Shown: positions 1-64,000 of the stretch, piece by piece
Layout of the letters: each line of letters begins with the position of its first letter
Numbering within the stretch: the stretch's first letter is position 1
Origin: Rhodococcus xishaensis
GTDB lineage: Bacteria > Actinomycetota > Actinomycetes > Mycobacteriales > Mycobacteriaceae
Reading direction: 5' to 3'
NCBI RefSeq assembly: GCF_004011825.1
Contig: NZ_RKLO01000005.1
Coordinates: forward strand, 1-64,000
Length of the DNA stretch: 64,000 nt
The notes under the pieces: generated by a model
The model's database searches: none
Told to the model about the DNA's origin: nothing
What the model saw: the letters and a program-made list of their open reading frames with translations, nothing else
Position numbers and translations under genes: made by a program

Positions 1-4597
<4,597 letters not shown>

Positions 4598-5032
4598 ACG
4601 TCCCTCACCCGCGTCGACGGATCGACACGCGGCAGGCACCGTGCATATTCTGCTTCCGAACCCGACAAAACACCGGAGATTCGCCGGAATAGCCCGTACT
4701 AGGTGTGTATCTGCCGATCCGACCTGCTCCGTTACAGTACCGAGACAAAGGCGGACCCAGTCACCGAGATGAGGATGAGATAGCCAACCACTCGCACCGT
4801 GATCGAACACACCAGCCGCGCCCCGGTCTTTTCCGAGGAGGTCAAGTGCGGCTATGGATCACCGGAGTTTCTGGGTTGAGCACCCGCGCAAATCTACAGG
4901 ACCGCGGCTCTCGGAGTTAGGCTTCCGTTGAAGATGTCACACGGTCAGGGTGTAGCGGCGGGTGCTGCAGCGACCGGCCGACCTCGTCGTATTCGCGCGT
5001 TGCCAGCTGATAGCTGCCTCCGGCCGTAGCCC
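4598..5032. other. Intergenic region upstream of the NRPS gene
   Basis: About 435 bases between the NRPS start and the stop of the GntR gene, both on the minus strand. I see no convincing gene. It is AT-richer than its surroundings around 4640-4760 and should hold the NRPS promoter. I could not pick out a clear -35/-10 pair or operator. Confidence 0.5.
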
Positions 5033-5788
5033 TCAGGACAGTACCTCCACCAGCGTCGTCGCGGAATCGCCCACCATGTACTTCTCGATTCCGTCGAGGT
5101 GCTTGCGCCAGAATTCCTGGGCCGCGATCGCGTCACCACTGCGCAGATACCCGAGCAGCTTGGTGTAGGCGCGCTGCGCTGCACGTGCTGCGGGACGCTC
5201 GTGACCGTCCCCGTGCGCGGCGATGAACAACTCGTTGTGCGCCTCGATGATGTGGACGAGCATGCCGGCGAGAACGGTGAGGGTCTCGTTTCCGGCCAGG
5301 TCCACCAGGCTCTGATGCAGCTGGACATCGTGATGCGCGAACCGCACCCCGTCGTCGACCAGTTCGGCACCCTCGGCGATGAGTTCCGCGAGCTTGTCCA
5401 ACTGTTCGGAATGGCCGGGTCCGGCGAGCACGCCCACCGCAGACACCTCGAGCGAGGCCCGGGCCCGGTACACATCGACGAGGGGCGTCCCCTTGTACTG
5501 CAGCAGAAGCCCTGCGTAGCGGGCGGCAACCGATGCGTCCGGGGCCATCACCCGGGCGCCTCCGCGCGAACCGCGTAGCACCGTAATGATCGACTCTGAT
5601 TCGAGGATGCGGAATGCCTCACGGAGCGTGGGCCTGGACACGCCGAACTGTTCCATCAATACCGATTCGTTCGGTAGCGGGTCACCCGCACCGAGTTCGC
5701 CAGTTATGATCCGTCGACGTAGGTTGGCGGCCACGAGCTCGCCCGCCTTGGGCACCCGCACCACAGTCGATCTCGATCCGACCGTCAC
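5033..5788 (-). CDS. GntR/FadR-family transcriptional regulator (FCD type)
   Basis: DNA-binding regulator of 251 aa. The N-terminal winged helix spans about residues 10-75 (GELVAANLRRRIITGELGAG, then FGVSRPTLREAFRILESE), followed by the GSRGGARV linker. The C-terminal all-helical FCD ligand-binding domain carries FAHHDVQLHQSLVDLAGN, which fits the metal- and ligand-binding histidines of this class. Length is normal for the FadR subfamily. Such proteins usually sense small organic acids or acyl compounds. It lies between the NRPS gene and the acetoacetyl-CoA synthetase gene on the same strand, but gaps of over 200 bases on both sides suggest its own transcription unit. The target cannot be read from the sequence. 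Confidence 0.93.
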   Translation of the reverse strand: MTVGSRSTVVRVPKAGELVAANLRRRIITGELGAGDPLPNESVLMEQFGVSRPTLREAFRILESESIITVLRGSRGGARVMAPDASVAARYAGLLLQYKGTPLVDVYRARASLEVSAVGVLAGPGHSEQLDKLAELIAEGAELVDDGVRFAHHDVQLHQSLVDLAGNETLTVLAGMLVHIIEAHNELFIAAHGDGHERPAARAAQRAYTKLLGYLRSGDAIAAQEFWRKHLDGIEKYMVGDSATTLVEVLS

Positions 5789-5993
5789 GTTGTCCCTCTC
5801 CTCGGCTACGGTCCCGACCCACGCCCGGACTCGACACCAGAAGAGTACAAGAGTTTAGTTGTTTCCTCGCCTTCCTACGGACCATTTCGTCGGTGTCGGC
5901 AGTCACCCGGGTACCGAGACGGGTCCGGGTGTTCCGGATTCAGGGTGCGAGCGGGGCCCGTGAGACTGCCGGCCCTGCAGTGGCCGGATCCCG

Positions 5994-8009
5994 CTAACCG
6001 CCGACAAGAGGGGGCTGTCGCGCCGCCCCGAAATGGGCGAACCAGTCGATCAGCGCGGGGTCGTCGACGGCGCTGCGATCGACGACACGCAGTGGATCGC
6101 CGCCCTGGAACAGACGCTTGATCGGCACCTCGAGCTTCTTTCCGGTTCGGGTGTGAGGGACACCGGGCGCCGAGACGATCTCGTCGGGAACGTGCCGCGG
6201 CGACGCGTGGGTACGGATCTCGTCCCGGATCCGATCCCGCAGGGTGTCGTCGAGACGGACGCCGTCTGCGAGCACGACGAACAGCGGCATCCAGTACCCG
6301 CCTTCGGGGCCGTCGACGCCGATGATCAATGCCTCGTTGACCTCCGGCATCCGCTCGACGACCTGATAGATGTCGGCGCTGCCCATCCGGATCCCCTGCC
6401 GATTGAGCGTCGAGTCCGACCGCCCGTGCATGACGACCCCGCCTCGGGCGGTGATCGAGATCCAGTCACCGTGCCGCCACACGTCGGGGTAGGTGTCGAA
6501 GTAGCTGCCGCGGTAGCGGGTGCCGTCGTCGTCGTTCCAGAAGCGCACCGGCATCGACGGCATCGGCCGTGTGATCACCAGTTCGCCCACCTCGCCACGG
6601 ACGGGGCTTCCCGACTCGTCGAAGGCATCGAGCGCCGCGCCGAGATAGGGCGCCGACAACTCACCCGGCCAGACGGGCACCGTCCGGCAGCCGCCGACGA
6701 ACGCCGACACGACGTCGGTGCCTCCGCTGATCGACGCCACCGGAACGTGACGCCCGACGTTGTCCGACAGCCACCACGACAACGACGCCGGGAGCGTCGA
6801 CCCGGTGATCCCGACCGTGCGCAGCGAACCCAGGTCGTGATCCGCCCTGGGAACGGTCCCGGCCTTCTGACACGCCATGACGTATCCCGGGCTGGTGCCG
6901 AGAACGGTGACGCCGAGGCCGGACGCCATCTCCCACAATCGGTCCTGCGCCGGGTAGGCCGGGCTGCCGTCGTAACAGACGATCGTGGCCCCCACCAGCA
7001 GGCCGGCGACCTGGAAGTTCCACATCATCCAGCTCGGGCTGGTGTACCAGAAGAAGACGTCGTCGGCCCCCAGGTCCATCTGCAACGCGATGGCTTTGAG
7101 GTGTTCGAGCAGAACACCGCCGTGGCCGTGGACGATGCCCTTGGGCAGCCCGGTGGTGCCCGACGAGAACACCACCCACAACGGATGGTCGAACGGAACC
7201 GGAGCGGGTTCGAGTGGGAAGTCACCGGCAGTCGCGTCGCCCCAAAGGACGGCGTCCGTGGGGGCAGTGTCCGCAGAGGGAGTGCCCGCGAGCGTCCCTC
7301 CGCCGAGTCGCGGGACAAGAACCGTGGCCACGAGCGACGACAAGCCCGCACGCACCTGCGCAATCTCGGCGTCCCTGCGGTGCTCCTTGCCCGCGAATCG
7401 GTAGCCGTCCGCGGTCACGAGCACCTTCGGCTCGAGCTGGCCGAGACGATCGAGTGCCGCCGGAGCCGAGTAATCCTGGCCGCACGCGGCCCACACCGCT
7501 CCGAGGCTCGCGGTCGCGAGGAACGCAACGATCGCCTCCGGCACGTTGGGCAGATAGCCGACGACGCGGTCGCCCGGCCCGACCCCCATAGAACGGAGCG
7601 TGGCGGCGAGTGCCCCCGCCTGCCGGATCAGCTCGGCCCAACTCAGCGACTCGCGCTCGCCGGCCTCGTTCTCGTAGACGATCGCGGCCCGGTCGGGGCG
7701 CGCGCTACGCACCACCTGGTCGACGTAATTGAGCCTCGCGCCGGGGAACCACACGGCCCCCGGCATGGTGTCGTCGGCGAGCGCCGGACCCGGCTCCGCG
7801 GCGGACTTCACGTCGAAGTAGTCCCACACCGACTGCCAGAAGCCGCCCAGGTCGTCGACCGACCAACTCCACAGCGACCAGTAGTCCGGCAGGGACAAGC
7901 CCGTGCGACGCTCGACCCAGCGCGTGAACTCGGTGATCCGGGCCTGCTCGATGTCGGCGGCCGTCGGCACCCACTGGGGTCGGTTGTCGGCTCTCTGGTC
8001 GCTCGTCAT
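5994..8009 (-). CDS. aacS: Acetoacetyl-CoA synthetase (acetoacetate-CoA ligase)
   Basis: ANL-superfamily ligase activating acetoacetate to acetoacetyl-CoA with ATP; 671 aa, usual for the family. Visible features: adenylation loop VVFSSGTTGLPKGIVHGHGG, the AacS-like WAACGQDYSAPAALDRLGQL, the hinge region MHGRSDSTLNRQGIRMGSAD, and a C-terminal catalytic lysine in TRTGKKLEVPIKRL. I chose ATG 8009 because the frame upstream runs through the lyase gene, whose stop at 8014 is only 4 bp away. It is the last gene of the leucine operon and would rescue acetoacetate released by the lyase. A decayed second copy sits at the right end of the window (63438-64000). Confidence 0.93.
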   Translation of the reverse strand: MTSDQRADNRPQWVPTAADIEQARITEFTRWVERRTGLSLPDYWSLWSWSVDDLGGFWQSVWDYFDVKSAAEPGPALADDTMPGAVWFPGARLNYVDQVVRSARPDRAAIVYENEAGERESLSWAELIRQAGALAATLRSMGVGPGDRVVGYLPNVPEAIVAFLATASLGAVWAACGQDYSAPAALDRLGQLEPKVLVTADGYRFAGKEHRRDAEIAQVRAGLSSLVATVLVPRLGGGTLAGTPSADTAPTDAVLWGDATAGDFPLEPAPVPFDHPLWVVFSSGTTGLPKGIVHGHGGVLLEHLKAIALQMDLGADDVFFWYTSPSWMMWNFQVAGLLVGATIVCYDGSPAYPAQDRLWEMASGLGVTVLGTSPGYVMACQKAGTVPRADHDLGSLRTVGITGSTLPASLSWWLSDNVGRHVPVASISGGTDVVSAFVGGCRTVPVWPGELSAPYLGAALDAFDESGSPVRGEVGELVITRPMPSMPVRFWNDDDGTRYRGSYFDTYPDVWRHGDWISITARGGVVMHGRSDSTLNRQGIRMGSADIYQVVERMPEVNEALIIGVDGPEGGYWMPLFVVLADGVRLDDTLRDRIRDEIRTHASPRHVPDEIVSAPGVPHTRTGKKLEVPIKRLFQGGDPLRVVDRSAVDDPALIDWFAHFGAARQPPLVGG

Positions 8010-8013
8010 GCGG

Positions 8014-8871
8014 TCACCTCTCCCCCTGGGATGCGACACCCGAGCGTCGCACGATCTCCTCCGCGTGCCGCAGCACGGGTGCATCCACCATGCGGCCCTC
8101 GAACGCGAACACACCCCGCTCACGAGACGCCGCCGCGAGAACCCTTTCTGCCCAACCCAACTGCTCCGCGCTCGGAGCGTACGCGCGGCGGATGACGTCG
8201 ATCTGGCTCGGGTGGATCGCGACCTTGGCGTCGAATCCGACGGCGACCGCGTCCTCGCACTCCTGTCCCAGTCCCTCCAGGTCCGGGATGTCGAGGAACA
8301 CCGAGTCGAGCGCGAACCTTCCGTGCGCCTTCGCGGCGAGCAGTGCGGTCGACCGGACGTGCCGGGCAACGTCCCGGTAGGTTCCGTCGATGCGTCTGCT
8401 CGACGCCCCGCCGAGACCTGCGACAAGGTCCTCGGCTCCCCACATGACACCGACGACGTTCTCGGCCTCGACAACCCGTTCGATCGCGAGAGCACCGCGC
8501 GGTGATTCGACGAGAGCAATCACCGACAGTGGCGCGAGATCGAGGGCCTGATCGACGGATTCGCATTTGGGCAGCATGACCGCGGTGTAGGGCGTGCGGT
8601 CGAGTGCGGCACAGTCGAGCGCGTAGTCATCGGTACCGTGCGCGTTGACCCGGATGATCGTCCGGTCGGGGTCGAGCGGGACGTCGGCGAGAGCACGACG
8701 CGCGGCCGGCTTGTCCGCGGGTGCGACGCCGTCCTCGAGGTCGAGGATGACGACGTCGGCAGCGTCGGCGGCCTTCCTGAATCGCTCGGGCCGGTCCGCG
8801 GGGCAGAACAGCCAGGCCGGGCCGGGAACGACCCCGGCCCAGATGTTTTCGGTGGACGGTTCGCTGCTCAT
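8014..8871 (-). CDS. citE: CitE-like HpcH/HpaI-family beta-hydroxyacyl-CoA lyase
   Basis: TIM-barrel lyase of 285 aa. Motifs: [68 protein letters not shown] and [12 protein letters not shown], which are the Mg- and CoA-binding signatures of the citrate lyase beta family. Gene order matches the Mycobacterium tuberculosis block accD1-accA1-fadE19-Rv2499c-citE (Rv2498c). That CitE has been reported to act in leucine catabolism and itaconate breakdown. By context the expected reaction here is cleavage of 3-hydroxy-3-methylglutaryl-CoA to acetyl-CoA and acetoacetate, feeding the next gene. It overlaps the MaoC gene by 4 bp, which suggests translational coupling. Confidence 0.92.
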
Positions 8872-9341
8872 GCCGGCTTCTTCCGCACGAGCGTCTTGCG
8901 GACCGCGGTCGCGACGACGTCGCCGTGCTGGTTGCGCCCGGTGTGCTCGAACGTCACGATGCCCTCCCCTGGCCGGCTGCGGGACTCACGCAGGTCGGTC
9001 ACGACGGTCTCGGCGTACAACGTGTCGCCGTGGAAGAGCGGTTTCGGGAAGGCGATCTCGGAGAAGCCGAGGTTCGCGACGATCGTGCCCTGCGTCAATT
9101 GCGCAACCGACAGGCCGACGAGGGTCGACAGGGTGAACATCGAGTTGACCAGGCGCTCACCGAACTGCGTCCCGGCGGCGAAAGCGGCGTCGAGATGCAG
9201 TGCCTGCGCGTTCATCGTCAGTGTCGTGAACAAGACGTTGTCGGCCTCGGTGATGGTGCGCCCCGGCCGGTGTGCGTACACCACCCCGGTCTCGAATTCC
9301 TCGAACCACAGTCCGCGCTGGACGATCTTGCGCGCCGTCAC
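8868..9341 (-). CDS. MaoC-family (R)-type enoyl-CoA hydratase
   Basis: Hot-dog fold protein of 157 aa. Motifs include [20 protein letters not shown], in which T-x-x-D/E-x-x-x-F is the MaoC hydratase signature, and [20 protein letters not shown]. Homologous by position to Rv2499c in the leucine operon. There it would hydrate 3-methylglutaconyl-CoA to HMG-CoA, since no crotonase-type hydratase is present. Overlaps citE by 4 bp and lies 3 bp after the acyl-CoA dehydrogenase gene. Family assignment is clear; the substrate is inferred from context. Confidence 0.9.
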
Positions 9342-9344
9342 TTC

Positions 9345-10517
9345 TCACACCCCCAATTCTCGTGCGATCAGCATCAGCTGGACCTCGGTGGTGCCCTCGC
9401 CGATCTCGAGGATCTTGCTGTCGCGGTAGTGACGTGCCACCGGGTACTCGTTCATGAAGCCGTATCCACCGAAAATCTGAGTGGCATCGCGCGCATTGTC
9501 CATCGCGGCTTCGCTCGCGATCAGCTTCGCGATCGATGCCTGCTTCTTGAACGGCTTGCCCGACAACATCAATGCCGCGGCGTCGTAGTATGCGGTCCGC
9601 GCGACATGGGCACGTGCCTCCATGCGCGCGATCTTGAACTCGATGGCCTGGTTGGCACCGATCGGACGCCCGAACGCCTCCCGCTCCTTCCCGTAGCGGA
9701 CGCTCTCGTCGACGCAGCCCTGGGCAACACCGACGGACAGCGCCGCGATCGCGATTCGGCCCTCGTCGAGGATGCGGAGGAAGTTCGCGTAGCCACGTCC
9801 GCGCTCGCCGAGCAGGTTCGCCTCGGGCACCCGCACGTCCTGGAAGGTCAGCGGATGGGTGTCGGACGCGTTCCAGCCGACCTTGTTGTAGGCCGGCTCG
9901 GCGGTGAATCCGGGGGTGGACGTCGGAACGAGGATCGTGGAGATCTCCTTCTTCCCGTTCTCACCGGTCCCGGTGACGGCGGTGACCGTGACCAGTTTCG
10001 TGATGTCAGTGCCCGAGTTGGTGATGAACTGCTTGCTGCCGTTCACGACCCATTCACCGTTGTCGAGCTTTGCGGTGGTGCGGGTACCGCTGGCGTCGCT
10101 ACCCGCGCCCGGTTCGGTGAGACCGAAGGCCGCCAACGACTTTCCGCTCGTCAGCTGCGGCAACCACTCCCGCTTCTGGTCCTCGTTGCCGAACCGGAAC
10201 ACCGGCATGGCGCCGAGTGAGACGCCGGCCTCGAGGGTGATCGCGACGGACTGATCGACCTTGCCGAGTTCCTCGAGCGCGAGGCACAGAGCGAAATAGT
10301 CGCCACCCATGCCGCCGTACTCCTCCGGGAACGGCAGACCGAACAGCCCCATCTCGGCCATACCGTCCACGACTTCGTAGGGGAAGGTGTGGTTGGCATC
10401 GTGTTCCGCGGAGACCGGTGCTACGACATTGCGTGCGAAGTCCCGGACGGTCTTCGCGAGCTGCTGGTACTCGTCGGGCAGTGAGCCGGTGGACAGATAC
10501 TCGGAAGTGGCAGTCAT
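9345..10517 (-). CDS. Acyl-CoA dehydrogenase (FadE19-like, probably isovaleryl/branched-chain)
   Basis: FAD-dependent acyl-CoA dehydrogenase of 390 aa that introduces the alpha,beta double bond and passes electrons to ETF. Signatures: [17 protein letters not shown] (FAD-binding), [14 protein letters not shown], the second family signature [20 protein letters not shown] and [10 protein letters not shown] near the C-terminus, where the glutamate before GTTE matches the catalytic base of the MCAD type. Between accA1 and the MaoC gene it is expected to act on isovaleryl-CoA from leucine, although a 2-methyl-branched substrate is not excluded. It overlaps accA1 by 4 bp, so the operon is tightly coupled. 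Confidence 0.94.
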
Positions 10518-12607
10518 GACGCGGCATCCTTCGTTGCGGGTTCGGGTGACTGTTCGGATTCGGTGGGGTGGACCCGCGCGAGCGGTTGGTCGACTTTGAC
10601 CTGGTCCCCGGCAGAGACGAGGACCTCGACGACCCCGTCGATCGGTGCGGACAAGGTGTGCTCCATCTTCATGGCCTCCACGACCACGATCGCGGTTCCG
10701 GCGGCGACCGAGTCGCCGGACGAGACATCGACCGCGATGACCGCACCGGGCATGGGGCTCGTCAGCTCCGCCTCACCGGCATGCGCGTCGGCTCCGCGGA
10801 CACTGGCCTCACGCAGCTGCGAGACGGCCCACGCAACGCCGCCGCTCGTCAGCCACAACGTTTCGTCGTCCCGGTAGGACGTGGCCACGCGGTAGGTGTC
10901 GCTGCGCCCGTCGATCACGACGGCGAGCACACCGTCGTCGAGTCGTGCTGTGAGTGAACGGTTCTCGCCACTCTCGATACGAGCCTGGCCTTCGGAGGGC
11001 GTGCCTGTCAGCAGGACATGCTCGGTGCGCTCTCCCGCACGGAGCCGAAATGACAGCGGCTGCGGGTTGCCCACGCGCCACCCGGTCGGCGCGTCCCACG
11101 GATCGGCACCGGTCCGCGTTCCCGCCGACCACAGCCCGAGCCAGTAGTAGGCCGCTGCGGCGACAAGGACGTCGTCACCGGCCGACTCAGCATGGAAATC
11201 GGCGACGCGGCGGTCGAGCAGGCCGGTGTCGAGGCGTCCGGCGCAGACGTCCTCGTCGGCGAGCAGGAACCGGAGGAACTCGATGTTGGTGACGACCCCG
11301 AGCACCGCAGTGTCGGCGAGGGCGCGGTCGAGCCGGCGCAGTGCCTCCGCACGATCGGCGCCGTGCGCAATCACCTTCGAGAGCATCGGGTCGTAGTCGC
11401 TGCCGACGACGGTGCCTTCGTGCAAACCGGAGTCGACGCGCACACCGTTCTCGGGCACTCCGCCCACCCGGCCGGGTTCGCTCAGGCCGAGGACGGTGCC
11501 GCCGGTCGGCAGGAAGCCACGGGCGGGGTCCTCCGCATACACGCGGGCCTCGATGGCGTGCCCGGTGAGCGAGATGTCGTCCTGCGCGAAGGCGAGTGGT
11601 TCACCGGCGGCGATCCGGACCTGCCACTCCACGAGGTCGAGTCCGGTCACCATCTCCGTGACCGGGTGCTCGACTTGCAGGCGTGTGTTCATCTCCATGA
11701 AGTAGAACTCGTCGGGGCGGTCGGACGACACGATGAACTCCACCGTGCCGGCTCCGGTGTAGTCGACGCTGCGGGCGGTGTCGCACGCGGCGGCCCCGAT
11801 GCGGGCGCGGGTCTCGTCGTCGAGCAGCGGGGACGGCGCCTCCTCGATCACCTTCTGGTGCCGGCGCTGCAAGCTGCATTCGCGCTCGCCCAGATGGACA
11901 ACATTGCCGTGGCCGTCTGCGAGGATCTGCACCTCGATGTGGCGGGGCCGCAGCACGAAACGCTCGAGGAAGAGGGTGTCGTCGCCGAACGCCGACGCAG
12001 CCTCGCGGCGCGCACTGACGAGAGCATCGGACAGGTCGGCCGGATCCTCGACCAACCGCATGCCCTTGCCACCGCCACCGGCCGACGGTTTGACCAGCAC
12101 CGGGTACCCGATGTCGTCGGCGGCGGCGATCAGGTCGGCGTCGGACAGCCCCGGCTTCGCGATTCCCGGAACCACGGGCACGTCGTACGCGGCGACCGCA
12201 TTCTTTGCGGTGATCTTGTCACCCATCACCTCGATGGCCCGCGCCGACGGCCCGAGGAACGCGATGCCGGCCGCCGCACAAGCGGAGGCGAACGCGGTGT
12301 TCTCGGAGAGGAATCCGTAGCCGGGGTGGATCGCCTGCGCGCCCGTACGCTTCGCTGCATCGAGCACCCGGTCGATGTCGAGATAGCTCTCGCGGGCGGG
12401 CGCGGGTCCGATCAGCACCGCGGTGTCGGCCTCGCGGACGTGCCTAGCACCGGAATCGGCCTCGCTGTACACCGCGACCGAGCGGATGCCCATGCGTCGG
12501 AGCGTGCGGATGACCCGGACCGCGATCTCGCCGCGGTTGGCGACCAGGACCGTGTCGAACGTGGCGTTCTGCAGCTTGGAGAACTGGGTGGACGAATTGT
12601 CAGTCAT
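10514..12607 (-). CDS. accA1: Acyl-CoA carboxylase alpha subunit (biotin carboxylase + BCCP), 3-methylcrotonyl-CoA type
   Basis: Biotin-dependent carboxylase alpha chain of 697 aa. The biotin carboxylase domain begins [20 protein letters not shown] and has the ATP-grasp loop [14 protein letters not shown] and [21 protein letters not shown] middle linker follows, and the C-terminal biotinyl domain carries the biotinylation motif [12 protein letters not shown] chose ATG 12607 because the frame further upstream only mirrors the carboxyltransferase gene. It follows accD1 by 8 bp. Orthologous in context to M. tuberculosis AccA1, the partner of AccD1 in 3-methylcrotonyl-CoA carboxylation. Confidence 0.95.
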
Positions 12608-12615
12608 TCGTGCCC

Positions 12616-14160
12616 TCACATCCGGAAGACGCCGTAGGAGACCTGCTCGAGTGGCGCATTCGCACACGCCGATAGCGCCAGCCCGACAACGGTTCTGGTA
12701 TCGGCCGGGTCGATCACACCGTCGTCCCACAACCGGGCCGTCGAGTAGTAGGGATTGCCCTGGGCTTCGTACTGGTCGCGAATCTCGTCGGGGTCCTTCC
12801 CGGACCCGACGGCGCCGAGTACGGACGCGGCCTGCTCGCCCCCCATCACGGAGATGCGCGCGTTGGGCCACATCCACAGGAACCGCGGCGAGTATGCGCG
12901 CCCGCACATCGAGTAGTTGCCCGCACCGTACGAGCCACCGATCACGACCGTCAGCTTCGGCACCCGGGCGCATGCGACTGCGGTGACCATCTTGGCGCCG
13001 TGTTTGGCGATGCCGCCGGCCTCGTACTCGCGGCCGACCATGAACCCCGTGATGTTCTGCAGGAACAGGAGCGGGATGCTGCGCTTGTCGCACAGCTCGA
13101 TGAAGTGCGCGCCCTTCATCGCCGACTCGCTGAACAGCACACCGTTGTTGGCGACGATGCCGACCGGGTGCCCGTGGATGCGGGCGAACCCAGCCACCAG
13201 TGTCTTGCCGTACTCGGCCTTGAACTCCTGGAACTGCCCGCCGTCCACCACTCGCTCGATGACCTCGCGGACGTCATACGGGATGCGTGGGTCCGTCGGG
13301 ACGACGTCGTAGAGCTCGCTCTGGTCCGCGACGGGCGCGACCGTCTCGGCGACGTCCCAAGGCCTAGGTGCGCGCGGGCCGAGCGTCGACACGATGTTCC
13401 GCACGATGCGCAGCGCGTCGCGGTCGTCGGCGGCGAGATGGTCGGTGACGCCGGAAACCTTCGAGTGCAGATCGCCACCACCGAGGTCCTCGGCCGTGAC
13501 GACCTCACCGGTCGCCGCCTTCACCAACGGCGGACCGCCAAGGAAGATCGTGCCTTGATTGCGCACGATCACGGCCTCGTCGCTCATCGCCGGCACGTAC
13601 GCACCACCAGCCGTGCACGATCCTAGGACCGCTGCGATCTGCGCAATACCCTTGGCACTCATGGTCGCCTGGTTGTAGAAGATGCGGCCGAAGTGCTCGC
13701 GGTCCGGGAACACCTCGTCCTGCATCGGCAGGAACGCGCCACCGGAGTCGACGAGATAGATACACGGCAGGCTGTTCTGCAGCGCGATCTCCTGCGCTCG
13801 CAGGTGCTTCTTGACCGTCATCGGGTAGTAGGTGCCGCCCTTGACGGTGGCGTCGTTCGCGACGATCACGCACTCGCGGCCCGAGACCCGCCCTACGCCG
13901 CCGATGACGCCGGCGCCGGGGCACTCGTCGCCGTACATGCCGTTAGCAGCCAACGGGGCGAGTTCGAGGAACGGGCTGCCCGGATCGAGTAGCGCATCGA
14001 CCCGATCGCGAGGCAACAGCTTGCCGCGCGCAACGTGGCGTTCGCGAGAGCGCTCGCTGCCACCACGTGCCGCGACCTCGAGCTTTTCGCGCAGCTCTGC
14101 CAGCAGTTCGAGGTGCTGTTCCCGGTTCGCTGACTGCGGCGGATTTCGGAGGGTTGTCAC
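12616..14160 (-). CDS. accD1: Acyl-CoA carboxylase beta subunit, 3-methylcrotonyl-CoA carboxyltransferase
   Basis: Carboxyltransferase subunit of 514 aa with both crotonase-fold halves. Motifs: [94 protein letters not shown] and [18 protein letters not shown]. The DSGGAFLP and [12 protein letters not shown] forms are typical of methylcrotonyl-CoA rather than propionyl-CoA carboxylases. It is the first gene of the leucine operon. ATG 14160 lies just downstream of two operator-like inverted repeats (14201-14243) shared with the divergent TetR gene. Confidence 0.95.
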
Positions 14161-14200
14161 GTCACCGTCCTCCCGGAGATTCCCCGGTTGACATCATTCA

Positions 14201-14243
14201 AGTTAATTTCGACTAACTGAACGTAGGTTATCCATGATTAACT
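14201..14243. promoter_or_regulatory. Two tandem operator-like inverted repeats (RGTTA-N8-TAACT) between accD1 and the TetR gene
   Basis: Two sites of the same build lie in the 118-bp divergent promoter. Site 1 at 14201-14218 is AGTTA, 8 bases, TAACT, with the match extending to 6 of 7 bases per arm. Site 2 at 14226-14243 is GGTTA, 8 bases, TAACT. Their centres are 25 bp apart. Position, symmetry and AT-rich setting fit binding by the adjacent TetR protein to control both directions. The sites are seen directly; the binding protein is inferred. Confidence 0.7.
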
Positions 14244-14278
14244 GAGTTGTCCAGATCACACACTGCAGGGAACGCGCC

Positions 14279-14932
14279 ATGACCGACCTCGGACCCGACA
14301 CGCGTAAACAGGTTCACGACGGCAGACCCGCGAACCGCCGCAGCCTCGCGAAGGCCGACCGACGGCGCGAACTGCTGCGCGCCGCGGCTCGACTCATCGC
14401 CAAGCGAGGTTTCCCGGGTGTGCGACTCGAAGACATCGGCGCGGCGGTCGGCATCAGCGGACCTGCCGTGTACCGCCACTTCCCGAACAAGGACGCGTTG
14501 CTCGTCGAACTGCTCACCGACATCAGCGAGCGCCTGCTCGCCGGGGGCACGGACGTGGTCGCGCGGGCTGCCGACCCCGTGACCGCGCTCGAGGAACTCG
14601 TCGACTTCCACCTCGACTTCGCGCTCGCCGAGCCGGACCTCATTCGGGTTCAGGATCGCGACCTCCATTCACTTCCGGACGAGGCACGCCACCGCGTCAG
14701 GCTGACCCAGCGCCGCTACGTCGAGATCTGGGTGGAGGTGCTTCGGCGCATCGACCCGGGACAGGACGCGACGCGTGCCCGGATCGCAGCGCACGCGACG
14801 TTCGGGCTCATCAACTCCACCCCGTACAGCGCGGCGTCCCCGTCCGCCGAGGGGGGAGCGGACGGGGACCCGACCCGGGCGGTGTTGCGGCGCATGGCAC
14901 TGGCCGCACTGCCGCCGGGCGTGGTGCGGTGA
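14279..14932 (+). CDS. TetR-family regulator of the leucine operon (inferred)
   Basis: TetR repressor of 217 aa. After a basic N-terminal tail the HTH domain is clear (RRELLRAAARLIAKRGFPG, IGAAVGISGPAVYRHFPNKD), followed by a variable ligand domain. It is transcribed away from accD1, with two matching inverted repeats in the shared promoter, so it most likely represses both itself and the leucine operon. The inducer would probably be a pathway acyl-CoA, as for related TetR regulators of branched-chain acid breakdown, but that is inference. Confidence 0.92.
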   Translation: MTDLGPDTRKQVHDGRPANRRSLAKADRRRELLRAAARLIAKRGFPGVRLEDIGAAVGISGPAVYRHFPNKDALLVELLTDISERLLAGGTDVVARAADPVTALEELVDFHLDFALAEPDLIRVQDRDLHSLPDEARHRVRLTQRRYVEIWVEVLRRIDPGQDATRARIAAHATFGLINSTPYSAASPSAEGGADGDPTRAVLRRMALAALPPGVVR

Positions 14933-14948
14933 CCGGGAGCCGGCGAAC

Positions 14949-15212
14949 TCAGGTCCGGCGGCTCGTGAGCGACGTGTAGACGAGCGTGAGAACAACGGCC
15001 GCCGCGATGCTGATGATCCAACGCCACCAGTCGATTCCAGGAGTATCGCCAGTGTCGCTGATCATTCCCCACACCCAGTAGCCGATGAGCGCGCCTGCGA
15101 TGCCGATGATCACCGTGATGACCCAGCCTATCGCCTGTTTGCCCGGAATCACCAGACGGGCGAGCACGCCGATCACGGCGCCGAAGATGATAAGGCCGAT
15201 GACCTCACCCAT
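14949..15212 (-). CDS. GlsB/YeaQ/YmgE-family small membrane protein
   Basis: 87 aa with three hydrophobic helices: MGEVIGLIIFGAVIGVLARL, the glycine-rich GWVITVIIGIAGALIGYWVW, and a C-terminal IISIAAAVVLTLVYTSL. The G-x-x-x-G pattern and PGKQ motif are typical of the transglycosylase-associated (Tag/GlsB) family, which is stress-linked but has no firm biochemical role. Start ATG 15212 is preceded by a good GGAAGGAG site; the longer open frame upstream has no support. The gene stands alone. Confidence 0.88.
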   Translation of the reverse strand: MGEVIGLIIFGAVIGVLARLVIPGKQAIGWVITVIIGIAGALIGYWVWGMISDTGDTPGIDWWRWIISIAAAVVLTLVYTSLTSRRT

Positions 15213-15426
15213 GTGGGGCTCCTTCCGTCCGCCGCCATTCGGACGGATGCACCTCCGCCCTGGCCCGACGGTATGGTTCGGCTCCAAGCCCTGCCGGGCG
15301 ATCAAGCGAATCGTTGTACGAGCGAGTCCGTCCCAGACTTTCGCGTCACGGTCAGGTCCGATCGATCAGTGCGACGGACAAATTGTGCATCTCCACGTCG
15401 CGGATCTTCCCGGTCACTGTCAACCG

Positions 15427-16107
15427 TCACCCCTGTGCGCCGCTACGGTCGGCGTCGATGCGCCCTACGGACGGCGGCATCCGCGACAAGACGCCCGCGA
15501 GGGTCGCACCCCACAGTGCCGCGAGCCACAGCGCGTTCAGTCCGAGGACCCGGTACACAGCGGCCCCGATGACGACGCCGATCACCATGGCCAGCCACTG
15601 AAGGAAGTGCCGCACCCAGCCCCAGCGTTCGCCTCCGGTCAGGGCGGTCACGAGGCGTTGACCCATCTTCACGAGCGTCCCGGTCATGTAGGTGAGGGTG
15701 ACGCTCACGTCGACCTCGCGCTCGAAGGTCGCGTTCTCGGCACCCATCGCAAGCACCATCAAGCTGACCGCGACAGGAGTCGCACCCAGAGCGTGTGCCG
15801 CAGCTGCGAGTATGAGCAGCCCGGTTACCAGCACCATGACGGTCGGGCGATGATGAGGCCCGGCGGTCCGGCCTGTGAGGGACCCTGCCATCACCCCGAG
15901 GACGTACAGGGCGATGATTCCGGCGACGGTCAACGCCGTTACGAACGAGCCGTCTGCCATCGCGACCGCGAGCCTGGTGGAGTTGCCGCTCATGAACGAG
16001 ACGAAGTAGCCGCCGAGCGTCAGGAATCCCAGCGCATCCACGAATCCGGCCATACCGGACAGAAGCAATGCGACAATTGCGACCCCTCGGGGGTTGCGCA
16101 GGGCCAT
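15427..16107 (-). CDS. DUF1275 (YoaK-like) integral membrane protein
   Basis: 226 aa with about six membrane helices. The N-terminus AGFVDALGFLTLGGYFVSFM followed by SGNSTRLAVAMA is the hallmark of the DUF1275/YoaK family, whose function is unknown. Later conserved parts include GAENATFEREVDVSVTLTYM and TGTLVKMGQRL. Start ATG 16107 gives the family's normal N-terminus; a longer open frame adds an arginine-rich tail that does not look real. No functional link to its neighbours is evident. Confidence 0.88.
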   Translation of the reverse strand: MALRNPRGVAIVALLLSGMAGFVDALGFLTLGGYFVSFMSGNSTRLAVAMADGSFVTALTVAGIIALYVLGVMAGSLTGRTAGPHHRPTVMVLVTGLLILAAAAHALGATPVAVSLMVLAMGAENATFEREVDVSVTLTYMTGTLVKMGQRLVTALTGGERWGWVRHFLQWLAMVIGVVIGAAVYRVLGLNALWLAALWGATLAGVLSRMPPSVGRIDADRSGAQG

Positions 16108-16215
16108 GCTTGGACGATAGCCCCGGTAGCGCGCATCACGCCTTCTCGGTGGCACCGATCAGTCGCGTCCCAGTGTTCTCGAATCCTGGTGTTCTCGAAA
16201 CCGGCCCTCGGGAAC

Positions 16216-16968
16216 CTAGAGCTCGACGATCGGGGCAGGGGACGCCAGCGGGTCGGCTCCGGAGGTGTCCTTGAGCGCGACGCCCGAACGTCCCAGCCGG
16301 CGGGCTCCGTCGACCAGCGCGGACACGACAAGCGCGGCGTCCTGGTAGCCGAGACCGTCGGGTGGATGGATGTTCGAGACACAGTTCCGGTCGGCATCGG
16401 CACGGCCCGGACGCGGCAGATGGGTGAGGTAGATCCCCAGGCTGTCCGCCACCGACAGACCGGGGCGTTCCCCGATCACGACGAGCACGGTGCCGACACC
16501 GAGCGCCTGCCCGACGTGGTCGCCGAGGGCAACCCGCGCCTCCGTCGCGATCACCGGCGTCGCTATGCGGTGCCGCTCCCCCAGCACGTCGACGAGCGCG
16601 GCGAGCAGTGGCGCCCCGTGGTCGGTCAAGGCTCGGGGCGAGAGGCCGTCGGCGAGCACGACACCGATCTCGGCGCCGGTGTCGGCGAGCGAATCGAGTG
16701 TCGTGGGGATGCGGCCGAGGTCCGGTCGGCGCAGGTACTCGCTGCGATTGCGGGCACGGCTCTGCACGACGATGGGAGCTCCGAGCCCCAAATCCGCGAT
16801 CTGCGCGGCGAACGTTTCCACGTCGAGTGGCTCGTGCACGGCGTCGCGTGCTGCCGAGTGGGCGGCTCGGAGTTCCAGCACCCGCCGGGTGGGCAGTGCG
16901 TCGCCTGCCCTTCCGAGTCCGATACGTGCCTGGGTGGTGTTCCGCAGCTCTGCCCACGCGTCGGTCAT
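16216..16968 (-). CDS. eutC: Ethanolamine ammonia-lyase small subunit
   Basis: 250 aa; light chain of the adenosylcobalamin-dependent enzyme that converts ethanolamine to acetaldehyde and ammonia. Motifs: TQARIGLGRAGDALPTRRVL near the N-terminus, VVQSRARNRSEYLRRPDLGR, VVIGERPGLSVADSLGIYLT, and NCVSNIHPPDGLGYQDAA near the C-terminus. It overlaps eutB by 4 bp. No microcompartment shell genes or EutA reactivase are seen, so this is the simple cytosolic form of the pathway. Confidence 0.95.
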   Translation of the reverse strand: MTDAWAELRNTTQARIGLGRAGDALPTRRVLELRAAHSAARDAVHEPLDVETFAAQIADLGLGAPIVVQSRARNRSEYLRRPDLGRIPTTLDSLADTGAEIGVVLADGLSPRALTDHGAPLLAALVDVLGERHRIATPVIATEARVALGDHVGQALGVGTVLVVIGERPGLSVADSLGIYLTHLPRPGRADADRNCVSNIHPPDGLGYQDAALVVSALVDGARRLGRSGVALKDTSGADPLASPAPIVEL

Positions 16969-18371
16969 CGGACCAACTCCCGCAGCGGCGACGACGCGAG
17001 GTCGACGGGCAGGATCCGGCCGGATTCGTCGGCCATCCCCTGACGCTGCAGCCATGCCTCGAACTCGGGCGCCGGGCGCAGTCCCAGCGCCCGGCGGATG
17101 TACAGGGCATCGTGGAACGACAGGCTCTGGTAGCCGAGCATGACGTCGTCGGCGCCGGGAACCGTGATGACGAACGCGGTGCCGGCGACACCGAGGAGCG
17201 TGAGCAAGGTGTCCATGTCGTCTTGATCGGCCTCGGCGTGGTTGGTGTAGCAGACGTCGACGCCCATCGGCAGCCCGAGGAGCTTGCCGCAGAAGTGGTC
17301 CTCGAGGCCGGCCCGAATGATCTGTTTCCCGTCGTAGAGGTACTCGGGCCCGATGAATCCGACGACGGTATTCACCAGCAGCGGCGCGAACTCCCGCGCC
17401 ACCCCGTACGCCCGGACCTCCAGCGTCTGCTGGTCGACGGGGCGTCCGCCGGTTCCGAGGTGCGCGCCCGCCGACAGCGCCGATCCCTGACCGGTCTCGA
17501 AGTACATGACATTGCTGCCGACGCTGCCGCGCCCCAGGGCGCGCGCCGCCGCGTCGGCCTGCCGCAGCAGGGAGAGGTTCACGCCGAAGCCGGAGTTGGC
17601 GCCCTCGGTGCCCGCGATCGACTGGAAGACCAGATCGACCGGTGCACCCTGGTGGATCAGGTCGAGTGTCGTTGTCACGTGAGAGAGCACGCACGACTGC
17701 ACCGGGATGTCGAACCGTTCGCGGATGTCGTCGAGGAAGTTGATCAGCTCGCTCGTCGCGCGTGGTGAATCCGTCGCCGGGTTGATCCCGATCACCGCGT
17801 CGCCGCACCCCAGCAGCAGACCGTCGAGCGTGGCCGCGGCGATGCCGCGGGGGTCGTCGGTCGGGTGGTTCGGCTGCAGTCGGGTCGCGAGCCGGCCCGG
17901 TACACCGACGGTCGTACGGAAGGCCGATGTCACGACCGCGGCTCCGGCCACGGCGATCAGGTCCTGGTTTCGCATGATCTTGCTGACCGCGGCGACCATT
18001 TCGGGGGTGAGGCCGGGCGCGATGCGGCGGAAGGTGTCCGCCGCGTCCTCCCCCGCCGCGGTGTGCAGTAGCCAGTCCCGGAATCCGCCGACAGTGAGGT
18101 GCGCGATCTCCCCGAACGCGGCCCGGTCATGCGAGTCGATGATGAGTCGGGTGACCTCGTCGTCCTCGTAGGGCACGACCAGGTCTTCGAGGAAGGTCTG
18201 CAGAGGGACGTCGGCGAGCGCCCACTGCGCGGCAGCACGTTCCGCGTCGGAGGAAGCCGCACACCCGGCAAGTTCGTCACCGCTTCGCAGGGGCGTGGCC
18301 TTGGCCATGAGGTCCACCAGGCCGTCGAATGTGTACCCGACTCCGGCTACCTGTTGGCTGTAGGTGGTCAT
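16965..18371 (-). CDS. eutB: Ethanolamine ammonia-lyase large subunit
   Basis: 468 aa TIM-barrel catalytic chain. Motifs: VMYFETGQGSALSAGAHLG, VVGFIGPEYLYDGKQIIRAG, GVDVCYTNHAEADQDDMDTL, and YQSLSFHDALYIRRALGL. ATG 18371 overlaps the stop of the upstream permease gene (ATGA), giving a coupled permease-eutB-eutC operon. The open frame continues upstream of ATG 18371, but that part is antisense-like to the permease gene. The enzyme needs adenosylcobalamin; I did not recognise a cobalamin riboswitch upstream. Confidence 0.95.
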   Translation of the reverse strand: MTTYSQQVAGVGYTFDGLVDLMAKATPLRSGDELAGCAASSDAERAAAQWALADVPLQTFLEDLVVPYEDDEVTRLIIDSHDRAAFGEIAHLTVGGFRDWLLHTAAGEDAADTFRRIAPGLTPEMVAAVSKIMRNQDLIAVAGAAVVTSAFRTTVGVPGRLATRLQPNHPTDDPRGIAAATLDGLLLGCGDAVIGINPATDSPRATSELINFLDDIRERFDIPVQSCVLSHVTTTLDLIHQGAPVDLVFQSIAGTEGANSGFGVNLSLLRQADAAARALGRGSVGSNVMYFETGQGSALSAGAHLGTGGRPVDQQTLEVRAYGVAREFAPLLVNTVVGFIGPEYLYDGKQIIRAGLEDHFCGKLLGLPMGVDVCYTNHAEADQDDMDTLLTLLGVAGTAFVITVPGADDVMLGYQSLSFHDALYIRRALGLRPAPEFEAWLQRQGMADESGRILPVDLASSPLRELVR

Positions 18372-19822
18372 ACCAGTTCTTCCTCCGCCCTTGCTACAAC
18401 AGCGAACTCCTCGTCGGGCGAATTGGCAACAAGGTGATGCCGGCTGTAGAGGGCGAAGTACGTCATGAAGCCCGCGAACGCGACGAATGTCCACAGAGCT
18501 GCCACCGGGTCGACGAGGAAGGTCGCGATCACCGCGGCCGTGGCGATCACGAGGGCGAACGACGTGGTCACGACGCCGCCCGGCGTCCGGTACGGCCGTC
18601 GCATGCCAGGCTCGCGCTTACGCAACACGATGTGGCTGACCATCATCAGCACGTAGCTGACGGCGGCACCGAATACGGCCATGTTGAGCAGCATCGCCCC
18701 CTCGCCGGTGAGCGAGAGCACGAAACCGATGGTTCCGGGAACCACGAGGGCCAGGGTGGGCGCCTTGCGAGAGTTGGTGACCGACAGGCTCTTCGGCAGG
18801 TATCCGGCGCGAGACAATGCGAACGTCTGCCGGGAGTACGCGTACATGATCGAGAAGAAGCTTGCGACCAGGCCCGCGAGTCCGATGTAGTTGACAACCT
18901 TGGCCGCGGTGCCGTCGCCGAGGGCTTCGACCAGTGGGTTACCCGAAGTGGACAGCCCTTCCGCGCCCATGGCCCCGGTGGCCAGGAAAAGCACGGTGAC
19001 AGCGGTCACGAGCAGCACGACCATGCTGATGATGATCCCGCGCGGGACGTTCCTCTCCGGATCTCGCGCTTCTTCGGCAGCCAGGGGGACACCCTCGATG
19101 GCAAGGAAGAACCAGATCGCGAACGGCACTGCCGCCCAGATGCCGATCAGCCCGAACGGCAGGAAGCTCGACGCCCCGACCGCATCCGTGGGGGCGATGT
19201 CGAAGAGGTTGCCCGAGTCGAACAAGCCGACTGCGGAGATCGCGAAGACCACCAGGCCCACGAGTGCGATGACGGTGATGACGAACATTGCCTTGAGAGC
19301 CTCACCGGCGCCGGTCAGGTGGATCCCGATGAAGATGGCGTAGACCGCGAGATACACCCACCATCCGTCGGTGATCCCGAACAGGTTCAGCGACTCGACG
19401 TAGCTTCCGATGAAGGTGGCGATGGCGGCGGGAGCGATCGAGTACTCGATGAGAATGGCTGTGCCCGTGGCAAATCCGCCCCACGGCCCCAGTGCACGCC
19501 GGGCGAAGGTGTATCCGCCGCCGGCCGCGGGGAGCGCGGACGACAACTCCGCCATTCCCAGCACCATGGCCAGGTACATACCCGCGATGAGCACACCCGC
19601 GATGAGCAGGCCACCGAAGCCGCCTTCGGCGAGCCCGTTGTTCCATCCGGCGTAGTCGCCGGAGATGACGTAGCTGACGCCGAGGCCGGCCAACAACAGC
19701 CAGCCCGCCGATCCCTTACGGAGCGTTCGCTTCTCCAGATAGCTGCTGTCTTCCGCGTGGAAGTCAGCGGCATCGTGATGCTGGACCGCTCCGGCGTTCG
19801 TGGAATCTTCGACTCGAGACAT
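18368..19822 (-). CDS. Ethanolamine permease (APC superfamily)
   Basis: 484 aa with about twelve membrane helices; amino acid-polyamine-organocation family. It starts with a hydrophilic tail, then GWLLLAGLGVSYVISGDYAG and WNNGLAEGGFGGLLIAGVLI, both typical of the ethanolamine permease subgroup. Other marks are SSALPAAGGGYTFARRALGP and a C-terminal acidic tail. First gene of the permease-eutB-eutC operon, with its stop overlapping the eutB start. The 5' flank holds a strong inverted repeat at 19845-19870. Confidence 0.92.
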   Translation of the reverse strand: MSRVEDSTNAGAVQHHDAADFHAEDSSYLEKRTLRKGSAGWLLLAGLGVSYVISGDYAGWNNGLAEGGFGGLLIAGVLIAGMYLAMVLGMAELSSALPAAGGGYTFARRALGPWGGFATGTAILIEYSIAPAAIATFIGSYVESLNLFGITDGWWVYLAVYAIFIGIHLTGAGEALKAMFVITVIALVGLVVFAISAVGLFDSGNLFDIAPTDAVGASSFLPFGLIGIWAAVPFAIWFFLAIEGVPLAAEEARDPERNVPRGIIISMVVLLVTAVTVLFLATGAMGAEGLSTSGNPLVEALGDGTAAKVVNYIGLAGLVASFFSIMYAYSRQTFALSRAGYLPKSLSVTNSRKAPTLALVVPGTIGFVLSLTGEGAMLLNMAVFGAAVSYVLMMVSHIVLRKREPGMRRPYRTPGGVVTTSFALVIATAAVIATFLVDPVAALWTFVAFAGFMTYFALYSRHHLVANSPDEEFAVVARAEEELV

Positions 19823-19844
19823 TCAGTCCCCCATATCGGCCGCT

Positions 19845-19870
19845 CGCTGCGACGCGGTTGCGCCGCAGCG
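19845..19870 (-). promoter_or_regulatory. Inverted repeat/hairpin just upstream of the ethanolamine permease start
   Basis: Arms CGCTGCG and CGCAGCG at 19845-19851 and 19864-19870 enclose a second pair, CGC and GCG, around a GGTT loop, with one mismatch between the two stems. It lies 23 bases before the ATG of the permease. It could be an operator or a hairpin in the mRNA leader. The symmetry is visible; the function is inferred. Confidence 0.5.
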
Positions 19871-19951
19871 AACGTTAGGTGCGATGTGTGCCCGTCGCGT
19901 CAACGGATCGTGACAACGACGTGAACCCCAGATACGAATCCCTGCAAGGTG

Positions 19952-20494
19952 TTACGAGTCAGTGTGCGACCGCGGAACCGGGCACGCGTCGACCGCCTCA
20001 GACACAATCTGCGGCTCGGTCGAAGCCGGGTACCTGCGACCTCGCTCCCATCCCTCGCCGTCGATGACATCCTCGGTGGCAAGTAGTGCGTTCTCCTCGG
20101 GAGTGAAGGCGCGTGCACGGCTGAGGAACCGCAGCCCCTCGGGACTCTCGAGACTGAACCCGGCACCGCGGCCGGGGACGACGTCGAGGATCAGCTGGGT
20201 GTGCTTCCACGCCTCGAACTGCGAGCCGGAAATCCACACCGGCACCGCGGCGGCGGCATCGGGCGGGGTCGGTGCCGTCTCCCCTACGTCGAGTCGCAGA
20301 TCGAGGACGCCGAGTAGCACGTCTCGATCGCCGACGATGAACTCACCGTCGGGGTAACACATCGGGGCGGAACCGTCGCAGCAACCACCCGACTGATGCA
20401 TCATCAGCGGCCCGTGGACACTACCGAGGCGGCGCAGCAGCTCCGCCGCCCCGGCAGTTGCCTTCAGGCGCCGTGGCGCCCGAGAGCCCTCCAT
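19952..20494 (-). CDS. DUF779 family protein, partner of the aldehyde dehydrogenase
   Basis: 180 aa. Contains MMHQSGGCCDGSAPMCYPDG, a cysteine-rich motif that defines DUF779, then VWISGSQFEAWKHTQLILDV and VVPGRGAGFSLESPEGLRFL. Family members are regularly encoded next to acetaldehyde dehydrogenases; their role is not settled, perhaps metal-related or accessory. ATG 20494 overlaps the dehydrogenase stop (TGATG), so the two are translationally coupled. The frame upstream of this ATG is only a shadow of the dehydrogenase gene. Confidence 0.9.
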   Translation of the reverse strand: MEGSRAPRRLKATAGAAELLRRLGSVHGPLMMHQSGGCCDGSAPMCYPDGEFIVGDRDVLLGVLDLRLDVGETAPTPPDAAAAVPVWISGSQFEAWKHTQLILDVVPGRGAGFSLESPEGLRFLSRARAFTPEENALLATEDVIDGEGWERGRRYPASTEPQIVSEAVDACPVPRSHTDS

Positions 20495-22017
20495 CAGAAG
20501 AAGCCTTGAGCCGTCTCGGAGTAGCTCACCAGGAGGTTCTTGGTCTGCTGGTAGTGCTCGAGCATCATCCGATGGTTCTCCCGGCCGATGCCTGACTGCT
20601 TGTAGCCACCGAATGCCGCGTGCGCGGGGTACTGGTGGTACGTGTTCGTCCAGACCCGACCGGCCTGGATGTCGCGGCCGGCGCGGTATGCGACCCTGCC
20701 GTCCCGAGACCACACACCGGCACCGAGACCGTAGAGGGTGTCGTTGGCGATCTCGATGGCCTGGTCGTAGTCCTTGAACGACGTGACCGAGACGACGGGG
20801 CCGAAGATCTCCTCCTGGAAGATCCGCATCTTGTTCTGGCCGGTGAAGATCGTCGGCTGTACGTAGTAGCCGCCCGACAGGTCGCCACCGAGTTCGGCAC
20901 GCTCACCACCGGTGACGATCTTGGCGCCTTCGCCCTTGCCGATCTCGATGTACGACAGGATCTTCTCGAGCTGATCGTTGGATGCCTGCGCACCGATCAT
21001 CGTTTCCGTGTCGAGCGGATCGCCCTGGCGCACAGCCTTGGTGCGGATTGCTGCCATCTCGAGGAACTCGTCGTAGATGTCCTCCTGGATCAGCGAGCGC
21101 GACGGGCAGGTGCACACCTCACCCTGGTTGAGGGCGAACATCGTGAACCCCTCGAGCGCCTTGTCCTGGAAGGCATCGGCGGCGGAGAGGACGTCGGAGA
21201 AGAAGATGTTCGGGCTCTTGCCGCCGAGTTCGAGCGTCACCGGGATGAGGTTCTGCGACGCGTACTGCATGATCAGTCGGCCCGTGGTGGTCTCGCCGGT
21301 GAACGCGATCTTCCGGATCCGCGGGCTCGACGCGAGTGGCTTGCCCGCCTCGGTACCGAATCCGTTCACGATGTTCACGACGCCGGGCGGCAGCAGATCA
21401 CCGATGATGCTGAACAGGTAAAGGATCGACGCCGGGGTCTGCTCGGCCGGCTTGAGGACCACGGCGTTGCCGGCCGCGAGGGCAGGCGCGAGCTTCCAGG
21501 TGGCCATCAGGATCGGGAAGTTCCACGGAATGATCTGACCGACCACGCCGAGCGGCTCGTGGAAGTGGTAGGCGACAGTGTCGGCGTTGATTTCCGACAG
21601 CGAACCCTCCTGCGCACGAATGGCGGCGGCGAAGTACCGGAAGTGGTCGACCGCGAGGGGGATGTCGGCGTTGAGCGTCTCCCGGATCGGCTTGCCGTTG
21701 TCCCATGACTCGGCGAGCGCGATCTTCTCGATGTTCTCCTCGATCCGGTCAGCGATCTTGTTGAGAACGACGGCACGCTCGGCCGCCGACGTCTTGCCCC
21801 AAGCCGGAGCGGCGGCGTGCGCGGCGTCGAGCGCGAGTTCGATGTCCTCGGCCGTCGAACGAGGAATCTCACAGAACGATTCACCGGTGACCGGCGTCGG
21901 GTTGTCGAAGTACTGACCCTTCACCGGGGCCACCCACTGGCCGCCGATCAGATTCCCGTACCGCGACTCGAAGGCCATCAGTGCGTTGGACGAACCCGGA
22001 CGGGCAAACACGGTCAT
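20494..22017 (-). CDS. NAD-dependent aldehyde (acetaldehyde) dehydrogenase
   Basis: 507 aa class of aldehyde dehydrogenases close to ExaC/AcoD. Motifs: [36 protein letters not shown] (glutamate base), [20 protein letters not shown] (catalytic cysteine) and [15 protein letters not shown]. It is expected to oxidise acetaldehyde, the product of ethanolamine ammonia-lyase or of mycofactocin-dependent ethanol oxidation, to acetate. First gene of a two-gene operon with the DUF779 gene. Its promoter region carries a repeated 9-mer (22075-22094), and a GAF-type regulator gene lies directly upstream. Confidence 0.95.
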
Positions 22018-22074
22018 CGAAGTCTCCTGTCTGTGTAGTCACACTCAATGTGATTCTCGACACTAGTTGGGAAA

Positions 22075-22094
22075 ACGTTGCAACCACGTTGCAA
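22075..22094. promoter_or_regulatory. Repeated ACGTTGCAA site upstream of the aldehyde dehydrogenase gene
   Basis: The 9-mer ACGTTGCAA occurs at 22075-22083 and again at 22086-22094, one helical turn apart (11 bp). Because TTGCAA is self-complementary, the pair also reads as TTGCAA-N5-TTGCAA. It sits 58-77 bases upstream of the dehydrogenase ATG and next to the end of the GAF-regulator gene, a sensible activator site. Binding by that regulator is inferred. Confidence 0.6.
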
Positions 22095-22100
22095 ACACGG

Positions 22101-23393
22101 TCACAAGTGGGCTCCGAACCGACGGTCGAGCGTGCGCAGGTGTGCGACCGCCTGCGCATGCAGCGGCGAACGACTATCGAGCGTCGACAGGTATTCGACC
22201 CAGGAATCGCGGTCCAGGCGCCCGTGGATCGAAGTGGTCCAGGACGCCAGCACACGCTGGTCGCCGCAGCGCAGCACCGTGGCCTGCACCCGAGCCCACA
22301 AGTCCTCGCGTATCTCGGTGATTCCCGGCGCATCCGACCCCGCGAGGACCGGCCCCTCGTACAGGCGCAAGGCCGATTCCACGTCGCCACGGTCGAGGCG
22401 CGCACGCACATCCGACAGGTCGGACTCCAACGGAGCCAGCAGCCGGTAGGGCCGCGAACCTAGGCGATGGGCCCCGAACACCCTACGGAGCCTCGACATC
22501 TCGGCCCGCACCGTCACCGTGTCGAGTTCGCCTTCGTCGAGTAGCACGGCGAGATGATCGGCCGTCAACCCTTCCGGGTGCTCGGCAAGCAACACCAGGA
22601 TCTCGGCGTGCCGCCGGGACACCTCGAGCCGCTCCCCGTCGAGGAGCAGCACCGGACGTCCGTGGCCGAGAACCTCGAGCCGAGCCTGACCCGACGCGAT
22701 CGGCGGCGCTATGAGCGCTTGCACGCGCAGTTCGGCCTCGACGGCAGCGACCGTGGCCCGAACCAGCGCCAGCGCCTCCGGCGTCGCGACGCGGGGACCG
22801 CCGGTGATGTCGATGGCCCCGAGGATGAGGCCGGTCACCGGGTCGTGAACTGGGGCAGCGGAGCAACTCCAGTCGTGGACCGCCCGGTTGAAGTGCTCGG
22901 CTGCGAAGATCTGCACCCCGTGGTCGAGTTCGAGGGCGGTACCCGGTGCATTGGTGCCTACCCGGTCCTCGCTCCAGTCGGCGCCCTCGACGAAATTCAT
23001 GTGCAGCGCGCGGTCCTTCGCGGCGACATCGCCTTCGACCCACAACAGCCGGCCCCGATCGTCACTGATCGCGACCAGAAGCCCCGAGTCGACGGCATCG
23101 TCCACGAGCAGGCGTCGCACCACCGGACGTATGGCCGCGAGCTGGTGCGCTTTGCGGTACCTCTCGAGCTCGATTCCGCCCAGCGCAACCGAGTCGTCGG
23201 GCCCGTCGGGGTTTACGCCGTTCCCGCGGCTGCGCAGCCACGAGTCGCGCACGACGGACCGTACGGCCGCATCAGCCCCGGCCGACTCGACGAATGACTG
23301 GTGCGCGACGGAGGTCCGCTCGGCGAGCAGGCCGACGTCCTCGCCTGGCCGCACCGCGATCCACGGATTGGGTGCGGGTTCCCGCATCGTCAT
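22101..23393 (-). CDS. GAF-domain transcriptional regulator (AcoR-like, no sigma-54 ATPase domain)
   Basis: 430 aa. The N-terminal half is GAF-like: DSWLRSRGNGVNPDGPDDSV, then VGTNAPGTALELDHGVQIFA and HDWSCSAAPVHDPVTGLILG, the pattern seen in AcoR-type activators of acetoin and aldehyde genes. The C-terminal half (RLEVSRRHAEILVLLAEHPE, then LDTVTVRAEMSRLRRVFG) looks like a winged-helix DNA-binding domain. No AAA+ sigma-54 domain is present. ATG 23393 has a GGAGG 5 nt upstream. Directly upstream of the aldehyde dehydrogenase operon on the same strand, so probably its activator; the aldehyde or alcohol signal is unknown. Confidence 0.88.
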   Translation of the reverse strand: MTMREPAPNPWIAVRPGEDVGLLAERTSVAHQSFVESAGADAAVRSVVRDSWLRSRGNGVNPDGPDDSVALGGIELERYRKAHQLAAIRPVVRRLLVDDAVDSGLLVAISDDRGRLLWVEGDVAAKDRALHMNFVEGADWSEDRVGTNAPGTALELDHGVQIFAAEHFNRAVHDWSCSAAPVHDPVTGLILGAIDITGGPRVATPEALALVRATVAAVEAELRVQALIAPPIASGQARLEVLGHGRPVLLLDGERLEVSRRHAEILVLLAEHPEGLTADHLAVLLDEGELDTVTVRAEMSRLRRVFGAHRLGSRPYRLLAPLESDLSDVRARLDRGDVESALRLYEGPVLAGSDAPGITEIREDLWARVQATVLRCGDQRVLASWTTSIHGRLDRDSWVEYLSTLDSRSPLHAQAVAHLRTLDRRFGAHL

Positions 23394-23463
23394 CAACACC
23401 TCCGTTCGCGTGCCGATCGTCTCGAGCTCGCGAGGCCAGCTCACGAGGCCACTGTAACGCCCG

Positions 23464-24942
23464 TCACAAGAAGGTGCTGGCACGCTCTGCGACCATGACC
23501 GCGGTCGCGTGGGGTCCGCGGCTGGGGACGGTCGGAAGGATGGACGTGTCGGCGACGAACAACCCGTCGACGCCGTGGACGCGGCACCGCTCGTCGACCA
23601 CCGAGTCGTCCTCGCTGCGGCCCATCCGGCAGCTCCCCGACAGGTGTAGCGATGTGCCGAGGTGATCAGCAAGCCAGGCGTCCGAGAGCTCGATCGGCTC
23701 GGGCTCGAGCAGTCGGCTCATCGGCCCGGCATGCATGAGATCCGCCGCGTGCGACACCGCGTCACGCAGGGCCCGCCGGTCGTCGGCCGACTCGAGATAG
23801 CGGTAGGACACCCGCGGGATGTCACCAGGGTCGGCCGAGACCAGACGGATCTCACCACGGCTGCGCGGACGCATCAGAACCACACCGAGGCACGGTTTGC
23901 CGACCCCCGCCCCGGGGATGAGGTCACCGAACGGCGCTGTATAAGGGCGCATCTCGATCACGCCGTCGTTGAGGGCCACCTGTAAGGCCGGTGTCTGCCG
24001 AGTTCGTGTCACTGGCCGCCGGTAGCGGTAGGGCACCACGACCTCGGGATGATCGGTGAACTCCGCACCGACCTCCGGCAGGTCCGCGACCACCGGAATA
24101 CCCAGGGCGGCGAGGTGGTCGGCATCTCCGATGCCGGAGAGCATCAGCAGGTGCGGTGTCGCGACGGCACCGGCCGTGAGGATCACCGCCGAGGTACGGA
24201 TCATCCGCACCTCGGAGTCGGTCGAGACCTCGAGCCCCGTGACCTGTGTGCCCGAGAACAGGACCCGAGTAACGGTCGTGGCGGACCGGACGGTCAGATT
24301 GGGCCGGTCGAGATTGGGGATCAGGTAGGCAGATGCCGGCCCCACGCGGACTCCGTCGCGGATGTTCAACGGCACCGGCCCGATACCGTTCGAACCGGGT
24401 GCGTTCTTGTCGGGGTCGTCGGGATGGCCCGCAGCGTGCGCGACATCGGCGAACGCACTGCTGATCGGATGCCATGCCTCCGGCTGTTCACGCCGAACCG
24501 GAATGGGGCCGTCCGTCCCGTGCCACTGTCCGGTGAAGTCCGCATCGGCTTCGATTGCCCGGTAGAACGGGAGCACCTGCTCGTACGACCACGACGCCGG
24601 CCAGTCACCGAAATCCTCGACTCGAGCCCGCACGAAGTAACCCCCGTTGACCGCGCCCGATCCGCCGAGTACCCGACCACGCGCGATCCACCCGGATCGA
24701 CCGCTCGTCAATTCCACCGGGTAGGGCCAGGTCCAGCGACTGTCCGGGCCCACAGGAAGCACACCTGCGTCGATCAGGTCAGGTGGAAATTCCTCCGGAA
24801 TACGATGGCCCGGGCCGGATTCGACGAGCGCGACGTGGCGGTCGGGATCCTCACTCAGCCGACCGGCGAGGACACTCCCGCACGAGCCTGCGCCCACGAT
24901 GGCCACGTCTGCAGATTCCGGGAACCCGTCGGCCGACCCCAC
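23464..24942 (-). CDS. mftG: Mycofactocin-system GMC oxidoreductase MftG
   Basis: 492 aa flavoprotein of the glucose-methanol-choline family. FAD-binding VAIVGAGSCGSVLAGRLSED at the N-terminus, GGSGAVNGGYFVRAR, AGAVATPHLLMLSGIGD, and the C-terminal catalytic histidine region HLSGSCRMGRSEDDSVVDER with VPSRGPHATAVM. MftG is known to be needed for growth on ethanol in mycobacteria, where it is thought to reoxidise mycofactocinol and link it to respiration. It lies 2 bp after mftF. The whole mftE-F-G block is separated from mftABCD by about 6 kb here. Confidence 0.93.
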   Translation of the reverse strand: MGSADGFPESADVAIVGAGSCGSVLAGRLSEDPDRHVALVESGPGHRIPEEFPPDLIDAGVLPVGPDSRWTWPYPVELTSGRSGWIARGRVLGGSGAVNGGYFVRARVEDFGDWPASWSYEQVLPFYRAIEADADFTGQWHGTDGPIPVRREQPEAWHPISSAFADVAHAAGHPDDPDKNAPGSNGIGPVPLNIRDGVRVGPASAYLIPNLDRPNLTVRSATTVTRVLFSGTQVTGLEVSTDSEVRMIRTSAVILTAGAVATPHLLMLSGIGDADHLAALGIPVVADLPEVGAEFTDHPEVVVPYRYRRPVTRTRQTPALQVALNDGVIEMRPYTAPFGDLIPGAGVGKPCLGVVLMRPRSRGEIRLVSADPGDIPRVSYRYLESADDRRALRDAVSHAADLMHAGPMSRLLEPEPIELSDAWLADHLGTSLHLSGSCRMGRSEDDSVVDERCRVHGVDGLFVADTSILPTVPSRGPHATAVMVAERASTFL

Positions 24943-24944
24943 GG

Positions 24945-26402
24945 TCAGCTACCGAGGCGCGGCTTGAGCGCCCGCAGGTCCCGGGCCCGGATCACCCCTC
25001 GCCACAGGCCTGCACCGTAGGCGACATCGTCGAGGCGCTTGAACATCGTGTGCCGGATCGGCCCGAGCCCACCGGGTTCTCGATGTGTCGCCCAGTCCAC
25101 CGCGCCTTCGGTGATCGCGACTGCCACGACCAGGCGCCTGATCCGACGTGAGAACAAAACAGCGAGCAGGGTGACAGGCCAGTACGACCGGCACGTTGCC
25201 GACGCGACCTGCCACGCGCCGCTGCTGAAACCACGTGCGGCGAGGATCGCGGCGATGCGAGTGGGCCGATCGAGGTCGGCGAACGTGCGGCGTAGCCGCA
25301 GCACGGTGATCAGGAAAGTCACCAGCCCTGACAGGATCCCGGTTCGGGTACAGCTCGCGACGGCCAGCACGGACGCCAGCGTCCACTTGGACATAGCGAT
25401 CGGCGGGACCATACCTTCGTGCCGTGCCGCGAGTTCGGCTGCTCCGGTTCCGTAGAACACCTTGCGGGTGAACCACTTCCCGAACGAGACGCGATGATCG
25501 TGCGCGACGTGAGCGACAGGCTCGTAGCGCAGGCGCCAGCCGGACTCCTGCAACCGCCAGCACAGGTCGACGTCCTCGGCGACGCGCATAGCCTCGTCGA
25601 AGCCACCGGTATCCACCAGGATCTCGCGACGCACGAGCATTGCAGCGCTCGGTACGTACGAGACCGGGCTGCCCGAACGGACCGCGGCCTCCTTGCGGCC
25701 CAGGTCGAGCGACGAGCGCGCGTGCTCGTACCGAGCGAGCATCGCGCCGTCCGGCTCGAGGGCAACGATTCGCGGTGCCACGAGCGCGACCGAGGGGTCG
25801 CTGAAATGCCCGAGCATGCGTTCGAGCCACCCCGTTTGAGGAACCACGTCCGAGTCCAGGAAGGCAACGAAAGGCGTTTTCGCCGCCTCTAATCCGGTGT
25901 TCCGTGCCGCGGCCGGTCCGCGGGAGCGGTCGTGACGTAGAAGGGTCACGTGCGCGGTGCACCCGGGAAGGTCCGGCAGCTCGAGCGGATTCGCGGAACC
26001 GTCGTCGACGACGACGAGCTCGAGCCCCCGGAGCACGGGCATCAAACGCGCGATTCCGTCGACGTTGTCCCGAACCGGCACCACGACGGTGACATCGCTC
26101 GGCGACGGGGTGGCCATAGGCCGCGGGTTCGCCACCCCGGAATCGAGCAGTCGCCGCGCAACAACGGCTGTTCGTGAGTCGACAACCTCGAGGTAGCCGT
26201 CGCCGATCATGTCGACAGCGGCAGGCGCGAGCTTGAGCATGCGGGTAGGGGACCCACCGATCAGAACGCGGCCGCCGGAGTAGGAGCGCACCATGGGGTC
26301 GATCCGGATCCCGAACCCGTCGGGCAGTCGAGCATCGTGCATCACATGATGGTAAAGCTGACGGGGCAGGTAGGCAGACCTTGTTGGAAAAATTCCGGAC
26401 AC
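24945..26402 (-). CDS. mftF: Mycofactocin glycosyltransferase MftF
   Basis: 485 aa. The N-terminal part [20 protein letters not shown] is typical of MftF. The GT2 domain has [52 protein letters not shown] and [20 protein letters not shown]. The C-terminus holds hydrophobic helices ([30 protein letters not shown]), consistent with membrane association. Known role: adds a beta-1,4-glucan chain to the mycofactocin precursor. Neighbours mftE (22 bp upstream) and mftG (2 bp downstream) support the call. Confidence 0.95.
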
Positions 26403-26424
26403 GGGCGGCCGATCACCAGACCCG

Positions 26425-27105
26425 TCACATCAGTCTCCCGTCCACCAGGGGGGCCCAGGCCGAGAGTGCCTCACGGGCGCGATCGACCAGATCATCGAAC
26501 AACCGCCGGCCCTCTTCGGCCGAGGCACCCCTTGGATCGCCGAGGACACCGTTGGCCGTGGCCGCGAGGACACCTCCTGCCCGTAGCCGCGGCATCAATT
26601 CGGAGATCGGGGCCCTGTTCCCGACCTCCACGCGGTCCATCGCGACATCTTCCGGCGAAAGATGCAGCAACATGGATGTTTCCGTGCGTCCGGCGTGCGC
26701 ATCGCCGCCGGGCACCGCACACGGAATCCAGGCAACGTCCCGCCCCTCGTACCGCAGCAGGTCGACGGCCTTCACCAGCGCGGGACCGTTGCCGCCGTGC
26801 CCGTTGACGAATACGACACGCCGAGCCCAACGACACGCCGACCGTCCGTACTCGACGAGCAGCAACTCGAGCGCCGCACTGCCCAGTGAAATCGTGCCTG
26901 GGAATCCCTCATGCTCGCCGCTGGCGCCGTACTCGATGGCGGATGCGCACGCTACGCCCGTGAGGGCACCCACCACCGCCGCCGCGATCCGAGTGTCGGT
27001 GTCCAGCGGCAGGTGCGGGCCGTGCTGTTCCAACGAGCCGACCGGGACCGCGACCGTGAGTTCGTCGCGCGGCACGTCCGGCCAAGGAGTGCGGGCGAGA
27101 TCCAT
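26425..27105 (-). CDS. mftE: Mycofactocin precursor peptidase MftE (creatininase family)
   Basis: 226 aa metallopeptidase. Metal-binding motifs: [40 protein letters not shown] and [20 protein letters not shown]. Known role: releases the C-terminal Val-Tyr-derived AHDP unit from the MftC-modified MftA peptide. The start gives the usual short N-terminus [20 protein letters not shown]. It lies directly upstream of mftF but, unusually, 5.8 kb from the next mft-associated gene. Confidence 0.94.
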
Positions 27106-27120
27106 CGGTCGATGATAGGG

Positions 27121-27702
27121 CTAGCGACTCTCGGCGAGCAGAGCGAGGATCTCACTGGTCGTGCCGGTTTCACCCAGTCGCGGGAAGATCCGTTCCACAC
27201 TGCCGCGATGTCCCTCGATCGTCCTGTCGGCCATCGCGTCGGTGGCGAGGGTGACGTGGTAGCCGTGCTCGTACCCGCAACGGGCGGTGGACTCGACGCC
27301 GAAGCTCGTCGCTATTCCACCCAGCACGATCTGGGTCACGCCGCGGCGACGCAGTTGCAGGTCGAGATCGGTTCCGTAGAACGCACCCCAGTTCCGCTTG
27401 GTGACTCGAATGTCACTGTCGTACCCGGAGAGTTCGTCGATGACAACGTCCCAGCCCTCGGGTCGGTCACCCGGAGTGATTCCGTCGTCCGTCCGCCCCG
27501 GGGCCCAATCCGAGCCGTCGGGCGCTGCGGTGACGCGGACCAGGATAACCGGCAGGCCGTGCGACCGGAATGCGTCAGCCAGTGCGACCGAATGGGAGAT
27601 CACTTCGGCGGCCGTGTGCGGAACGGTTGGTGTGGCCACGATTCCGCGCTGCAGGTCGATCAGGACCAGGGCGGTCGTGGGGTCGAGGGTCGTGACAGCC
27701 AT
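27121..27702 (-). CDS. Isochorismatase-fold hydrolase lacking the usual cysteine
   Basis: 193 aa alpha/beta hydrolase of the isochorismatase superfamily. The catalytic aspartate is seen in ALVLIDLQRGIVATP and the lysine in RVTKRNWGAFYGTDLDLQLR. The nucleophile motif, normally G-x-x-T-x-x-C-V, reads GIATSFGVESTA, so the cysteine is replaced by glycine. True isochorismatases such as EntB and PhzD also lack the cysteine, so it may catalyse vinyl-ether hydrolysis or be otherwise altered. It lies 15 bp upstream of mftE and could be co-transcribed with it. Product role unknown. Confidence 0.85.
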   Translation of the reverse strand: MAVTTLDPTTALVLIDLQRGIVATPTVPHTAAEVISHSVALADAFRSHGLPVILVRVTAAPDGSDWAPGRTDDGITPGDRPEGWDVVIDELSGYDSDIRVTKRNWGAFYGTDLDLQLRRRGVTQIVLGGIATSFGVESTARCGYEHGYHVTLATDAMADRTIEGHRGSVERIFPRLGETGTTSEILALLAESR

Positions 27703-27727
27703 GGGGTTCTCCTTCGTGGTCCGAGGT

Positions 27728-27967
27728 TCAGGGCCGGGGCGAGTGGGCCTGTGGATCCTCCTCGGAGAGGCGTTCGTCGAGCGATCGGGTCAGCCATTCG
27801 TCGCCTGCATGCTGTTTGTAGGAGAAGAACTCTCGGCGTTCGTCGGTCAACGAGATCAACTGCCGACGTCCGTCGTTCGGATCGGGGCGGCGCTGGACGA
27901 GACCCCGCTCATCGAGCACCGCGAGCGTTGCTGCCATCGACTGCGGACGCACCCGCTCGGAGGGCAT
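27728..27967 (-). pseudogene. N-terminally truncated MarR-family regulator
   Basis: Only 79 aa remain: ERVRPQSMAATLAVLDERGL and VQRRPDPNDGRRQLISLTDE match the recognition helix and wing of MarR proteins, with a short tail. The usual first 50-60 residues (dimerisation helix and first half of the winged helix) are missing. A stop codon at 27977-27979 closes the frame just upstream. A 24-bp operator-like palindrome (27987-28010) sits right in front, as if the original promoter and operator survived next to a deleted gene. It ends 25 bp before the isochorismatase-fold gene. Confidence 0.75.
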
Positions 27968-27986
27968 GCCATCAGGCTACTCATTC

Positions 27987-28010
27987 AGCCCAACCTGTTC
28001 AGGTTGAGCT
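27987..28010. promoter_or_regulatory. 24-bp MarR-type palindrome upstream of the truncated MarR gene
   Basis: Arms of 11 bases, AGCCCAACCTG and CAGGTTGAGCT, separated by TT, pair at 10 of 11 positions. There is no T-run, so a terminator is unlikely; length and symmetry suit a MarR operator. It lies 20 bases upstream of the ATG of the MarR remnant. Which protein, if any, still binds it is unknown. Confidence 0.65.
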
Positions 28011-28055
28011 GGGTACTCGGGCCCGCTCCGTCGACTAGAAGTGCGGAGTCGCAAA

Positions 28056-28088
28056 CGGCCCGCCCCACCGTGCTGGTGGAGCGGGCCG
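28056..28088 (-). terminator. Rho-independent-like hairpin after the flotillin gene
   Basis: CGGCCCGC plus CCACC pair with GGTGG plus GCGGGCCG around a 5-base loop. The hairpin lies 12 bases after the flotillin stop codon. No strong U-tract follows, as is common in actinomycetes. Confidence 0.7.
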
Positions 28089-28100
28089 TGGTGGAGCCGG

Positions 28101-29666
28101 TCAGTCGACGGTGGCTGCGCCGGCACCGTTGCCGCCAGCAGGCGCCGTCTCCGAGGACACGCCTTGCCGGGTGCGTTCACCGACGGAGTTGAGGATGCTG
28201 GTGATGTCGACGCCCGACGATTCGAGAGTCTCGATCACCCCGGCGATCGTCGACGGACTGATGCCTAGTATCGACCCGACCGAGCCGGAGACACCGTCGG
28301 CGCCGCCGATGATCGAAATACGGTCGATCTCGCCAACAGGCTTGGCTGCCGCCGCGGTGGCCTCGACGAGCGCGGTCAGGATGTCGGGGAGCATCAGCAT
28401 CTGCGCTGCGGCCGGGGTGTAGGCGTTGAGCGCTTCGGCGACCTTGCGCTTACCGTCGGCCTCGGCCTCGAGGCGAGCACGCAGACCATCGGCTTCGGCC
28501 TCTTGCTCGGCCCGCAGCGCGTCGGCCGCCGCCTTGCGTCCCACAGCTTCGGCCGCCAGGCGAGCCTCGAGGCCATCTGCCTCGGCCTGCTGCTCGGCGC
28601 GGACCGCGTTCGCCGCAAGGGTGCGCGCCTCGGCTTGGGCGGCGCCGACACGCTTCTCGGCCTCGGAATCGGCTTCCGCCTTGAGAATTGCGGCCTGGCG
28701 CTGACCCTCGGCCCGGGCGATCGCTGCCTGACGTTCGGCCTCGGCAGGCGCGATCACGTCCGCCTCGAGTGCGGCCTGGGACTGCTCGGCGCGGCGGCGC
28801 TCAACCTCGATGCCGGCTTCGACGCGGGCTGCCTCGGCCTGCTGGCGGGCGATGACGACGTCCTTCTCGGCCCTCGCCTGGGCGAGGGGGCCGGCCTGGT
28901 CGGCGTCGGCGTTCTCGGCTTCGGTCTGAGCACGCAGACGGGCGAGTTCGACGTCGCGGGCCTGGTTCGCGGTGGCGATCGCGGTGTCGGCTTCGGCCTT
29001 GGCGATCGCCCCTTCCTGCCGGGCCCTGGCGGACTGGATCTGTGCGTCACGTTCGGCGTTGGCTGTGCCGACGGCAGCGTCACGCTTGACCTCGGCGATG
29101 CGGCGCTGACCGAGCGATTCCAGGTATCCGTTGTGGTCGCTGATCCCCGCAATCTTGAGGACGTCGACCTCCATACCGATGTTCGCGAGGTCGCTGCCCG
29201 CTTCCTCGACGACACTGCGGGCGAGCGTCTCACGGTTGGAGTTGAGGTCCTCGACGGTCATCGTCGCGGTGATGCCGCGCAGCGATCCGGCGAGGATGTC
29301 ATTGATCTGCCATTGAAGCTCTTCGAGATCGGATGTCAGGAAGCGCTGGACTGCGGTCTGCACCGCTTCGTCGGCGGAACCGATGCGAACCAGACCGACA
29401 GCCTCGACGTTGACCGGGACACCGTCGTTGGACAGGGCGGCCTGAAGATCTATCTTGACATTGAAGGGTTCGAGCGACATCTTGTCGACGCGCTCGATGC
29501 CCGGGATCTTGAAGCGGGCGCCGCCGCGGACGACCTTCGGGGTGCCGCGACCGGTGAAGACGGCCACCTCGTTCGGCGGCACCTTGATGTAGTTGCGGAT
29601 GTAAATCAACGGCAGTCCGACAAAGACCACCAGGGCGACGATGACAGCGCCCACAAGAATGATCAT
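28101..29666 (-). CDS. Flotillin-like SPFH/Band 7 membrane scaffold protein
   Basis: 521 aa. It begins with one membrane helix (MIILVGAVIVALVVFVGLPL). The SPFH domain follows (VPPNEVAVFTGRGTPKVVRG to about residue 200, with NRETLARSVVEEAGSDLANI), then a long alanine/glutamate-rich coiled coil of about 220 residues with many A-E-A-D and R-Q-A repeats. A C-terminal glycine-rich region ends it. Flotillins organise membrane microdomains. ATG 29666 has an AAGGAAG site; the longer open frame upstream only shadows the NfeD gene. The NfeD gene lies 34 bp upstream, as in the known yuaF-yuaG (NfeD-flotillin) pairs. Confidence 0.92.
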   Translation of the reverse strand: MIILVGAVIVALVVFVGLPLIYIRNYIKVPPNEVAVFTGRGTPKVVRGGARFKIPGIERVDKMSLEPFNVKIDLQAALSNDGVPVNVEAVGLVRIGSADEAVQTAVQRFLTSDLEELQWQINDILAGSLRGITATMTVEDLNSNRETLARSVVEEAGSDLANIGMEVDVLKIAGISDHNGYLESLGQRRIAEVKRDAAVGTANAERDAQIQSARARQEGAIAKAEADTAIATANQARDVELARLRAQTEAENADADQAGPLAQARAEKDVVIARQQAEAARVEAGIEVERRRAEQSQAALEADVIAPAEAERQAAIARAEGQRQAAILKAEADSEAEKRVGAAQAEARTLAANAVRAEQQAEADGLEARLAAEAVGRKAAADALRAEQEAEADGLRARLEAEADGKRKVAEALNAYTPAAAQMLMLPDILTALVEATAAAAKPVGEIDRISIIGGADGVSGSVGSILGISPSTIAGVIETLESSGVDITSILNSVGERTRQGVSSETAPAGGNGAGAATVD

Positions 29667-29700
29667 GTGCTTCCTTAGTTCGGTTGATGCAGTGTCAGTC

Positions 29701-30249
29701 CTATTGACGCAGTGCCGAATCCGAAGATTCTTCGGGTGGGATGGCGACGACGTGCAGGTGCTTGTCGTCGACTTCGCCGATGTAGACGGCGGCGCCGACC
29801 GGCAGGGTGTCCGGTTCCGGCGAGATGGCCTGGCCGCGGACACGGTTTCCCTCAGGGTCCGTGAACACGATCTCACCCCACTGGCCCGGCGCGATGGCCA
29901 GCGTGACGGTACCGAGCTGGCCGACGTAGTGCTGTCGGCTGATGTGCGAATTGGCCTGCTGGCGCAGCAGTAACGGCAGAAGAACGCCCCGGGTAAGCGC
30001 TACTAGAGCGATCGCACACGCAGCTGAGGCCAACGCCGCGACCACGGCGTGTGCACCGGCCAAAGCCGCTACGCTGCCACCGGCGCCGAGACCGAACAGC
30101 GCGGTGGCAGCTGTGGTCACGCTCAGGAGCGGAAGTCCTGTGCCAGTGCCGTCCCCTGCGCCCACATCGCCGTCGACCTCACCGACGACCAGAGTCCCGA
30201 CGATCCCCACCAACCCCATAGCGAGGCACGCAAGATAGATGGTGATCAC
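29701..30249 (-). CDS. NfeD-like membrane protein with C-terminal OB-fold
   Basis: 182 aa. Three to four hydrophobic segments (MITIYLACLAMGLVGIVGTL, TTAATALFGLGAGGSVAALA, VAALASAACAIALVALTRGV) are followed by a beta-rich domain starting YVGQLGTVTLAIAPGQWGEI, which contains RGQAISPEPDTLPVGAAVYI. That is the NfeD OB-fold pattern (G-x-x-G ... A ... G). It starts at GTG 30249 and is paired with the flotillin gene downstream, which it probably assists at the membrane. The next 290 bases (30250-30540) hold no gene that I can see. Confidence 0.85.
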   Translation of the reverse strand: MITIYLACLAMGLVGIVGTLVVGEVDGDVGAGDGTGTGLPLLSVTTAATALFGLGAGGSVAALAGAHAVVAALASAACAIALVALTRGVLLPLLLRQQANSHISRQHYVGQLGTVTLAIAPGQWGEIVFTDPEGNRVRGQAISPEPDTLPVGAAVYIGEVDDKHLHVVAIPPEESSDSALRQ

Positions 30250-30540
30250 GAGGCCCTCCCTGACAGCGGATTCCGTGATGACCCTATCGCAATCGCGCCG
30301 TTCCGCAGCCCGTCGTCGGAGCGTCGTGGCGTCACCGCATCGCTCACCCGGTACAACGCGAATAGGAGAGGCGCTCTACTCAACAACGCCTTCCGCAAGG
30401 GTCCGCTGGTCGGCAGCCAGTGGCGCACAACACCAGTCGAACGTCTCGACGTACTCGGAACCCATCAGGCGGACGGCCGGCCCCGAACTCCGGTACCCCG
30501 GAACGCAATCATCGGGTCGCCCGACGATCACCCCCACCAC

Positions 30541-31077
30541 TCAGCGAACAAGTGCGATACCTATGCCGGGACCGCCTCCTTGGAGCTCGACAAGCGGGCT
30601 GTTCACCCACGTCTGCGGCGTCACGTCGTAGGTGAAGCTGTCAAAGATTCCGTTCACCGGGCGCATGTTGACCGCGATCGCGGACCGGTTGTATCCGCTT
30701 CCACGAACAACGTGAAAGTTCTCCGGCGCCGCGGCGCCGACCGCGACGAACTTGGTTGTCGGCGAGGAAAGTGCGTCGACCTCGTCTACTCGGCGATATT
30801 CGGTGGCATAGACCGCGCCCATCTTCGATGCGTGGGTGACCACTGTTCGACCGACCTCGTAAATTGGGAGCCCCGCGTCGCGAGCGGCGATCAGAACGTC
30901 GACGGGCAGCGTAGTCGATGCGGTGGTCCCGCCGTCCGAGACACTCGCCGCGGCCGCGGTAATCGGCGTTAATGGATTCGCGCTGGCTGCGGCGGCTGCG
31001 GGGACTCCCATACCTGCGACTACTACCGCAGAAAGCGCTGTCGTAGACAGCACCTGCTTCAACCTACGTGCGTTCAT
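30541..31077 (-). CDS. Secreted protein of unknown function
   Basis: 178 aa. It has a clear Sec signal peptide: basic MNARRLKQ, a hydrophobic stretch, then cleavage near GVPAAAAASA. The mature part (about 145 aa) has no motif I recognise; it includes VDVLIAARDAGLPIYEVGRT and ends in QGGGPGIGIALVR. No cysteine pair or lipobox is visible. It stands alone on the minus strand between the NfeD and EspC/WXG-like operons. Secretion is well supported; function is unknown. Confidence 0.75.
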   Translation of the reverse strand: MNARRLKQVLSTTALSAVVVAGMGVPAAAAASANPLTPITAAAASVSDGGTTASTTLPVDVLIAARDAGLPIYEVGRTVVTHASKMGAVYATEYRRVDEVDALSSPTTKFVAVGAAAPENFHVVRGSGYNRSAIAVNMRPVNGIFDSFTYDVTPQTWVNSPLVELQGGGPGIGIALVR

Positions 31078-31195
31078 GCTGATCCCCCTATCGTTGTTCG
31101 GCAGCTCTGGACCAGATTCAAGATCCAGAGTGGTGGGACGTCAACATTGAGCGATGCCAAGCGTGTTGGTATCGGATCTTCCGAACAGGTGGTGA

Positions 31196-31570
31196 CTACC
31201 AGCCAGAGTCCAAGATCGAACCACGGTTCCGGAAGTACTCGTCGTCATCGCCGTGTATAGGGGATGCTCGGCGAGCGGCGGCCGAGCGGGCTGCCTCGTA
31301 CTCCGCATCGATCCGACGGCGCCCCTCGGCAGCCAACGCTTCCTTCTCGTCCTCGGTCATCTGTGCCGCTTCGGCAACCGCAGCCTCGGTGTAGGGCCGG
31401 AACACCTCGGCGAAGTTCGTCGTCGTGACGACATCGCGCAGGCTCCTACTGCCGGCGAGAACCTCCAACAGCATTCCGCGCATCGCAGGGTCGGGCGACT
31501 TTTCGGCCAGCACCTGAACCGACTTCCTCAACTGAGCGGCCAGAGCGGGATCGTCACGCAACACGCCCAT
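31196..31570 (-). CDS. Hypothetical protein, third gene of the EspC/WXG-like cassette
   Basis: 124 aa and mostly helical. Early part MGVLRDDPALAAQLRKSVQV; later a charged alanine/glutamate-rich stretch (AQMTEDEKEALAAEGRRRID); acidic C-terminal tail with GDDDEYFRNRGS. ATG 31570 was chosen because AGGAG lies 6 nt upstream. A GTG at 31603 would instead overlap the previous gene by 8 bp. It is not a family I recognise. Its place behind two WXG-like genes suggests a chaperone or co-secreted partner, but that is inference. Confidence 0.7.
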   Translation of the reverse strand: MGVLRDDPALAAQLRKSVQVLAEKSPDPAMRGMLLEVLAGSRSLRDVVTTTNFAEVFRPYTEAAVAEAAQMTEDEKEALAAEGRRRIDAEYEAARSAAARRASPIHGDDDEYFRNRGSILDSGW

Positions 31571-31595
31571 CAGCGGCTCCTGATTCGGTTGCACG

Positions 31596-32327
31596 TCACG
31601 CACCCCCGAACTGATAGGCCGAGGACGGAAGTTCCGGCAGCGGCTTGTCCTTGACCGTTGCGAGGTGACCTGCCACCAAACCGACGGTCGCTTGCGCACC
31701 TGCCCAGGCCACGCTGAGCACTTCGTAGATGTCGGTGACGACTCCCCACGCCTTACTCGCCATCAGCATGGCTGACGCGAGTAAGCCTGCAGATAAGCCA
31801 GCCCCGACCCCTGTCGCACCCGCAAGAGCCGACGCAGCAAGATCAACTACGATTGCGATCAGCCAGTCGACGAGCATACCTACAAGGTCCTTGATCGCCT
31901 CCGACGCTTCGTACAGACCCATCGAGGTCTGATCGAGTTGCGTCGCCATCCCACGAATCGCGTGGCTTTGGCGCTCGACTGCCTCGCTGAGCTCCGAGAA
32001 GTAGCGTTCGGCCTCGACGGCAGCATCACCGTTCCATGAGTTGAGAGCCGTATCCTTCGCGGACGAGAGCTGCTGTGCCATAAGGGTGCTGAACTCCGCC
32101 AAGCCCTCGAGGGATTTGCCCGCGACCTGGAGAGCCTGCCAGTCTCCGGCAAGCTGGTCCGACACGAATGCCCACGGGTCGTTCGATCCGACCATTCCGC
32201 AGAAGACCATCGCCTCACCGACCAGGTAGGTCGGGCTCGTCAGCGAACCGTCCAGGGCGTTCTCGAGGAGGTTTGGTACCGGATCCTCCGCAACGGGAAC
32301 CGTCAGTGCCGAGATGGGCTCGGTCAT
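31596..32327 (-). CDS. WXG100-like protein with C-terminal hydrophobic helices
   Basis: 243 aa. The central part resembles a WXG100/PPE-like helical hairpin: LAEFSTLMAQQLSSAKDTAL, then SWNGDAAVEAERYFSELSEA, with W-x-G in the turn. The C-terminal half has a long hydrophobic stretch (VGMLVDWLIAIVVDLAASAL, GLSAGLLASAMLMASKAWGV). This layout is seen in actinobacterial type VII-associated effectors or polymorphic-toxin heads. The ATG at 32327 overlaps the stop of the upstream EspC-like gene (TGATG). No T7SS machinery genes are in the window. Confidence 0.75.
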   Translation of the reverse strand: MTEPISALTVPVAEDPVPNLLENALDGSLTSPTYLVGEAMVFCGMVGSNDPWAFVSDQLAGDWQALQVAGKSLEGLAEFSTLMAQQLSSAKDTALNSWNGDAAVEAERYFSELSEAVERQSHAIRGMATQLDQTSMGLYEASEAIKDLVGMLVDWLIAIVVDLAASALAGATGVGAGLSAGLLASAMLMASKAWGVVTDIYEVLSVAWAGAQATVGLVAGHLATVKDKPLPELPSSAYQFGGA

Positions 32328-32638
32328 CAACACCAACCCCCCACCGCGGCAATCCCATCTGTGTTGGCCGCTTCCTGCTCGCTGTAACTCGACGCGGCGA
32401 CAGCGAGATTCTGCGCAGACCCGTCGGTCAGACGCCGCAGGGAATCAAGGTTCGCCACGAGCGCTTCGCGCATGTCGTTCACCTGTGACAGAACCGGCAG
32501 GAAGATGGCCCCCACATCGGATGCACCGATCGACAGCCATTGCTCCACATGATCGGCAGCATTCACGCATTGGGTGGACAGTTCACCCGTCCGACGTGAG
32601 AATCGCTCCAGTTCTACAGGATCTACCTCGAAAGTCAT
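32327..32638 (-). CDS. EspC-like ESX secretion-associated small protein
   Basis: 103 aa. Starts MTFEVDPVELERFSRRTGEL and continues as two helices, with a C-terminal SSYSEQEAANTDGI. The Y-x-x-x-E in YSEQE fits the general type VII secretion signal (Y-x-x-x-D/E). The pattern matches the EspC/DUF2580 family. First gene of a three-gene minus-strand cassette, coupled to the WXG-like gene. The ATG was chosen where family similarity begins; a longer open frame adds a glycine-rich tail that seems not to be translated. Confidence 0.8.
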   Translation of the reverse strand: MTFEVDPVELERFSRRTGELSTQCVNAADHVEQWLSIGASDVGAIFLPVLSQVNDMREALVANLDSLRRLTDGSAQNLAVAASSYSEQEAANTDGIAAVGGWC

Positions 32639-32756
32639 TCCGCCCCCTCCTCGACGATCCGCATGAAAGTACCAGCCCGGCAACCCTGGCTGCATGGCCT
32701 CTCTCCCCTGCAACCGGACTTGCAGAGGTGACCAACGATGTCACACCATCAAGAGC

Positions 32757-33401
32757 GTGCCCGAACCGTCCGTCTCATTCCCACTGCGTCACACCACTAT
32801 CCCTGACCCCACCGAGCGCCAACGCAAGCAGCTGCGTGAACTCGATGCGAAGCTGCCGTCTGTCTGCGTGCTGCACGGCGCACCCGGAACATGGACGTTC
32901 AGGGCTCGCCTGTTTTCCGTGCCGCGCGTTGCCTACGACGATCTGTCATGGCCGCGCAAGGTCCTTCACGATCAACTACCAAGTAACCGGCGAAAGCGTC
33001 GCACAGAACGTCGCGCTCGCATGGTCTGGGTGGAAGACATGCGATGGGCGGCCTGCCCGTCGTGTCGGGGGTATCGCTTGGTTCGATGGACGTTGAGTCT
33101 CATGTTGGCTGCCCTCGCCGCCTACCTCGTCACCGGCCCCATCTCGCCGCTGACCGAGTGGATACCGGAAAGTCCTCGGCCGCTGCTCGTCATCCCCGGA
33201 CTAGTGGTGACGATAGCTGCAATCAAGAGCGTGCCGACGATCCGGGAGCTCACCCGAGTGGAGATTCCCGAGGATGGCACAGAGATGGTGGTTCGAAACC
33301 CGCATCCCGCGTTCGCGCATGAGGCGATTGCCTTGGGAGCACGGCAGCTGTCGGACATGGTGACTCCGGTGGGGTGGTTGAAGAGGCGCGAACCGTTCTA
33401 G
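32757..33401 (+). CDS. Hypothetical membrane protein with two helices
   Basis: About 214 aa from GTG 32757; the start is uncertain, and ATG 33022 would leave about 126 aa. Soluble N-terminal part (DPTERQRKQLRELDAKLPSV, HGAPGTWTFRARLFSVPRVA), then a possible cysteine pair in WAACPSCRGYRLVRWT. Two membrane helices follow (LSLMLAALAAYLVTGPI and LLVIPGLVVTIAAIKSV) and a charged C-terminus. It is the only plus-strand gene in this stretch. I do not recognise the family. Codon use looks like its neighbours. Confidence 0.6.
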   Translation: MPEPSVSFPLRHTTIPDPTERQRKQLRELDAKLPSVCVLHGAPGTWTFRARLFSVPRVAYDDLSWPRKVLHDQLPSNRRKRRTERRARMVWVEDMRWAACPSCRGYRLVRWTLSLMLAALAAYLVTGPISPLTEWIPESPRPLLVIPGLVVTIAAIKSVPTIRELTRVEIPEDGTEMVVRNPHPAFAHEAIALGARQLSDMVTPVGWLKRREPF

Positions 33402-33452
33402 AACCGGAGGGAACACAAGCGTGGAGTGCCGTGGACGTGCGTCTTTCGCCCA

Positions 33453-35411
33453 CTACAACGACAGCGCGACCCTCTCGCCCTCGATGACGGCGGAGTGCGC
33501 ACGTCGGGGCGCCAGCACGTCTCCCACACGGTGTATCTCGATGCCGCTGTCGGCTAGTACTTTCCAGAGTTCGTCCTCTGGCCGCTGATGCGCGGAGGAC
33601 ACCACCCAGTCGGCGATGAACCGCGTGGACCGGCCGGTCGGGTGATGCCGGAGGGTTACCGCGAGCCCGCCTCCGGCGCTCGCCACGCAACCCGTCGGCG
33701 TCACGTCGGTCAGCTGGGTGATCCGCTTGCGGTGTGCCCGCCGGTTCCAGTCCTCGAGGTCCAAAGTGATGCCGAGATCCTGCCCGACGATCATCCCCGG
33801 CGTGCAGATGGTGACCTCGCACCCGGCGTCGGCGGCGTACTCCGCGATGGACGTTCCCTGATGGAAGCCCAGTTCGTCGACCACCAGCACCGTCCCGGAC
33901 GGATGCGCACGACCTTCCAGAACGTCGCGGACGTCGACCACCCGATCCACCCCGCCCGCCCAGTTCGGACGCTGCGGAAGCGCCCCGGTCGCGAGCACGA
34001 CCGCGTCGGGACGGCTCTCCGTGACGAGGTCCGCGGTCATCTCGGTACCGGTCCGCAGGTCAACCCCGAGCCGACGGCACTCGGCTTCCAGGTCCAGCAC
34101 CAGGTCGAGTAGCTCGCGTCGGCCCGGTACGACCGCCGCCGTCCGGATCTGCCCGCCGACGGCGCTCGCGCGCTCGAACAGAGTCACGTGGTGACCACGG
34201 CGCGCTGCGGTCGCGGCAGCCTTCAGTCCGGCCGGTCCGCCGCCGATCACGTGCACGCGCCTGCCGGGCATCCTCGGTTCGGGCAGAGTCGTCGACTCCT
34301 TGCCCGCGCGGGGGTTCACGACGCAGCCGAGCCACCGTCCGAGTCCCATGCGGCCGACGCATTCCTGGTTGCACGCCAGACATCTGCGGATCTCGGTGCT
34401 CTCGCGGGCCAGTGCTTTCGCGGCGAAGTCCGGATCCGCGATCTGGCCCCGCACCACACCGATCAGATCGCAGTGTCCCTCGGCGAGCGCCCGCTCGGCC
34501 TGCCACGGTTCCTTGAATCTGCCGACGCCCACGACCGGGAGGGAAACCCGTTGCCGGATGGCGTTCGGAATGAACAGTGCATAGCCGGGGGGCACCGCCA
34601 TGGACGCCTCGATCATGTGGAGCGTTTCGGTGGCCATCCCTATGGACGTGTTGAGGTAGTCGACCCGGCCATCGGCCTCGATCAATGCGGCGACCTTCAC
34701 TGCCTCGTCGAGTCGCACCCCGCCGTCGAACATGTCCTCACCGGCGAGTCTGACTCCGAGCGCACGCTCCGGACCGATCGCTTCACGCACGGCCGCCGCA
34801 ACCTCGAGAAGGAACCTGGCGCGGTTGGCGAGCGATCCACCGTATCCGTCGGTTCGCAGATTCGTGGCGGGGGCGAGGAAGCTCCGCACCAATGAGGAGT
34901 GGGAGCACTGCAGTTCGATTCCGTCGAACCCTCCTCGTACACAGTGCTCGGCGACTCGTGCATACCCCTCGACGAGGGTGCGGATCTCCCGCTGATCGAG
35001 CGCCTTGGGAACTTCACGGAACAGCGGGTCCGGGACGGCGCTCGGCGCCCACAGCGGCCGCCGGGAGTACATGCTCGAGCCCTGACCGCCGTTGTGGTTT
35101 ATCTGCGCGAGTATCGGGACGCCGTGCTCGTGAACCGCGTCGGTGATCAGTCGGTATCCCGGGACCACCTCGGGCCTGTACCCGGCAATGACCTTCTCGT
35201 ACGGCCAGTCACCGGGGTGGGTGGCATGCTCCTCCGAGATGATCAGTCCCGCCCCGCCCTTCGCGCGCGCGGCGTAGTAGGCCGCGTGCTGGGCCGTGGG
35301 CTTTCCACCGACGGCGTACCCGGTGAGGTGCGCGGAGAAAACGACCCGGTTGCGAAGGGTCAGGGGTCCCAGTCGGAGCGGGCTGAACAGCTGTGGGTAC
35401 GCGGGACTCAC
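33453..35411 (-). CDS. Mycofactocin-associated FadH/OYE-family oxidoreductase (type 1)
   Basis: 652 aa flavo-iron-sulfur protein like 2,4-dienoyl-CoA reductase. N-terminal Old-Yellow-Enzyme barrel: SPLRLGPLTLRNRVVFSAHL, AQINHNGGQGSSMYSRRPLW and FLAPATNLRTDGYGGSLANR. The 4Fe-4S motif is CLACNQECVGRMGLGRWLGC. A C-terminal FAD/NAD half follows (VHVIGGGPAGLKAAATAARR). Such OYE types are known to occur almost only with mft genes. It overlaps the SDR gene by 4 bp and belongs to the mftD-OYE2-SDR-OYE1 run. Substrate unknown. Confidence 0.9.
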   Translation of the reverse strand: MSPAYPQLFSPLRLGPLTLRNRVVFSAHLTGYAVGGKPTAQHAAYYAARAKGGAGLIISEEHATHPGDWPYEKVIAGYRPEVVPGYRLITDAVHEHGVPILAQINHNGGQGSSMYSRRPLWAPSAVPDPLFREVPKALDQREIRTLVEGYARVAEHCVRGGFDGIELQCSHSSLVRSFLAPATNLRTDGYGGSLANRARFLLEVAAAVREAIGPERALGVRLAGEDMFDGGVRLDEAVKVAALIEADGRVDYLNTSIGMATETLHMIEASMAVPPGYALFIPNAIRQRVSLPVVGVGRFKEPWQAERALAEGHCDLIGVVRGQIADPDFAAKALARESTEIRRCLACNQECVGRMGLGRWLGCVVNPRAGKESTTLPEPRMPGRRVHVIGGGPAGLKAAATAARRGHHVTLFERASAVGGQIRTAAVVPGRRELLDLVLDLEAECRRLGVDLRTGTEMTADLVTESRPDAVVLATGALPQRPNWAGGVDRVVDVRDVLEGRAHPSGTVLVVDELGFHQGTSIAEYAADAGCEVTICTPGMIVGQDLGITLDLEDWNRRAHRKRITQLTDVTPTGCVASAGGGLAVTLRHHPTGRSTRFIADWVVSSAHQRPEDELWKVLADSGIEIHRVGDVLAPRRAHSAVIEGERVALSL

Positions 35412-36220
35412 ACCTTCGTATTGCCCATGTCCAGGGCGACCTGGCTACCGGTCACAGTCCGGGAGCCGTCGCCTGCCAGCCACAACACTGCCTCGGTGAT
35501 GTCGTCGGTGTCCGCGAGAGGGTGGTCGGTGAGGATCGTTCCGAAACTCGACAGGTAGTGCGGGTGCTTCTCGAGGAGCACGAGGCTTCCGGCGTCGGTT
35601 CCCATGGCTGTCTTCACCCCGTACGGATGGATGGAGTTGACCCGGATCTTGAACTCTCCCAGTTCCTTCGCCGCCGCCTGGGTGAGACCGACGAGCCCGA
35701 ACTTGGAGGCGGCGTAGTTCGCCTGCCCCGGCAGGGGCTTGATGCCGGCCACCGAGCTGACCACGATGATCGAACCACCGCGGCCGCCCTCGATCATTGC
35801 CGGGACCGCGGCCTTGAGGGTCTTCCACGTACCCGTCAGGTTGACGTCGATCAGCGTCTCCCACTGCTCGTCGGGCATCTCCCAGAAGCGATTCCAATTG
35901 CAGATGCCGGCGTTCGCGACCACGATGTCGAGTCGACCGAACTGCTCGACACCGCGAGCGACCACCGCCGACAGCTGGGCACTGTCCCGGACGTCGGCCT
36001 GCTCGGCGAGGACCTTTCCGCCCTCTGCCTCCACCAGACGCGCCGTCTCGGCAAGGTCGTCCACCGTGGCCGGTTCATAGGTGTTGTACTCCGAAACCGG
36101 ACCGCAGATGTCCACCGCGATGATCGACGCACCCTCGCGCGCAAGCCGCACCGCGTGAGTGCGTCCCTGGCCGCGAGCGGCCCCGGTGACGAACGCTACC
36201 TTGCCATCGAACTGACCCAT
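35408..36220 (-). CDS. Mycofactocin-coupled SDR-family oxidoreductase
   Basis: 270 aa short-chain dehydrogenase. Cofactor motif KVAFVTGAARGQGRTHAVRL, then IIAVDICGPVSEYNTYEPAT, an insertion typical of the mycofactocin-coupled SDR subfamily, which binds NAD non-exchangeably. Catalytic Ser and the Tyr-x-x-x-Lys are in SSVAGIKPLPGQANYAASKF. C-terminal TVTGSQVALDMGNTKV. Start ATG 36220. It sits 8 bp after the OYE2 gene and overlaps OYE1 by 4 bp. It probably uses mycofactocin to reoxidise its bound NADH; the alcohol substrate is unknown. Confidence 0.93.
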   Translation of the reverse strand: MGQFDGKVAFVTGAARGQGRTHAVRLAREGASIIAVDICGPVSEYNTYEPATVDDLAETARLVEAEGGKVLAEQADVRDSAQLSAVVARGVEQFGRLDIVVANAGICNWNRFWEMPDEQWETLIDVNLTGTWKTLKAAVPAMIEGGRGGSIIVVSSVAGIKPLPGQANYAASKFGLVGLTQAAAKELGEFKIRVNSIHPYGVKTAMGTDAGSLVLLEKHPHYLSSFGTILTDHPLADTDDITEAVLWLAGDGSRTVTGSQVALDMGNTKV

Positions 36221-36228
36221 GGATATTC

Positions 36229-38196
36229 CTAACTCTCGGTGATCATCGTGAATCGATTGTGGACTGCGGAATCCGAACCGAGGCCTGATTCGGCGAGTGC
36301 CGCAGCGCGCCCTTCTCGAATCGCCTCGAGGATCGTGCGGGGCGCCACGCAGTCGCCGACCCGCACCGCGGTGCGCCTGGATGTGTGCAGGCGATCGTCG
36401 GGCAGGCGGTGCGAGCAGTCGATGAGAACAGCGCACGGCACCGTTGACTCCTCACCGGTGTACCGGCTGCGGACCCGAAGGGTGCCGGACCCTCCCGAGA
36501 CGATGCGACTGGTGAGGTAGCGCGTCACGCCCGCCTGATGCAGACGGGCGTTCGCGTCGGCAAGGTCCCCCGTCATGCCGAGTCGTGATCCGGTGACGGT
36601 GTCCGGTGTCAGGATCGCGACCTCGCTCCGGCTTGCCGCAAGCCACTCGGCGAGCGCGACGGCTACGGGACCTCCAACGGGGTCAAACAGGACGATCGGG
36701 CCTTCGCGGAGGGTCGTGCCGGCAAGCACGGCGGCCGCGTCCTGGCACTGGATATCGGCGTCGATCGGAAAGGGCAATGGCCTCGGCACGCTGCCGGTGG
36801 CGAGGACGACGGGAATCCCGTCACGTTCCCAGCCGTCCAGGTCGGACTCGGACGCTGGCGAGTGCATCCGGAATTCGACTCCCCTGGAGCGGCATTCGTC
36901 TTCCAGCCAGTCGGTCAGCGCGGTCAGGTGGGGGGCGTCCGCCGACGCAGTACGGACCATCCCGCCTGGATGCCGTTCGGCCTCGACAGCAGTGACCTGG
37001 GCACCGCGGCCTGCGAGCACCCGGGCGGCCTCCAACCCGGCCGGGCCGGTGCCGACGACCACGACCGGCCCACGTAGCCTCTCCGCATCCGCTTCCGTCG
37101 GATCCACCGACTCGTGCCCCGCCGCTGGATTCCCGATGCACGTGACGACGGGGTTGCGGGGGTCCCGCACGAGACAAGTCTGGTTGCACCGCACGCAGGG
37201 GCGTGGGCTGCGCCCTGCACGCCAGACGTCCACGAGATCCGCGTCCGCGATCTGTGCGCGGGTCATTTCCACTGCGTCGGCGACCCCCGTGTCGAGGGCG
37301 TGCTGGGCCTCGACAGGGTCGACGACGCTGCCCTGCAACACCACTGGGACGACACCGGCGACCGCCGCCCGGACGGCGCGGCAAAGTTCGGTATTGAAGG
37401 CGGGCGGTGCATGGAAGTCGGGGCGGTAGGAGCTCGTCGACATCGCCCCACCACGGACGACAACGAGGAGGTCGAGTTCGGGGGCCAGAGCCCGCGCATG
37501 GTCCGCACCCTGGTCTGGGGTCACCCCCGCCCAGGGTGCCTGTTCGTCACAGCTGAGCCGGAGCGCCAGGACACGGTCGGGACCGAGTTCCGCACGGACC
37601 GCCGCAAGGACTTCACGGGTCAGGCGGAGCGGGTCGGCCCCGTACTCGTCGTCCCGCAGGTTCGTCAACCCGGAGTGGAACTGCCGGAGGAGGCTCGACG
37701 GTCCGGCGTCGAGTTCGACGCCGTCGACACCCGCCTCCACCGCGGCGGCAGAGGCGGATCGGAATCCGTCTACGAGCGCGGCGATCTCGGCGCGCTCCAT
37801 CTCCATCGGTATTTCCCGGGTAACCACGTCCGGAACCCGCGACGGGCCCCACAGCACCGATTGCGAGTAGGCGCTGGATCCCTGGAGCCCGGTGTGTCCC
37901 AGTCCGGCGAGTACCAAGGTTCCATGCGGCCGGCACGCCACGGCGACATCTCGCCACCCGCCGGCGCACTCGTCGGCGGACGGTGCGCGCTCGTACGGCC
38001 AGTCACTCGGGTGGACCGAAGCCGTCTCGGTGACGATCACGCCGGCGCCGCCGCGGGCCCGACGTGCGTAGTACGCAACGTGCCGCGGCGAGAGCGCTCG
38101 ACCGTCACCGAGGTTGGTTTCGTGCGGACCGAACATCACCCGGGACGGGGCGGTGCGCCCGGCCAGGGTGAGCTGCTCGGTCAGCGTGTCGGGCAC
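36229..38196 (-). CDS. Mycofactocin-associated FadH/OYE-family oxidoreductase (type 2)
   Basis: 655 aa, same architecture as the 33453-35411 protein but diverged. OYE barrel with HVAYYARRARGGAGVIVTET, LVLAGLGHTGLQGSSAYSQS and LTNLRDDEYGADPLRL; iron-sulfur motif CVRCNQTCLVRDPRNPVVTC; NAD/FAD half with VVVVGTGPAGLEAARVLAGR. Start GTG 38196 (GGACGAGAC upstream), 23 bp after the mftD stop; the longer open frame is a shadow. Two distinct OYE types beside mft genes is a known arrangement. Confidence 0.88.
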   Translation of the reverse strand: MPDTLTEQLTLAGRTAPSRVMFGPHETNLGDGRALSPRHVAYYARRARGGAGVIVTETASVHPSDWPYERAPSADECAGGWRDVAVACRPHGTLVLAGLGHTGLQGSSAYSQSVLWGPSRVPDVVTREIPMEMERAEIAALVDGFRSASAAAVEAGVDGVELDAGPSSLLRQFHSGLTNLRDDEYGADPLRLTREVLAAVRAELGPDRVLALRLSCDEQAPWAGVTPDQGADHARALAPELDLLVVVRGGAMSTSSYRPDFHAPPAFNTELCRAVRAAVAGVVPVVLQGSVVDPVEAQHALDTGVADAVEMTRAQIADADLVDVWRAGRSPRPCVRCNQTCLVRDPRNPVVTCIGNPAAGHESVDPTEADAERLRGPVVVVGTGPAGLEAARVLAGRGAQVTAVEAERHPGGMVRTASADAPHLTALTDWLEDECRSRGVEFRMHSPASESDLDGWERDGIPVVLATGSVPRPLPFPIDADIQCQDAAAVLAGTTLREGPIVLFDPVGGPVAVALAEWLAASRSEVAILTPDTVTGSRLGMTGDLADANARLHQAGVTRYLTSRIVSGGSGTLRVRSRYTGEESTVPCAVLIDCSHRLPDDRLHTSRRTAVRVGDCVAPRTILEAIREGRAAALAESGLGSDSAVHNRFTMITES

Positions 38197-38219
38197 AGCG
38201 TCTCGTCCGGCGCGGGTTC

Positions 38220-39398
38220 TTATTCCACGCCCAGGTCCCGGCGGAACCCGTCGGGGATCACCAGGTCCTTGGGGCTCAGGTCGTGAACAGACTTGTGTCC
38301 CAGGCCCAGGACGGCCGAATCGATTCCGCCGCGGAGGATGTCGAGGACGTTCTCGACGCCTGCCTGGCCGTTCGCGGACAGTCCCCACAGGTAGGCGCGA
38401 CCGATCATCACTGCCTTCGCCCCGAGCGCAAGTGCCTTGACGACGTCGCTGCCTCGGCGGATTCCACCGTCGAGCAGGATCTCCACCTGATCACCGACGG
38501 CTTCTGCGATCGCCGGCAACGCGCGGATCGGCGCCGGGGTGCCGTCGAGGTTGTTGCCGCCGTGGTTCGACACCGAGATCGCCGAGACCCCGGCGTCCAC
38601 AGCACGCTTGGCGTCGTCGACGCGCATGACACCCTTGAGCATGAACGGCCCGTCCCACTGTTCACGCAGCCATGCGACGTCCTCCCACGTCGGCAGCGGG
38701 GTGCCCATCCACTGTCCGTACGCGCCGAAGAACGTCGGTGCTTCCTCGCCGGGCGCCGCCAGGTTGGGTGTCGTCAGATCCGGTAGCTTCCGGGTCTTGA
38801 CGAACTCCCACAACCACTTCGGACGGGCGATGCCTTCGGGGGCGAGCTGCAACATCGCCTTGAGATCCAGTTTCTCGGGGATCGACGGGCTGCCCCAGTC
38901 CCGGCCGTTGGAGAACGACCAGTCGAGGGTGATGATCAGCCCTGTCGCCCCCGCCTTGCGGGCACGTTCCATGCGTTGGACCAACGTGTCCCGATCACCC
39001 ACCCAGTACATCTGGAAGAAGGTCTGCGGATTGGCCGCGGCGACGTCCTCGATGGACTTGCTGGCAAACGAGCTCAGGCCGATCGCGGTTCCGCGCGCCG
39101 CAGCGGCACGCGCCACGGCGATTTCGCCGTCGGGGTGCACGGCTTGCACACCGGTCGGCGAGATCAACACCGGCATCGAGATGGGCTGGCCCATGACGGT
39201 GGTCGACAGGTCCCGTTCGCCGCACAGGCCTGCCACGTGCGGAGCGAATCCGAGTTCGGCGAACGCGCCGACGTTGTCATCGACGCTCAGCCCCTTCTCG
39301 GAACCTGCGACCAGCGCCGCGTACACCGACTTCGGTAGACGCTTCCTGGCCCGCCGCTGTGCCTCGGCGACCGTCTCGAACCACGCATTCTTGGCCAT
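38220..39398 (-). CDS. mftD: Mycofactocin maturase MftD (FMN-dependent 2-hydroxy acid oxidase family)
   Basis: 392 aa. FMN-binding barrel: PVLISPTGVQAVHPDGEIAV, ARKAGATGLIITLDWSFSNG, DAGVSAISVSNHGGNNLDGT (catalytic His-Gly-Gly) and ILLDGGIRRGSDVVKALALG. MftD is known to convert AHDP to pre-mycofactocin by oxidative deamination, forming the redox-active alpha-keto amide. It lies 32 bp downstream of mftC and leads into the OYE2-SDR-OYE1 run. Confidence 0.95.
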   Translation of the reverse strand: MAKNAWFETVAEAQRRARKRLPKSVYAALVAGSEKGLSVDDNVGAFAELGFAPHVAGLCGERDLSTTVMGQPISMPVLISPTGVQAVHPDGEIAVARAAAARGTAIGLSSFASKSIEDVAAANPQTFFQMYWVGDRDTLVQRMERARKAGATGLIITLDWSFSNGRDWGSPSIPEKLDLKAMLQLAPEGIARPKWLWEFVKTRKLPDLTTPNLAAPGEEAPTFFGAYGQWMGTPLPTWEDVAWLREQWDGPFMLKGVMRVDDAKRAVDAGVSAISVSNHGGNNLDGTPAPIRALPAIAEAVGDQVEILLDGGIRRGSDVVKALALGAKAVMIGRAYLWGLSANGQAGVENVLDILRGGIDSAVLGLGHKSVHDLSPKDLVIPDGFRRDLGVE

Positions 39399-39430
39399 CT
39401 ACTACCTCTCGTACAGCTCAGCTGATTGCT

Positions 39431-40654
39431 TTATTGCATTCCGGCAAGGGGGTTCTCGTCGCAGATCTTGGCCGGGGGACGAGTCAGCAGGGTCAGCGGG
39501 ACGGGCGCACGCGGGGTGCGCCGCTGACCGGTGCGGGAGTGGTCCTGGCTCGACTTCGGGACCGTCCGCTCGGCCTCCAGGGCTGACGCCCCATAGCCTT
39601 GGACGCACTCGGGGTCCGGGCCGTCCATCGGCAGGCCCGTGAAGAACTTGGCCGCCATGCAGCCGCCGCGGCACGAGTCGTAGTGATCGCACTTGCTGCA
39701 CGCACCCCCGGTCTGCGGTGACCGCAGATCACGGAACAGTTCCGAGTGCTGCCACACCCGCTGGAATCCGCCGTCCGCGACGACGTTCCCCGCGAGGAAC
39801 TGCTCGTGGATTGCAAACGGGCACGCATAGACATCACCGATCGGGTCGATCAGGCAGACCACTCGACCGGCGCCGCACAGGTTCAGACCGGGCAGCGCGT
39901 CGCCGTAGGCCGACAGGTGGAAGAAGGAATCACCGGTCAGCACGCCCTCGCCGTTGGCGACCAACCAGTCATAGAGTTCGCGCTGCTGCTCCTGGGTGGG
40001 GTGCAGGTCGTCCCACACGTCGGCGCCTCGGCCCGACGGACGAAGCCGCGTGATACGCAGCGTCGCACCGTACTTGTCGGCCAGTGCCTTGAACTCGTCG
40101 AGCTGGCTGACGTTCTCGCGGGTGACGACGACCGAGATCTTGGCGTCCTGAAAGCCCGCCTCGGACAGATTCTCCAGTGCCCGGGTCGCCATCGCGAACG
40201 AACCCGGACCGCGCACGGCGTCGTTCACTTCGGCCGTCGCGCCGTCGAGCGAGATCTGGACGTCGACGTAGTCGCTGGCCGCAAGGCGCTCGGCGACCTT
40301 CTTGTCGATCCGGACGCCGTTGGTCGAGAACTTGACGCCCACCTGGTGGGAGGTGGCGTAGTCGACGAGTTCCCAGAAGTCCGCGCGCACAGTTGGCTCG
40401 CCCCCGCCGATGTTGACGTAGAAGACCTGCATGCGCTGCAGCTCATCGATGATCGCCTTGCACTGCTCGGTGGACAGTTCGCGCGGGTCACGCCGTCCCG
40501 AGGACGACAGGCAGTGCACACACGACAGGTTGCACGCGTAAGTGAGTTCCCACGTGAGGCAGATGGGCGCGTCGAGACCGAGTTCGAACTGGTCGACCAA
40601 TCGGCCCACCTTCGGAGGTGTCCCAGGGGCGGGCGGCTCGAGAACAGAGGTCAT
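39431..40654 (-). CDS. mftC: Mycofactocin radical SAM maturase MftC
   Basis: 407 aa. Radical SAM cluster motif CNLSCVHC in LTWELTYACNLSCVHCLSSS, then YVNIGGGEPTVRADFWELVD. The SPASM domain has the cysteines of CGAGRVVCLIDPIGDVYACP, CSKCDHYDSCRGGCMAAKFF and PECVQGYGAS, for auxiliary 4Fe-4S clusters. MftC decarboxylates and cyclises the C-terminal Val-Tyr of MftA. The ATG at 40654 is preceded by GAGGA, and that ribosome-binding stretch is present three times as an 18-bp tandem repeat. Confidence 0.96.
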   Translation of the reverse strand: MTSVLEPPAPGTPPKVGRLVDQFELGLDAPICLTWELTYACNLSCVHCLSSSGRRDPRELSTEQCKAIIDELQRMQVFYVNIGGGEPTVRADFWELVDYATSHQVGVKFSTNGVRIDKKVAERLAASDYVDVQISLDGATAEVNDAVRGPGSFAMATRALENLSEAGFQDAKISVVVTRENVSQLDEFKALADKYGATLRITRLRPSGRGADVWDDLHPTQEQQRELYDWLVANGEGVLTGDSFFHLSAYGDALPGLNLCGAGRVVCLIDPIGDVYACPFAIHEQFLAGNVVADGGFQRVWQHSELFRDLRSPQTGGACSKCDHYDSCRGGCMAAKFFTGLPMDGPDPECVQGYGASALEAERTVPKSSQDHSRTGQRRTPRAPVPLTLLTRPPAKICDENPLAGMQ

Positions 40655-40705
40655 GGCTGGATCCTCGAATGTGGCTGCATCCTCGAAACAGGCTGCGTCC
40701 TCGCA
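40655..40705. repeat. Three 18-bp tandem repeats carrying the mftC ribosome-binding site
   Basis: Near-identical 15-base cores at 40655-40669, 40673-40687 and 40691-40705 (GGCTGGATCCTCGAA, GGCTGCATCCTCGAA, GGCTGCGTCCTCGCA on the plus strand) are spaced exactly 18 bp apart. On the mftC strand each reads CGAGGA followed by GCAGCC or CCAGCC, so the Shine-Dalgarno is triplicated; only the last copy is followed by ATG. The repeats are in frame with mftC, with no start codon among them and a stop upstream. Confidence 0.8.
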
Positions 40706-40766
40706 CGGAATGTGCCTGGAATTTCAGGGATGTCTGGTTGGGTACAGGATGTGGAGCAGGCGGGTA

Positions 40767-41087
40767 TCAGGACGGCACGATCATGTGCGAGTCGGCCAGG
40801 GTCTCGAGGGCGCGTAGATACGGTCGGGCCGCGTCCTCGCCTACGCCGTGGGCGTCGAGCGCTGCCCGCACGTCCGGGTGATCGGGCAGGCTTTCGACAA
40901 TCTCAACGATGGTCCGGTTCTTCAGGAACGAGAGCTTGCGCGTTCCGAAGTGGTAGAGCAGCGCCCCGAACGGTTCGGGGCGCAGCGCCACTTGCGGGTG
41001 AAGCTTCCACGCCGTGTCGAGAGCGATCGTGCCGGCCGAAGCACTACCGTCGGCGGCTTGTTCGGACACGATCAGTACACGCCGCAC
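40767..41087 (-). CDS. mftB: Mycofactocin precursor chaperone MftB
   Basis: 106 aa from GTG 41087, or 100 aa if the GTG at 41069 (just after the mftA stop) is used. Small winged-helix RiPP recognition element: ALDTAWKLHPQVALRPEPFG, FGALLYHFGTRKLSFLKNRT, and a C-terminal LRALETLADSHMIVPS. It binds the MftA leader and presents it to MftC. It overlaps the mftA end by 16 bp with the first start or follows it by 2 bp with the second, so it is coupled either way. Confidence 0.92.
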   Translation of the reverse strand: MRRVLIVSEQAADGSASAGTIALDTAWKLHPQVALRPEPFGALLYHFGTRKLSFLKNRTIVEIVESLPDHPDVRAALDAHGVGEDAARPYLRALETLADSHMIVPS

Positions 41088-41173
41088 ATGCCGTCGATGG
41101 AAACCTCCTCGACGAGCGACTCCTCGACGAGCGAGTTCTCGTCGGCAGAGACAACACCATCGCGATCGGACAT
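41072..41173 (-). CDS. mftA: Mycofactocin precursor peptide MftA
   Basis: 33 aa, missed by length filters. The C-terminus EEVSIDGMCGVY is diagnostic: the last Val-Tyr becomes the cofactor core. ATG 41173 has an excellent GGAGGAGGAATCG upstream. The leader contains an internal duplication, SLVEE-SLVEE, just before the core; other MftA leaders I know carry one LVEEVS. In the same frame upstream lies a 27-bp direct repeat (41186-41233) coding for PSSGSDV twice, so a longer precursor starting at a GTG (GTGGCCGCAGAC) upstream is possible but less likely. Confidence 0.95.
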   Translation of the reverse strand: MSDRDGVVSADENSLVEESLVEEVSIDGMCGVY

Positions 41174-41185
41174 CGATTCCTCCTC

Positions 41186-41233
41186 CACATCGGACCCCGA
41201 AGACGGAGTCTTCACATCAGACCCCGAAGACGG
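41186..41233. repeat. 27-bp-period direct repeat in the mftA 5' region
   Basis: A 21-base unit (CACATCRGACCCCGAAGACGG on the plus strand, split here as CACATCRGACC and CCGAAGACGG) occurs at 41186-41206 and 41213-41233, differing at one base. The 27-bp period equals nine codons and is in frame with mftA, where it would encode PSSGSDVKT then PSSGSDVEE. It lies between the mftR/mftA operator and the mftA ATG, so it is either untranslated leader or an alternative N-terminal extension. Confidence 0.75.
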
Positions 41234-41266
41234 GCCTTCCGACAGACTCCGATCGGAGTCTGCGGC

Positions 41267-41287
41267 CACAGTGACGTGTTCACTGTG
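41267..41287. promoter_or_regulatory. Perfect palindrome between mftA and mftR, probable MftR operator
   Basis: CACAGTGA and TCACTGTG form perfect 8-bp arms around CGTGT (21 bp in all). It is 94 bases upstream of the mftA ATG and 62 bases upstream of the mftR start, in the divergent promoter. MftR is a TetR-type, acyl-CoA-responsive repressor of the mft operon in mycobacteria, so this is its likely binding site. The symmetry is seen; binding is inferred. Confidence 0.75.
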
Positions 41288-41348
41288 ACTCGACTCACCA
41301 CTGTAATGGCATCGAGTGCACAATAACCAGTGAAGGAGGTCACAGAGG

Positions 41349-41990
41349 TTGCAAACCCGTAGGAACTCGTCGTCGAAGATCGGACGGAGGCCGACGACCA
41401 CCCGCGAACGTATCGCCGCGGTGGGTCTCGACCTGTTCGCCGCCCGAGGATTCGACGACACCAGCGTCGACGACATCGCGGAGGCCGCAGGAATCGCACG
41501 TCGAACGTTCTTCCGGTACTTCCCGTCGAAGAACGCGGTTCCTTGGGGCGACTTCGACGCGCACCTGTCGGAGATGCGCCTCATGCTCTCCGACCTGCCG
41601 GACGACATACCCCTGCTCGACGGCCTGGTGTCGGCGCTGCTGGCGTTCAACACCTTCCCGCCCGAGGTAGCTACGGGGCACCGCGAACGCATGCGGCTGA
41701 TCTTCGTGGTGCCGTCCTTGCAGGCCTACTCGGTGGTGATGTACGAAGGCTGGCGCAACGTGGTCGCCGAATACGTCGCACGCCGACTCGGAGTCGAGCC
41801 CACCGACCAACTGCCACGCACCGTCGGCTATCTGCTGCTGGGCGTCGCGCTGGCTGCCTACGAAACGTGGCTGACCGACAATTCCACCGACCTGATCGAC
41901 CTGCTCACGAAGGGCAGTCGTCTCCTCTACACAAGTCTGTCCGACCTGAACGAACCACTGCTGAACGGGGACGCCCACCATGACTCTTGA
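41349..41990 (+). CDS. mftR: Mycofactocin system transcriptional regulator MftR (TetR family)
   Basis: 213 aa from TTG 41349, supported by AAGGAGG 9 nt upstream. HTH: RERIAAVGLDLFAARGFDDT, DIAEAAGIARRTFFRYFPSK; then FDAHLSEMRLMLSDLPDDIP, typical of MftR. In Mycobacterium smegmatis MftR represses the mft operon and is released by long-chain acyl-CoA such as oleoyl-CoA. It is divergent from mftA with a perfect palindrome between. Its end overlaps mftM by 11 bp, so the two are co-transcribed. Confidence 0.93.
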   Translation: MQTRRNSSSKIGRRPTTTRERIAAVGLDLFAARGFDDTSVDDIAEAAGIARRTFFRYFPSKNAVPWGDFDAHLSEMRLMLSDLPDDIPLLDGLVSALLAFNTFPPEVATGHRERMRLIFVVPSLQAYSVVMYEGWRNVVAEYVARRLGVEPTDQLPRTVGYLLLGVALAAYETWLTDNSTDLIDLLTKGSRLLYTSLSDLNEPLLNGDAHHDS

Positions 41991-42783
41991 TTCCCTCGCG
42001 CCCTGTGCGCCCGGCCGATGGTCGCACGAGCACGTAACCGTAGAGCGCGTCCCGAGCGGGCCCATCACCCTCACCGACACGGGCGGCCTCCTGCACGTAC
42101 GTCACTCGCTCGGGCCGGAATCACTGAGCGAACGGCTGGTGGCGGAGGTGACCGCGTCGATCGGTGGCGCCGGGTTCGGTCAGACCGAGTTCGAGCTCAC
42201 GATGGTCGGGCTCGTCCGCTCGACGGTGCCGGACGCGCTGGAGTCGTGGACGGTCTACTACCGCAACTCGCTCGCCGAACTCCTGGACGGCACCGCGGAC
42301 TTCGCCCCGATTCACGACAAGGCAGCCGAACTCGTGCGCGGCAGCGTCCTCGACCTGGGCTCATGCTTCGGTTTCCTGCCGCTGCGACTCGCCGGCGCGG
42401 GCGTCGCGGTCACTGCAACCGACATCCTGCCCGGCACCATGACGTTGCTCGACGCGGTGGCTCCCACCCTGGGCTTCGAGATCGAGACACTCGTGTGCGA
42501 TGCCGCGGACGTACCGGTGCCCGACGACTTCGCCGACACCGTGACCGCAGTGCACCTCCTCGAGCACGTCGACCAGGCGGCGGGGGCGGCGGTGCTCGCC
42601 GAGGCGCTGCGGATCGCCCGCGAGCGGGTCGTCGTCGCGGTGCCGTATGAGGACGTTGCCTCGGCCTGCCACGGACATGTGCGCACTTTCGATGCACGTG
42701 CGCTGCACGCGCTCGGCGCATCGACCGGGCAACCGTTCGAGGTTTTCGACCATCACGGCGGTTGGCTCGTCCTCGAGGCCTGA
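41980..42783 (+). CDS. mftM: Mycofactocin oligosaccharide methyltransferase MftM
   Basis: 267 aa class I SAM methyltransferase. SAM motif I in VLDLGSCFGFLPLRLAGAGV, acidic end in VTATDILPGTMTLLDAVAPT, then VHLLEHVDQAAGAAVLAEAL and RERVVVAVPYEDVASACHGH. Its coupling to mftR (11-bp overlap) and its N-terminal extension match MftM, known to 2-O-methylate the glucan chain of mycofactocin. This completes the biosynthetic set A-G, M and R in the window. Confidence 0.88.
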   Translation: MTLDSLAPCAPGRWSHEHVTVERVPSGPITLTDTGGLLHVRHSLGPESLSERLVAEVTASIGGAGFGQTEFELTMVGLVRSTVPDALESWTVYYRNSLAELLDGTADFAPIHDKAAELVRGSVLDLGSCFGFLPLRLAGAGVAVTATDILPGTMTLLDAVAPTLGFEIETLVCDAADVPVPDDFADTVTAVHLLEHVDQAAGAAVLAEALRIARERVVVAVPYEDVASACHGHVRTFDARALHALGASTGQPFEVFDHHGGWLVLEA

Positions 42784-42918
42784 CCTCTCGACTGTCCCGA
42801 CCTCTGGACTACCCCGCCCTCTCCACTGCTCTGTACGCTCCCGGGAACGTTCCAGTCAGCAGGAGCTGGATCGGAGAACTACGATCCTCGGTTGCGCCGC
42901 TCCGCTGCTACCCTGAAA

Positions 42919-42934
42919 CTAGAACATGTTCTAG
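42919..42934. promoter_or_regulatory. KstR-type operator upstream of kshB
   Basis: CTAGAACATGTTCTAG is a perfect 16-bp palindrome fitting the KstR consensus T-NN-AAC-NN-GTT-NN-A. KstR is the TetR repressor of cholesterol catabolism in mycobacteria and rhodococci. It lies 36 bases upstream of the kshB ATG. The identical 14-bp core occurs again at 47448-47461. Confidence 0.85.
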
Positions 42935-42969
42935 AATCATGATTGATCCACGAGAGGACCCGCGTTCGC

Positions 42970-44025
42970 ATGACCACTATCGAAGTGCCGCACAGCTCTC
43001 GATCCGCGGTGCTCACCGTGTCCGGGGTGATCGAGGAGACACCCGACGCGCGGTCGCTGGTCTTCGACGTCCCCGCGGACATGAAGAGCAAGTTCCACTA
43101 CAAGCCCGGCCAGTTCCTGACGCTGCGGATCCCCAGCGACCTGACCGGCTCCGTGGCCCGCTGCTACTCCCTCGCGAGCTCGCCGTTCACCGACGACGCT
43201 CCCAAGGTGACGATCAAGCGGACCGCTGACGGCTACGGCTCCAACTGGCTCTGCGACAACATCTCGGTGGGCGACCAGATAGAGGTCCTTCCCCCGTCCG
43301 GCGTCTTCACTCCCAAGTCGCTCGACCACGACTTCCTGCTCCTCGGCGCCGGCAGTGGCATCACTCCGGTCATGTCGATCCTCAAGGCGGCGCTGACCGA
43401 GGGCAAGGGCAGAGTCGTCCTCTTCTACGCCAACCGCGACGAGAACTCGGTGATCTTCGCCGCCGAGCTGCGCGAGCTGGCCGCGAAGTATGCCGACCGC
43501 CTGACGATCGTCCACTGGGTCGAGTCGATCCAGGGCCTGCCCACGGCTGCTCAGATCGCGACGCTCGCGGCGCCGTTCGCGTCCAGCGAGGCGTTCATGT
43601 GCGGCCCCGGCCCGTTCATGGACACCGTCCACGAAGCACTGGCGCAGGCGGGCATGCCGCGCACTCGGGTCCACGCCGAGATCTTCAACTCGCTCGCCGG
43701 CGATCCCTTCAAGGACGTCGACCCCGAGGAGATCACCGACGAGGAGGCGGCCGACGCCGCGACCGTCGAGGTCGAGCTGGACGGCGAGACACACAACCTG
43801 AGCTGGCCGCGCAAGCAGACGCTCGTCGACGTCATGCTGTCCAAGGGCCTGGACGTGCCCTACTCCTGCCAGGAAGGCGAGTGCGGCTCGTGCGCTTGCA
43901 CCGTCCTCGAGGGCAAGGTCGAGATGGACCACGCAGGCGTCCTGGATCAGGAAGACATCGACAACGGTTACATCTTGGGCTGCCAGGCCAAGCCGGTCAG
44001 CGACCATCTCAAGATCGAGTTCTGA
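42970..44025 (+). CDS. kshB: 3-ketosteroid-9-alpha-monooxygenase reductase component KshB
   Basis: 351 aa. FAD-binding RCYSLASSP, NAD-binding FLLLGAGSGITPVMSILKAA, CGPGPFMDTVHEALAQAG, and a C-terminal plant-type 2Fe-2S domain (YSCQEGECGSCACTVLEGKV, then a fourth cysteine in LGCQAK). It carries electrons from NADH to the KshA oxygenase, which opens steroid ring B. Other reductases share this layout (e.g. PaaE, Hmp-like), but length, sequence and the KstR-type palindrome favour KshB. ATG 42970. A terminator hairpin follows at 44047-44080. No kshA is in the window. Confidence 0.9.
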   Translation: MTTIEVPHSSRSAVLTVSGVIEETPDARSLVFDVPADMKSKFHYKPGQFLTLRIPSDLTGSVARCYSLASSPFTDDAPKVTIKRTADGYGSNWLCDNISVGDQIEVLPPSGVFTPKSLDHDFLLLGAGSGITPVMSILKAALTEGKGRVVLFYANRDENSVIFAAELRELAAKYADRLTIVHWVESIQGLPTAAQIATLAAPFASSEAFMCGPGPFMDTVHEALAQAGMPRTRVHAEIFNSLAGDPFKDVDPEEITDEEAADAATVEVELDGETHNLSWPRKQTLVDVMLSKGLDVPYSCQEGECGSCACTVLEGKVEMDHAGVLDQEDIDNGYILGCQAKPVSDHLKIEF

Positions 44026-44046
44026 CGCTCGGTTCCCGCGCAGAAC

Positions 44047-44080
44047 GGGCCCGACTCCGCCGTCCGGTGGGGTCGGGCCC
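44047..44080 (+). terminator. Terminator hairpin after kshB
   Basis: GGGCCCGACTCC pairs with GGGGTCGGGCCC (12-bp stem, one T-G pair) around a 10-base loop, 22 bases after the kshB stop, followed by TTCTT. Strong GC stem typical of actinomycete termination. Confidence 0.85.
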
Positions 44081-44205
44081 TTCTTGGCGTCCGGGAGCAT
44101 TCATCCGGGAGCGCCAACCGGAGGTCACCCACATTCGTTCAGGAAGAGCTGTGACAGTCGACGTGGAATCTGTGGCCTGAACTGCACGAACCCGTGACCG
44201 TAGTG

Positions 44206-44222
44206 CAATACGGACAGTATTG
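44206..44222. promoter_or_regulatory. Inverted repeat CAATAC-N5-GTATTG upstream of the SPW gene
   Basis: Perfect 6-bp arms with a 5-base spacer, 67-83 bases upstream of the SPW-protein ATG. The size suits a TetR-type operator. The TetR gene two positions downstream is the natural candidate, making SPW plus TetR an autoregulated pair. Inferred from position only. Confidence 0.5.
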
Positions 44223-44288
44223 ATCGGGCGGTCAGTCAGCATGAGACTGAGGTCGAGGGCAAAATCCTTATCCCTGAGGAGGCGGGTC

Positions 44289-44651
44289 ATGAAGGCATCA
44301 ACTCGTTGGCAGGACTACGCGGCCGTAGTCATCGGCGCCTTCGCAGCACTCTCGCCGCTGTGGCTCGACACCAGTGTCGGCGCCCGGTGGTCGCTGATCG
44401 TGCTGGGTGTACTCGTCGCCCTCGTCGGCCTGGCCCGCATGGCCCGGCCTGCAATGGCAACGGCGGACTACGCGATAGGCGTGTTCGGCGTCCTGATGTT
44501 CGTCTCGCCGTGGGTCATGGACTTTCACACCACGACCGCAACGGCATGGACGGCTTGGGTCGTCGGCGTACTCATGGTGCTGGTCGCCATTGCCGGAATG
44601 CCGGCGATGAGCGCCCGTATGCACGGACGTGGAGGAGTCGCCGCGCACTGA
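44289..44651 (+). CDS. SPW-repeat membrane protein
   Basis: 120 aa with four membrane helices. Two SPW motifs are present: AAVVIGAFAALSPLWLDTSV in the first half and GVFGVLMFVSPWVMDFHTTT in the second, the hallmark of the SPW repeat family (usually three-amino-acid S-P-W or S-P-L-W turns in small bacterial membrane proteins). Function unknown. ATG 44289 was chosen as the first residue before the conserved RWQDYAAVV. Followed 77 bp later by a TetR gene on the same strand. Confidence 0.87.
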   Translation: MKASTRWQDYAAVVIGAFAALSPLWLDTSVGARWSLIVLGVLVALVGLARMARPAMATADYAIGVFGVLMFVSPWVMDFHTTTATAWTAWVVGVLMVLVAIAGMPAMSARMHGRGGVAAH

Positions 44652-44728
44652 CCGGAACCTGATACGTCGGTGGGACGGGCGCACGCGCGCTCGCCCCACC
44701 GACGTCCGACTGGAGGAGGAGCGCACCC

Positions 44729-45337
44729 ATGCACCATCGCAGGCGTAGCGCCAAGATTGACGGGGATGCGCGCGAGGCGATCCTCGATGCGGCTGAAACA
44801 CTGATTGCCGCCCGCGGCTTCGACGCCACGTCCACCGCTGCGGTCGCGGAGGCGGCGGGAGTTCCCAAGGGCCTGATCTTCTACTACTTCCCCACCAAGA
44901 CCGACATCCTCACGGCATTGCTTGCCGAACGTCTTCCCACCGAACCACTCGACGACCTCTCCCCCCTCATCGCACCCGGCGATCCGGCGAGCAGCCTGGT
45001 AAACCTCGATGACGCGCTCAATCTGCGCGACAACCACTCGTCGGTGATGCGCGTGATCATCTGGCGTGAAGCCGAGACCCACCCCGACGTCCGCGACTAC
45101 CTACGGCGATTTCGCTCGTACCTGCGCGATGCGACCATGTGGATCCTCCAGGCCAGCGCGGTGTCACCGGTCCAACCAGGGACTCTGCGCGCGTGCGCCA
45201 ACGCGTGGGTGGCGGCGATGTTCTCGGCCGCCGGCGCCGACCGTATGCGCGACCTCGACGACATCCCCCGCCTCCAACGCGATGAACTGCGCACGGTCGC
45301 ACAGGTGGTGGCTGCCGGGATGGTCCAGCTGGGTTGA
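44729..45337 (+). CDS. TetR-family transcriptional regulator
   Basis: 202 aa. HTH: AREAILDAAETLIAARGFDA, AVAEAAGVPKGLIFYYFPTK; C-terminal helical domain with WREAETHPDVRDYLRRFRSY. GGAGGAGCG precedes the ATG. Probably in one unit with the SPW gene and perhaps self-regulated through 44206-44222. Ligand unknown. Convergent with the racemase-like gene, 18 bp apart. Confidence 0.9.
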   Translation: MHHRRRSAKIDGDAREAILDAAETLIAARGFDATSTAAVAEAAGVPKGLIFYYFPTKTDILTALLAERLPTEPLDDLSPLIAPGDPASSLVNLDDALNLRDNHSSVMRVIIWREAETHPDVRDYLRRFRSYLRDATMWILQASAVSPVQPGTLRACANAWVAAMFSAAGADRMRDLDDIPRLQRDELRTVAQVVAAGMVQLG

Positions 45338-45355
45338 CAGCCATCAGCGGCAGAT

Positions 45356-46120
45356 TCAACGCGTAGACGTGAGCAGCAGCCGTCCGGCGTCGAAGCTCGC
45401 GGCGCTGGCTGGCAGCACACCCCGACTCCCGCTGAGGATGACCTCGACCGTGCCGTTCCCGGTCGAGTCTCGACCCAGCGCGTCGATGCGCCGCAGAGTC
45501 TGGGCCGCGACGGCCTCGGCGCTGTCGAACAACACGACGTCGTCGCGCAATTGGGTCACGATCTCGTCGGCCACCAGCGGGTAGTGGGTGCACCCCAGCA
45601 CGATGCCGGTGACGTCGACGGGTGTGCGGTCGGCCGCGGACGCGATCGCCTCACGTGCCCCGTCGAGGTCCCCGCGGTCGATCGCGTCAGCAAGACCGTG
45701 GCATGCCACCCCGACGACCGAACTGCCGTTGGCGAACTGCTCGACCAGTTTCGCCTGGTACGCACTCGCGGTCGTCGCCGCCGTGGCCCAGATCGCGACT
45801 GAGTCGCACATCGCCGCCGCCGGCTTGATCGCCGGGACGGTGCCGATCACGGGAACCTCCGGTCCCAACTCGGCGCGAACGTGGTCGAGTGCCGTGACGC
45901 TGGCAGTGTTGCAGGGCAGGACCACGACTCCGGCACCACTATCGACGGCCAGGCGGGCACTGCCGACGACCCTGTCGATCACCCACTGTTCGTCACGCGG
46001 ACCCCACGGCGCTCCGTCGGGGTCGAGCGAGAGCATCAGATCGAGATCGGGGCGCAACCGGCGTAACCACGCAGATGTCGGGAGCAGTCCGAGACCCGAG
46101 TCGATGAGCGCTACGATCAC
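45356..46120 (-). CDS. Glutamate/aspartate racemase-like protein (MurI fold)
   Basis: 254 aa. Both catalytic cysteines are visible: VVVLPCNTASVTALDHVRAE and GIVLGCTHYPLVADEIVTQL. N-terminal VALIDSGLGLLPTSAWLRRL resembles the F-D-S-G-x-G-G-L of MurI but is not identical. It could be a second glutamate racemase or an Asp/Glu-type racemase with a different substrate. Cell-wall D-glutamate supply is usually from a MurI in another locus, so this is likely a paralogue. Neighbours do not help. Confidence 0.8.
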   Translation of the reverse strand: MIVALIDSGLGLLPTSAWLRRLRPDLDLMLSLDPDGAPWGPRDEQWVIDRVVGSARLAVDSGAGVVVLPCNTASVTALDHVRAELGPEVPVIGTVPAIKPAAAMCDSVAIWATAATTASAYQAKLVEQFANGSSVVGVACHGLADAIDRGDLDGAREAIASAADRTPVDVTGIVLGCTHYPLVADEIVTQLRDDVVLFDSAEAVAAQTLRRIDALGRDSTGNGTVEVILSGSRGVLPASAASFDAGRLLLTSTR

Positions 46121-46166
46121 CCGACAAATTTAGCCGGTCGGCTCGCGCCAGGTCTGGCAGGCAGGT

Positions 46167-47381
46167 TCAGGCGGGTGCCGATTCGAGCAATTCCGCGACC
46201 GGAGTGCCCGCCGCGATCTTCGCGCGCATCTTCATCACCGCACCTGCCGAACCCAGTCCTACGACCGCGGTAAGCGCCCCGCCACGCGAGTAGTAGGCGA
46301 CGAACTTGCGCCCGTCGTCCTTGATCACGTGTACGTCATCGTCGGCCGAGACGGTTCCCAGGGCCTGGATCTTCAGGCCGTACTGGTCGCTCCAGAAGTA
46401 CGGAACCTGCGTCGGCGCGTTCGGATCGCTCGTTCCGGTCAGCGCTCCTGCGAGGATCTTCGCCTGATCGCCGGCGTTGCTCCAGTGCTCGATGCGCTTG
46501 TGCCCACCGGATTCGTGCCGCCAGGCCGCGACGTCACCGACGGCCCACACGTGGGGGTCGTTGGTGCGGCCCACCTCGTCACAGAGGACGCCGTCGCCGG
46601 GATCGCTGCCGAGGTCGATACCCGACCCCTCGAGCCACCCGGTGACCGGCACCGAACCGATACCGATGGCCACGACATCGACCTCCAGTTGGGTGGCGTC
46701 GGACAGCACCGCGCCGCTCACCCGTCCCTCCCCGGTGAGGGCAGTCAGTCCGACCCCGACGCGAACGTCGACCCCCTCCTCGGTGTGCATGCGCCCGACC
46801 AAGGCTCCGACCTTCGCCCCCAGCACCGCCGCGAGCGGCGCCGGCTGCGGCTCGACGAGCACGACGTCGAGGCCCAGCGAACGCATGCTGGCCGCGAGTT
46901 CGCAACCGACGAAGCCTGCGCCGACGACCAGCGCGCGGGCACCGCCGCGCAGGTCGGCGCGCAGCGCGCGACTCTCGTCGACCGACCGCAGCACGTGCAC
47001 CCCGCTCAGATCCGGCAGCCCAGGGATGCGACGTGGGCGCAGCCCGGTCGCGATGATCAAGTCGGCGTAGGCGATCTCGCTGCCATCGGCGAGAAACAGC
47101 ACCTGCCCACCGCGGTCGATGCCGGTCGCGGCCACCCCGAGGCGCAGGTCGATGCGGCGCTCGTCGTAGAACTCTCGTGGCCGCAGCGTGGTGTCGTCGC
47201 TCTCCCCACGGACGACCTCCTTCGACAGCGGCGGGCGGTCGTAAGGCAGGTGCGGCTCGCCGCCGACGATGACGAGTTCACCGCTGTAACCCGACTGACG
47301 CAGCTCCTCCGCGGCCCGGACGGCGGCCAGACCGGCCCCGACGATCACGACCGGACCGCCGACCTTCTCGCTACTGGTCAT
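46167..47381 (-). CDS. FAD-dependent ferredoxin reductase, KstR-controlled (inferred)
   Basis: 404 aa rubredoxin/ferredoxin reductase type. FAD motif VVIVGAGLAAVRAAEELRQS, YDRPPLSKEVVRGESDD, NAD motif GARALVVGAGFVGCELAASM and HVWAVGDVAAWRHESGG; C-terminal YFWSDQYGLKIQALG. Such proteins feed electrons to a ferredoxin for cytochrome P450s or Rieske oxygenases. ATG 47381. A perfect KstR-type core lies 67-80 bases upstream, so it may serve a sterol-degrading P450 or oxygenase. Divergent from the Asp23 operon. Confidence 0.9.
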   Translation of the reverse strand: MTSSEKVGGPVVIVGAGLAAVRAAEELRQSGYSGELVIVGGEPHLPYDRPPLSKEVVRGESDDTTLRPREFYDERRIDLRLGVAATGIDRGGQVLFLADGSEIAYADLIIATGLRPRRIPGLPDLSGVHVLRSVDESRALRADLRGGARALVVGAGFVGCELAASMRSLGLDVVLVEPQPAPLAAVLGAKVGALVGRMHTEEGVDVRVGVGLTALTGEGRVSGAVLSDATQLEVDVVAIGIGSVPVTGWLEGSGIDLGSDPGDGVLCDEVGRTNDPHVWAVGDVAAWRHESGGHKRIEHWSNAGDQAKILAGALTGTSDPNAPTQVPYFWSDQYGLKIQALGTVSADDDVHVIKDDGRKFVAYYSRGGALTAVVGLGSAGAVMKMRAKIAAGTPVAELLESAPA

Positions 47382-47447
47382 CCTGCACACCCTCCGTCAC
47401 CAAGTTCGATACTTCACCAGACGCACTCTCGCGAGCCACGCCACAGC

Positions 47448-47461
47448 TAGAACATGTTCTA
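47448..47461. promoter_or_regulatory. Second KstR-type operator, upstream of the ferredoxin reductase gene
   Basis: TAGAACATGTTCTA, a perfect 14-bp palindrome identical to the core of the site at 42920-42933. It lies in the divergent region, 67 bases from the ferredoxin reductase ATG and 124 bases from the first Asp23 gene; the former is the more likely target. Confidence 0.8.
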
Positions 47462-47584
47462 CCAAACCCACCTGCTGGCGGATACCGGCCGGGGCGGGGG
47501 GTGGGCAAAGCGCGACGAAGCACCCGATTCACTAGAGTTGAAGCGGAACCGGCGCCGGCACGGAACGGCACCGGAAGAGGAGCG

Positions 47585-48061
47585 ATGATGACCACTGATC
47601 CGGGTAACGGCCGGATGAGAACCCAAGGCGAACGGATCCGATTCGGAACGAGCGCATCCCACGACCTGATCGACGCGCAAGGCAAGACGATCATCGCGGA
47701 CGCTGTGGTCGCGAAGATCGCCGGCATCGCCACCCGGGAGATCAGCGGCGTCTACGACATCGGTGGTGGCACCGCACGCGTCGTCGGCGCCTTACGCGAC
47801 CGCATTCCCGGGGCCCGGGTCAACCACGGTCAGGGTGTCGCGGTGGAGGTCGGCGAGAAGCAGACCGCGATCGACATCGGCATCGTCGCCGAGTACGGCG
47901 TGGCCCTGCACGAACTCGCGGCCGGAATCCGGCGCAACGTGATCGCTGCTGTGGAGAACATGACCGGCCTCGAGGTGACCGAGGTGAACATCACCGTCTT
48001 CGACGTCGTGCTCCTCGGCCAAGGCGAAACCGACACCGACACCAAGCCCCGAGTGCAGTGA
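47585..48061 (+). CDS. Asp23/Gls24 family envelope stress protein
   Basis: 158 aa. Core region GKTIIADAVVAKIAGIATRE, ISGVYDIGG, GVAVEVGEKQTAIDIGIVAE, YGVALHELAAGIRRNVIAAV, NMTGLEVTEVNITVFDVVL is the full Asp23 (alkaline shock protein) domain. ATG 47585 follows GAGGAGCG. First of five coupled plus-strand genes. Asp23 proteins form a layer at the membrane with AmaP-type anchors in Gram-positives. Confidence 0.92.
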   Translation: MMTTDPGNGRMRTQGERIRFGTSASHDLIDAQGKTIIADAVVAKIAGIATREISGVYDIGGGTARVVGALRDRIPGARVNHGQGVAVEVGEKQTAIDIGIVAEYGVALHELAAGIRRNVIAAVENMTGLEVTEVNITVFDVVLLGQGETDTDTKPRVQ

Positions 48062-48363
48062 CCGAACCCGTGACTGCGCCGATCTCGGCGGCGGAGCGTG
48101 CCGCCGAGGCGGTTCTGGCCGTGCCGGGGGTGGCGGGCCTGCACGGGGGCGAGTTCGGCACGATCGCCACCTATCTTCCCGGACGGCGGGTCACCGGTGT
48201 CCAGATCAACGCGGACAGCTGTGCCGTGCACGTGACCCTCCGGTACCCGGCCGACCTCTTCGAGACCGCCGAACGTGTCCGCGCCGCCGTCCACGCAATC
48301 GTGGGCGTCCCGGTGGACGTCACTATCGAGGACCTCACCGACGAGACAGGACCAGAACTATGA
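48058..48363 (+). CDS. Small Asp23-like protein
   Basis: 101 aa from GTG 48058, overlapping the previous stop by 4 bp. Pattern AAEAVLAVPGVAGLHGGEFG, VTGVQINADSCAVHVTLRYP, FETAERVRAAVHAIVGVPVD is a shortened Asp23-like fold. Likely an accessory of the Asp23 layer. The stop overlaps the next small gene. Confidence 0.85.
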   Translation: MTEPVTAPISAAERAAEAVLAVPGVAGLHGGEFGTIATYLPGRRVTGVQINADSCAVHVTLRYPADLFETAERVRAAVHAIVGVPVDVTIEDLTDETGPEL

Positions 48364-48539
48364 CCAGCACGACCATGGGACTGATTGCAGGACTGCTCCT
48401 CGCGCTCGCCGGGATCCTCGGCGGTTTCAGCGGTTTCGTCTTCGCCGTCCTCCTCGGGGCGGTCGGCATGGCGATCGGCGCCCACCGCGACGGCCACCTC
48501 GACCTCGGCGCCCTCCTCCGGTCCCGCGGCCGTGGCTGA
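48360..48539 (+). CDS. Small DUF2273-like membrane protein
   Basis: 59 aa, below usual length cut-offs. MTSTTMGLIAGLLLALAGIL, GGFSGFVFAVLLGAVGMAIG then a hydrophilic AHRDGHLDLGALLRSRGRG: two membrane helices and a charged tail, as in DUF2273 proteins of Asp23 operons. ATG overlaps the previous stop (ATGA); its end overlaps the next gene's GTG by 8 bp. The tight packing and conserved layout support it as a real gene. Confidence 0.85.
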   Translation: MTSTTMGLIAGLLLALAGILGGFSGFVFAVLLGAVGMAIGAHRDGHLDLGALLRSRGRG

Positions 48540-49500
48540 CACCGCCGCCACCGCTACCCATCCGTCCGACAACTTCCACGAACCGGACACACGGGGACGG
48601 CTGATCCTCAAGGACCGTGCGATCGCGAGGATCGCGACAACGGCGGCGCTCGAGGTTCCGGGCGTCGTGTTGCAGCGCGGCGGGCTCATCCGAATCACCG
48701 GCCGCGACCTCCCCCGCGCCGACGTCTCGACGGGAAGCCACTCGGTGGCCATCAACCTGTATCTCGGCGTGCAGTGGCCGTGTGACGTTGCTGAACTGAC
48801 CCGGCGGGTTCACCGCAAGGTCGGCGACCAGGTCGAGAACCTGACCGGTATGCCACTGCATCAACTCGGCGTCTTCGTCGCCGGCACCGACGCGGAGACC
48901 ACGGACGACGACGCCGCCGTCGAGTACCCGACCCCCACACAGGCCGATACCGTCAACGCGCCGCGACAACCGACGGCGGCTCCGGCGGCTGTCCCCGCCG
49001 CTGTCTCGATCGCACTCGGTTTGCTCGCTCTCGGCGTGGTCGCGGCCAGAGAACTTCTCATCTCCCGGGGAACGCTGCCGGGTGCCCCGTGGCTCCGCAA
49101 CACCTTCGAGTGGGCGGGCCGACAGCACTGGAACCACTGGCTCGTTATCGTCGCGCTCGCCGCGCTGGCACTCGGCATCCTCCTCGTGCTACTGGCGCTG
49201 TCGCCCCGCGCCCGCACCCACGTGCCGGTGCGTGCCGACAGCGATACGCCGACGGTGTGGCTTCGCCCGGTCGATGTTGCCCGGCTGTGCAGCACCCGCG
49301 CCGGCGCCGTCGCGGGGGTGGCCGACGTGCACACGACGGTCGACCGCCGGCGCGCCACGGTCCACGTGACCGCGCAGCCCGGTGCCCCGATCGATGATCT
49401 CGGAACATCCGTCGAGACCACCGTCGAAGACGCTCTGGCGCTTCTCGACCGAAAACTGAAGCTACGCGTGAAGATTCGCCACAAGAAGGGCCCGACGTGA
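48532..49500 (+). CDS. Asp23-domain protein with C-terminal membrane segment (DUF6286-like)
   Basis: 322 aa from GTG 48532. N-terminal Asp23-like domain (IATTAALEVPGVVLQRGGLI, LYLGVQWPCDVAELTRRVHR, VENLTGMPLHQLGVFV), then a linker and two membrane helices (AAVPAAVSIALGLLALGVVA, HWLVIVALAALALGILLVLL). A C-terminal domain carries WLRPVDVARLCSTRAGAVAG and DRKLKLRVKIRHKK. Its domain set combines Asp23 with the membrane anchor. Overlaps the following GTG by 4 bp. Confidence 0.85.
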   Translation: MADTAATATHPSDNFHEPDTRGRLILKDRAIARIATTAALEVPGVVLQRGGLIRITGRDLPRADVSTGSHSVAINLYLGVQWPCDVAELTRRVHRKVGDQVENLTGMPLHQLGVFVAGTDAETTDDDAAVEYPTPTQADTVNAPRQPTAAPAAVPAAVSIALGLLALGVVAARELLISRGTLPGAPWLRNTFEWAGRQHWNHWLVIVALAALALGILLVLLALSPRARTHVPVRADSDTPTVWLRPVDVARLCSTRAGAVAGVADVHTTVDRRRATVHVTAQPGAPIDDLGTSVETTVEDALALLDRKLKLRVKIRHKKGPT

Positions 49501-50126
49501 AGCGCGGGACGGCGGCCCTGAATCGCATACTCGTACTCGCCGTCGGTTTGCTGCTGGCCGCTGCCGGGGGCGTCGCACTCGCGTGGGATCGCGACGTCCA
49601 GGCGGTCCACGATGCGGCCGCCCACATCGATCCGGACTGGGTCACGGCGATCCCGGACCAGCGGTGGTGGAACTGGGCTCTCGGCGCCACGATCGCCGCC
49701 TGTTTCGTGCTCGGGACCGTAGTGCTGCTGGTCGACCTCGTGCGACGACGAGCGGCACCGAGCACACTGCACGAGACGACCACCGGAACCGCCGTTGCGA
49801 TCGACCTCGGTCCCATCGCCACCGGTGTCGCCGCCGAACTCGGCCGACTGCCCGGAGTGCGGCAGGCCCGCGGGCGGGCGTTCTCGGACCGAGGTCTCGC
49901 GACGATCCAGGTGACCTTGGACGCTGACCCACACAGCGACACGGACTCCCTCATCCGCACCTCGGAGGAGGTCGCAGCCGCGACGACGTCCGCCCTTGGC
50001 GGCCCCGGCGTGACCGATGTGGCGGTTCGCGTGCTGCTGCACCTCGACCGCGCCGACCACCCACCCGCCCCCGAGCCCGAACGACCGTCCGCCGCGCCGG
50101 GCGGAGCAGACCGACCGAGTACGTGA
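49497..50126 (+). CDS. AmaP-like Asp23 membrane anchor protein
   Basis: 209 aa. Two membrane helices: NRILVLAVGLLLAAAGGVAL and WNWALGATIAACFVLGTVVL, then a soluble domain (VAIDLGPIATGVAAELGRLP, GVTDVAVRVLLHLDRADHPP). This is the layout of AmaP, which anchors Asp23. GTG 49497 overlaps the previous stop. Last gene of the operon. The operon as a whole suggests cell-envelope stress; the regulator is unknown. Confidence 0.82.
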   Translation: MKRGTAALNRILVLAVGLLLAAAGGVALAWDRDVQAVHDAAAHIDPDWVTAIPDQRWWNWALGATIAACFVLGTVVLLVDLVRRRAAPSTLHETTTGTAVAIDLGPIATGVAAELGRLPGVRQARGRAFSDRGLATIQVTLDADPHSDTDSLIRTSEEVAAATTSALGGPGVTDVAVRVLLHLDRADHPPAPEPERPSAAPGGADRPST

Positions 50127-50180
50127 AATGTCAGCGCAGACCGCGAGTGTCGCCGCCCCCGGACTGCGCGCCGTCGAGCA

Positions 50181-50573
50181 CTAGCGAGAGCCTTCGGGAC
50201 GTAGGAACTCGGGTTGGTCCAGCACCCGAAGCCAGCTGCCGTCAGGCTGCCTCCGGACTACTTGGGCACGGGCTCCGGCGCCGTCCCGCGGTGGTGTCGA
50301 CGTCAACGCGAGGTCGCCGCTGACGAGCGTCGGGAGCGGCGGCTCGGGCTCGAAGCGCGGGCCGTCATCGAGGACCCGCGCCCACAACTCCCGGATCGCG
50401 GCCCGACCGACCGTGACCGACCCCGGCGGGTATGCCATGACGGCGTCCTCCTCGTACAGCGCGGCGACACCGTCCGCGTCCCCGGCGTTGGACCGCTCGA
50501 CGAACAACCGGGTGATCTCCTCCGGGGTCTTAGCCTTCTCGAACCGGGCCTTCTCGAACTCGCTCTTCGACAT
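50181..50573 (-). CDS. SnoaL-like/NTF2-fold protein
   Basis: 130 aa. FVERSNAGDADGVAALYEED, AVMAYPPGSVTVGRAAIREL is the classic SnoaL_2/DUF4440 pattern (cone fold with a buried pocket), used by many polyketide cyclases and ketosteroid-isomerase-like proteins of unknown activity. ATG 50573 was chosen over a longer frame; AGAGGA lies about 9 nt upstream. Divergent from the LysR gene, which probably controls it. Confidence 0.85.
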   Translation of the reverse strand: MSKSEFEKARFEKAKTPEEITRLFVERSNAGDADGVAALYEEDAVMAYPPGSVTVGRAAIRELWARVLDDGPRFEPEPPLPTLVSGDLALTSTPPRDGAGARAQVVRRQPDGSWLRVLDQPEFLRPEGSR

Positions 50574-50690
50574 GAATGGTCTTCCTCTCGTGAACCGGAA
50601 TCGGTCACTCCAGCATCGAGGCAAGCGAAAGAGAAGTCCAACAGATAGTTTTTCTCGAAACTAGAAGAAATTCTTATAGACTCAAGGCTC

Positions 50691-51566
50691 ATGGAACTGC
50701 GTCACCTCGAGTACTTCGTGGCCGTCGCCGAGGAAGCCAACTTCACTCGGGCCGCAAACCGCGTGCACATCAGCCAACCCGGCATCAGCGCGCAGATCCG
50801 GCAGCTCGAAAGCGAACTGGGTGCAGCGTTGTTCGACCGCTCGACCAGGGTCGCGACGCTCACGGCGGCGGGGAAAGCCGCATTGCCTCACGCTCGCGCG
50901 ACGCTGGCCGCCGCGGCCGGAGTGCGTGACGCCGTGGACGACGTCAACCAGTTGGTGCGCGGTCGGCTCGCGGTCGGAATGGTCACGGCATGCACCGTGA
51001 CGCCGTTGTTCGACGCCCTGGCGGCTTGCCGCCGAGCGCACCCCGGAATCGCCACCGATCTCGTCGAGGACAACTCCGACCGGCTCGTCGACCGTGTCCG
51101 GGCGGGCACGCTCGACCTAGCCCTCGTCGGGGTGGCGGAGCGTCCACCGGCCGATCTCGCGTCCTTGACGATCGTGTCCGAACGGCTCGTCTCGCTCGTC
51201 CCGTCGCGTCATCCACTGACCGCGTCCGCGGCCTTGCGACTGTCCGAGCTGTGTAGCCAGCCGTTGATCTGCCTGTCCACGGGCACGGGCGTCCGCAGCG
51301 TCCTGGACCGGAACTGTGCGGCGCAGAACGTCACCGCGACTGTCGCGATGCAGGCCAGCGCACCCGACGCGGTCGCGGATCTCGTGCGACGCGGACTCGG
51401 GGTGGCGATCCTGAGCGAATCGATGGCAGCGTCATACCCGGACCTCGAGCCGATCCCCATCGTGGACGCCGATCTCGAGGCGGTCCTAGCGCTCGTCTGG
51501 AAGCCGGCAACCTCTCCGGCCCTGCGAGAACTTCTCGATCACGCTCGACGCGCATTCATGCCCTGA
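50691..51566 (+). CDS. LysR-family transcriptional regulator
   Basis: 291 aa. N-terminal HTH MELRHLEYFVAVAEEANFTR, AANRVHISQPGISAQIRQLE, SELGAALFDRSTRVATLTAA; effector-binding domain with GVAILSESMAASYPDLEPI. The divergent SnoaL-like gene, 118 bp away, is the classic LysR target position. Converges with tuf; a shared terminator lies between. Confidence 0.93.
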   Translation: MELRHLEYFVAVAEEANFTRAANRVHISQPGISAQIRQLESELGAALFDRSTRVATLTAAGKAALPHARATLAAAAGVRDAVDDVNQLVRGRLAVGMVTACTVTPLFDALAACRRAHPGIATDLVEDNSDRLVDRVRAGTLDLALVGVAERPPADLASLTIVSERLVSLVPSRHPLTASAALRLSELCSQPLICLSTGTGVRSVLDRNCAAQNVTATVAMQASAPDAVADLVRRGLGVAILSESMAASYPDLEPIPIVDADLEAVLALVWKPATSPALRELLDHARRAFMP

Positions 51567-51573
51567 AACGCCG

Positions 51574-51607
51574 AATGGCGCCCACTCCCGAAGGAGCGAG
51601 CGCCATT
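51574..51607. terminator. Bidirectional terminator between the LysR gene and tuf
   Basis: AATGGCGCCCACTCC pairs with GGAGCGAGCGCCATT (13 of 15 pairs) around CGAA. It is 7 bases after the LysR stop and 19 bases from the tuf stop, so it can serve both convergent genes. Confidence 0.8.
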
Positions 51608-51626
51608 GGCGTCAGCGAGAGCTAGC

Positions 51627-52817
51627 TCACTTGATGATCTTGGTGACGCGACCGGCACCGACGGTGCGGCCACCCTCACGGATCGCGAAGCGCAGGCCCT
51701 CGTCCATGGCGACCGGCTGGATCAGCACGACGGACATCTCGGTGTTGTCACCGGGCATGACCATCTCGGTGCCCTCGGGCAGGGTCACAACACCCGTCAC
51801 GTCAGTCGTACGGAAGTAGAACTGCGGACGGTAGTTGTTGAAGAACGGCGTGTGGCGGCCGCCCTCGTCCTTGGACAGGATGTAGGCCTGGCCCTCGAAC
51901 TCGGTGTGCGGAGTGGTGGTGCCGGGCTTGACCACAACCTGGCCGCGCTCGACGTCCTCGCGCTTGATGCCACGAACCAGCAGACCGACGTTGTCACCGG
52001 CCTGACCCGAGTCGAGCAGCTTACGGAACATCTCGATGCCGGTAACCGTGGTCTTGGTGGTGTCCGTGCGGATGCCGACGATCTCGACTTCCTCGTTGAC
52101 GTTGATCACACCGCGCTCGACGCGACCGGTGACGACGGTGCCACGACCGGTGATCGTGAAGACGTCCTCGATCGGCATCAGGAACGGCTTGTCCGTCTCG
52201 CGGACCGGGTCCGGGATCGACTCGTCGACAGCCGCCATCAAGTCCTCGACGGACTTGACCCACTTCGGGTCGCCCTCGAGCGCCTTCAGGGCCGAGATCG
52301 GGATGACCGGAGCGTTCTCGTCAAACTCCTGGTTGGCCAGCAGCTCGCGGACCTCCATCTCGACGAGCTCGAGGATTTCCTCGTCATCGACCATGTCGGC
52401 CTTGTTCAGGGCAACGAGGATGTAGGGAACGCCGACCTGACGAGCGAGCAGGACGTGCTCACGCGTCTGCGGCATCGGGCCGTCGGTGGCGGCCACGACC
52501 AGGATCGCGCCGTCCATCTGAGCGGCGCCGGTGATCATGTTCTTGATGTAGTCGGCGTGACCGGGAGCGTCGACGTGAGCGTAGTGACGCTTGTCCGTCT
52601 GGTACTCGACGTGCGCGATGTTGATCGTGATGCCGCGAGCCTTCTCCTCGGGAGCCTTGTCGATCTGGTCGAACGCGAAGCTCTCGTTGAGATCCGGGTA
52701 CTTGTCGGCGAGCACCTTGGTGATGGCCGCGGTGGTGGTGGTCTTGCCATGGTCGACGTGACCGATGGTGCCGATGTTCACGTGCGGCTTGGTCCGCTCG
52801 AACTTCGCCTTCGCCAC
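51627..52817 (-). CDS. tuf: Translation elongation factor Tu
   Basis: 396 aa. GTPase motifs [24 protein letters not shown]-terminal domains with [40 protein letters not shown] and the final [10 protein letters not shown]. Delivers aminoacyl-tRNA to the ribosome. Last gene of the str operon, 90 bp after fusA. Codon use is strongly biased to C-ending codons, as expected for high expression. Confidence 0.99.
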
Positions 52818-52907
52818 TGGAATGTCCTCCTGGACTGATTGTGCTTGCGGTATGCAGCAGTGCGGTTGTTATTACGTTGGTCGTGCTGCGGCCGACGAAA
52901 ACCGAGG

Positions 52908-55010
52908 TTACTCGCCGGTCGCCTTGGCGATGATCTCCTTCGAGACGTTCGAGGGAACCTCTGCGTAGGAGTCGAACACCATGGAGAAGTTCGCTCGACC
53001 CTGGGTCTTCGACCGCAGGTCACCGATGTAGCCGAACATCTCCGAGAGCGGAACCAGCGCCTTCACGACACGGGCACCACTGCGTTCCTCCATGGCCTGG
53101 ATCTGACCACGGCGGGAGTTGAGGTCGCCGATCACTTCGCCCATGTAGTCCTCGGGCGTGGTGACCTCGACAGCCATGAGCGGTTCGAGAATGACCGGGC
53201 CGGCCTTGCGAGCGGCTTCCTTGAGCGCCTGCGAACCGGCGACCTTGAAGGCCATTTCCGACGAGTCGACGTCGTGGTATGCGCCGTCGAGCAGAGTCAG
53301 CTTCATGTTCACGAGCGGGTAGCCGGCAAGAACGCCGTACTGCATCGCGTCCTGGGCACCAGCGTCGACCGACGGGATGTATTCCCTGGGTACGCGGCCA
53401 CCGGTGACCTTGTTCTCGAACTCGTAGCTCGCGCCGTCCTCGCCGACGAACGGCTCGAGGGCGATGATCACCTTCGCGAACTGTCCGGAACCACCGGTCT
53501 GCTTCTTGTGCGTGAACTCGTGCTTCTCGACCGGCTTGGTGATGGTCTCGCGGTAGGCGACCTGCGGCTTGCCGACGTTGGCCTCGACCTTGAACTCGCG
53601 GCGCATACGGTCGACGAGGATGTCGAGGTGCAGCTCGCCCATGCCGCCGATGACGGTCTGGCCGGTCTCCTCGTCCAGCTCGACCGAGAACGTCGGGTCC
53701 TCTTCCGCGAGCTTCTGGATCGCGGTACCCAGCTTCTCCTGGTCGGACTTGGTCTTGGGCTCGATGGAGACCTGGATGACCGGGTCCGGGAACGTCATCG
53801 ACTCGAGCACGACCGGGTTCGCCTGGTCGCACAGGGTGTCACCGGTTGTGGTGTCCTTCAGGCCGATCATGGCGTAGATGTGGCCGGCGACGGCCTCGTC
53901 GACCGGGTTCTCCTTGTTGGCGTGCATCTGGAAGAGCTTGCCGATGCGCTCCTTCTTGCCCTTGGTGGCGTTGAGCACCTGGGCACCCGGCTCGACACGA
54001 CCCGAGTAGACGCGCACAAAGGTGAGCTTGCCGAAGAACGGGTGTGCCGCAATCTTGAAGGCCAGAGCCGAGAAGGGCTCGTCCTTGCTCGGCTTGCGGG
54101 TCAGCGCCTCGTCCTCGTTGTTCACGGCGTGGCCGTGGACCTCACCGATGTCGAGCGGGTTCGGCAGGTAGTCGATGACCGCGTCGAGCATGGGCTGGAC
54201 ACCCTTGTTCTTGAACGCGGAGCCACACAGCACCGGGTAAAGCTCGGAGGCGACCGTCAACTTGCGGATCGCGCCCTTGATCTCCTCGACGGTGAGTTCC
54301 TCGCCGCCGAAGTACTTCTCCATGAGAACTTCGTCGGACTCGGCGACCGTCTCGAGCAGCTTCTCGCGGTACTCGGCCGCCTTGTCGGCCAGGTCCGCCG
54401 GGATCTCCTCGATGGTCGGCTCCGCGCCGATCGCGACGGTGCCGCGCCAGGTGATGGCCTTCATCTCGACCAGGTCGACGACGCCGTCGAAGGCGTCCTC
54501 AGCACCGATGGGCAACTGCAGGACCAGCGGCTTCGCACCGAGGCGGTCGATGATGGTCTGCACCGTGAAGTAGAAGTCCGCGCCCATCTTGTCCATCTTG
54601 TTGACGAAGCAGATACGCGGAACGTCGTACTTGGCGGCCTGCCGCCAGACCTGCTCGGACTGGGGCTCGACGCCTTCCTTGCCGTCGAAGACAGCGACAG
54701 CGCCATCGAGGACGCGGAGCGAGCGCTCGACCTCAACCGTGAAATCGACGTGACCGGGGGTGTCGATGATGTTGATCTGGTTCTTGTTCCAGAAACAGGT
54801 GACAGCGGCGGAGGTAATGGTGATACCCCGCTCCTTCTCCTGCTCCATCCAGTCCGTCGTCGACGCGCCGTCGTGGGTCTCACCGATCTTGTAGTTGACA
54901 CCGGTGTAGTAGAGGATGCGCTCGGTCGTGGTGGTCTTACCGGCATCGATGTGCGCCATGATGCCGATGTTGCGGACCTTGTTCAGGTCGGTCAGCACTT
55001 CCTGTGCCAC
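52908..55010 (-). CDS. fusA: Translation elongation factor G
   Basis: 700 aa. GTPase motifs [59 protein letters not shown]; domain IV with [20 protein letters not shown]. Drives translocation and, with RRF, ribosome recycling. It follows rpsG after 157 bp containing a long hairpin (55110-55161), a wider gap than in many str operons. Confidence 0.99.
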
Positions 55011-55109
55011 AGGATTCTTCCCCGCTCGTAAATCGTGTCGGCCCTTCCGGGGCCACGTCTCTTGTCGTTGTCAGCCGGCCCGTGACGGAACCGACACAGT
55101 AGTGACGAC

Positions 55110-55161
55110 GCCAGGCCGGGAGTTCGCAACGGTCTCGTACCCGTCAGGCCCCCGGCCTGGC
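55110..55161 (-). promoter_or_regulatory. Long hairpin in the rpsG-fusA intergenic region
   Basis: Perfect 11-bp arms GCCAGGCCGGG (55110-55120) and CCCGGCCTGGC (55151-55161) enclose 30 bases. On the operon strand it begins 6 bases after the rpsG stop. It may be a terminator or attenuator, an mRNA processing site, or part of an S7-binding control site. No U-tract follows. Confidence 0.6.
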
Positions 55162-55167
55162 GCACTA

Positions 55168-55638
55168 TCACCAGCGGTAGTGCGCGAACGCCCTGTTGGC
55201 TTCAGCCATCTTGTGGGTGTCCTCGCGACGCTTCACGGAAGCGCCCAGGCCGTTGCTCGCATCGAGGAGCTCGTTCGCGAGACGCTCGACCATCGTCTTC
55301 TCGCGACGCTGGCGCGAGAAGGTGACCAGCCAACGCAGGGCCAGCGTGGTGGACCGGCCCGGACGAACCTCGACCGGCACCTGATATGTGGCACCACCGA
55401 CGCGGCGGCTGCGCACCTCGAGGGCGGGCTTGACGTTGTCGAGCGCGCGCTTGAGGGTGACGACCGGATCGGTGCCGGTCTTCTCACGAGCCTGCTCGAG
55501 TGCACCGTAAACGATACGCTCGGCAGTCGACTTCTTACCGTCCAGCAGGATCTTGTTGACGAGCTGGGTGACCAGCGGCGAACCGTAGACCGGATCGGCG
55601 ACCAGCGGGCGCTTGGGAGCGGGGCCCTTACGTGGCAT
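55168..55638 (-). CDS. rpsG: 30S ribosomal protein S7
   Basis: 156 aa, the standard length. [80 protein letters not shown] are all family hallmarks. It nucleates assembly of the 30S head. The ATG overlaps the rpsL stop (TGATG). Confidence 0.99.
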
Positions 55639-56012
55639 CAGCTCTTCTCCTTCTTGGCGCCGTAGCGGCTGCGGGCCTGCTTGCGGTTCTTGACACCCTG
55701 GGTGTCGAGCGAGCCGCGGATGATCTTGTAGCGCACGCCCGGGAGGTCTTTGACACGGCCGCCGCGGACGAGCACCATCGAGTGCTCCTGCAGGTTGTGG
55801 CCCTCACCCGGGATGTAAGCGGTAACCTCGACGGAGCTGGTCAGGCGCACACGGGCGACCTTCCGCAGCGCGGAGTTCGGCTTCTTGGGGGTGGTGGTGT
55901 ACACGCGAGTGCACACGCCACGACGCTGCGGGCTGCCCTTCAGGGCCGCGGTCTTGACCTTGGCGGCCTTGTCGCGGCGGCCCTTACGGACCAACTGATT
56001 GATGGTTGGCAT
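55638..56012 (-). CDS. rpsL: 30S ribosomal protein S12
   Basis: 124 aa, standard length. Decoding-centre protein with [20 protein letters not shown] and [20 protein letters not shown]. The lysines at the two classic streptomycin-resistance positions (in TPKKP and GGRVKDLPG) are wild type, so no rpsL-based resistance is expected. First gene of the str operon. Confidence 0.99.
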
Positions 56013-56069
56013 GTACCGGCTTTCTTCGTTGTTTCCAGACTGCTCACATGAGCAACCTTGGCTGTTCTG

Positions 56070-56096
56070 AAATTAGGGATCCATCGGTTGGGACAA
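56070..56096 (-). promoter_or_regulatory. Possible str operon promoter upstream of rpsL
   Basis: On the minus strand TTGTCC (56091-56096) and TAATTT (56070-56075) form a -35/-10-like pair 15 bases apart, about 60 bases before the rpsL ATG. Short spacing and lack of data make this tentative. Confidence 0.35.
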
Positions 56097-56340
56097 GAAC
56101 GCTGCTGCCCCGCACCCGCCCCTCGCGTGCACACGAGGTCGGGCGTGTCGCGTACCCCCACACAGGCAACCGGATGCTCGTACCTGCAGAACACAGAAAC
56201 GCGCGCACGGCGATGCCCCGGCATAGGCACACAAATCGGCCCGGGCGCACCGGAGCAATGCCTGTGGAGCGACCCCGGTGGTCGGACACGACCCCCAACA
56301 ATACCTAACGGCTCCATTCGAGGTCAAAGCGGCCGGGGGG

Positions 56341-56913
56341 TCAGGCGCTCAGCTCGAGCGTCAGTTTCACCAGCGTGGCCGCTGCCTCACAGGGATCGGG
56401 ATGTTCCGCGGCCTGATACTGCACCCACCAGCCGATCACGCCCGAGTCCGGTGCGCCCGAAGCGATCCCACACGTGCCGGGGTCCTGCGGTTGCCGCGAA
56501 AGCACCGCGCGCCGGCCGTCGACGCTCACATCCTCGACCGCGTAGCCCAGACGGTGCGAGGTTTCGCGCTCGACAGCGAGCGAACCGGTCTCGAACCAGT
56601 TGAACGTCACACGAACCGGACCGGCCGGTCCTGCCACCGACCAGCGACAGATCGCACCGAAGAACCCCCGGTCGATCGCTCCCCCACCGACCGCGTGGGC
56701 TATCTGATCAGAATCGACGGCATCGCATTCGGTGAGCAGCGCCGCATACCTCGACGACGTCCCCGGCGTAGCCGCGCCCTCAGGCCTCGGAGCGCCCGGG
56801 ACCGTCGCTGCACACCCGGTAAGGACGAGGACACCGATAGTCGCGGCCGCGGCGGTTGCGATGGACGAGACTCGCGCCCGCTGTTCGTCCCTACCGATCA
56901 TTCTGACTGGCAC
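56341..56913 (-). CDS. DUF3558-like lipoprotein
   Basis: 190 aa from GTG 56913, or 186 from ATG 56901. Signal peptide with lipobox: ATAAAATIGVLVLTGCAATV, cleavage before the cysteine. Mature part: LTECDAVDSDQIAHAVGGGA, RGFFGAICRWSVAGPAGPVR, VTFNWFETGSLAVERETSHR, then GTCGIASGAPDSGVIGWWVQ. This matches the DUF3558 lipoprotein family common in actinomycetes. Function unknown, probably cell-envelope. Coupled to the small gene upstream (4-bp gap). Confidence 0.87.
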   Translation of the reverse strand: MPVRMIGRDEQRARVSSIATAAAATIGVLVLTGCAATVPGAPRPEGAATPGTSSRYAALLTECDAVDSDQIAHAVGGGAIDRGFFGAICRWSVAGPAGPVRVTFNWFETGSLAVERETSHRLGYAVEDVSVDGRRAVLSRQPQDPGTCGIASGAPDSGVIGWWVQYQAAEHPDPCEAAATLVKLTLELSA

Positions 56914-56917
56914 GCCC

Positions 56918-57100
56918 TCACCCGACCTGTCGGCACGGCGTTGCGGAAGACATGGTCGCGTGCTGGCCCTGTGACGCCGGGGCCGCGGGGCGCCCCAACC
57001 CGATATCGCCGTGGCGCTGTGAGACGAACGCGTTGAAATCGGGGAACGCCGCCTGAGGTACCTCAGGTTCGGTTGGCATCAACTGCGGACCGGTCGCCAT
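56918..57100 (-). CDS. Small hypothetical protein upstream of the lipoprotein gene
   Basis: 60 aa: MATGPQLMPTEPEVPQAAFP, DFNAFVSQRHGDIGLGRPAA. Proline- and alanine-rich, no membrane helix. ATG 57100 was chosen for AAGGA 8 nt upstream. It ends 4 bp before the lipoprotein gene. I do not recognise it; conserved spacing to the lipoprotein suggests a joint unit. Confidence 0.6.
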   Translation of the reverse strand: MATGPQLMPTEPEVPQAAFPDFNAFVSQRHGDIGLGRPAAPASQGQHATMSSATPCRQVG

Positions 57101-57243
57101 GGACAACATCCTTCCCCAGAGTCGTCGCGAGCTGGCTGATCCCCCCACCGATCGCGGTATCGGGGCGTCGCCCCGGACGACCATCACACAGCGAGGCGCC
57201 CCGATGCTGCTCCTCCAAGCAAGTGCTACCGGCGAAGAAACCC

Positions 57244-57786
57244 CTACTCACTCACTGCGCGGAGAGAAGCGTCGAGCGAGCTCATGAGCTGCGCGAGGCG
57301 ACCCTTGCCAGCCGGCGCCAGGGGATAGCGGCTGAGTACATCAGCCAACGTCGGTGTGGCGCGCTGCCGAGCCTGCGCGACCAGCTCGTTCCCGACAGCG
57401 TGATCGTCGCCTGCGTTCAACTCGGCGATGCGCGCTGCACTTGCCGCAGCGCGCAGGATGTGACCGACCTGGTGGGCCTTGGCGATCGGGTGAAGGTAGG
57501 CAGCGGACGCCGCATCGCCAGCGCAGCGTGCAGCGAGACGCGCAGCCTCGGTGGGTGCCTCCTTCGCAGCTCGGTGTGCGTCCACCGAAGCTACGCGCTG
57601 CAGCTCGGTCCTTCTCGCGCCGTTCACGAACTCCCACGCAGCATCGATGGCGGCGCGGGGCCGAGGATCATCAGGACTCACGGCCTCGAACACCGGTAGG
57701 ACTTCCTGAGCGCTTTCCGCCACGTAGCGTGCGACAGCGCGCAGTTCCTCGATGGTCAGCTCGAAGTCGCCGGACCTGGTCGTCAT
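57244..57786 (-). CDS. Imm5-like putative immunity protein
   Basis: 180 aa, all-helical and alanine-rich. IEELRAVARYVAESAQEVLP, VFEAVSPDDPRPRAAIDAAW, EFVNGARRTELQRVASVDAH, RAAKEAPTEAARLAARCAGD closely follow the Imm5 pattern of putative immunity proteins found in polymorphic toxin systems (cluster of aspartates and P-R-P-R-x-A). Start ATG 57786; the longer open frame is not supported. No toxin gene is adjacent; the next feature is the unusual repeat array. Confidence 0.75.
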   Translation of the reverse strand: MTTRSGDFELTIEELRAVARYVAESAQEVLPVFEAVSPDDPRPRAAIDAAWEFVNGARRTELQRVASVDAHRAAKEAPTEAARLAARCAGDAASAAYLHPIAKAHQVGHILRAAASAARIAELNAGDDHAVGNELVAQARQRATPTLADVLSRYPLAPAGKGRLAQLMSSLDASLRAVSE

Positions 57787-58282
57787 AGCCGAAGCTTCCC
57801 ATGTACCCCCACCCGCCTGCGGACGCGATGGTTCACGCAGGCCCCGGCATTGAGACGGTCGGCGTTCCAGACCGCTAGGTTGCGCTGTCGGTGTGGAGCA
57901 ACGTTTTCGCCACTCCATTGGAGCAACCAGGCCCGATAGAAGCATCGCCGCGATCAGGGTCTCGGGAAACTGACTCCGAGCTCGATTGGTTTGTTCGGCT
58001 TGGTATTCGAAGCTGGCAGTCCGGGGTTCGCTTGCCTGTGGAGCGGGAATATGAACTGGCCGCCGGTTCGGCTCGGGCACCGGTTCCAGGAGTCGACCGA
58101 TCCCGAACCGCGTCCCCACGAAGCCTGCGCAAGGCTGATCGCAAGTCCAAGGAAGCGGAAGCCGAGTCGGCCGCAGAGCGGACCGGGTCCGCCGTTCTCG
58201 GAGGGTGGTCGTCGAACTGAGTGTGGTTGTTACGGTCCATGTTTGGGCTATTTACGCTTTGGGTGTCCCGGGGTATCATGGC
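57787..58282. other. Intergenic region before the repeat array
   Basis: About 495 bases. The longest open frame (57891-58220, plus, 109 aa) has no recognisable features. It probably holds the promoter of the Imm5-like gene near its left end. I see no RNA gene in it. Confidence 0.5.
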
Positions 58283-58826
58283 GGCATGTTTTTGGGACGG
58301 GTTGAGGGCATTGTGACGGGCCGTGGCGCGGCGCACGCAAGCGCGCCCCCGCCTCTGGCTCCCCTCGGTTGGCGTCGAGGAAGCTGGCGGTGAATACCGT
58401 GCCCCAATCTTAGCCGTGCACTAGGTGTTGTGTTGGAGGAGTGTACCTTTCGGCCCTCTAGCTGGTGAGCTGTGGTCTCGCATTTCGAGAGGATCGCAGC
58501 GGCGCCACCGGTCCAAGGCAGCGTGACAGGCCGTGATGCGGCGCGCGCAAGCGCGCCCCACCTCTCGCTCCTCCCGGTTGGCTTCGAGGAAGCTGGCGGT
58601 GAGTACCGTGTTCCCAATTTTGGTCGCGTTCTAGTTGTTGTGTTGGGGGAGTGCATGTTTCGCCTCCCTTACCGGTGAGCTGCGGGATCGCATCTCGAGC
58701 GGAGCGCAGCACACCGATTAGGGAGCGCAGCACACCGATTAGGGGCGGCGTGACAGGCCGCGGAGCGGCGCACACAAGCGAGCCCCGCTTCACGCTCCCC
58801 CGGTTGACCCGAGAAGGAGGTGGACT

Positions 58827-58952
58827 GTGAACGAGTCTATTATCATCAATCATGCGCTAGGCGTTGCATCGGAGGAGTGGACGTTAGTGTCCGGACCTCA
58901 TCTTTCCGCGTACAGCGACCGTCTTATCGTTCCCCAATCAATCATGTGCTAG
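58827..58952 (+). CDS. Array microORF a
   Basis: 41 aa from GTG, with AAGGAGG 6 nt upstream. Contains NHALGVASEEWTL, the array's peptide core, after a hydrophobic VNESIII start. It stops at a TAG embedded in the next unit motif GTGCTAGGT. Coding status is uncertain. Confidence 0.4.
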   Translation: MNESIIINHALGVASEEWTLVSGPHLSAYSDRLIVPQSIMC

Positions 58953-59101
58953 GTATTCTGTTGGCGGAGTGCACATTTGGGGTCTCCTGCAGTTGAGCTG
59001 CGGCCCCGCGCCTCGAACGGAGCGCGCCAACACCGATTGAGGGCAGGGCGACAGGCCCCCGTGCCTCGCTCTGCCCGGTTGACTCGGAAAGGAGGTGGAC
59101 T

Positions 59102-59143
59102 GTGGAGATTCTTATTTGTTGTTCTTGGTGTTCACAAGGTTGA
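59102..59143 (+). CDS. Array microORF, truncated copy
   Basis: 13 aa from GTG after AAAGGAGGTGGACT: V-E-I-L-I-C-C-S-W-C-S-Q-G. The conserved core is missing and a second Shine-Dalgarno stretch follows at once, so this looks like a deleted or partial duplication of a unit start. Confidence 0.25.
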   Translation: MEILICCSWCSQG

Positions 59144-59162
59144 CTCGAGAAGGAAGTGGACT

Positions 59163-59282
59163 ATGAATTACATATTCATCAATCGCGTGCTAGACGTTCC
59201 ATCGGAGGTGTGGACGCTTGCGATCGGCCCGGTTGCCACCGGGCGCGACACCATTGGACTTTCTCTACCATTCGCGTTCTAG
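59163..59282 (+). CDS. Array microORF b
   Basis: 39 aa from ATG after AAGGAAG. Hydrophobic MNYIFI start, then NRVLDVPSEVWTLAIGP and a C-terminal LSLPFAF. Nearly identical at both ends to microORF f (60188-60289), with an insertion of six residues in between. Confidence 0.45.
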   Translation: MNYIFINRVLDVPSEVWTLAIGPVATGRDTIGLSLPFAF

Positions 59283-59432
59283 GTGTTCCGTTGGAGGACT
59301 GCACGTTTGGGCTCCCCTGCCAGCGAGCTGCGGTCCGGCGTTTCGAACGGAGCGCAGCAACACCGATTGAGGGCCAGTGTGACAGGCCCCCGCCTCTCGC
59401 TCCCCCCGGTTGACTCGAAAAGGAGGTGGACT

Positions 59433-59519
59433 ATGTGTTGCATTTTTTTCTTGAATCGTGTGCTTGGCGTTGCATTGGAGGAGTGGACGTTTGTGTACGG
59501 ACCTCGTCTCTCTCTGTAA
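59433..59519 (+). CDS. Array microORF c
   Basis: 28 aa from ATG after AAAGGAGGTGGACT. Hydrophobic MCCIFFL then NRVLGVALEEWTFVYGPR and LSL before TAA. The best match to the array consensus and among the best signals for real translation. Confidence 0.5.
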   Translation: MCCIFFLNRVLGVALEEWTFVYGPRLSL

Positions 59520-59678
59520 GGCGACTACTTTCTCTCTAGCTGGTGAGCTGCGGTCCCGGGTTTCGAGCGGAGCGCAGCGACACCGATCGAGGGCAGCGTG
59601 AAAGGCCGCGGAGCGCCACGCGCAAGCGCGCCCCCTCGCCCCTCGCTCCCCAAGGTTGACTCAAGAAGGAGGTTGACC

Positions 59679-59777
59679 GTGGATCTTCTTATTGGTCGTG
59701 TGCTGGGTGTTCTGTTGGAGGAGTGGATGTTTGGACGGGCCCAACACTGTAATCCCAATGTCGGGCTCCCCTGTTAG
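59679..59777 (+). CDS. Array microORF d
   Basis: 32 aa from GTG after AAGGAGG. VDLLIGRVLGVLLEEWMFG, then a divergent tail ending in GLPC before TAG; the GLPC ending resembles the second motif of other units, as if the two motifs had been joined by a deletion. Confidence 0.45.
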   Translation: MDLLIGRVLGVLLEEWMFGRAQHCNPNVGLPC

Positions 59778-59914
59778 TGAGCTACGGTCGCGCATCTCGA
59801 ACAGAGCGCAGCAACACCGATCGAGGGCAGCGTGACAGGCCGCGGTGCGGCGCGCGTGAGCACGCCCCGGCCTCTTACTCCCCAAGATTGACTCTAGAAG
59901 GAGGTGGACGGACG

Positions 59915-60022
59915 GTGACTTGGATTCTCTCTGCCAATCGTGTGCTAGGTGTTCTGTTGGAGGAGTGGACGTTTGCGCGGACCCCGTGCGCTATCAACGA
60001 CAGTGGATATGTCGTGTGCTAG
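59915..60022 (+). CDS. Array microORF e
   Basis: 35 aa from GTG; the Shine-Dalgarno AAGGAGG is 10-11 nt upstream because of a small GACG duplication. Contains NRVLGVLLEEWTFAR and ends at the TAG of GTGCTAGGT, like microORF a. Confidence 0.45.
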   Translation: MTWILSANRVLGVLLEEWTFARTPCAINDSGYVVC

Positions 60023-60187
60023 GTGTTGTGTTCGAGGAGTGCACGTTTCAGCTCTCTACCTGGTGAGCTGCGGTCCCGCGCTTCGAACGGAGCGCAGCAA
60101 CACCGATTGAAGGCGGCGTGACAGGACGCGGTGCGGCGCGCAAGCGTGCCCCCCGCCTCTCACTCCTCTCGGAGAAAGAAGTGGACT

Positions 60188-60289
60188 ATGAATTACATAT
60201 TCATCAATCGTGTGCTAGACGTTCCATTGGAGGTGTGGACGCTTGCGTTCGGGCCCCGCATTGGATTATCTCTGCCATTCGCGTTCTAG
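60188..60289 (+). CDS. Array microORF f
   Basis: 33 aa from ATG; weaker Shine-Dalgarno (AAAGAAG). Hydrophobic MNYIFI, NRVLDVPLEVWTLAFGPR, C-terminal LSLPFAF. Close duplicate of microORF b. Confidence 0.45.
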   Translation: MNYIFINRVLDVPLEVWTLAFGPRIGLSLPFAF

Positions 60290-60645
60290 ATGTTCCGTTG
60301 GAGGACTGCACGTTTGGGCTCCCCTGCCAGCGAGCTGCGGTCCCCGGGTCGAACGGAGCGCAGCAACACCGATTGAGGGCCAGTGTGACAGGCCCCCGCC
60401 TCGCACTCTCCCCGGTTGACTCGAGAAGGAGGTTGACGGCTGGGTGTTCTGTTGCAGAAGTTGATGTTTGGACCGGCCATTCGCACGTGTGCGATCGACG
60501 ACCGTGGGCTCTACTGTCCGTGAGCTGTGGTCTCGCGCTTCGAGCGTAGCGCAGCGATAGCGATTGAGGGCAGCGCGACAGTCCGCAGTACGGCGCGCGC
60601 AAGCGCGCCCCCGCCTCTCGCTCTCCTCGGAACAGGAAGTGGACT

Positions 60646-60735
60646 GTGATCTACAACACATTTGTCAATCGTGTGCTGGACGTTGCATTGGAGGAGTGGA
60701 CGTCGTTCGTGATCGGACCCCGTATTGGACTATAG
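60646..60735 (+). CDS. Array microORF g
   Basis: 29 aa from GTG after AGGAAG. VIYNTFV, then NRVLDVALEEWTSFVIGPR and IGL before TAG. Directly followed by the second-type motif that would read L-L-E-E-C-T-F-G-L-P-C-R and stop. Confidence 0.45.
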   Translation: MIYNTFVNRVLDVALEEWTSFVIGPRIGL

Positions 60736-60958
60736 GTGTTCTGTTGGAGGAGTGCACATTTGGGCTCCCCTGCAGGTGAGCTGCGGTCCCGTGCTTCGAA
60801 CGGAGCGCAGCAACACCGATTGAGGGCAGTGGCTATTCGGAAGTTTGGTTCGCGCGTCAGGGGCCAGGGTTACAGAGACGCCCGACGGCCGGTTCGCAGT
60901 CGAGATCACGCGCATCCCCACACGCAATCTGACCAACAGAAGTCGGCTGTCAGGTGAT

Positions 60959-60994
60959 CTGCCGCCGCATCCATAGTGTCGATGGCGGCGGCAG
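60959..60994 (-). terminator. Terminator-like hairpin after the amidase gene
   Basis: CTGCCGCCGCATC and GATGGCGGCGGCAG form a long GC-rich stem with one bulge around a 9-base loop. Located about 80 bases after the amidase stop on the minus strand and also at the right border of the repeat array. Confidence 0.65.
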
Positions 60995-61075
60995 TCGCGT
61001 CCCCGTCGGTCTCACCGGCGAGTTTCGCCTCTGCGAAGGCGGCGTCGACCCAGCAGCAACGACTCATCTACCGGC

Positions 61076-62473
61076 TCAGACAGGGGGGCGCCGAAGATGC
61101 CAGTCGGTTGCACTCTGGAAGGCGCTTCCCGCTCTGGCCAGGAGGAGCTCGTCGAGGTGGCGCGCCACGAGTTGAAAGCCGATCGGCACGCCGGCGCCGT
61201 CGAAGCCGCCCGGCAGGGTGATCGTCGGATTTCCGGAAAAGTTGAACGGGGCGGTGTACCGGAAGACGTTCGGCAGGTCGTCGGAGCTGTACAGCAGCTG
61301 TGCGAAGCGATCGAGCGTCAAGTCCGCCACGGGCAGGACAGGAAGAACAACTAGGTCAAGATCCTCGAAGTGTGCCTCGAACGTGCCCGAGAAGACTCGC
61401 CTCTCGTCTTCGATACGGGCTATATCTATGCCCGACACTGCGTACGCGGAACCCAGGAGCTCCCGTATCCACCGACCGTACTCTCCGGCCCGCGACGGAA
61501 ACGTCTCTTCGTGCACGACTGCCGCCTCTGGCCCCGCGTAAGCGCCCCATCCGGCTGCCAACCCCATCGTGGACGGCAGCGACACCTGGCAAACGTCCGC
61601 GCCCAGGCTCTCGAACGTTGCCAGCGCATCGCGAAAAACCTCCGCCACCGGTGGCTCGACCACGTCGAACGTAGCCGTGGGGTCGAACCCGATCCGGATT
61701 CCTTGCATGTCCGACGGAGCCACGGCGTAGTCGGGCACCTCCGCTCTGACGGCGGTCGGATCGTTCACGTCGGGCCCGGCGATGGCTCGCAGCACGTGGT
61801 AGGCGTCCTCGGCGCTTCGCGCCATCGGCCCGACAGTGTCCAGCGACGGCGCCATCGCGAACACGCCATGGACGCTGACGCGTCCCCATGTCGGCTTGAT
61901 GCCGGTGACTGCGTTCATGGTGCTCGGGGTGCGGATCGAGCCGCCTGTGTCGCTACCGAGGCTGGCCGTACACATCCCGGCTGCGGTCGCGACGGCTGAG
62001 CCGCTGGAGGACGCTCCGGCCCAGTAGCTCGCGTTCCACGGGTTCACAACCGCCGGAAAGTCGGGGTGGTACTCGCCTCCGGCAGCCTCGCACAGGTTCA
62101 GCTTCCCGAGCAGCACTGCTCCGGCACGACGCAGGCGAGAAACGACCGTTGCGTCGAAGGCGGGTATGAAGTTTCGGTGGATTGACATACCAGCGGTGGT
62201 CGGAATGCCCTCTGTGTAGACAAGGTCCTTCACGCCAATCGGAATGCCGTGAAGGGGTCCCCGGTGTTCGCCGCGGGAGAGCTCCTCCTCGGCTCGCTGT
62301 GCGTCGGCGAGAGCACTCTCGGCCAAGACCGTCAGGTAGGCCTCGAGATCAGGGTTGAGCCGATCGATACGCTCCAAGTGGGCTCGGGTCACCTCAACTG
62401 GCGACAATGCCCCGCTGCCGAAGTCCCGGGAAAGATCGGAGATCGAGGCGTAGCACAGATCGATTTCTTCCAT
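61076..62473 (-). CDS. Amidase signature family hydrolase
   Basis: 465 aa. The Ser-cisSer-Lys triad is visible: GIPIGVKDLVYTEGIPTTAG (lysine), YWAGASSSGSAVATAAG (cis-serine) and LGSDTGGSIRTPSTMNAVTG (nucleophile serine). It lacks the full GatCAB context, so it is a stand-alone amidase hydrolysing an unknown amide rather than GatA. It follows the methyltransferase gene by 55 bp on the same strand and may be co-transcribed with it. Confidence 0.93.
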   Translation of the reverse strand: MEEIDLCYASISDLSRDFGSGALSPVEVTRAHLERIDRLNPDLEAYLTVLAESALADAQRAEEELSRGEHRGPLHGIPIGVKDLVYTEGIPTTAGMSIHRNFIPAFDATVVSRLRRAGAVLLGKLNLCEAAGGEYHPDFPAVVNPWNASYWAGASSSGSAVATAAGMCTASLGSDTGGSIRTPSTMNAVTGIKPTWGRVSVHGVFAMAPSLDTVGPMARSAEDAYHVLRAIAGPDVNDPTAVRAEVPDYAVAPSDMQGIRIGFDPTATFDVVEPPVAEVFRDALATFESLGADVCQVSLPSTMGLAAGWGAYAGPEAAVVHEETFPSRAGEYGRWIRELLGSAYAVSGIDIARIEDERRVFSGTFEAHFEDLDLVVLPVLPVADLTLDRFAQLLYSSDDLPNVFRYTAPFNFSGNPTITLPGGFDGAGVPIGFQLVARHLDELLLARAGSAFQSATDWHLRRPPV

Positions 62474-62528
62474 TTCCTCACCCCCACTACCTCACTATCG
62501 CGCAGCTATGGGCAGGTGCCGTACCGCG

Positions 62529-63278
62529 TCACTCCCGGACACACTCCATGACGACCGCGGGTGGATAGTTCAGGTAGTCGTCCCAGTAGTCGCCTTCGTC
62601 GCCGGCCTCGGGCGCGGGCGACAGTTCGGGCATGTGCACCGCGAAATCACGGAAGCCAGCATCACGGAAAGCTGATTCGTACGCGTCGATCGGCAGGTAG
62701 TAGTTGTCGATGACAAGGGGGGAATCACCCAGGAGTGCCGTCAACTGGATCGGTGCTCCCTCGAACACGGACTCGGCCAGCTCTATCTCGAATCCGTACT
62801 TGCGGTAGTTGGGCACCTGCCCAAACGAGTACAAGTCCGGATTGGTGGTGATGGTGACGAACCGTCCTCCCGACTTGACGCGGCACGCCAATCCGCGACA
62901 CATGCGCCCAAGTTCGTCGCGGTCTCGCGCGTACATCAGCAGGTAAGCGGCGACCGCGACGTCGAAATCCTGTTGCGGCACAACCGAGCGGGCGTCGGCA
63001 ACGATGTATTCGATGCCCAGCGGCTCCCGCTCCTCCTGTTTTCGGGCCAGGCCGATCATTTTCTCGGAAATGTCTAGCCCCACCATGGGGGCCGCACCGG
63101 CCCGGCGCAAGATTCGGGTGAAATCCCCGGAACCGCACGCGACATCGAGAACCTTTTTGCCCTTCACGTCGCCGACGTGCTTCAGGAACGAATACGCCTC
63201 GATTCGGGATCGGACAGGAAAGGTCTTGGTCTTCTCGTACTTCTCGGCGATGAGGCCTTCGTTGTAGTCGGTGACCAT
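62529..63278 (-). CDS. Class I SAM-dependent methyltransferase
   Basis: 249 aa. SAM motif VLDVACGSGDFTRILRRAGA, VGLDISEKMIGLARKQEERE, IEYIVADARSVVPQQDFDVA, YLLMYARDRDELGRMCRGLA. Methyltransf_25/ToxA-like small-molecule methyltransferase; substrate unknown. ATG 63278 has GGGGGG 4-9 nt upstream; two further ATGs lie upstream in frame. The neighbouring amidase may act on the same compound. Confidence 0.9.
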   Translation of the reverse strand: MVTDYNEGLIAEKYEKTKTFPVRSRIEAYSFLKHVGDVKGKKVLDVACGSGDFTRILRRAGAAPMVGLDISEKMIGLARKQEEREPLGIEYIVADARSVVPQQDFDVAVAAYLLMYARDRDELGRMCRGLACRVKSGGRFVTITTNPDLYSFGQVPNYRKYGFEIELAESVFEGAPIQLTALLGDSPLVIDNYYLPIDAYESAFRDAGFRDFAVHMPELSPAPEAGDEGDYWDDYLNYPPAVVMECVRE

Positions 63279-63437
63279 GCTGCCCCCCATGGTTGTCATG
63301 CGGCCGCGTCGGGCACGCATCCCCGCAGCACGCGACAGTCTCTCCGAGAGTTTACGCGCGGTGCGCTGTCACGTCTTGATGCCAGCAGAGCAAGTTCTCA
63401 CACGACCTCTTTGGAAGCGCTTGTCTGGTCGAACGAG

Positions 63438-64000
63438 CTAGGCCCGAACCATTAGTGGCGGCGGACGGGAGCGAACCAGATGCCGGGGAGACACCCGCTC
63501 GCGAATCTGCCCGCGAATCCGGTCTTTCAGGCCTTCGGCTAGTTCCGTGCCGCCCAACAGAACCGCGACGAGCGGCATCCAATGTGCGCCGTCCGCAAGA
63601 TCCACGCCGACCACCAACGCGTCCGCGATCTCTGGAATCTTGTCCAACGTGGAAAGTGTCCGCACTTCCCATTCGGATTCCGTGGCGGTTCAGATGGAAT
63701 CAGATTTCCCGTGCATTGGAACGGCGCCCCTTTCGGTGATCGTGGTCCAGGCGCCATGGCGCCACACACCGGGGAAGAAGACGAAATAGACTTCGCGGTA
63801 ACGCTTTCCGTCCGGAGCGTGCACACTTTGGCGCCGAACCGATAGTCGTCCGCGGTATCACTATATTCTCTTCGAGTTGACCGAGCCGAGCGTGTGCGGC
63901 GGGCGCGGAGCAGTCCTGTCCACACGCCAGGTAACCGCCGACGCGATTGCGCACCCCGACATCCTTCTCACTCCCTGTCCCTCTACGCCGTTCTCACTCG
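63438..64000 (-). pseudogene. Decayed acetoacetyl-CoA synthetase pseudogene (runs off right edge)
   Basis: Fragments in shifting frames line up in order with the intact protein at 5994-8009. From the right: VGGYLACGQDCSAPAAHARL (a deletion joins two parts of the intact sequence), then ADDYRFGAKV, a second large deletion, DGKRYREVYFVFFPGVWRHG, MHGKSDSI followed by an in-frame TGA, LNRHGIRMGSADTFHV in another frame, and IPEIADALVVGVDLADGAHW to SPRHLVRSR before the stop at 63438. At least two frameshifts and two deletions are seen. Clearly non-functional; it continues beyond the window. Confidence 0.88.

Follow-up and report, generated by a model that had tools for sequence, protein, structure and literature searches.

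A tandem array in Rhodococcus xishaensis with features of an internalised linear-replicon telomere

Introduction

The LDR and SIB repeats of type I toxin loci are tandem repeats that carry short ORFs. Rhodococcus linear plasmids end in invertron telomeres, and the motif GCTNCGC is named for Rhodococcus telomeres in one study (PMC7276702). The term pseudo-telomere is used for Streptomyces (PMC8743542), where we take it to denote telomere-like sequence lying away from replicon ends.

Here, we analyse a window of 64,000 nucleotides from Rhodococcus xishaensis (NCBI RefSeq GCF_004011825.1, contig NZ_RKLO01000005.1, positions 1 to 64,000), which carries an array of diverged repeats near its right end. 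An earlier sequence-only reading had likened this array to the LDR and SIB loci. The evidence presented below argues that it is a pseudo-telomere, the internalised end of a linear replicon of the Rhodococcus type, in which the subterminal unit underwent tandem amplification followed by duplication, a reading to which we assign a probability of about 0.87.

Architecture of the array

The tandem array is real: approximately ten diverged units of 190-330 bp each occupy 58.28-60.83 kb (Table 1), far above chance expectation, and the array is assembled in two genomes. A repeat search recovered nine copies of a 128-nt reference repeat at 60-100% identity, spaced 318, 330, 220, 234, 286, 267, 190 and 256 nt apart, and a 47-nt repeat family has 15 copies; the estimate of about ten units was read from these two families together with the leader family, from ~58303 to 60830, with approximate borders set by hand. 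The copies are evidently diverged, because TRF detects just units 1 and 2 and a 21-bp duplication.

Repeat and ORF searches bear out the earlier description of a diverged array with a repeated layout of leader, hairpin, Shine-Dalgarno site and micro-ORF, albeit with corrections. Micro-ORFs behind AAGGAGG-type sites exist, but units 1 and 2 lack the site and are out of frame, and therefore not every unit has a micro-ORF. A 'second motif' assigned to the units is likewise present, but it proves to be the micro-ORF core in diverged form (VLGVxLEECTF vs VLGVxLEEWTF). The element also begins slightly to the left of the proposed start at 58283, at a promoter-like site at 58251. This is the one promoter-like site found on either strand in 58100-60950, while a scan of the array found no terminator-like site, and the promoter (TTTAC[GC]-17-TATCAT) recurs in all four of the arrays described below.

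Table 1. Features of the array and its surroundings, in window coordinates
Position	Strand	Feature	Basis or remark
56914..64000	.	Insertion, ~7 kb, borders inexact, extending to ~64019 just past the window	Imm5-like ORF, array, amidase and methyltransferase inside
58251..58279	+	Promoter-like site TTTACG-17-TATCAT; -10 where telomeres have TATGAT	0.4 expected by chance
58286..58393	+	Short ORF MFLGRVEG.., would be read leaderless, its start lying six bases past the -10; corresponds to the ORF within the telomere	
58303..58512	+	Unit 1, without Shine-Dalgarno site	aligns to linear-plasmid telomere unit
58513..58739	+	Unit 2, without Shine-Dalgarno site; 21-bp duplication at 58701-58744	
58740..59038	+	Unit 3	repeat search
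58827..58952	+	Micro-ORF VNESIIINHALGVASEEWTLVSGP.. (41 aa), unit 3	
59039..59368	+	Unit 4	repeat search
59163..59282	+	Micro-ORF MNYIFINRVLDVPSEVWTLAIGP.. (39 aa), unit 4	
59369..59587	+	Unit 5	repeat search
59433..59519	+	Micro-ORF MCCIFFLNRVLGVALEEWTFVYGPRLSL (28 aa), unit 5	
59588..59821	+	Unit 6	repeat search
59679..59777	+	Micro-ORF VDLLIGRVLGVLLEEWMFGRAQHCNPNVGLPC (32 aa), unit 6	
59822..60107	+	Unit 7	repeat search
59915..60022	+	Micro-ORF VTWILSANRVLGVLLEEWTFARTP.. (35 aa), unit 7	
60108..60374	+	Unit 8	repeat search
60188..60289	+	Micro-ORF MNYIFINRVLDVPLEVWTLAFGP.. (33 aa), unit 8	
60375..60564	+	Unit 9, lacking a start codon and the beginning of the core (both lost)	
60565..60830	+	Unit 10	repeat search
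60646..60735	+	Micro-ORF VIYNTFVNRVLDVALEEWTSFVIGPRIGL (29 aa), unit 10	
60829..60889	+	Array right edge: sequence beyond former end, common to the other three arrays	
61076..62473	-	Amidase gene adjoining the right edge	amidase fragments also after the C17 array

Relationship to linear-replicon telomeres

When compared with 72,556 plasmid records, the array (58800-60860) matched 11, ten of them from Prescottella equi, at record bases 41-252, and one from Rhodococcus, 40 bp from its end. A 290-bp telomere query taken from one of the matched plasmids found 74 records including its own (63 Rhodococcus, 11 Prescottella), and of the 60 listed among these matches all but H22 lie at most 350 bp from a record end (59 of 60). 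Within the genus, the same query picked up the left edge of each of the four arrays, a contig end of genome G005 and a site internal to G007, a one-contig genome, with weaker matches in G008 and G012; across the family, where two candidates per genome were scored, it matched bases 17-129 and 7,804,637-7,804,749 of one G253 contig, apparently placed as at the two ends of a linear chromosome.

The correspondence extends to the borders of the element. The array unit aligns to the terminal 250-300 bp of linear replicons, and the left border of the array is the inner border of their telomeres. In a multiple alignment with 14 telomeres (13 ends and the internal G007 copy), unit 1 of two arrays falls on the inner telomere, while the tails of the array on contig C17 of the same genome and of one array in a second species (contig C25) fall on the terminal palindromes; the tail of the other array in that species (C24) reads alike. 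Terminal palindromes are seen at the right edge of three of the four arrays. The window copy lacks them, an observation that counts against a pseudo-telomere. GCTNCGC occurs 14 times in the array, compared with a shuffle mean of 2.9 (maximum 11) and an average of 3.2 (maximum 10) in windows elsewhere in the 64 kb. The sequence-only reading had included a decayed element in its list, but did not recognise the leader and hairpins as telomere sequence from the linear replicons of Rhodococcus. For the 'second motif', the pVAPN telomere matched at 23 of 28 bases, where shuffles reached 19 at most, that of G005 matched at 19, equal to its shuffle maximum of 19, and the other 12 of the 14 telomere sequences fell at or under their own shuffle maxima, giving weak support to a subtelomeric derivation.

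Distribution and chromosomal setting

The array is not confined to a single locus: the same genome has a related one on contig C17, and both arrays are also present in Rhodococcus spongiicola (G011; contigs C24 and C25). A family-wide model search found no tandem copies in the other 399 of 401 genomes; it scored 12 candidates per genome under strict filters, and its copy numbers are for that reason lower bounds. A genome-wide MITE or REP family, the prospect that had been raised against a dedicated system, was rejected, as the array occupies two loci in its own genome rather than many dispersed copies. The array matched no phage records, and an exact 31-base pattern had 0 matches among genome contigs that possibly did not include its own genome.

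Compared with R. spongiicola, nine of 25 array windows of 100 bp (58301-60800) are 92-99% identical and 16 are 53-87% identical, the latter being taken as non-orthologous units, a choice that favours reading conservation as a sign of use. In the flanks, identity is 80-94% for the non-coding stretch 57801-58300, 94-96% for the Imm5-like gene and 85-96% for the amidase, and the C17 array does not exceed its own flanks in conservation. Conservation of the array would thus argue weakly for a use.

Rather than at a replicon end, the array is found 58 kb inside a contig of 422 kb, flanked on both sides by chromosomal genes, within an insertion that adjoins rpsL and is absent from the four relatives examined. 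In three of these (G002, G007 and G010), matches to the lipoprotein gene (56341-56913) and to the gene at 64020-64562 are 53-128 nt apart; in the fourth, both flanking genes are absent and there is no room for the insertion. Within the 5' part of the lipoprotein gene, at 56781, blastn homology to G002 breaks off; it picks up again at 64020. Domain scans of six neighbouring ORFs identified a DUF3558 lipoprotein, an Imm5-like protein, an amidase and a SAM methyltransferase, with two ORFs lacking a match. No linear-plasmid backbone gene was recognised among these six, and nothing in them contradicts the earlier statement that a transposase is lacking.

Coding capacity of the units

A further reading, compatible with an internalised telomere and adding to it, is that the telomere was domesticated: the telomeric promoter would give rise to one polycistronic RNA, and the Shine-Dalgarno micro-ORFs would encode peptides of 21-41 aa, a diversified family subject to selection. 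We regard this as possible, if unlikely. When the window array is compared with that of C17, the two promoter hexamers (-35, 5/6; -10, 6/6) and the next 40 nt (38/40) are largely unchanged while the spacer drifts (8/17 identical), and hexamers kept beside a drifting spacer are not what a pure scar would predict. Starts are separated from the core by 15, 18, 21 or 24 nt and are in frame with it in 22/22 hand-picked cases (16 distinct stretches), and among 36 core matches the first start is in frame in all 20 units with a site and start and out of frame in all seven site-less units, the in-frame counts leaving out the starts at window 59102 and G011 9616. At codons -4 to -2, the second position is the least variable (0.28 vs 0.60 and 0.58), with T at 84%. 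Peptide pN/pS is 0.57 in close pairs, yet 0.70 over all peptides together (C17 7456 and G011 8083, with truncated cores, dropped from both), and core pN/pS is 0.76-0.79, with another frame lower at 0.55 and 67 of 200 column shuffles as low; window 59102, G011 9616 and unit 9 are in neither the codon -4 to -2 set nor the peptide pN/pS set. The codon tests of the micro-ORFs (0.57-0.79) are near neutral, and in the telomeres themselves the ORF running from the TATGAT-like site towards the plasmid end has a pN/pS of 0.79, vs 1.26 and 1.01 in the other frames.

Other observations also weigh against selection on the peptides. N-terminal hydropathy is not above shuffles (397/2000), the two starts left out above stand behind Shine-Dalgarno sites but precede only a core remnant, out of frame by hand reading, and unit 9 has lost its start. 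Outside the two species, no peptide relatives fall below E 1e-3 in the 401 genomes (no match is better than E 0.005). Family searches gave two weak Pfam matches, each stemming from a single peptide among 18, and none in NCBIfam, PHROGs or PADLOC. Moreover, a single promoter-like site is near chance expectation, and the micro-ORF paralogues are not independent of each other. About as unlikely, in our view, is the fuller proposal that the stranded telomere turned into a gene cassette, in which an outward, leaderless-type promoter drives the polycistronic array and each amplified unit supplies a Shine-Dalgarno site and a small peptide; the peptides would combine a shared hydrophobic-VLGVxLEEWTF part with a diversified tail. 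If this proposal is true, telomere repeats would have become a nursery of new genes; the micro-ORFs, if translated, would represent new small genes originating in telomere DNA.

Alternative explanations

The analogy with LDR and SIB, which starts from the short ORFs in tandem units, fares worst: the best 15-residue hydropathy is 0.39-2.01 over 20 peptides without any membrane-length hydrophobic stretch, the peptides have an acidic LEEW core, there is one promoter-like site rather than one per unit and no terminator-like site, PADLOC yields nothing, and no Rfam family reaches its gathering score (at E<=1, Rfam returns just a trypanosome snoRNA, E 0.98). A type I toxin was rejected on hydropathy, promoter count and Rfam, and we consider it extremely improbable. 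Hardly more credible is a RiPP-like precursor array, in which enzymes would cut and modify peptides with a shared leader-like core and variable Cys-containing tails. The conserved NRVLGVxLEEW followed by variable tails, several with terminal Cys motifs, fits such a design, but it was rejected given no typical RiPP enzyme among the six window ORFs scanned and no family match of note for the peptides; the neighbours of the C17 array, judged from translations alone, read as YVTN-type secreted proteins.

Palindromes in the units and a promoter-like site at the left edge would suit an array of structured regulatory RNAs, which we nonetheless rate as very improbable and rejected: in two alternative pairings of the leader palindrome, the span of the covariation counts, 0 and 1 pairs are changed on both sides, not above shuffles, and no Rfam family matches at gathering score. 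Very improbable, too, is a working telomere store, whereby the cell's linear replicons would use the array as a template for recombination or a reservoir for protein binding. The telomere palindromes and GCTNCGC motifs are retained, but the one telomere query found no telomere end besides the arrays in the window genome or R. spongiicola, and the one TP type sought is found in 0/14 genus genomes, its Tap partner giving one weak stretch in G006 and none in the window genome; the absence of TP and Tap says little, because both are missing from G005 too, despite its telomere end.

Proposed formation of a stranded telomere

For the internalised telomere that we favour, the following course can be envisaged. 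In the common ancestor of the two species, the end of a linear plasmid would have become attached to other DNA, chromosomal or otherwise. The subterminal unit, which in telomeres sits between two similar motifs (GTTGAGAGCAGCGCGAC and GATCGACGGCAGCGTGAC in pVAPN), would then have been amplified through unequal recombination, a step that we infer, since none of the 14 aligned telomeres has tandem units. Finally, the array block with its right flank (amidase) would have been copied to a second place. If transcribed, the array would be read outward from one telomere-derived promoter across its whole length. Much of it behaves like a decaying scar, and its Shine-Dalgarno micro-ORFs might have acquired a use. 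The array would then record how the end of a linear replicon came to lie within a bacterial chromosome, with the subterminal unit grown in tandem and the result kept in two species, making movement between linear and integrated Rhodococcus replicons testable at the base level.

Comparison with known systems

The array has tandem repeats and short ORFs in common with the LDR and SIB repeats, but lacks their per-unit promoter-like sites, transmembrane-like peptides and Rfam match. With the Rhodococcus linear-plasmid invertron telomeres (pRHL1, pRHL3, pBD2, pNSL1, pVAPN type), it shares unit sequence, inner border, palindromes and GCTNCGC, the terminal palindromes being common to three of the four arrays; whereas a telomere has one unit, the arrays are internal, have several to ten in tandem and add a Shine-Dalgarno site and a core, both placed between the palindromes. 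In the portions of the literature searched, we found no description of a pseudo-telomere that is tandem-amplified, micro-ORF-bearing, duplicated and conserved between species. Like pseudo-telomeres, of which G007 holds a single-unit example, the array is telomere sequence inside a chromosome, to which it adds tandem amplification, micro-ORFs, segmental duplication and between-species conservation.

Anatomy of the array

About ten diverged units make up the array, within which a repeat search of the window resolved a 128-nt family of nine copies (60–100% identity, spacings 190–330 nt) and a 47-nt family of 15 copies; the sequence-only reading had described some ten diverged units of 190–330 bp, and that description stands. 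In a typical unit, a palindromic leader rich in GC is accompanied by a stretch rich in C and T, a Shine-Dalgarno site and start, a core encoding the peptide VLGVxLEEWTF, and a second palindrome; some units carry a second core copy with Cys replacing Trp. The leader, hairpin and tiny ORF originally proposed for the layout are present, but a Shine-Dalgarno site in every unit is not, as AAGGAGG-type sites with ATG or GTG occur in most units and some are site-less. Unit 2 contains a perfect tandem duplication not seen in the orthologous array of Rhodococcus spongiicola (G011). A single promoter-like site lies at the array's left edge (0.4 expected by chance), no terminator-like sites were found in the array (2.7 expected by chance), and an Rfam search of the array returned no family at gathering score.

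Coordinates of features (window positions unless a contig or fetched locus is named)
Feature	Position	Remark
Homology to G002 breaks off	56781	
Homology to G002 picks up again	64020	
Imm5-like putative immunity protein	57247–57786	left part of insertion
Promoter-like site	58251–58279	array left edge
Array	58283–60832	
Tandem duplication, 21 bp	58701–58744	unit 2
Gene matched in G002, G007, G010	64020–64562	
Second array, own genome	C17, 127.7–129.7 kb	
Single unit, G007	909 kb (L044:7080–7340)	
Weaker telomere match, G008	C1:3673248	
Telomere matches, family genome G253	C1:17–129; C1:7,804,637–7,804,749	

Telomere homology

By sequence homology, the framework of the array is the telomere of Rhodococcus linear replicons. 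Compared with 72,556 plasmid records, the array matched 11, ten of them P. equi plasmids, at bases 41–252 of the record, and the eleventh a Rhodococcus plasmid, 40 bp from the record end. The 290-bp end of one matched plasmid, used as query, matched 74 records, with a record-end position in 59 of the 60 matches listed. Twelve plasmid ends, including those of pRHL1, pRHL3, pBD2 and pNSL1, were fetched (ten from records annotated linear, two circular). Rhodococcus telomeres are described in PMC7276702 as invertrons that have inverted repeats at the termini, with GCTXCGC as a central motif; Tap and terminal-protein genes are noted there as well. The array contains 14 copies of this motif, where shuffled sequences contain 2.9 on average and 11 at most. 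In the alignment, the inner telomere coincides with the array's left edge (TATGATGGG.GCATGAT.TCGGGACGGG), and the plasmids' terminal palindromes align with the tails of two arrays, that on C17 and the G011 orthologue of the window array, both of which end near the plasmids' last base; the tail of the fourth array (G011 C24), which lay outside the alignment, resembles these two. Sequence beyond the outer border, GGC[CT]ATTCGGAAGTTTGG, is common to all four arrays; in the window copy the palindromes are gone, but the sequence on both sides of them remains.

Several observations concern the telomeres themselves. The two matches on contig C1 of G253 lie where the ends of a linear chromosome would place them. 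In Rhodococcus telomeres there is a TATGAT-like -10 with ATG six bases beyond it, a leaderless-type start ~250 bp from the end, noted in plasmid ends L046 (pVAPN), L130, L133, L134, L135 and L138 and in a G005 contig end (L043); such a start was found in 11 ends, and in 7 of them the frame stays open through the record's last base. A subtelomeric stretch of pVAPN, ~342 positions from the end, resembles the array's second motif (23/28), and a weak resemblance in G005, ~352 from the end, equals its shuffle maximum (19/28).

Insertion, distribution and proposed origin

Three relatives (G002, G007, G010) have a match to the DUF3558 lipoprotein gene beside rpsL followed within 53–128 nt by a match to the right flanking gene, and G004 is without both flanking genes, the next gene standing directly after rpsL; the insertion is therefore absent from all four relatives examined, with clean flanks in three. 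In addition to the array, it holds genes for an Imm5-like protein, an amidase and a methyltransferase, as read from the part of its ORFs scanned. Homologues of the Imm5-like protein are found elsewhere in G009 and G010. With its R. spongiicola counterpart the amidase shares 89% identity (next in the scan was Bradyrhizobium, ~51%), and amidase pieces also follow the C17 array, so that duplication of the block came after its fusion. As judged from translations, the C17 array lies within a run (L009:2942–14973) of apparent tandem YVTN-type secreted beta-propeller paralogues.

A genome-wide MITE or REP family would, on the sequence-only reading, have spoken against a dedicated system; the unit is no such family, occurring in its own genome at two loci only, the window and C17. 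Among 14 genus genomes searched, both arrays are present in R. spongiicola, and short matches in G005 and G007 led on to the telomeres. A family-wide search with a covariance model built on the unit junction, under strict filters with 12 candidates scored per genome, matched 3 of 401 genomes: the window's own, R. spongiicola and G005, the last with just one match, close to the end of a contig.

In the common ancestor of the two species, a linear-plasmid end was probably joined to other DNA; the unit would have been amplified through unequal recombination between similar motifs flanking it, and the window copy would have lost its palindromes later. Transcription would run outward.

Scar or functional locus

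We read the array as a scar in which the promoter may still be live and which may encode a micropeptide family. Use is favoured by TTTAC[GC]-17-TATCAT, which all four arrays retain despite drift in the spacer (identity 8/17 between window and C17, 12/17 between C17 orthologues). For the micro-ORFs, start-to-core distance is 15, 18, 21 or 24 nt, and the start is in frame in 22/22 hand-picked cases and, as first start, in 20/20 units having site and start in a regular-expression pass, counts that do not include window 59102 and G011 9616, where Shine-Dalgarno starts with a core remnant are out of frame by hand reading and argue against use. The same pass, with 36 core hits, placed 7/7 site-less units out of frame, found a site and no start in unit 9, and classed eight hits as 'other', mostly second motifs but including site-less unit G011 8401. 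In codons -4 to -2, moreover, the second position varies least.

Substitution patterns count against use: pN/pS is 0.76–0.79 for the Trp-form core, where another frame gives 0.55 and 67/200 shuffles are as low, 0.59–0.65 for the Cys form (48/200 as low), and 0.70 for whole peptides, 0.67 for their core and 0.57 for close pairs, and two orthologous peptide pairs differ by one amino-acid change and zero silent changes. Leader palindrome pairings show no compensatory excess in the hairpin. Identity to G011 is uneven across the array (92–99% in 9 of 25 windows of comparison, 53–87% in the other 16), with 80–94% in the non-coding left flank, 94–96% in the Imm5-like gene and 85–96% in the amidase; conservation of the C17 array is no higher than that of its flanks, and no peptide relatives outside the two species were found at E < 1e-3 in 401 genomes.

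Relation to known internal telomeres

Telomeres and pseudo-telomeres are known kinds; the latter term, used in PMC8743542, would cover internal telomere sequence. Within the literature searched, which included few subscription journals, we found no description of a telomere unit amplified in tandem, with micro-ORFs that have diversified, at two sites in two species. The G008 match may be another internal single unit. A precedent for the array is the internal telomere of G007, a one-contig 5.1-Mb chromosome; it consists, however, of one single unit, whereas the array is built of tandem units.
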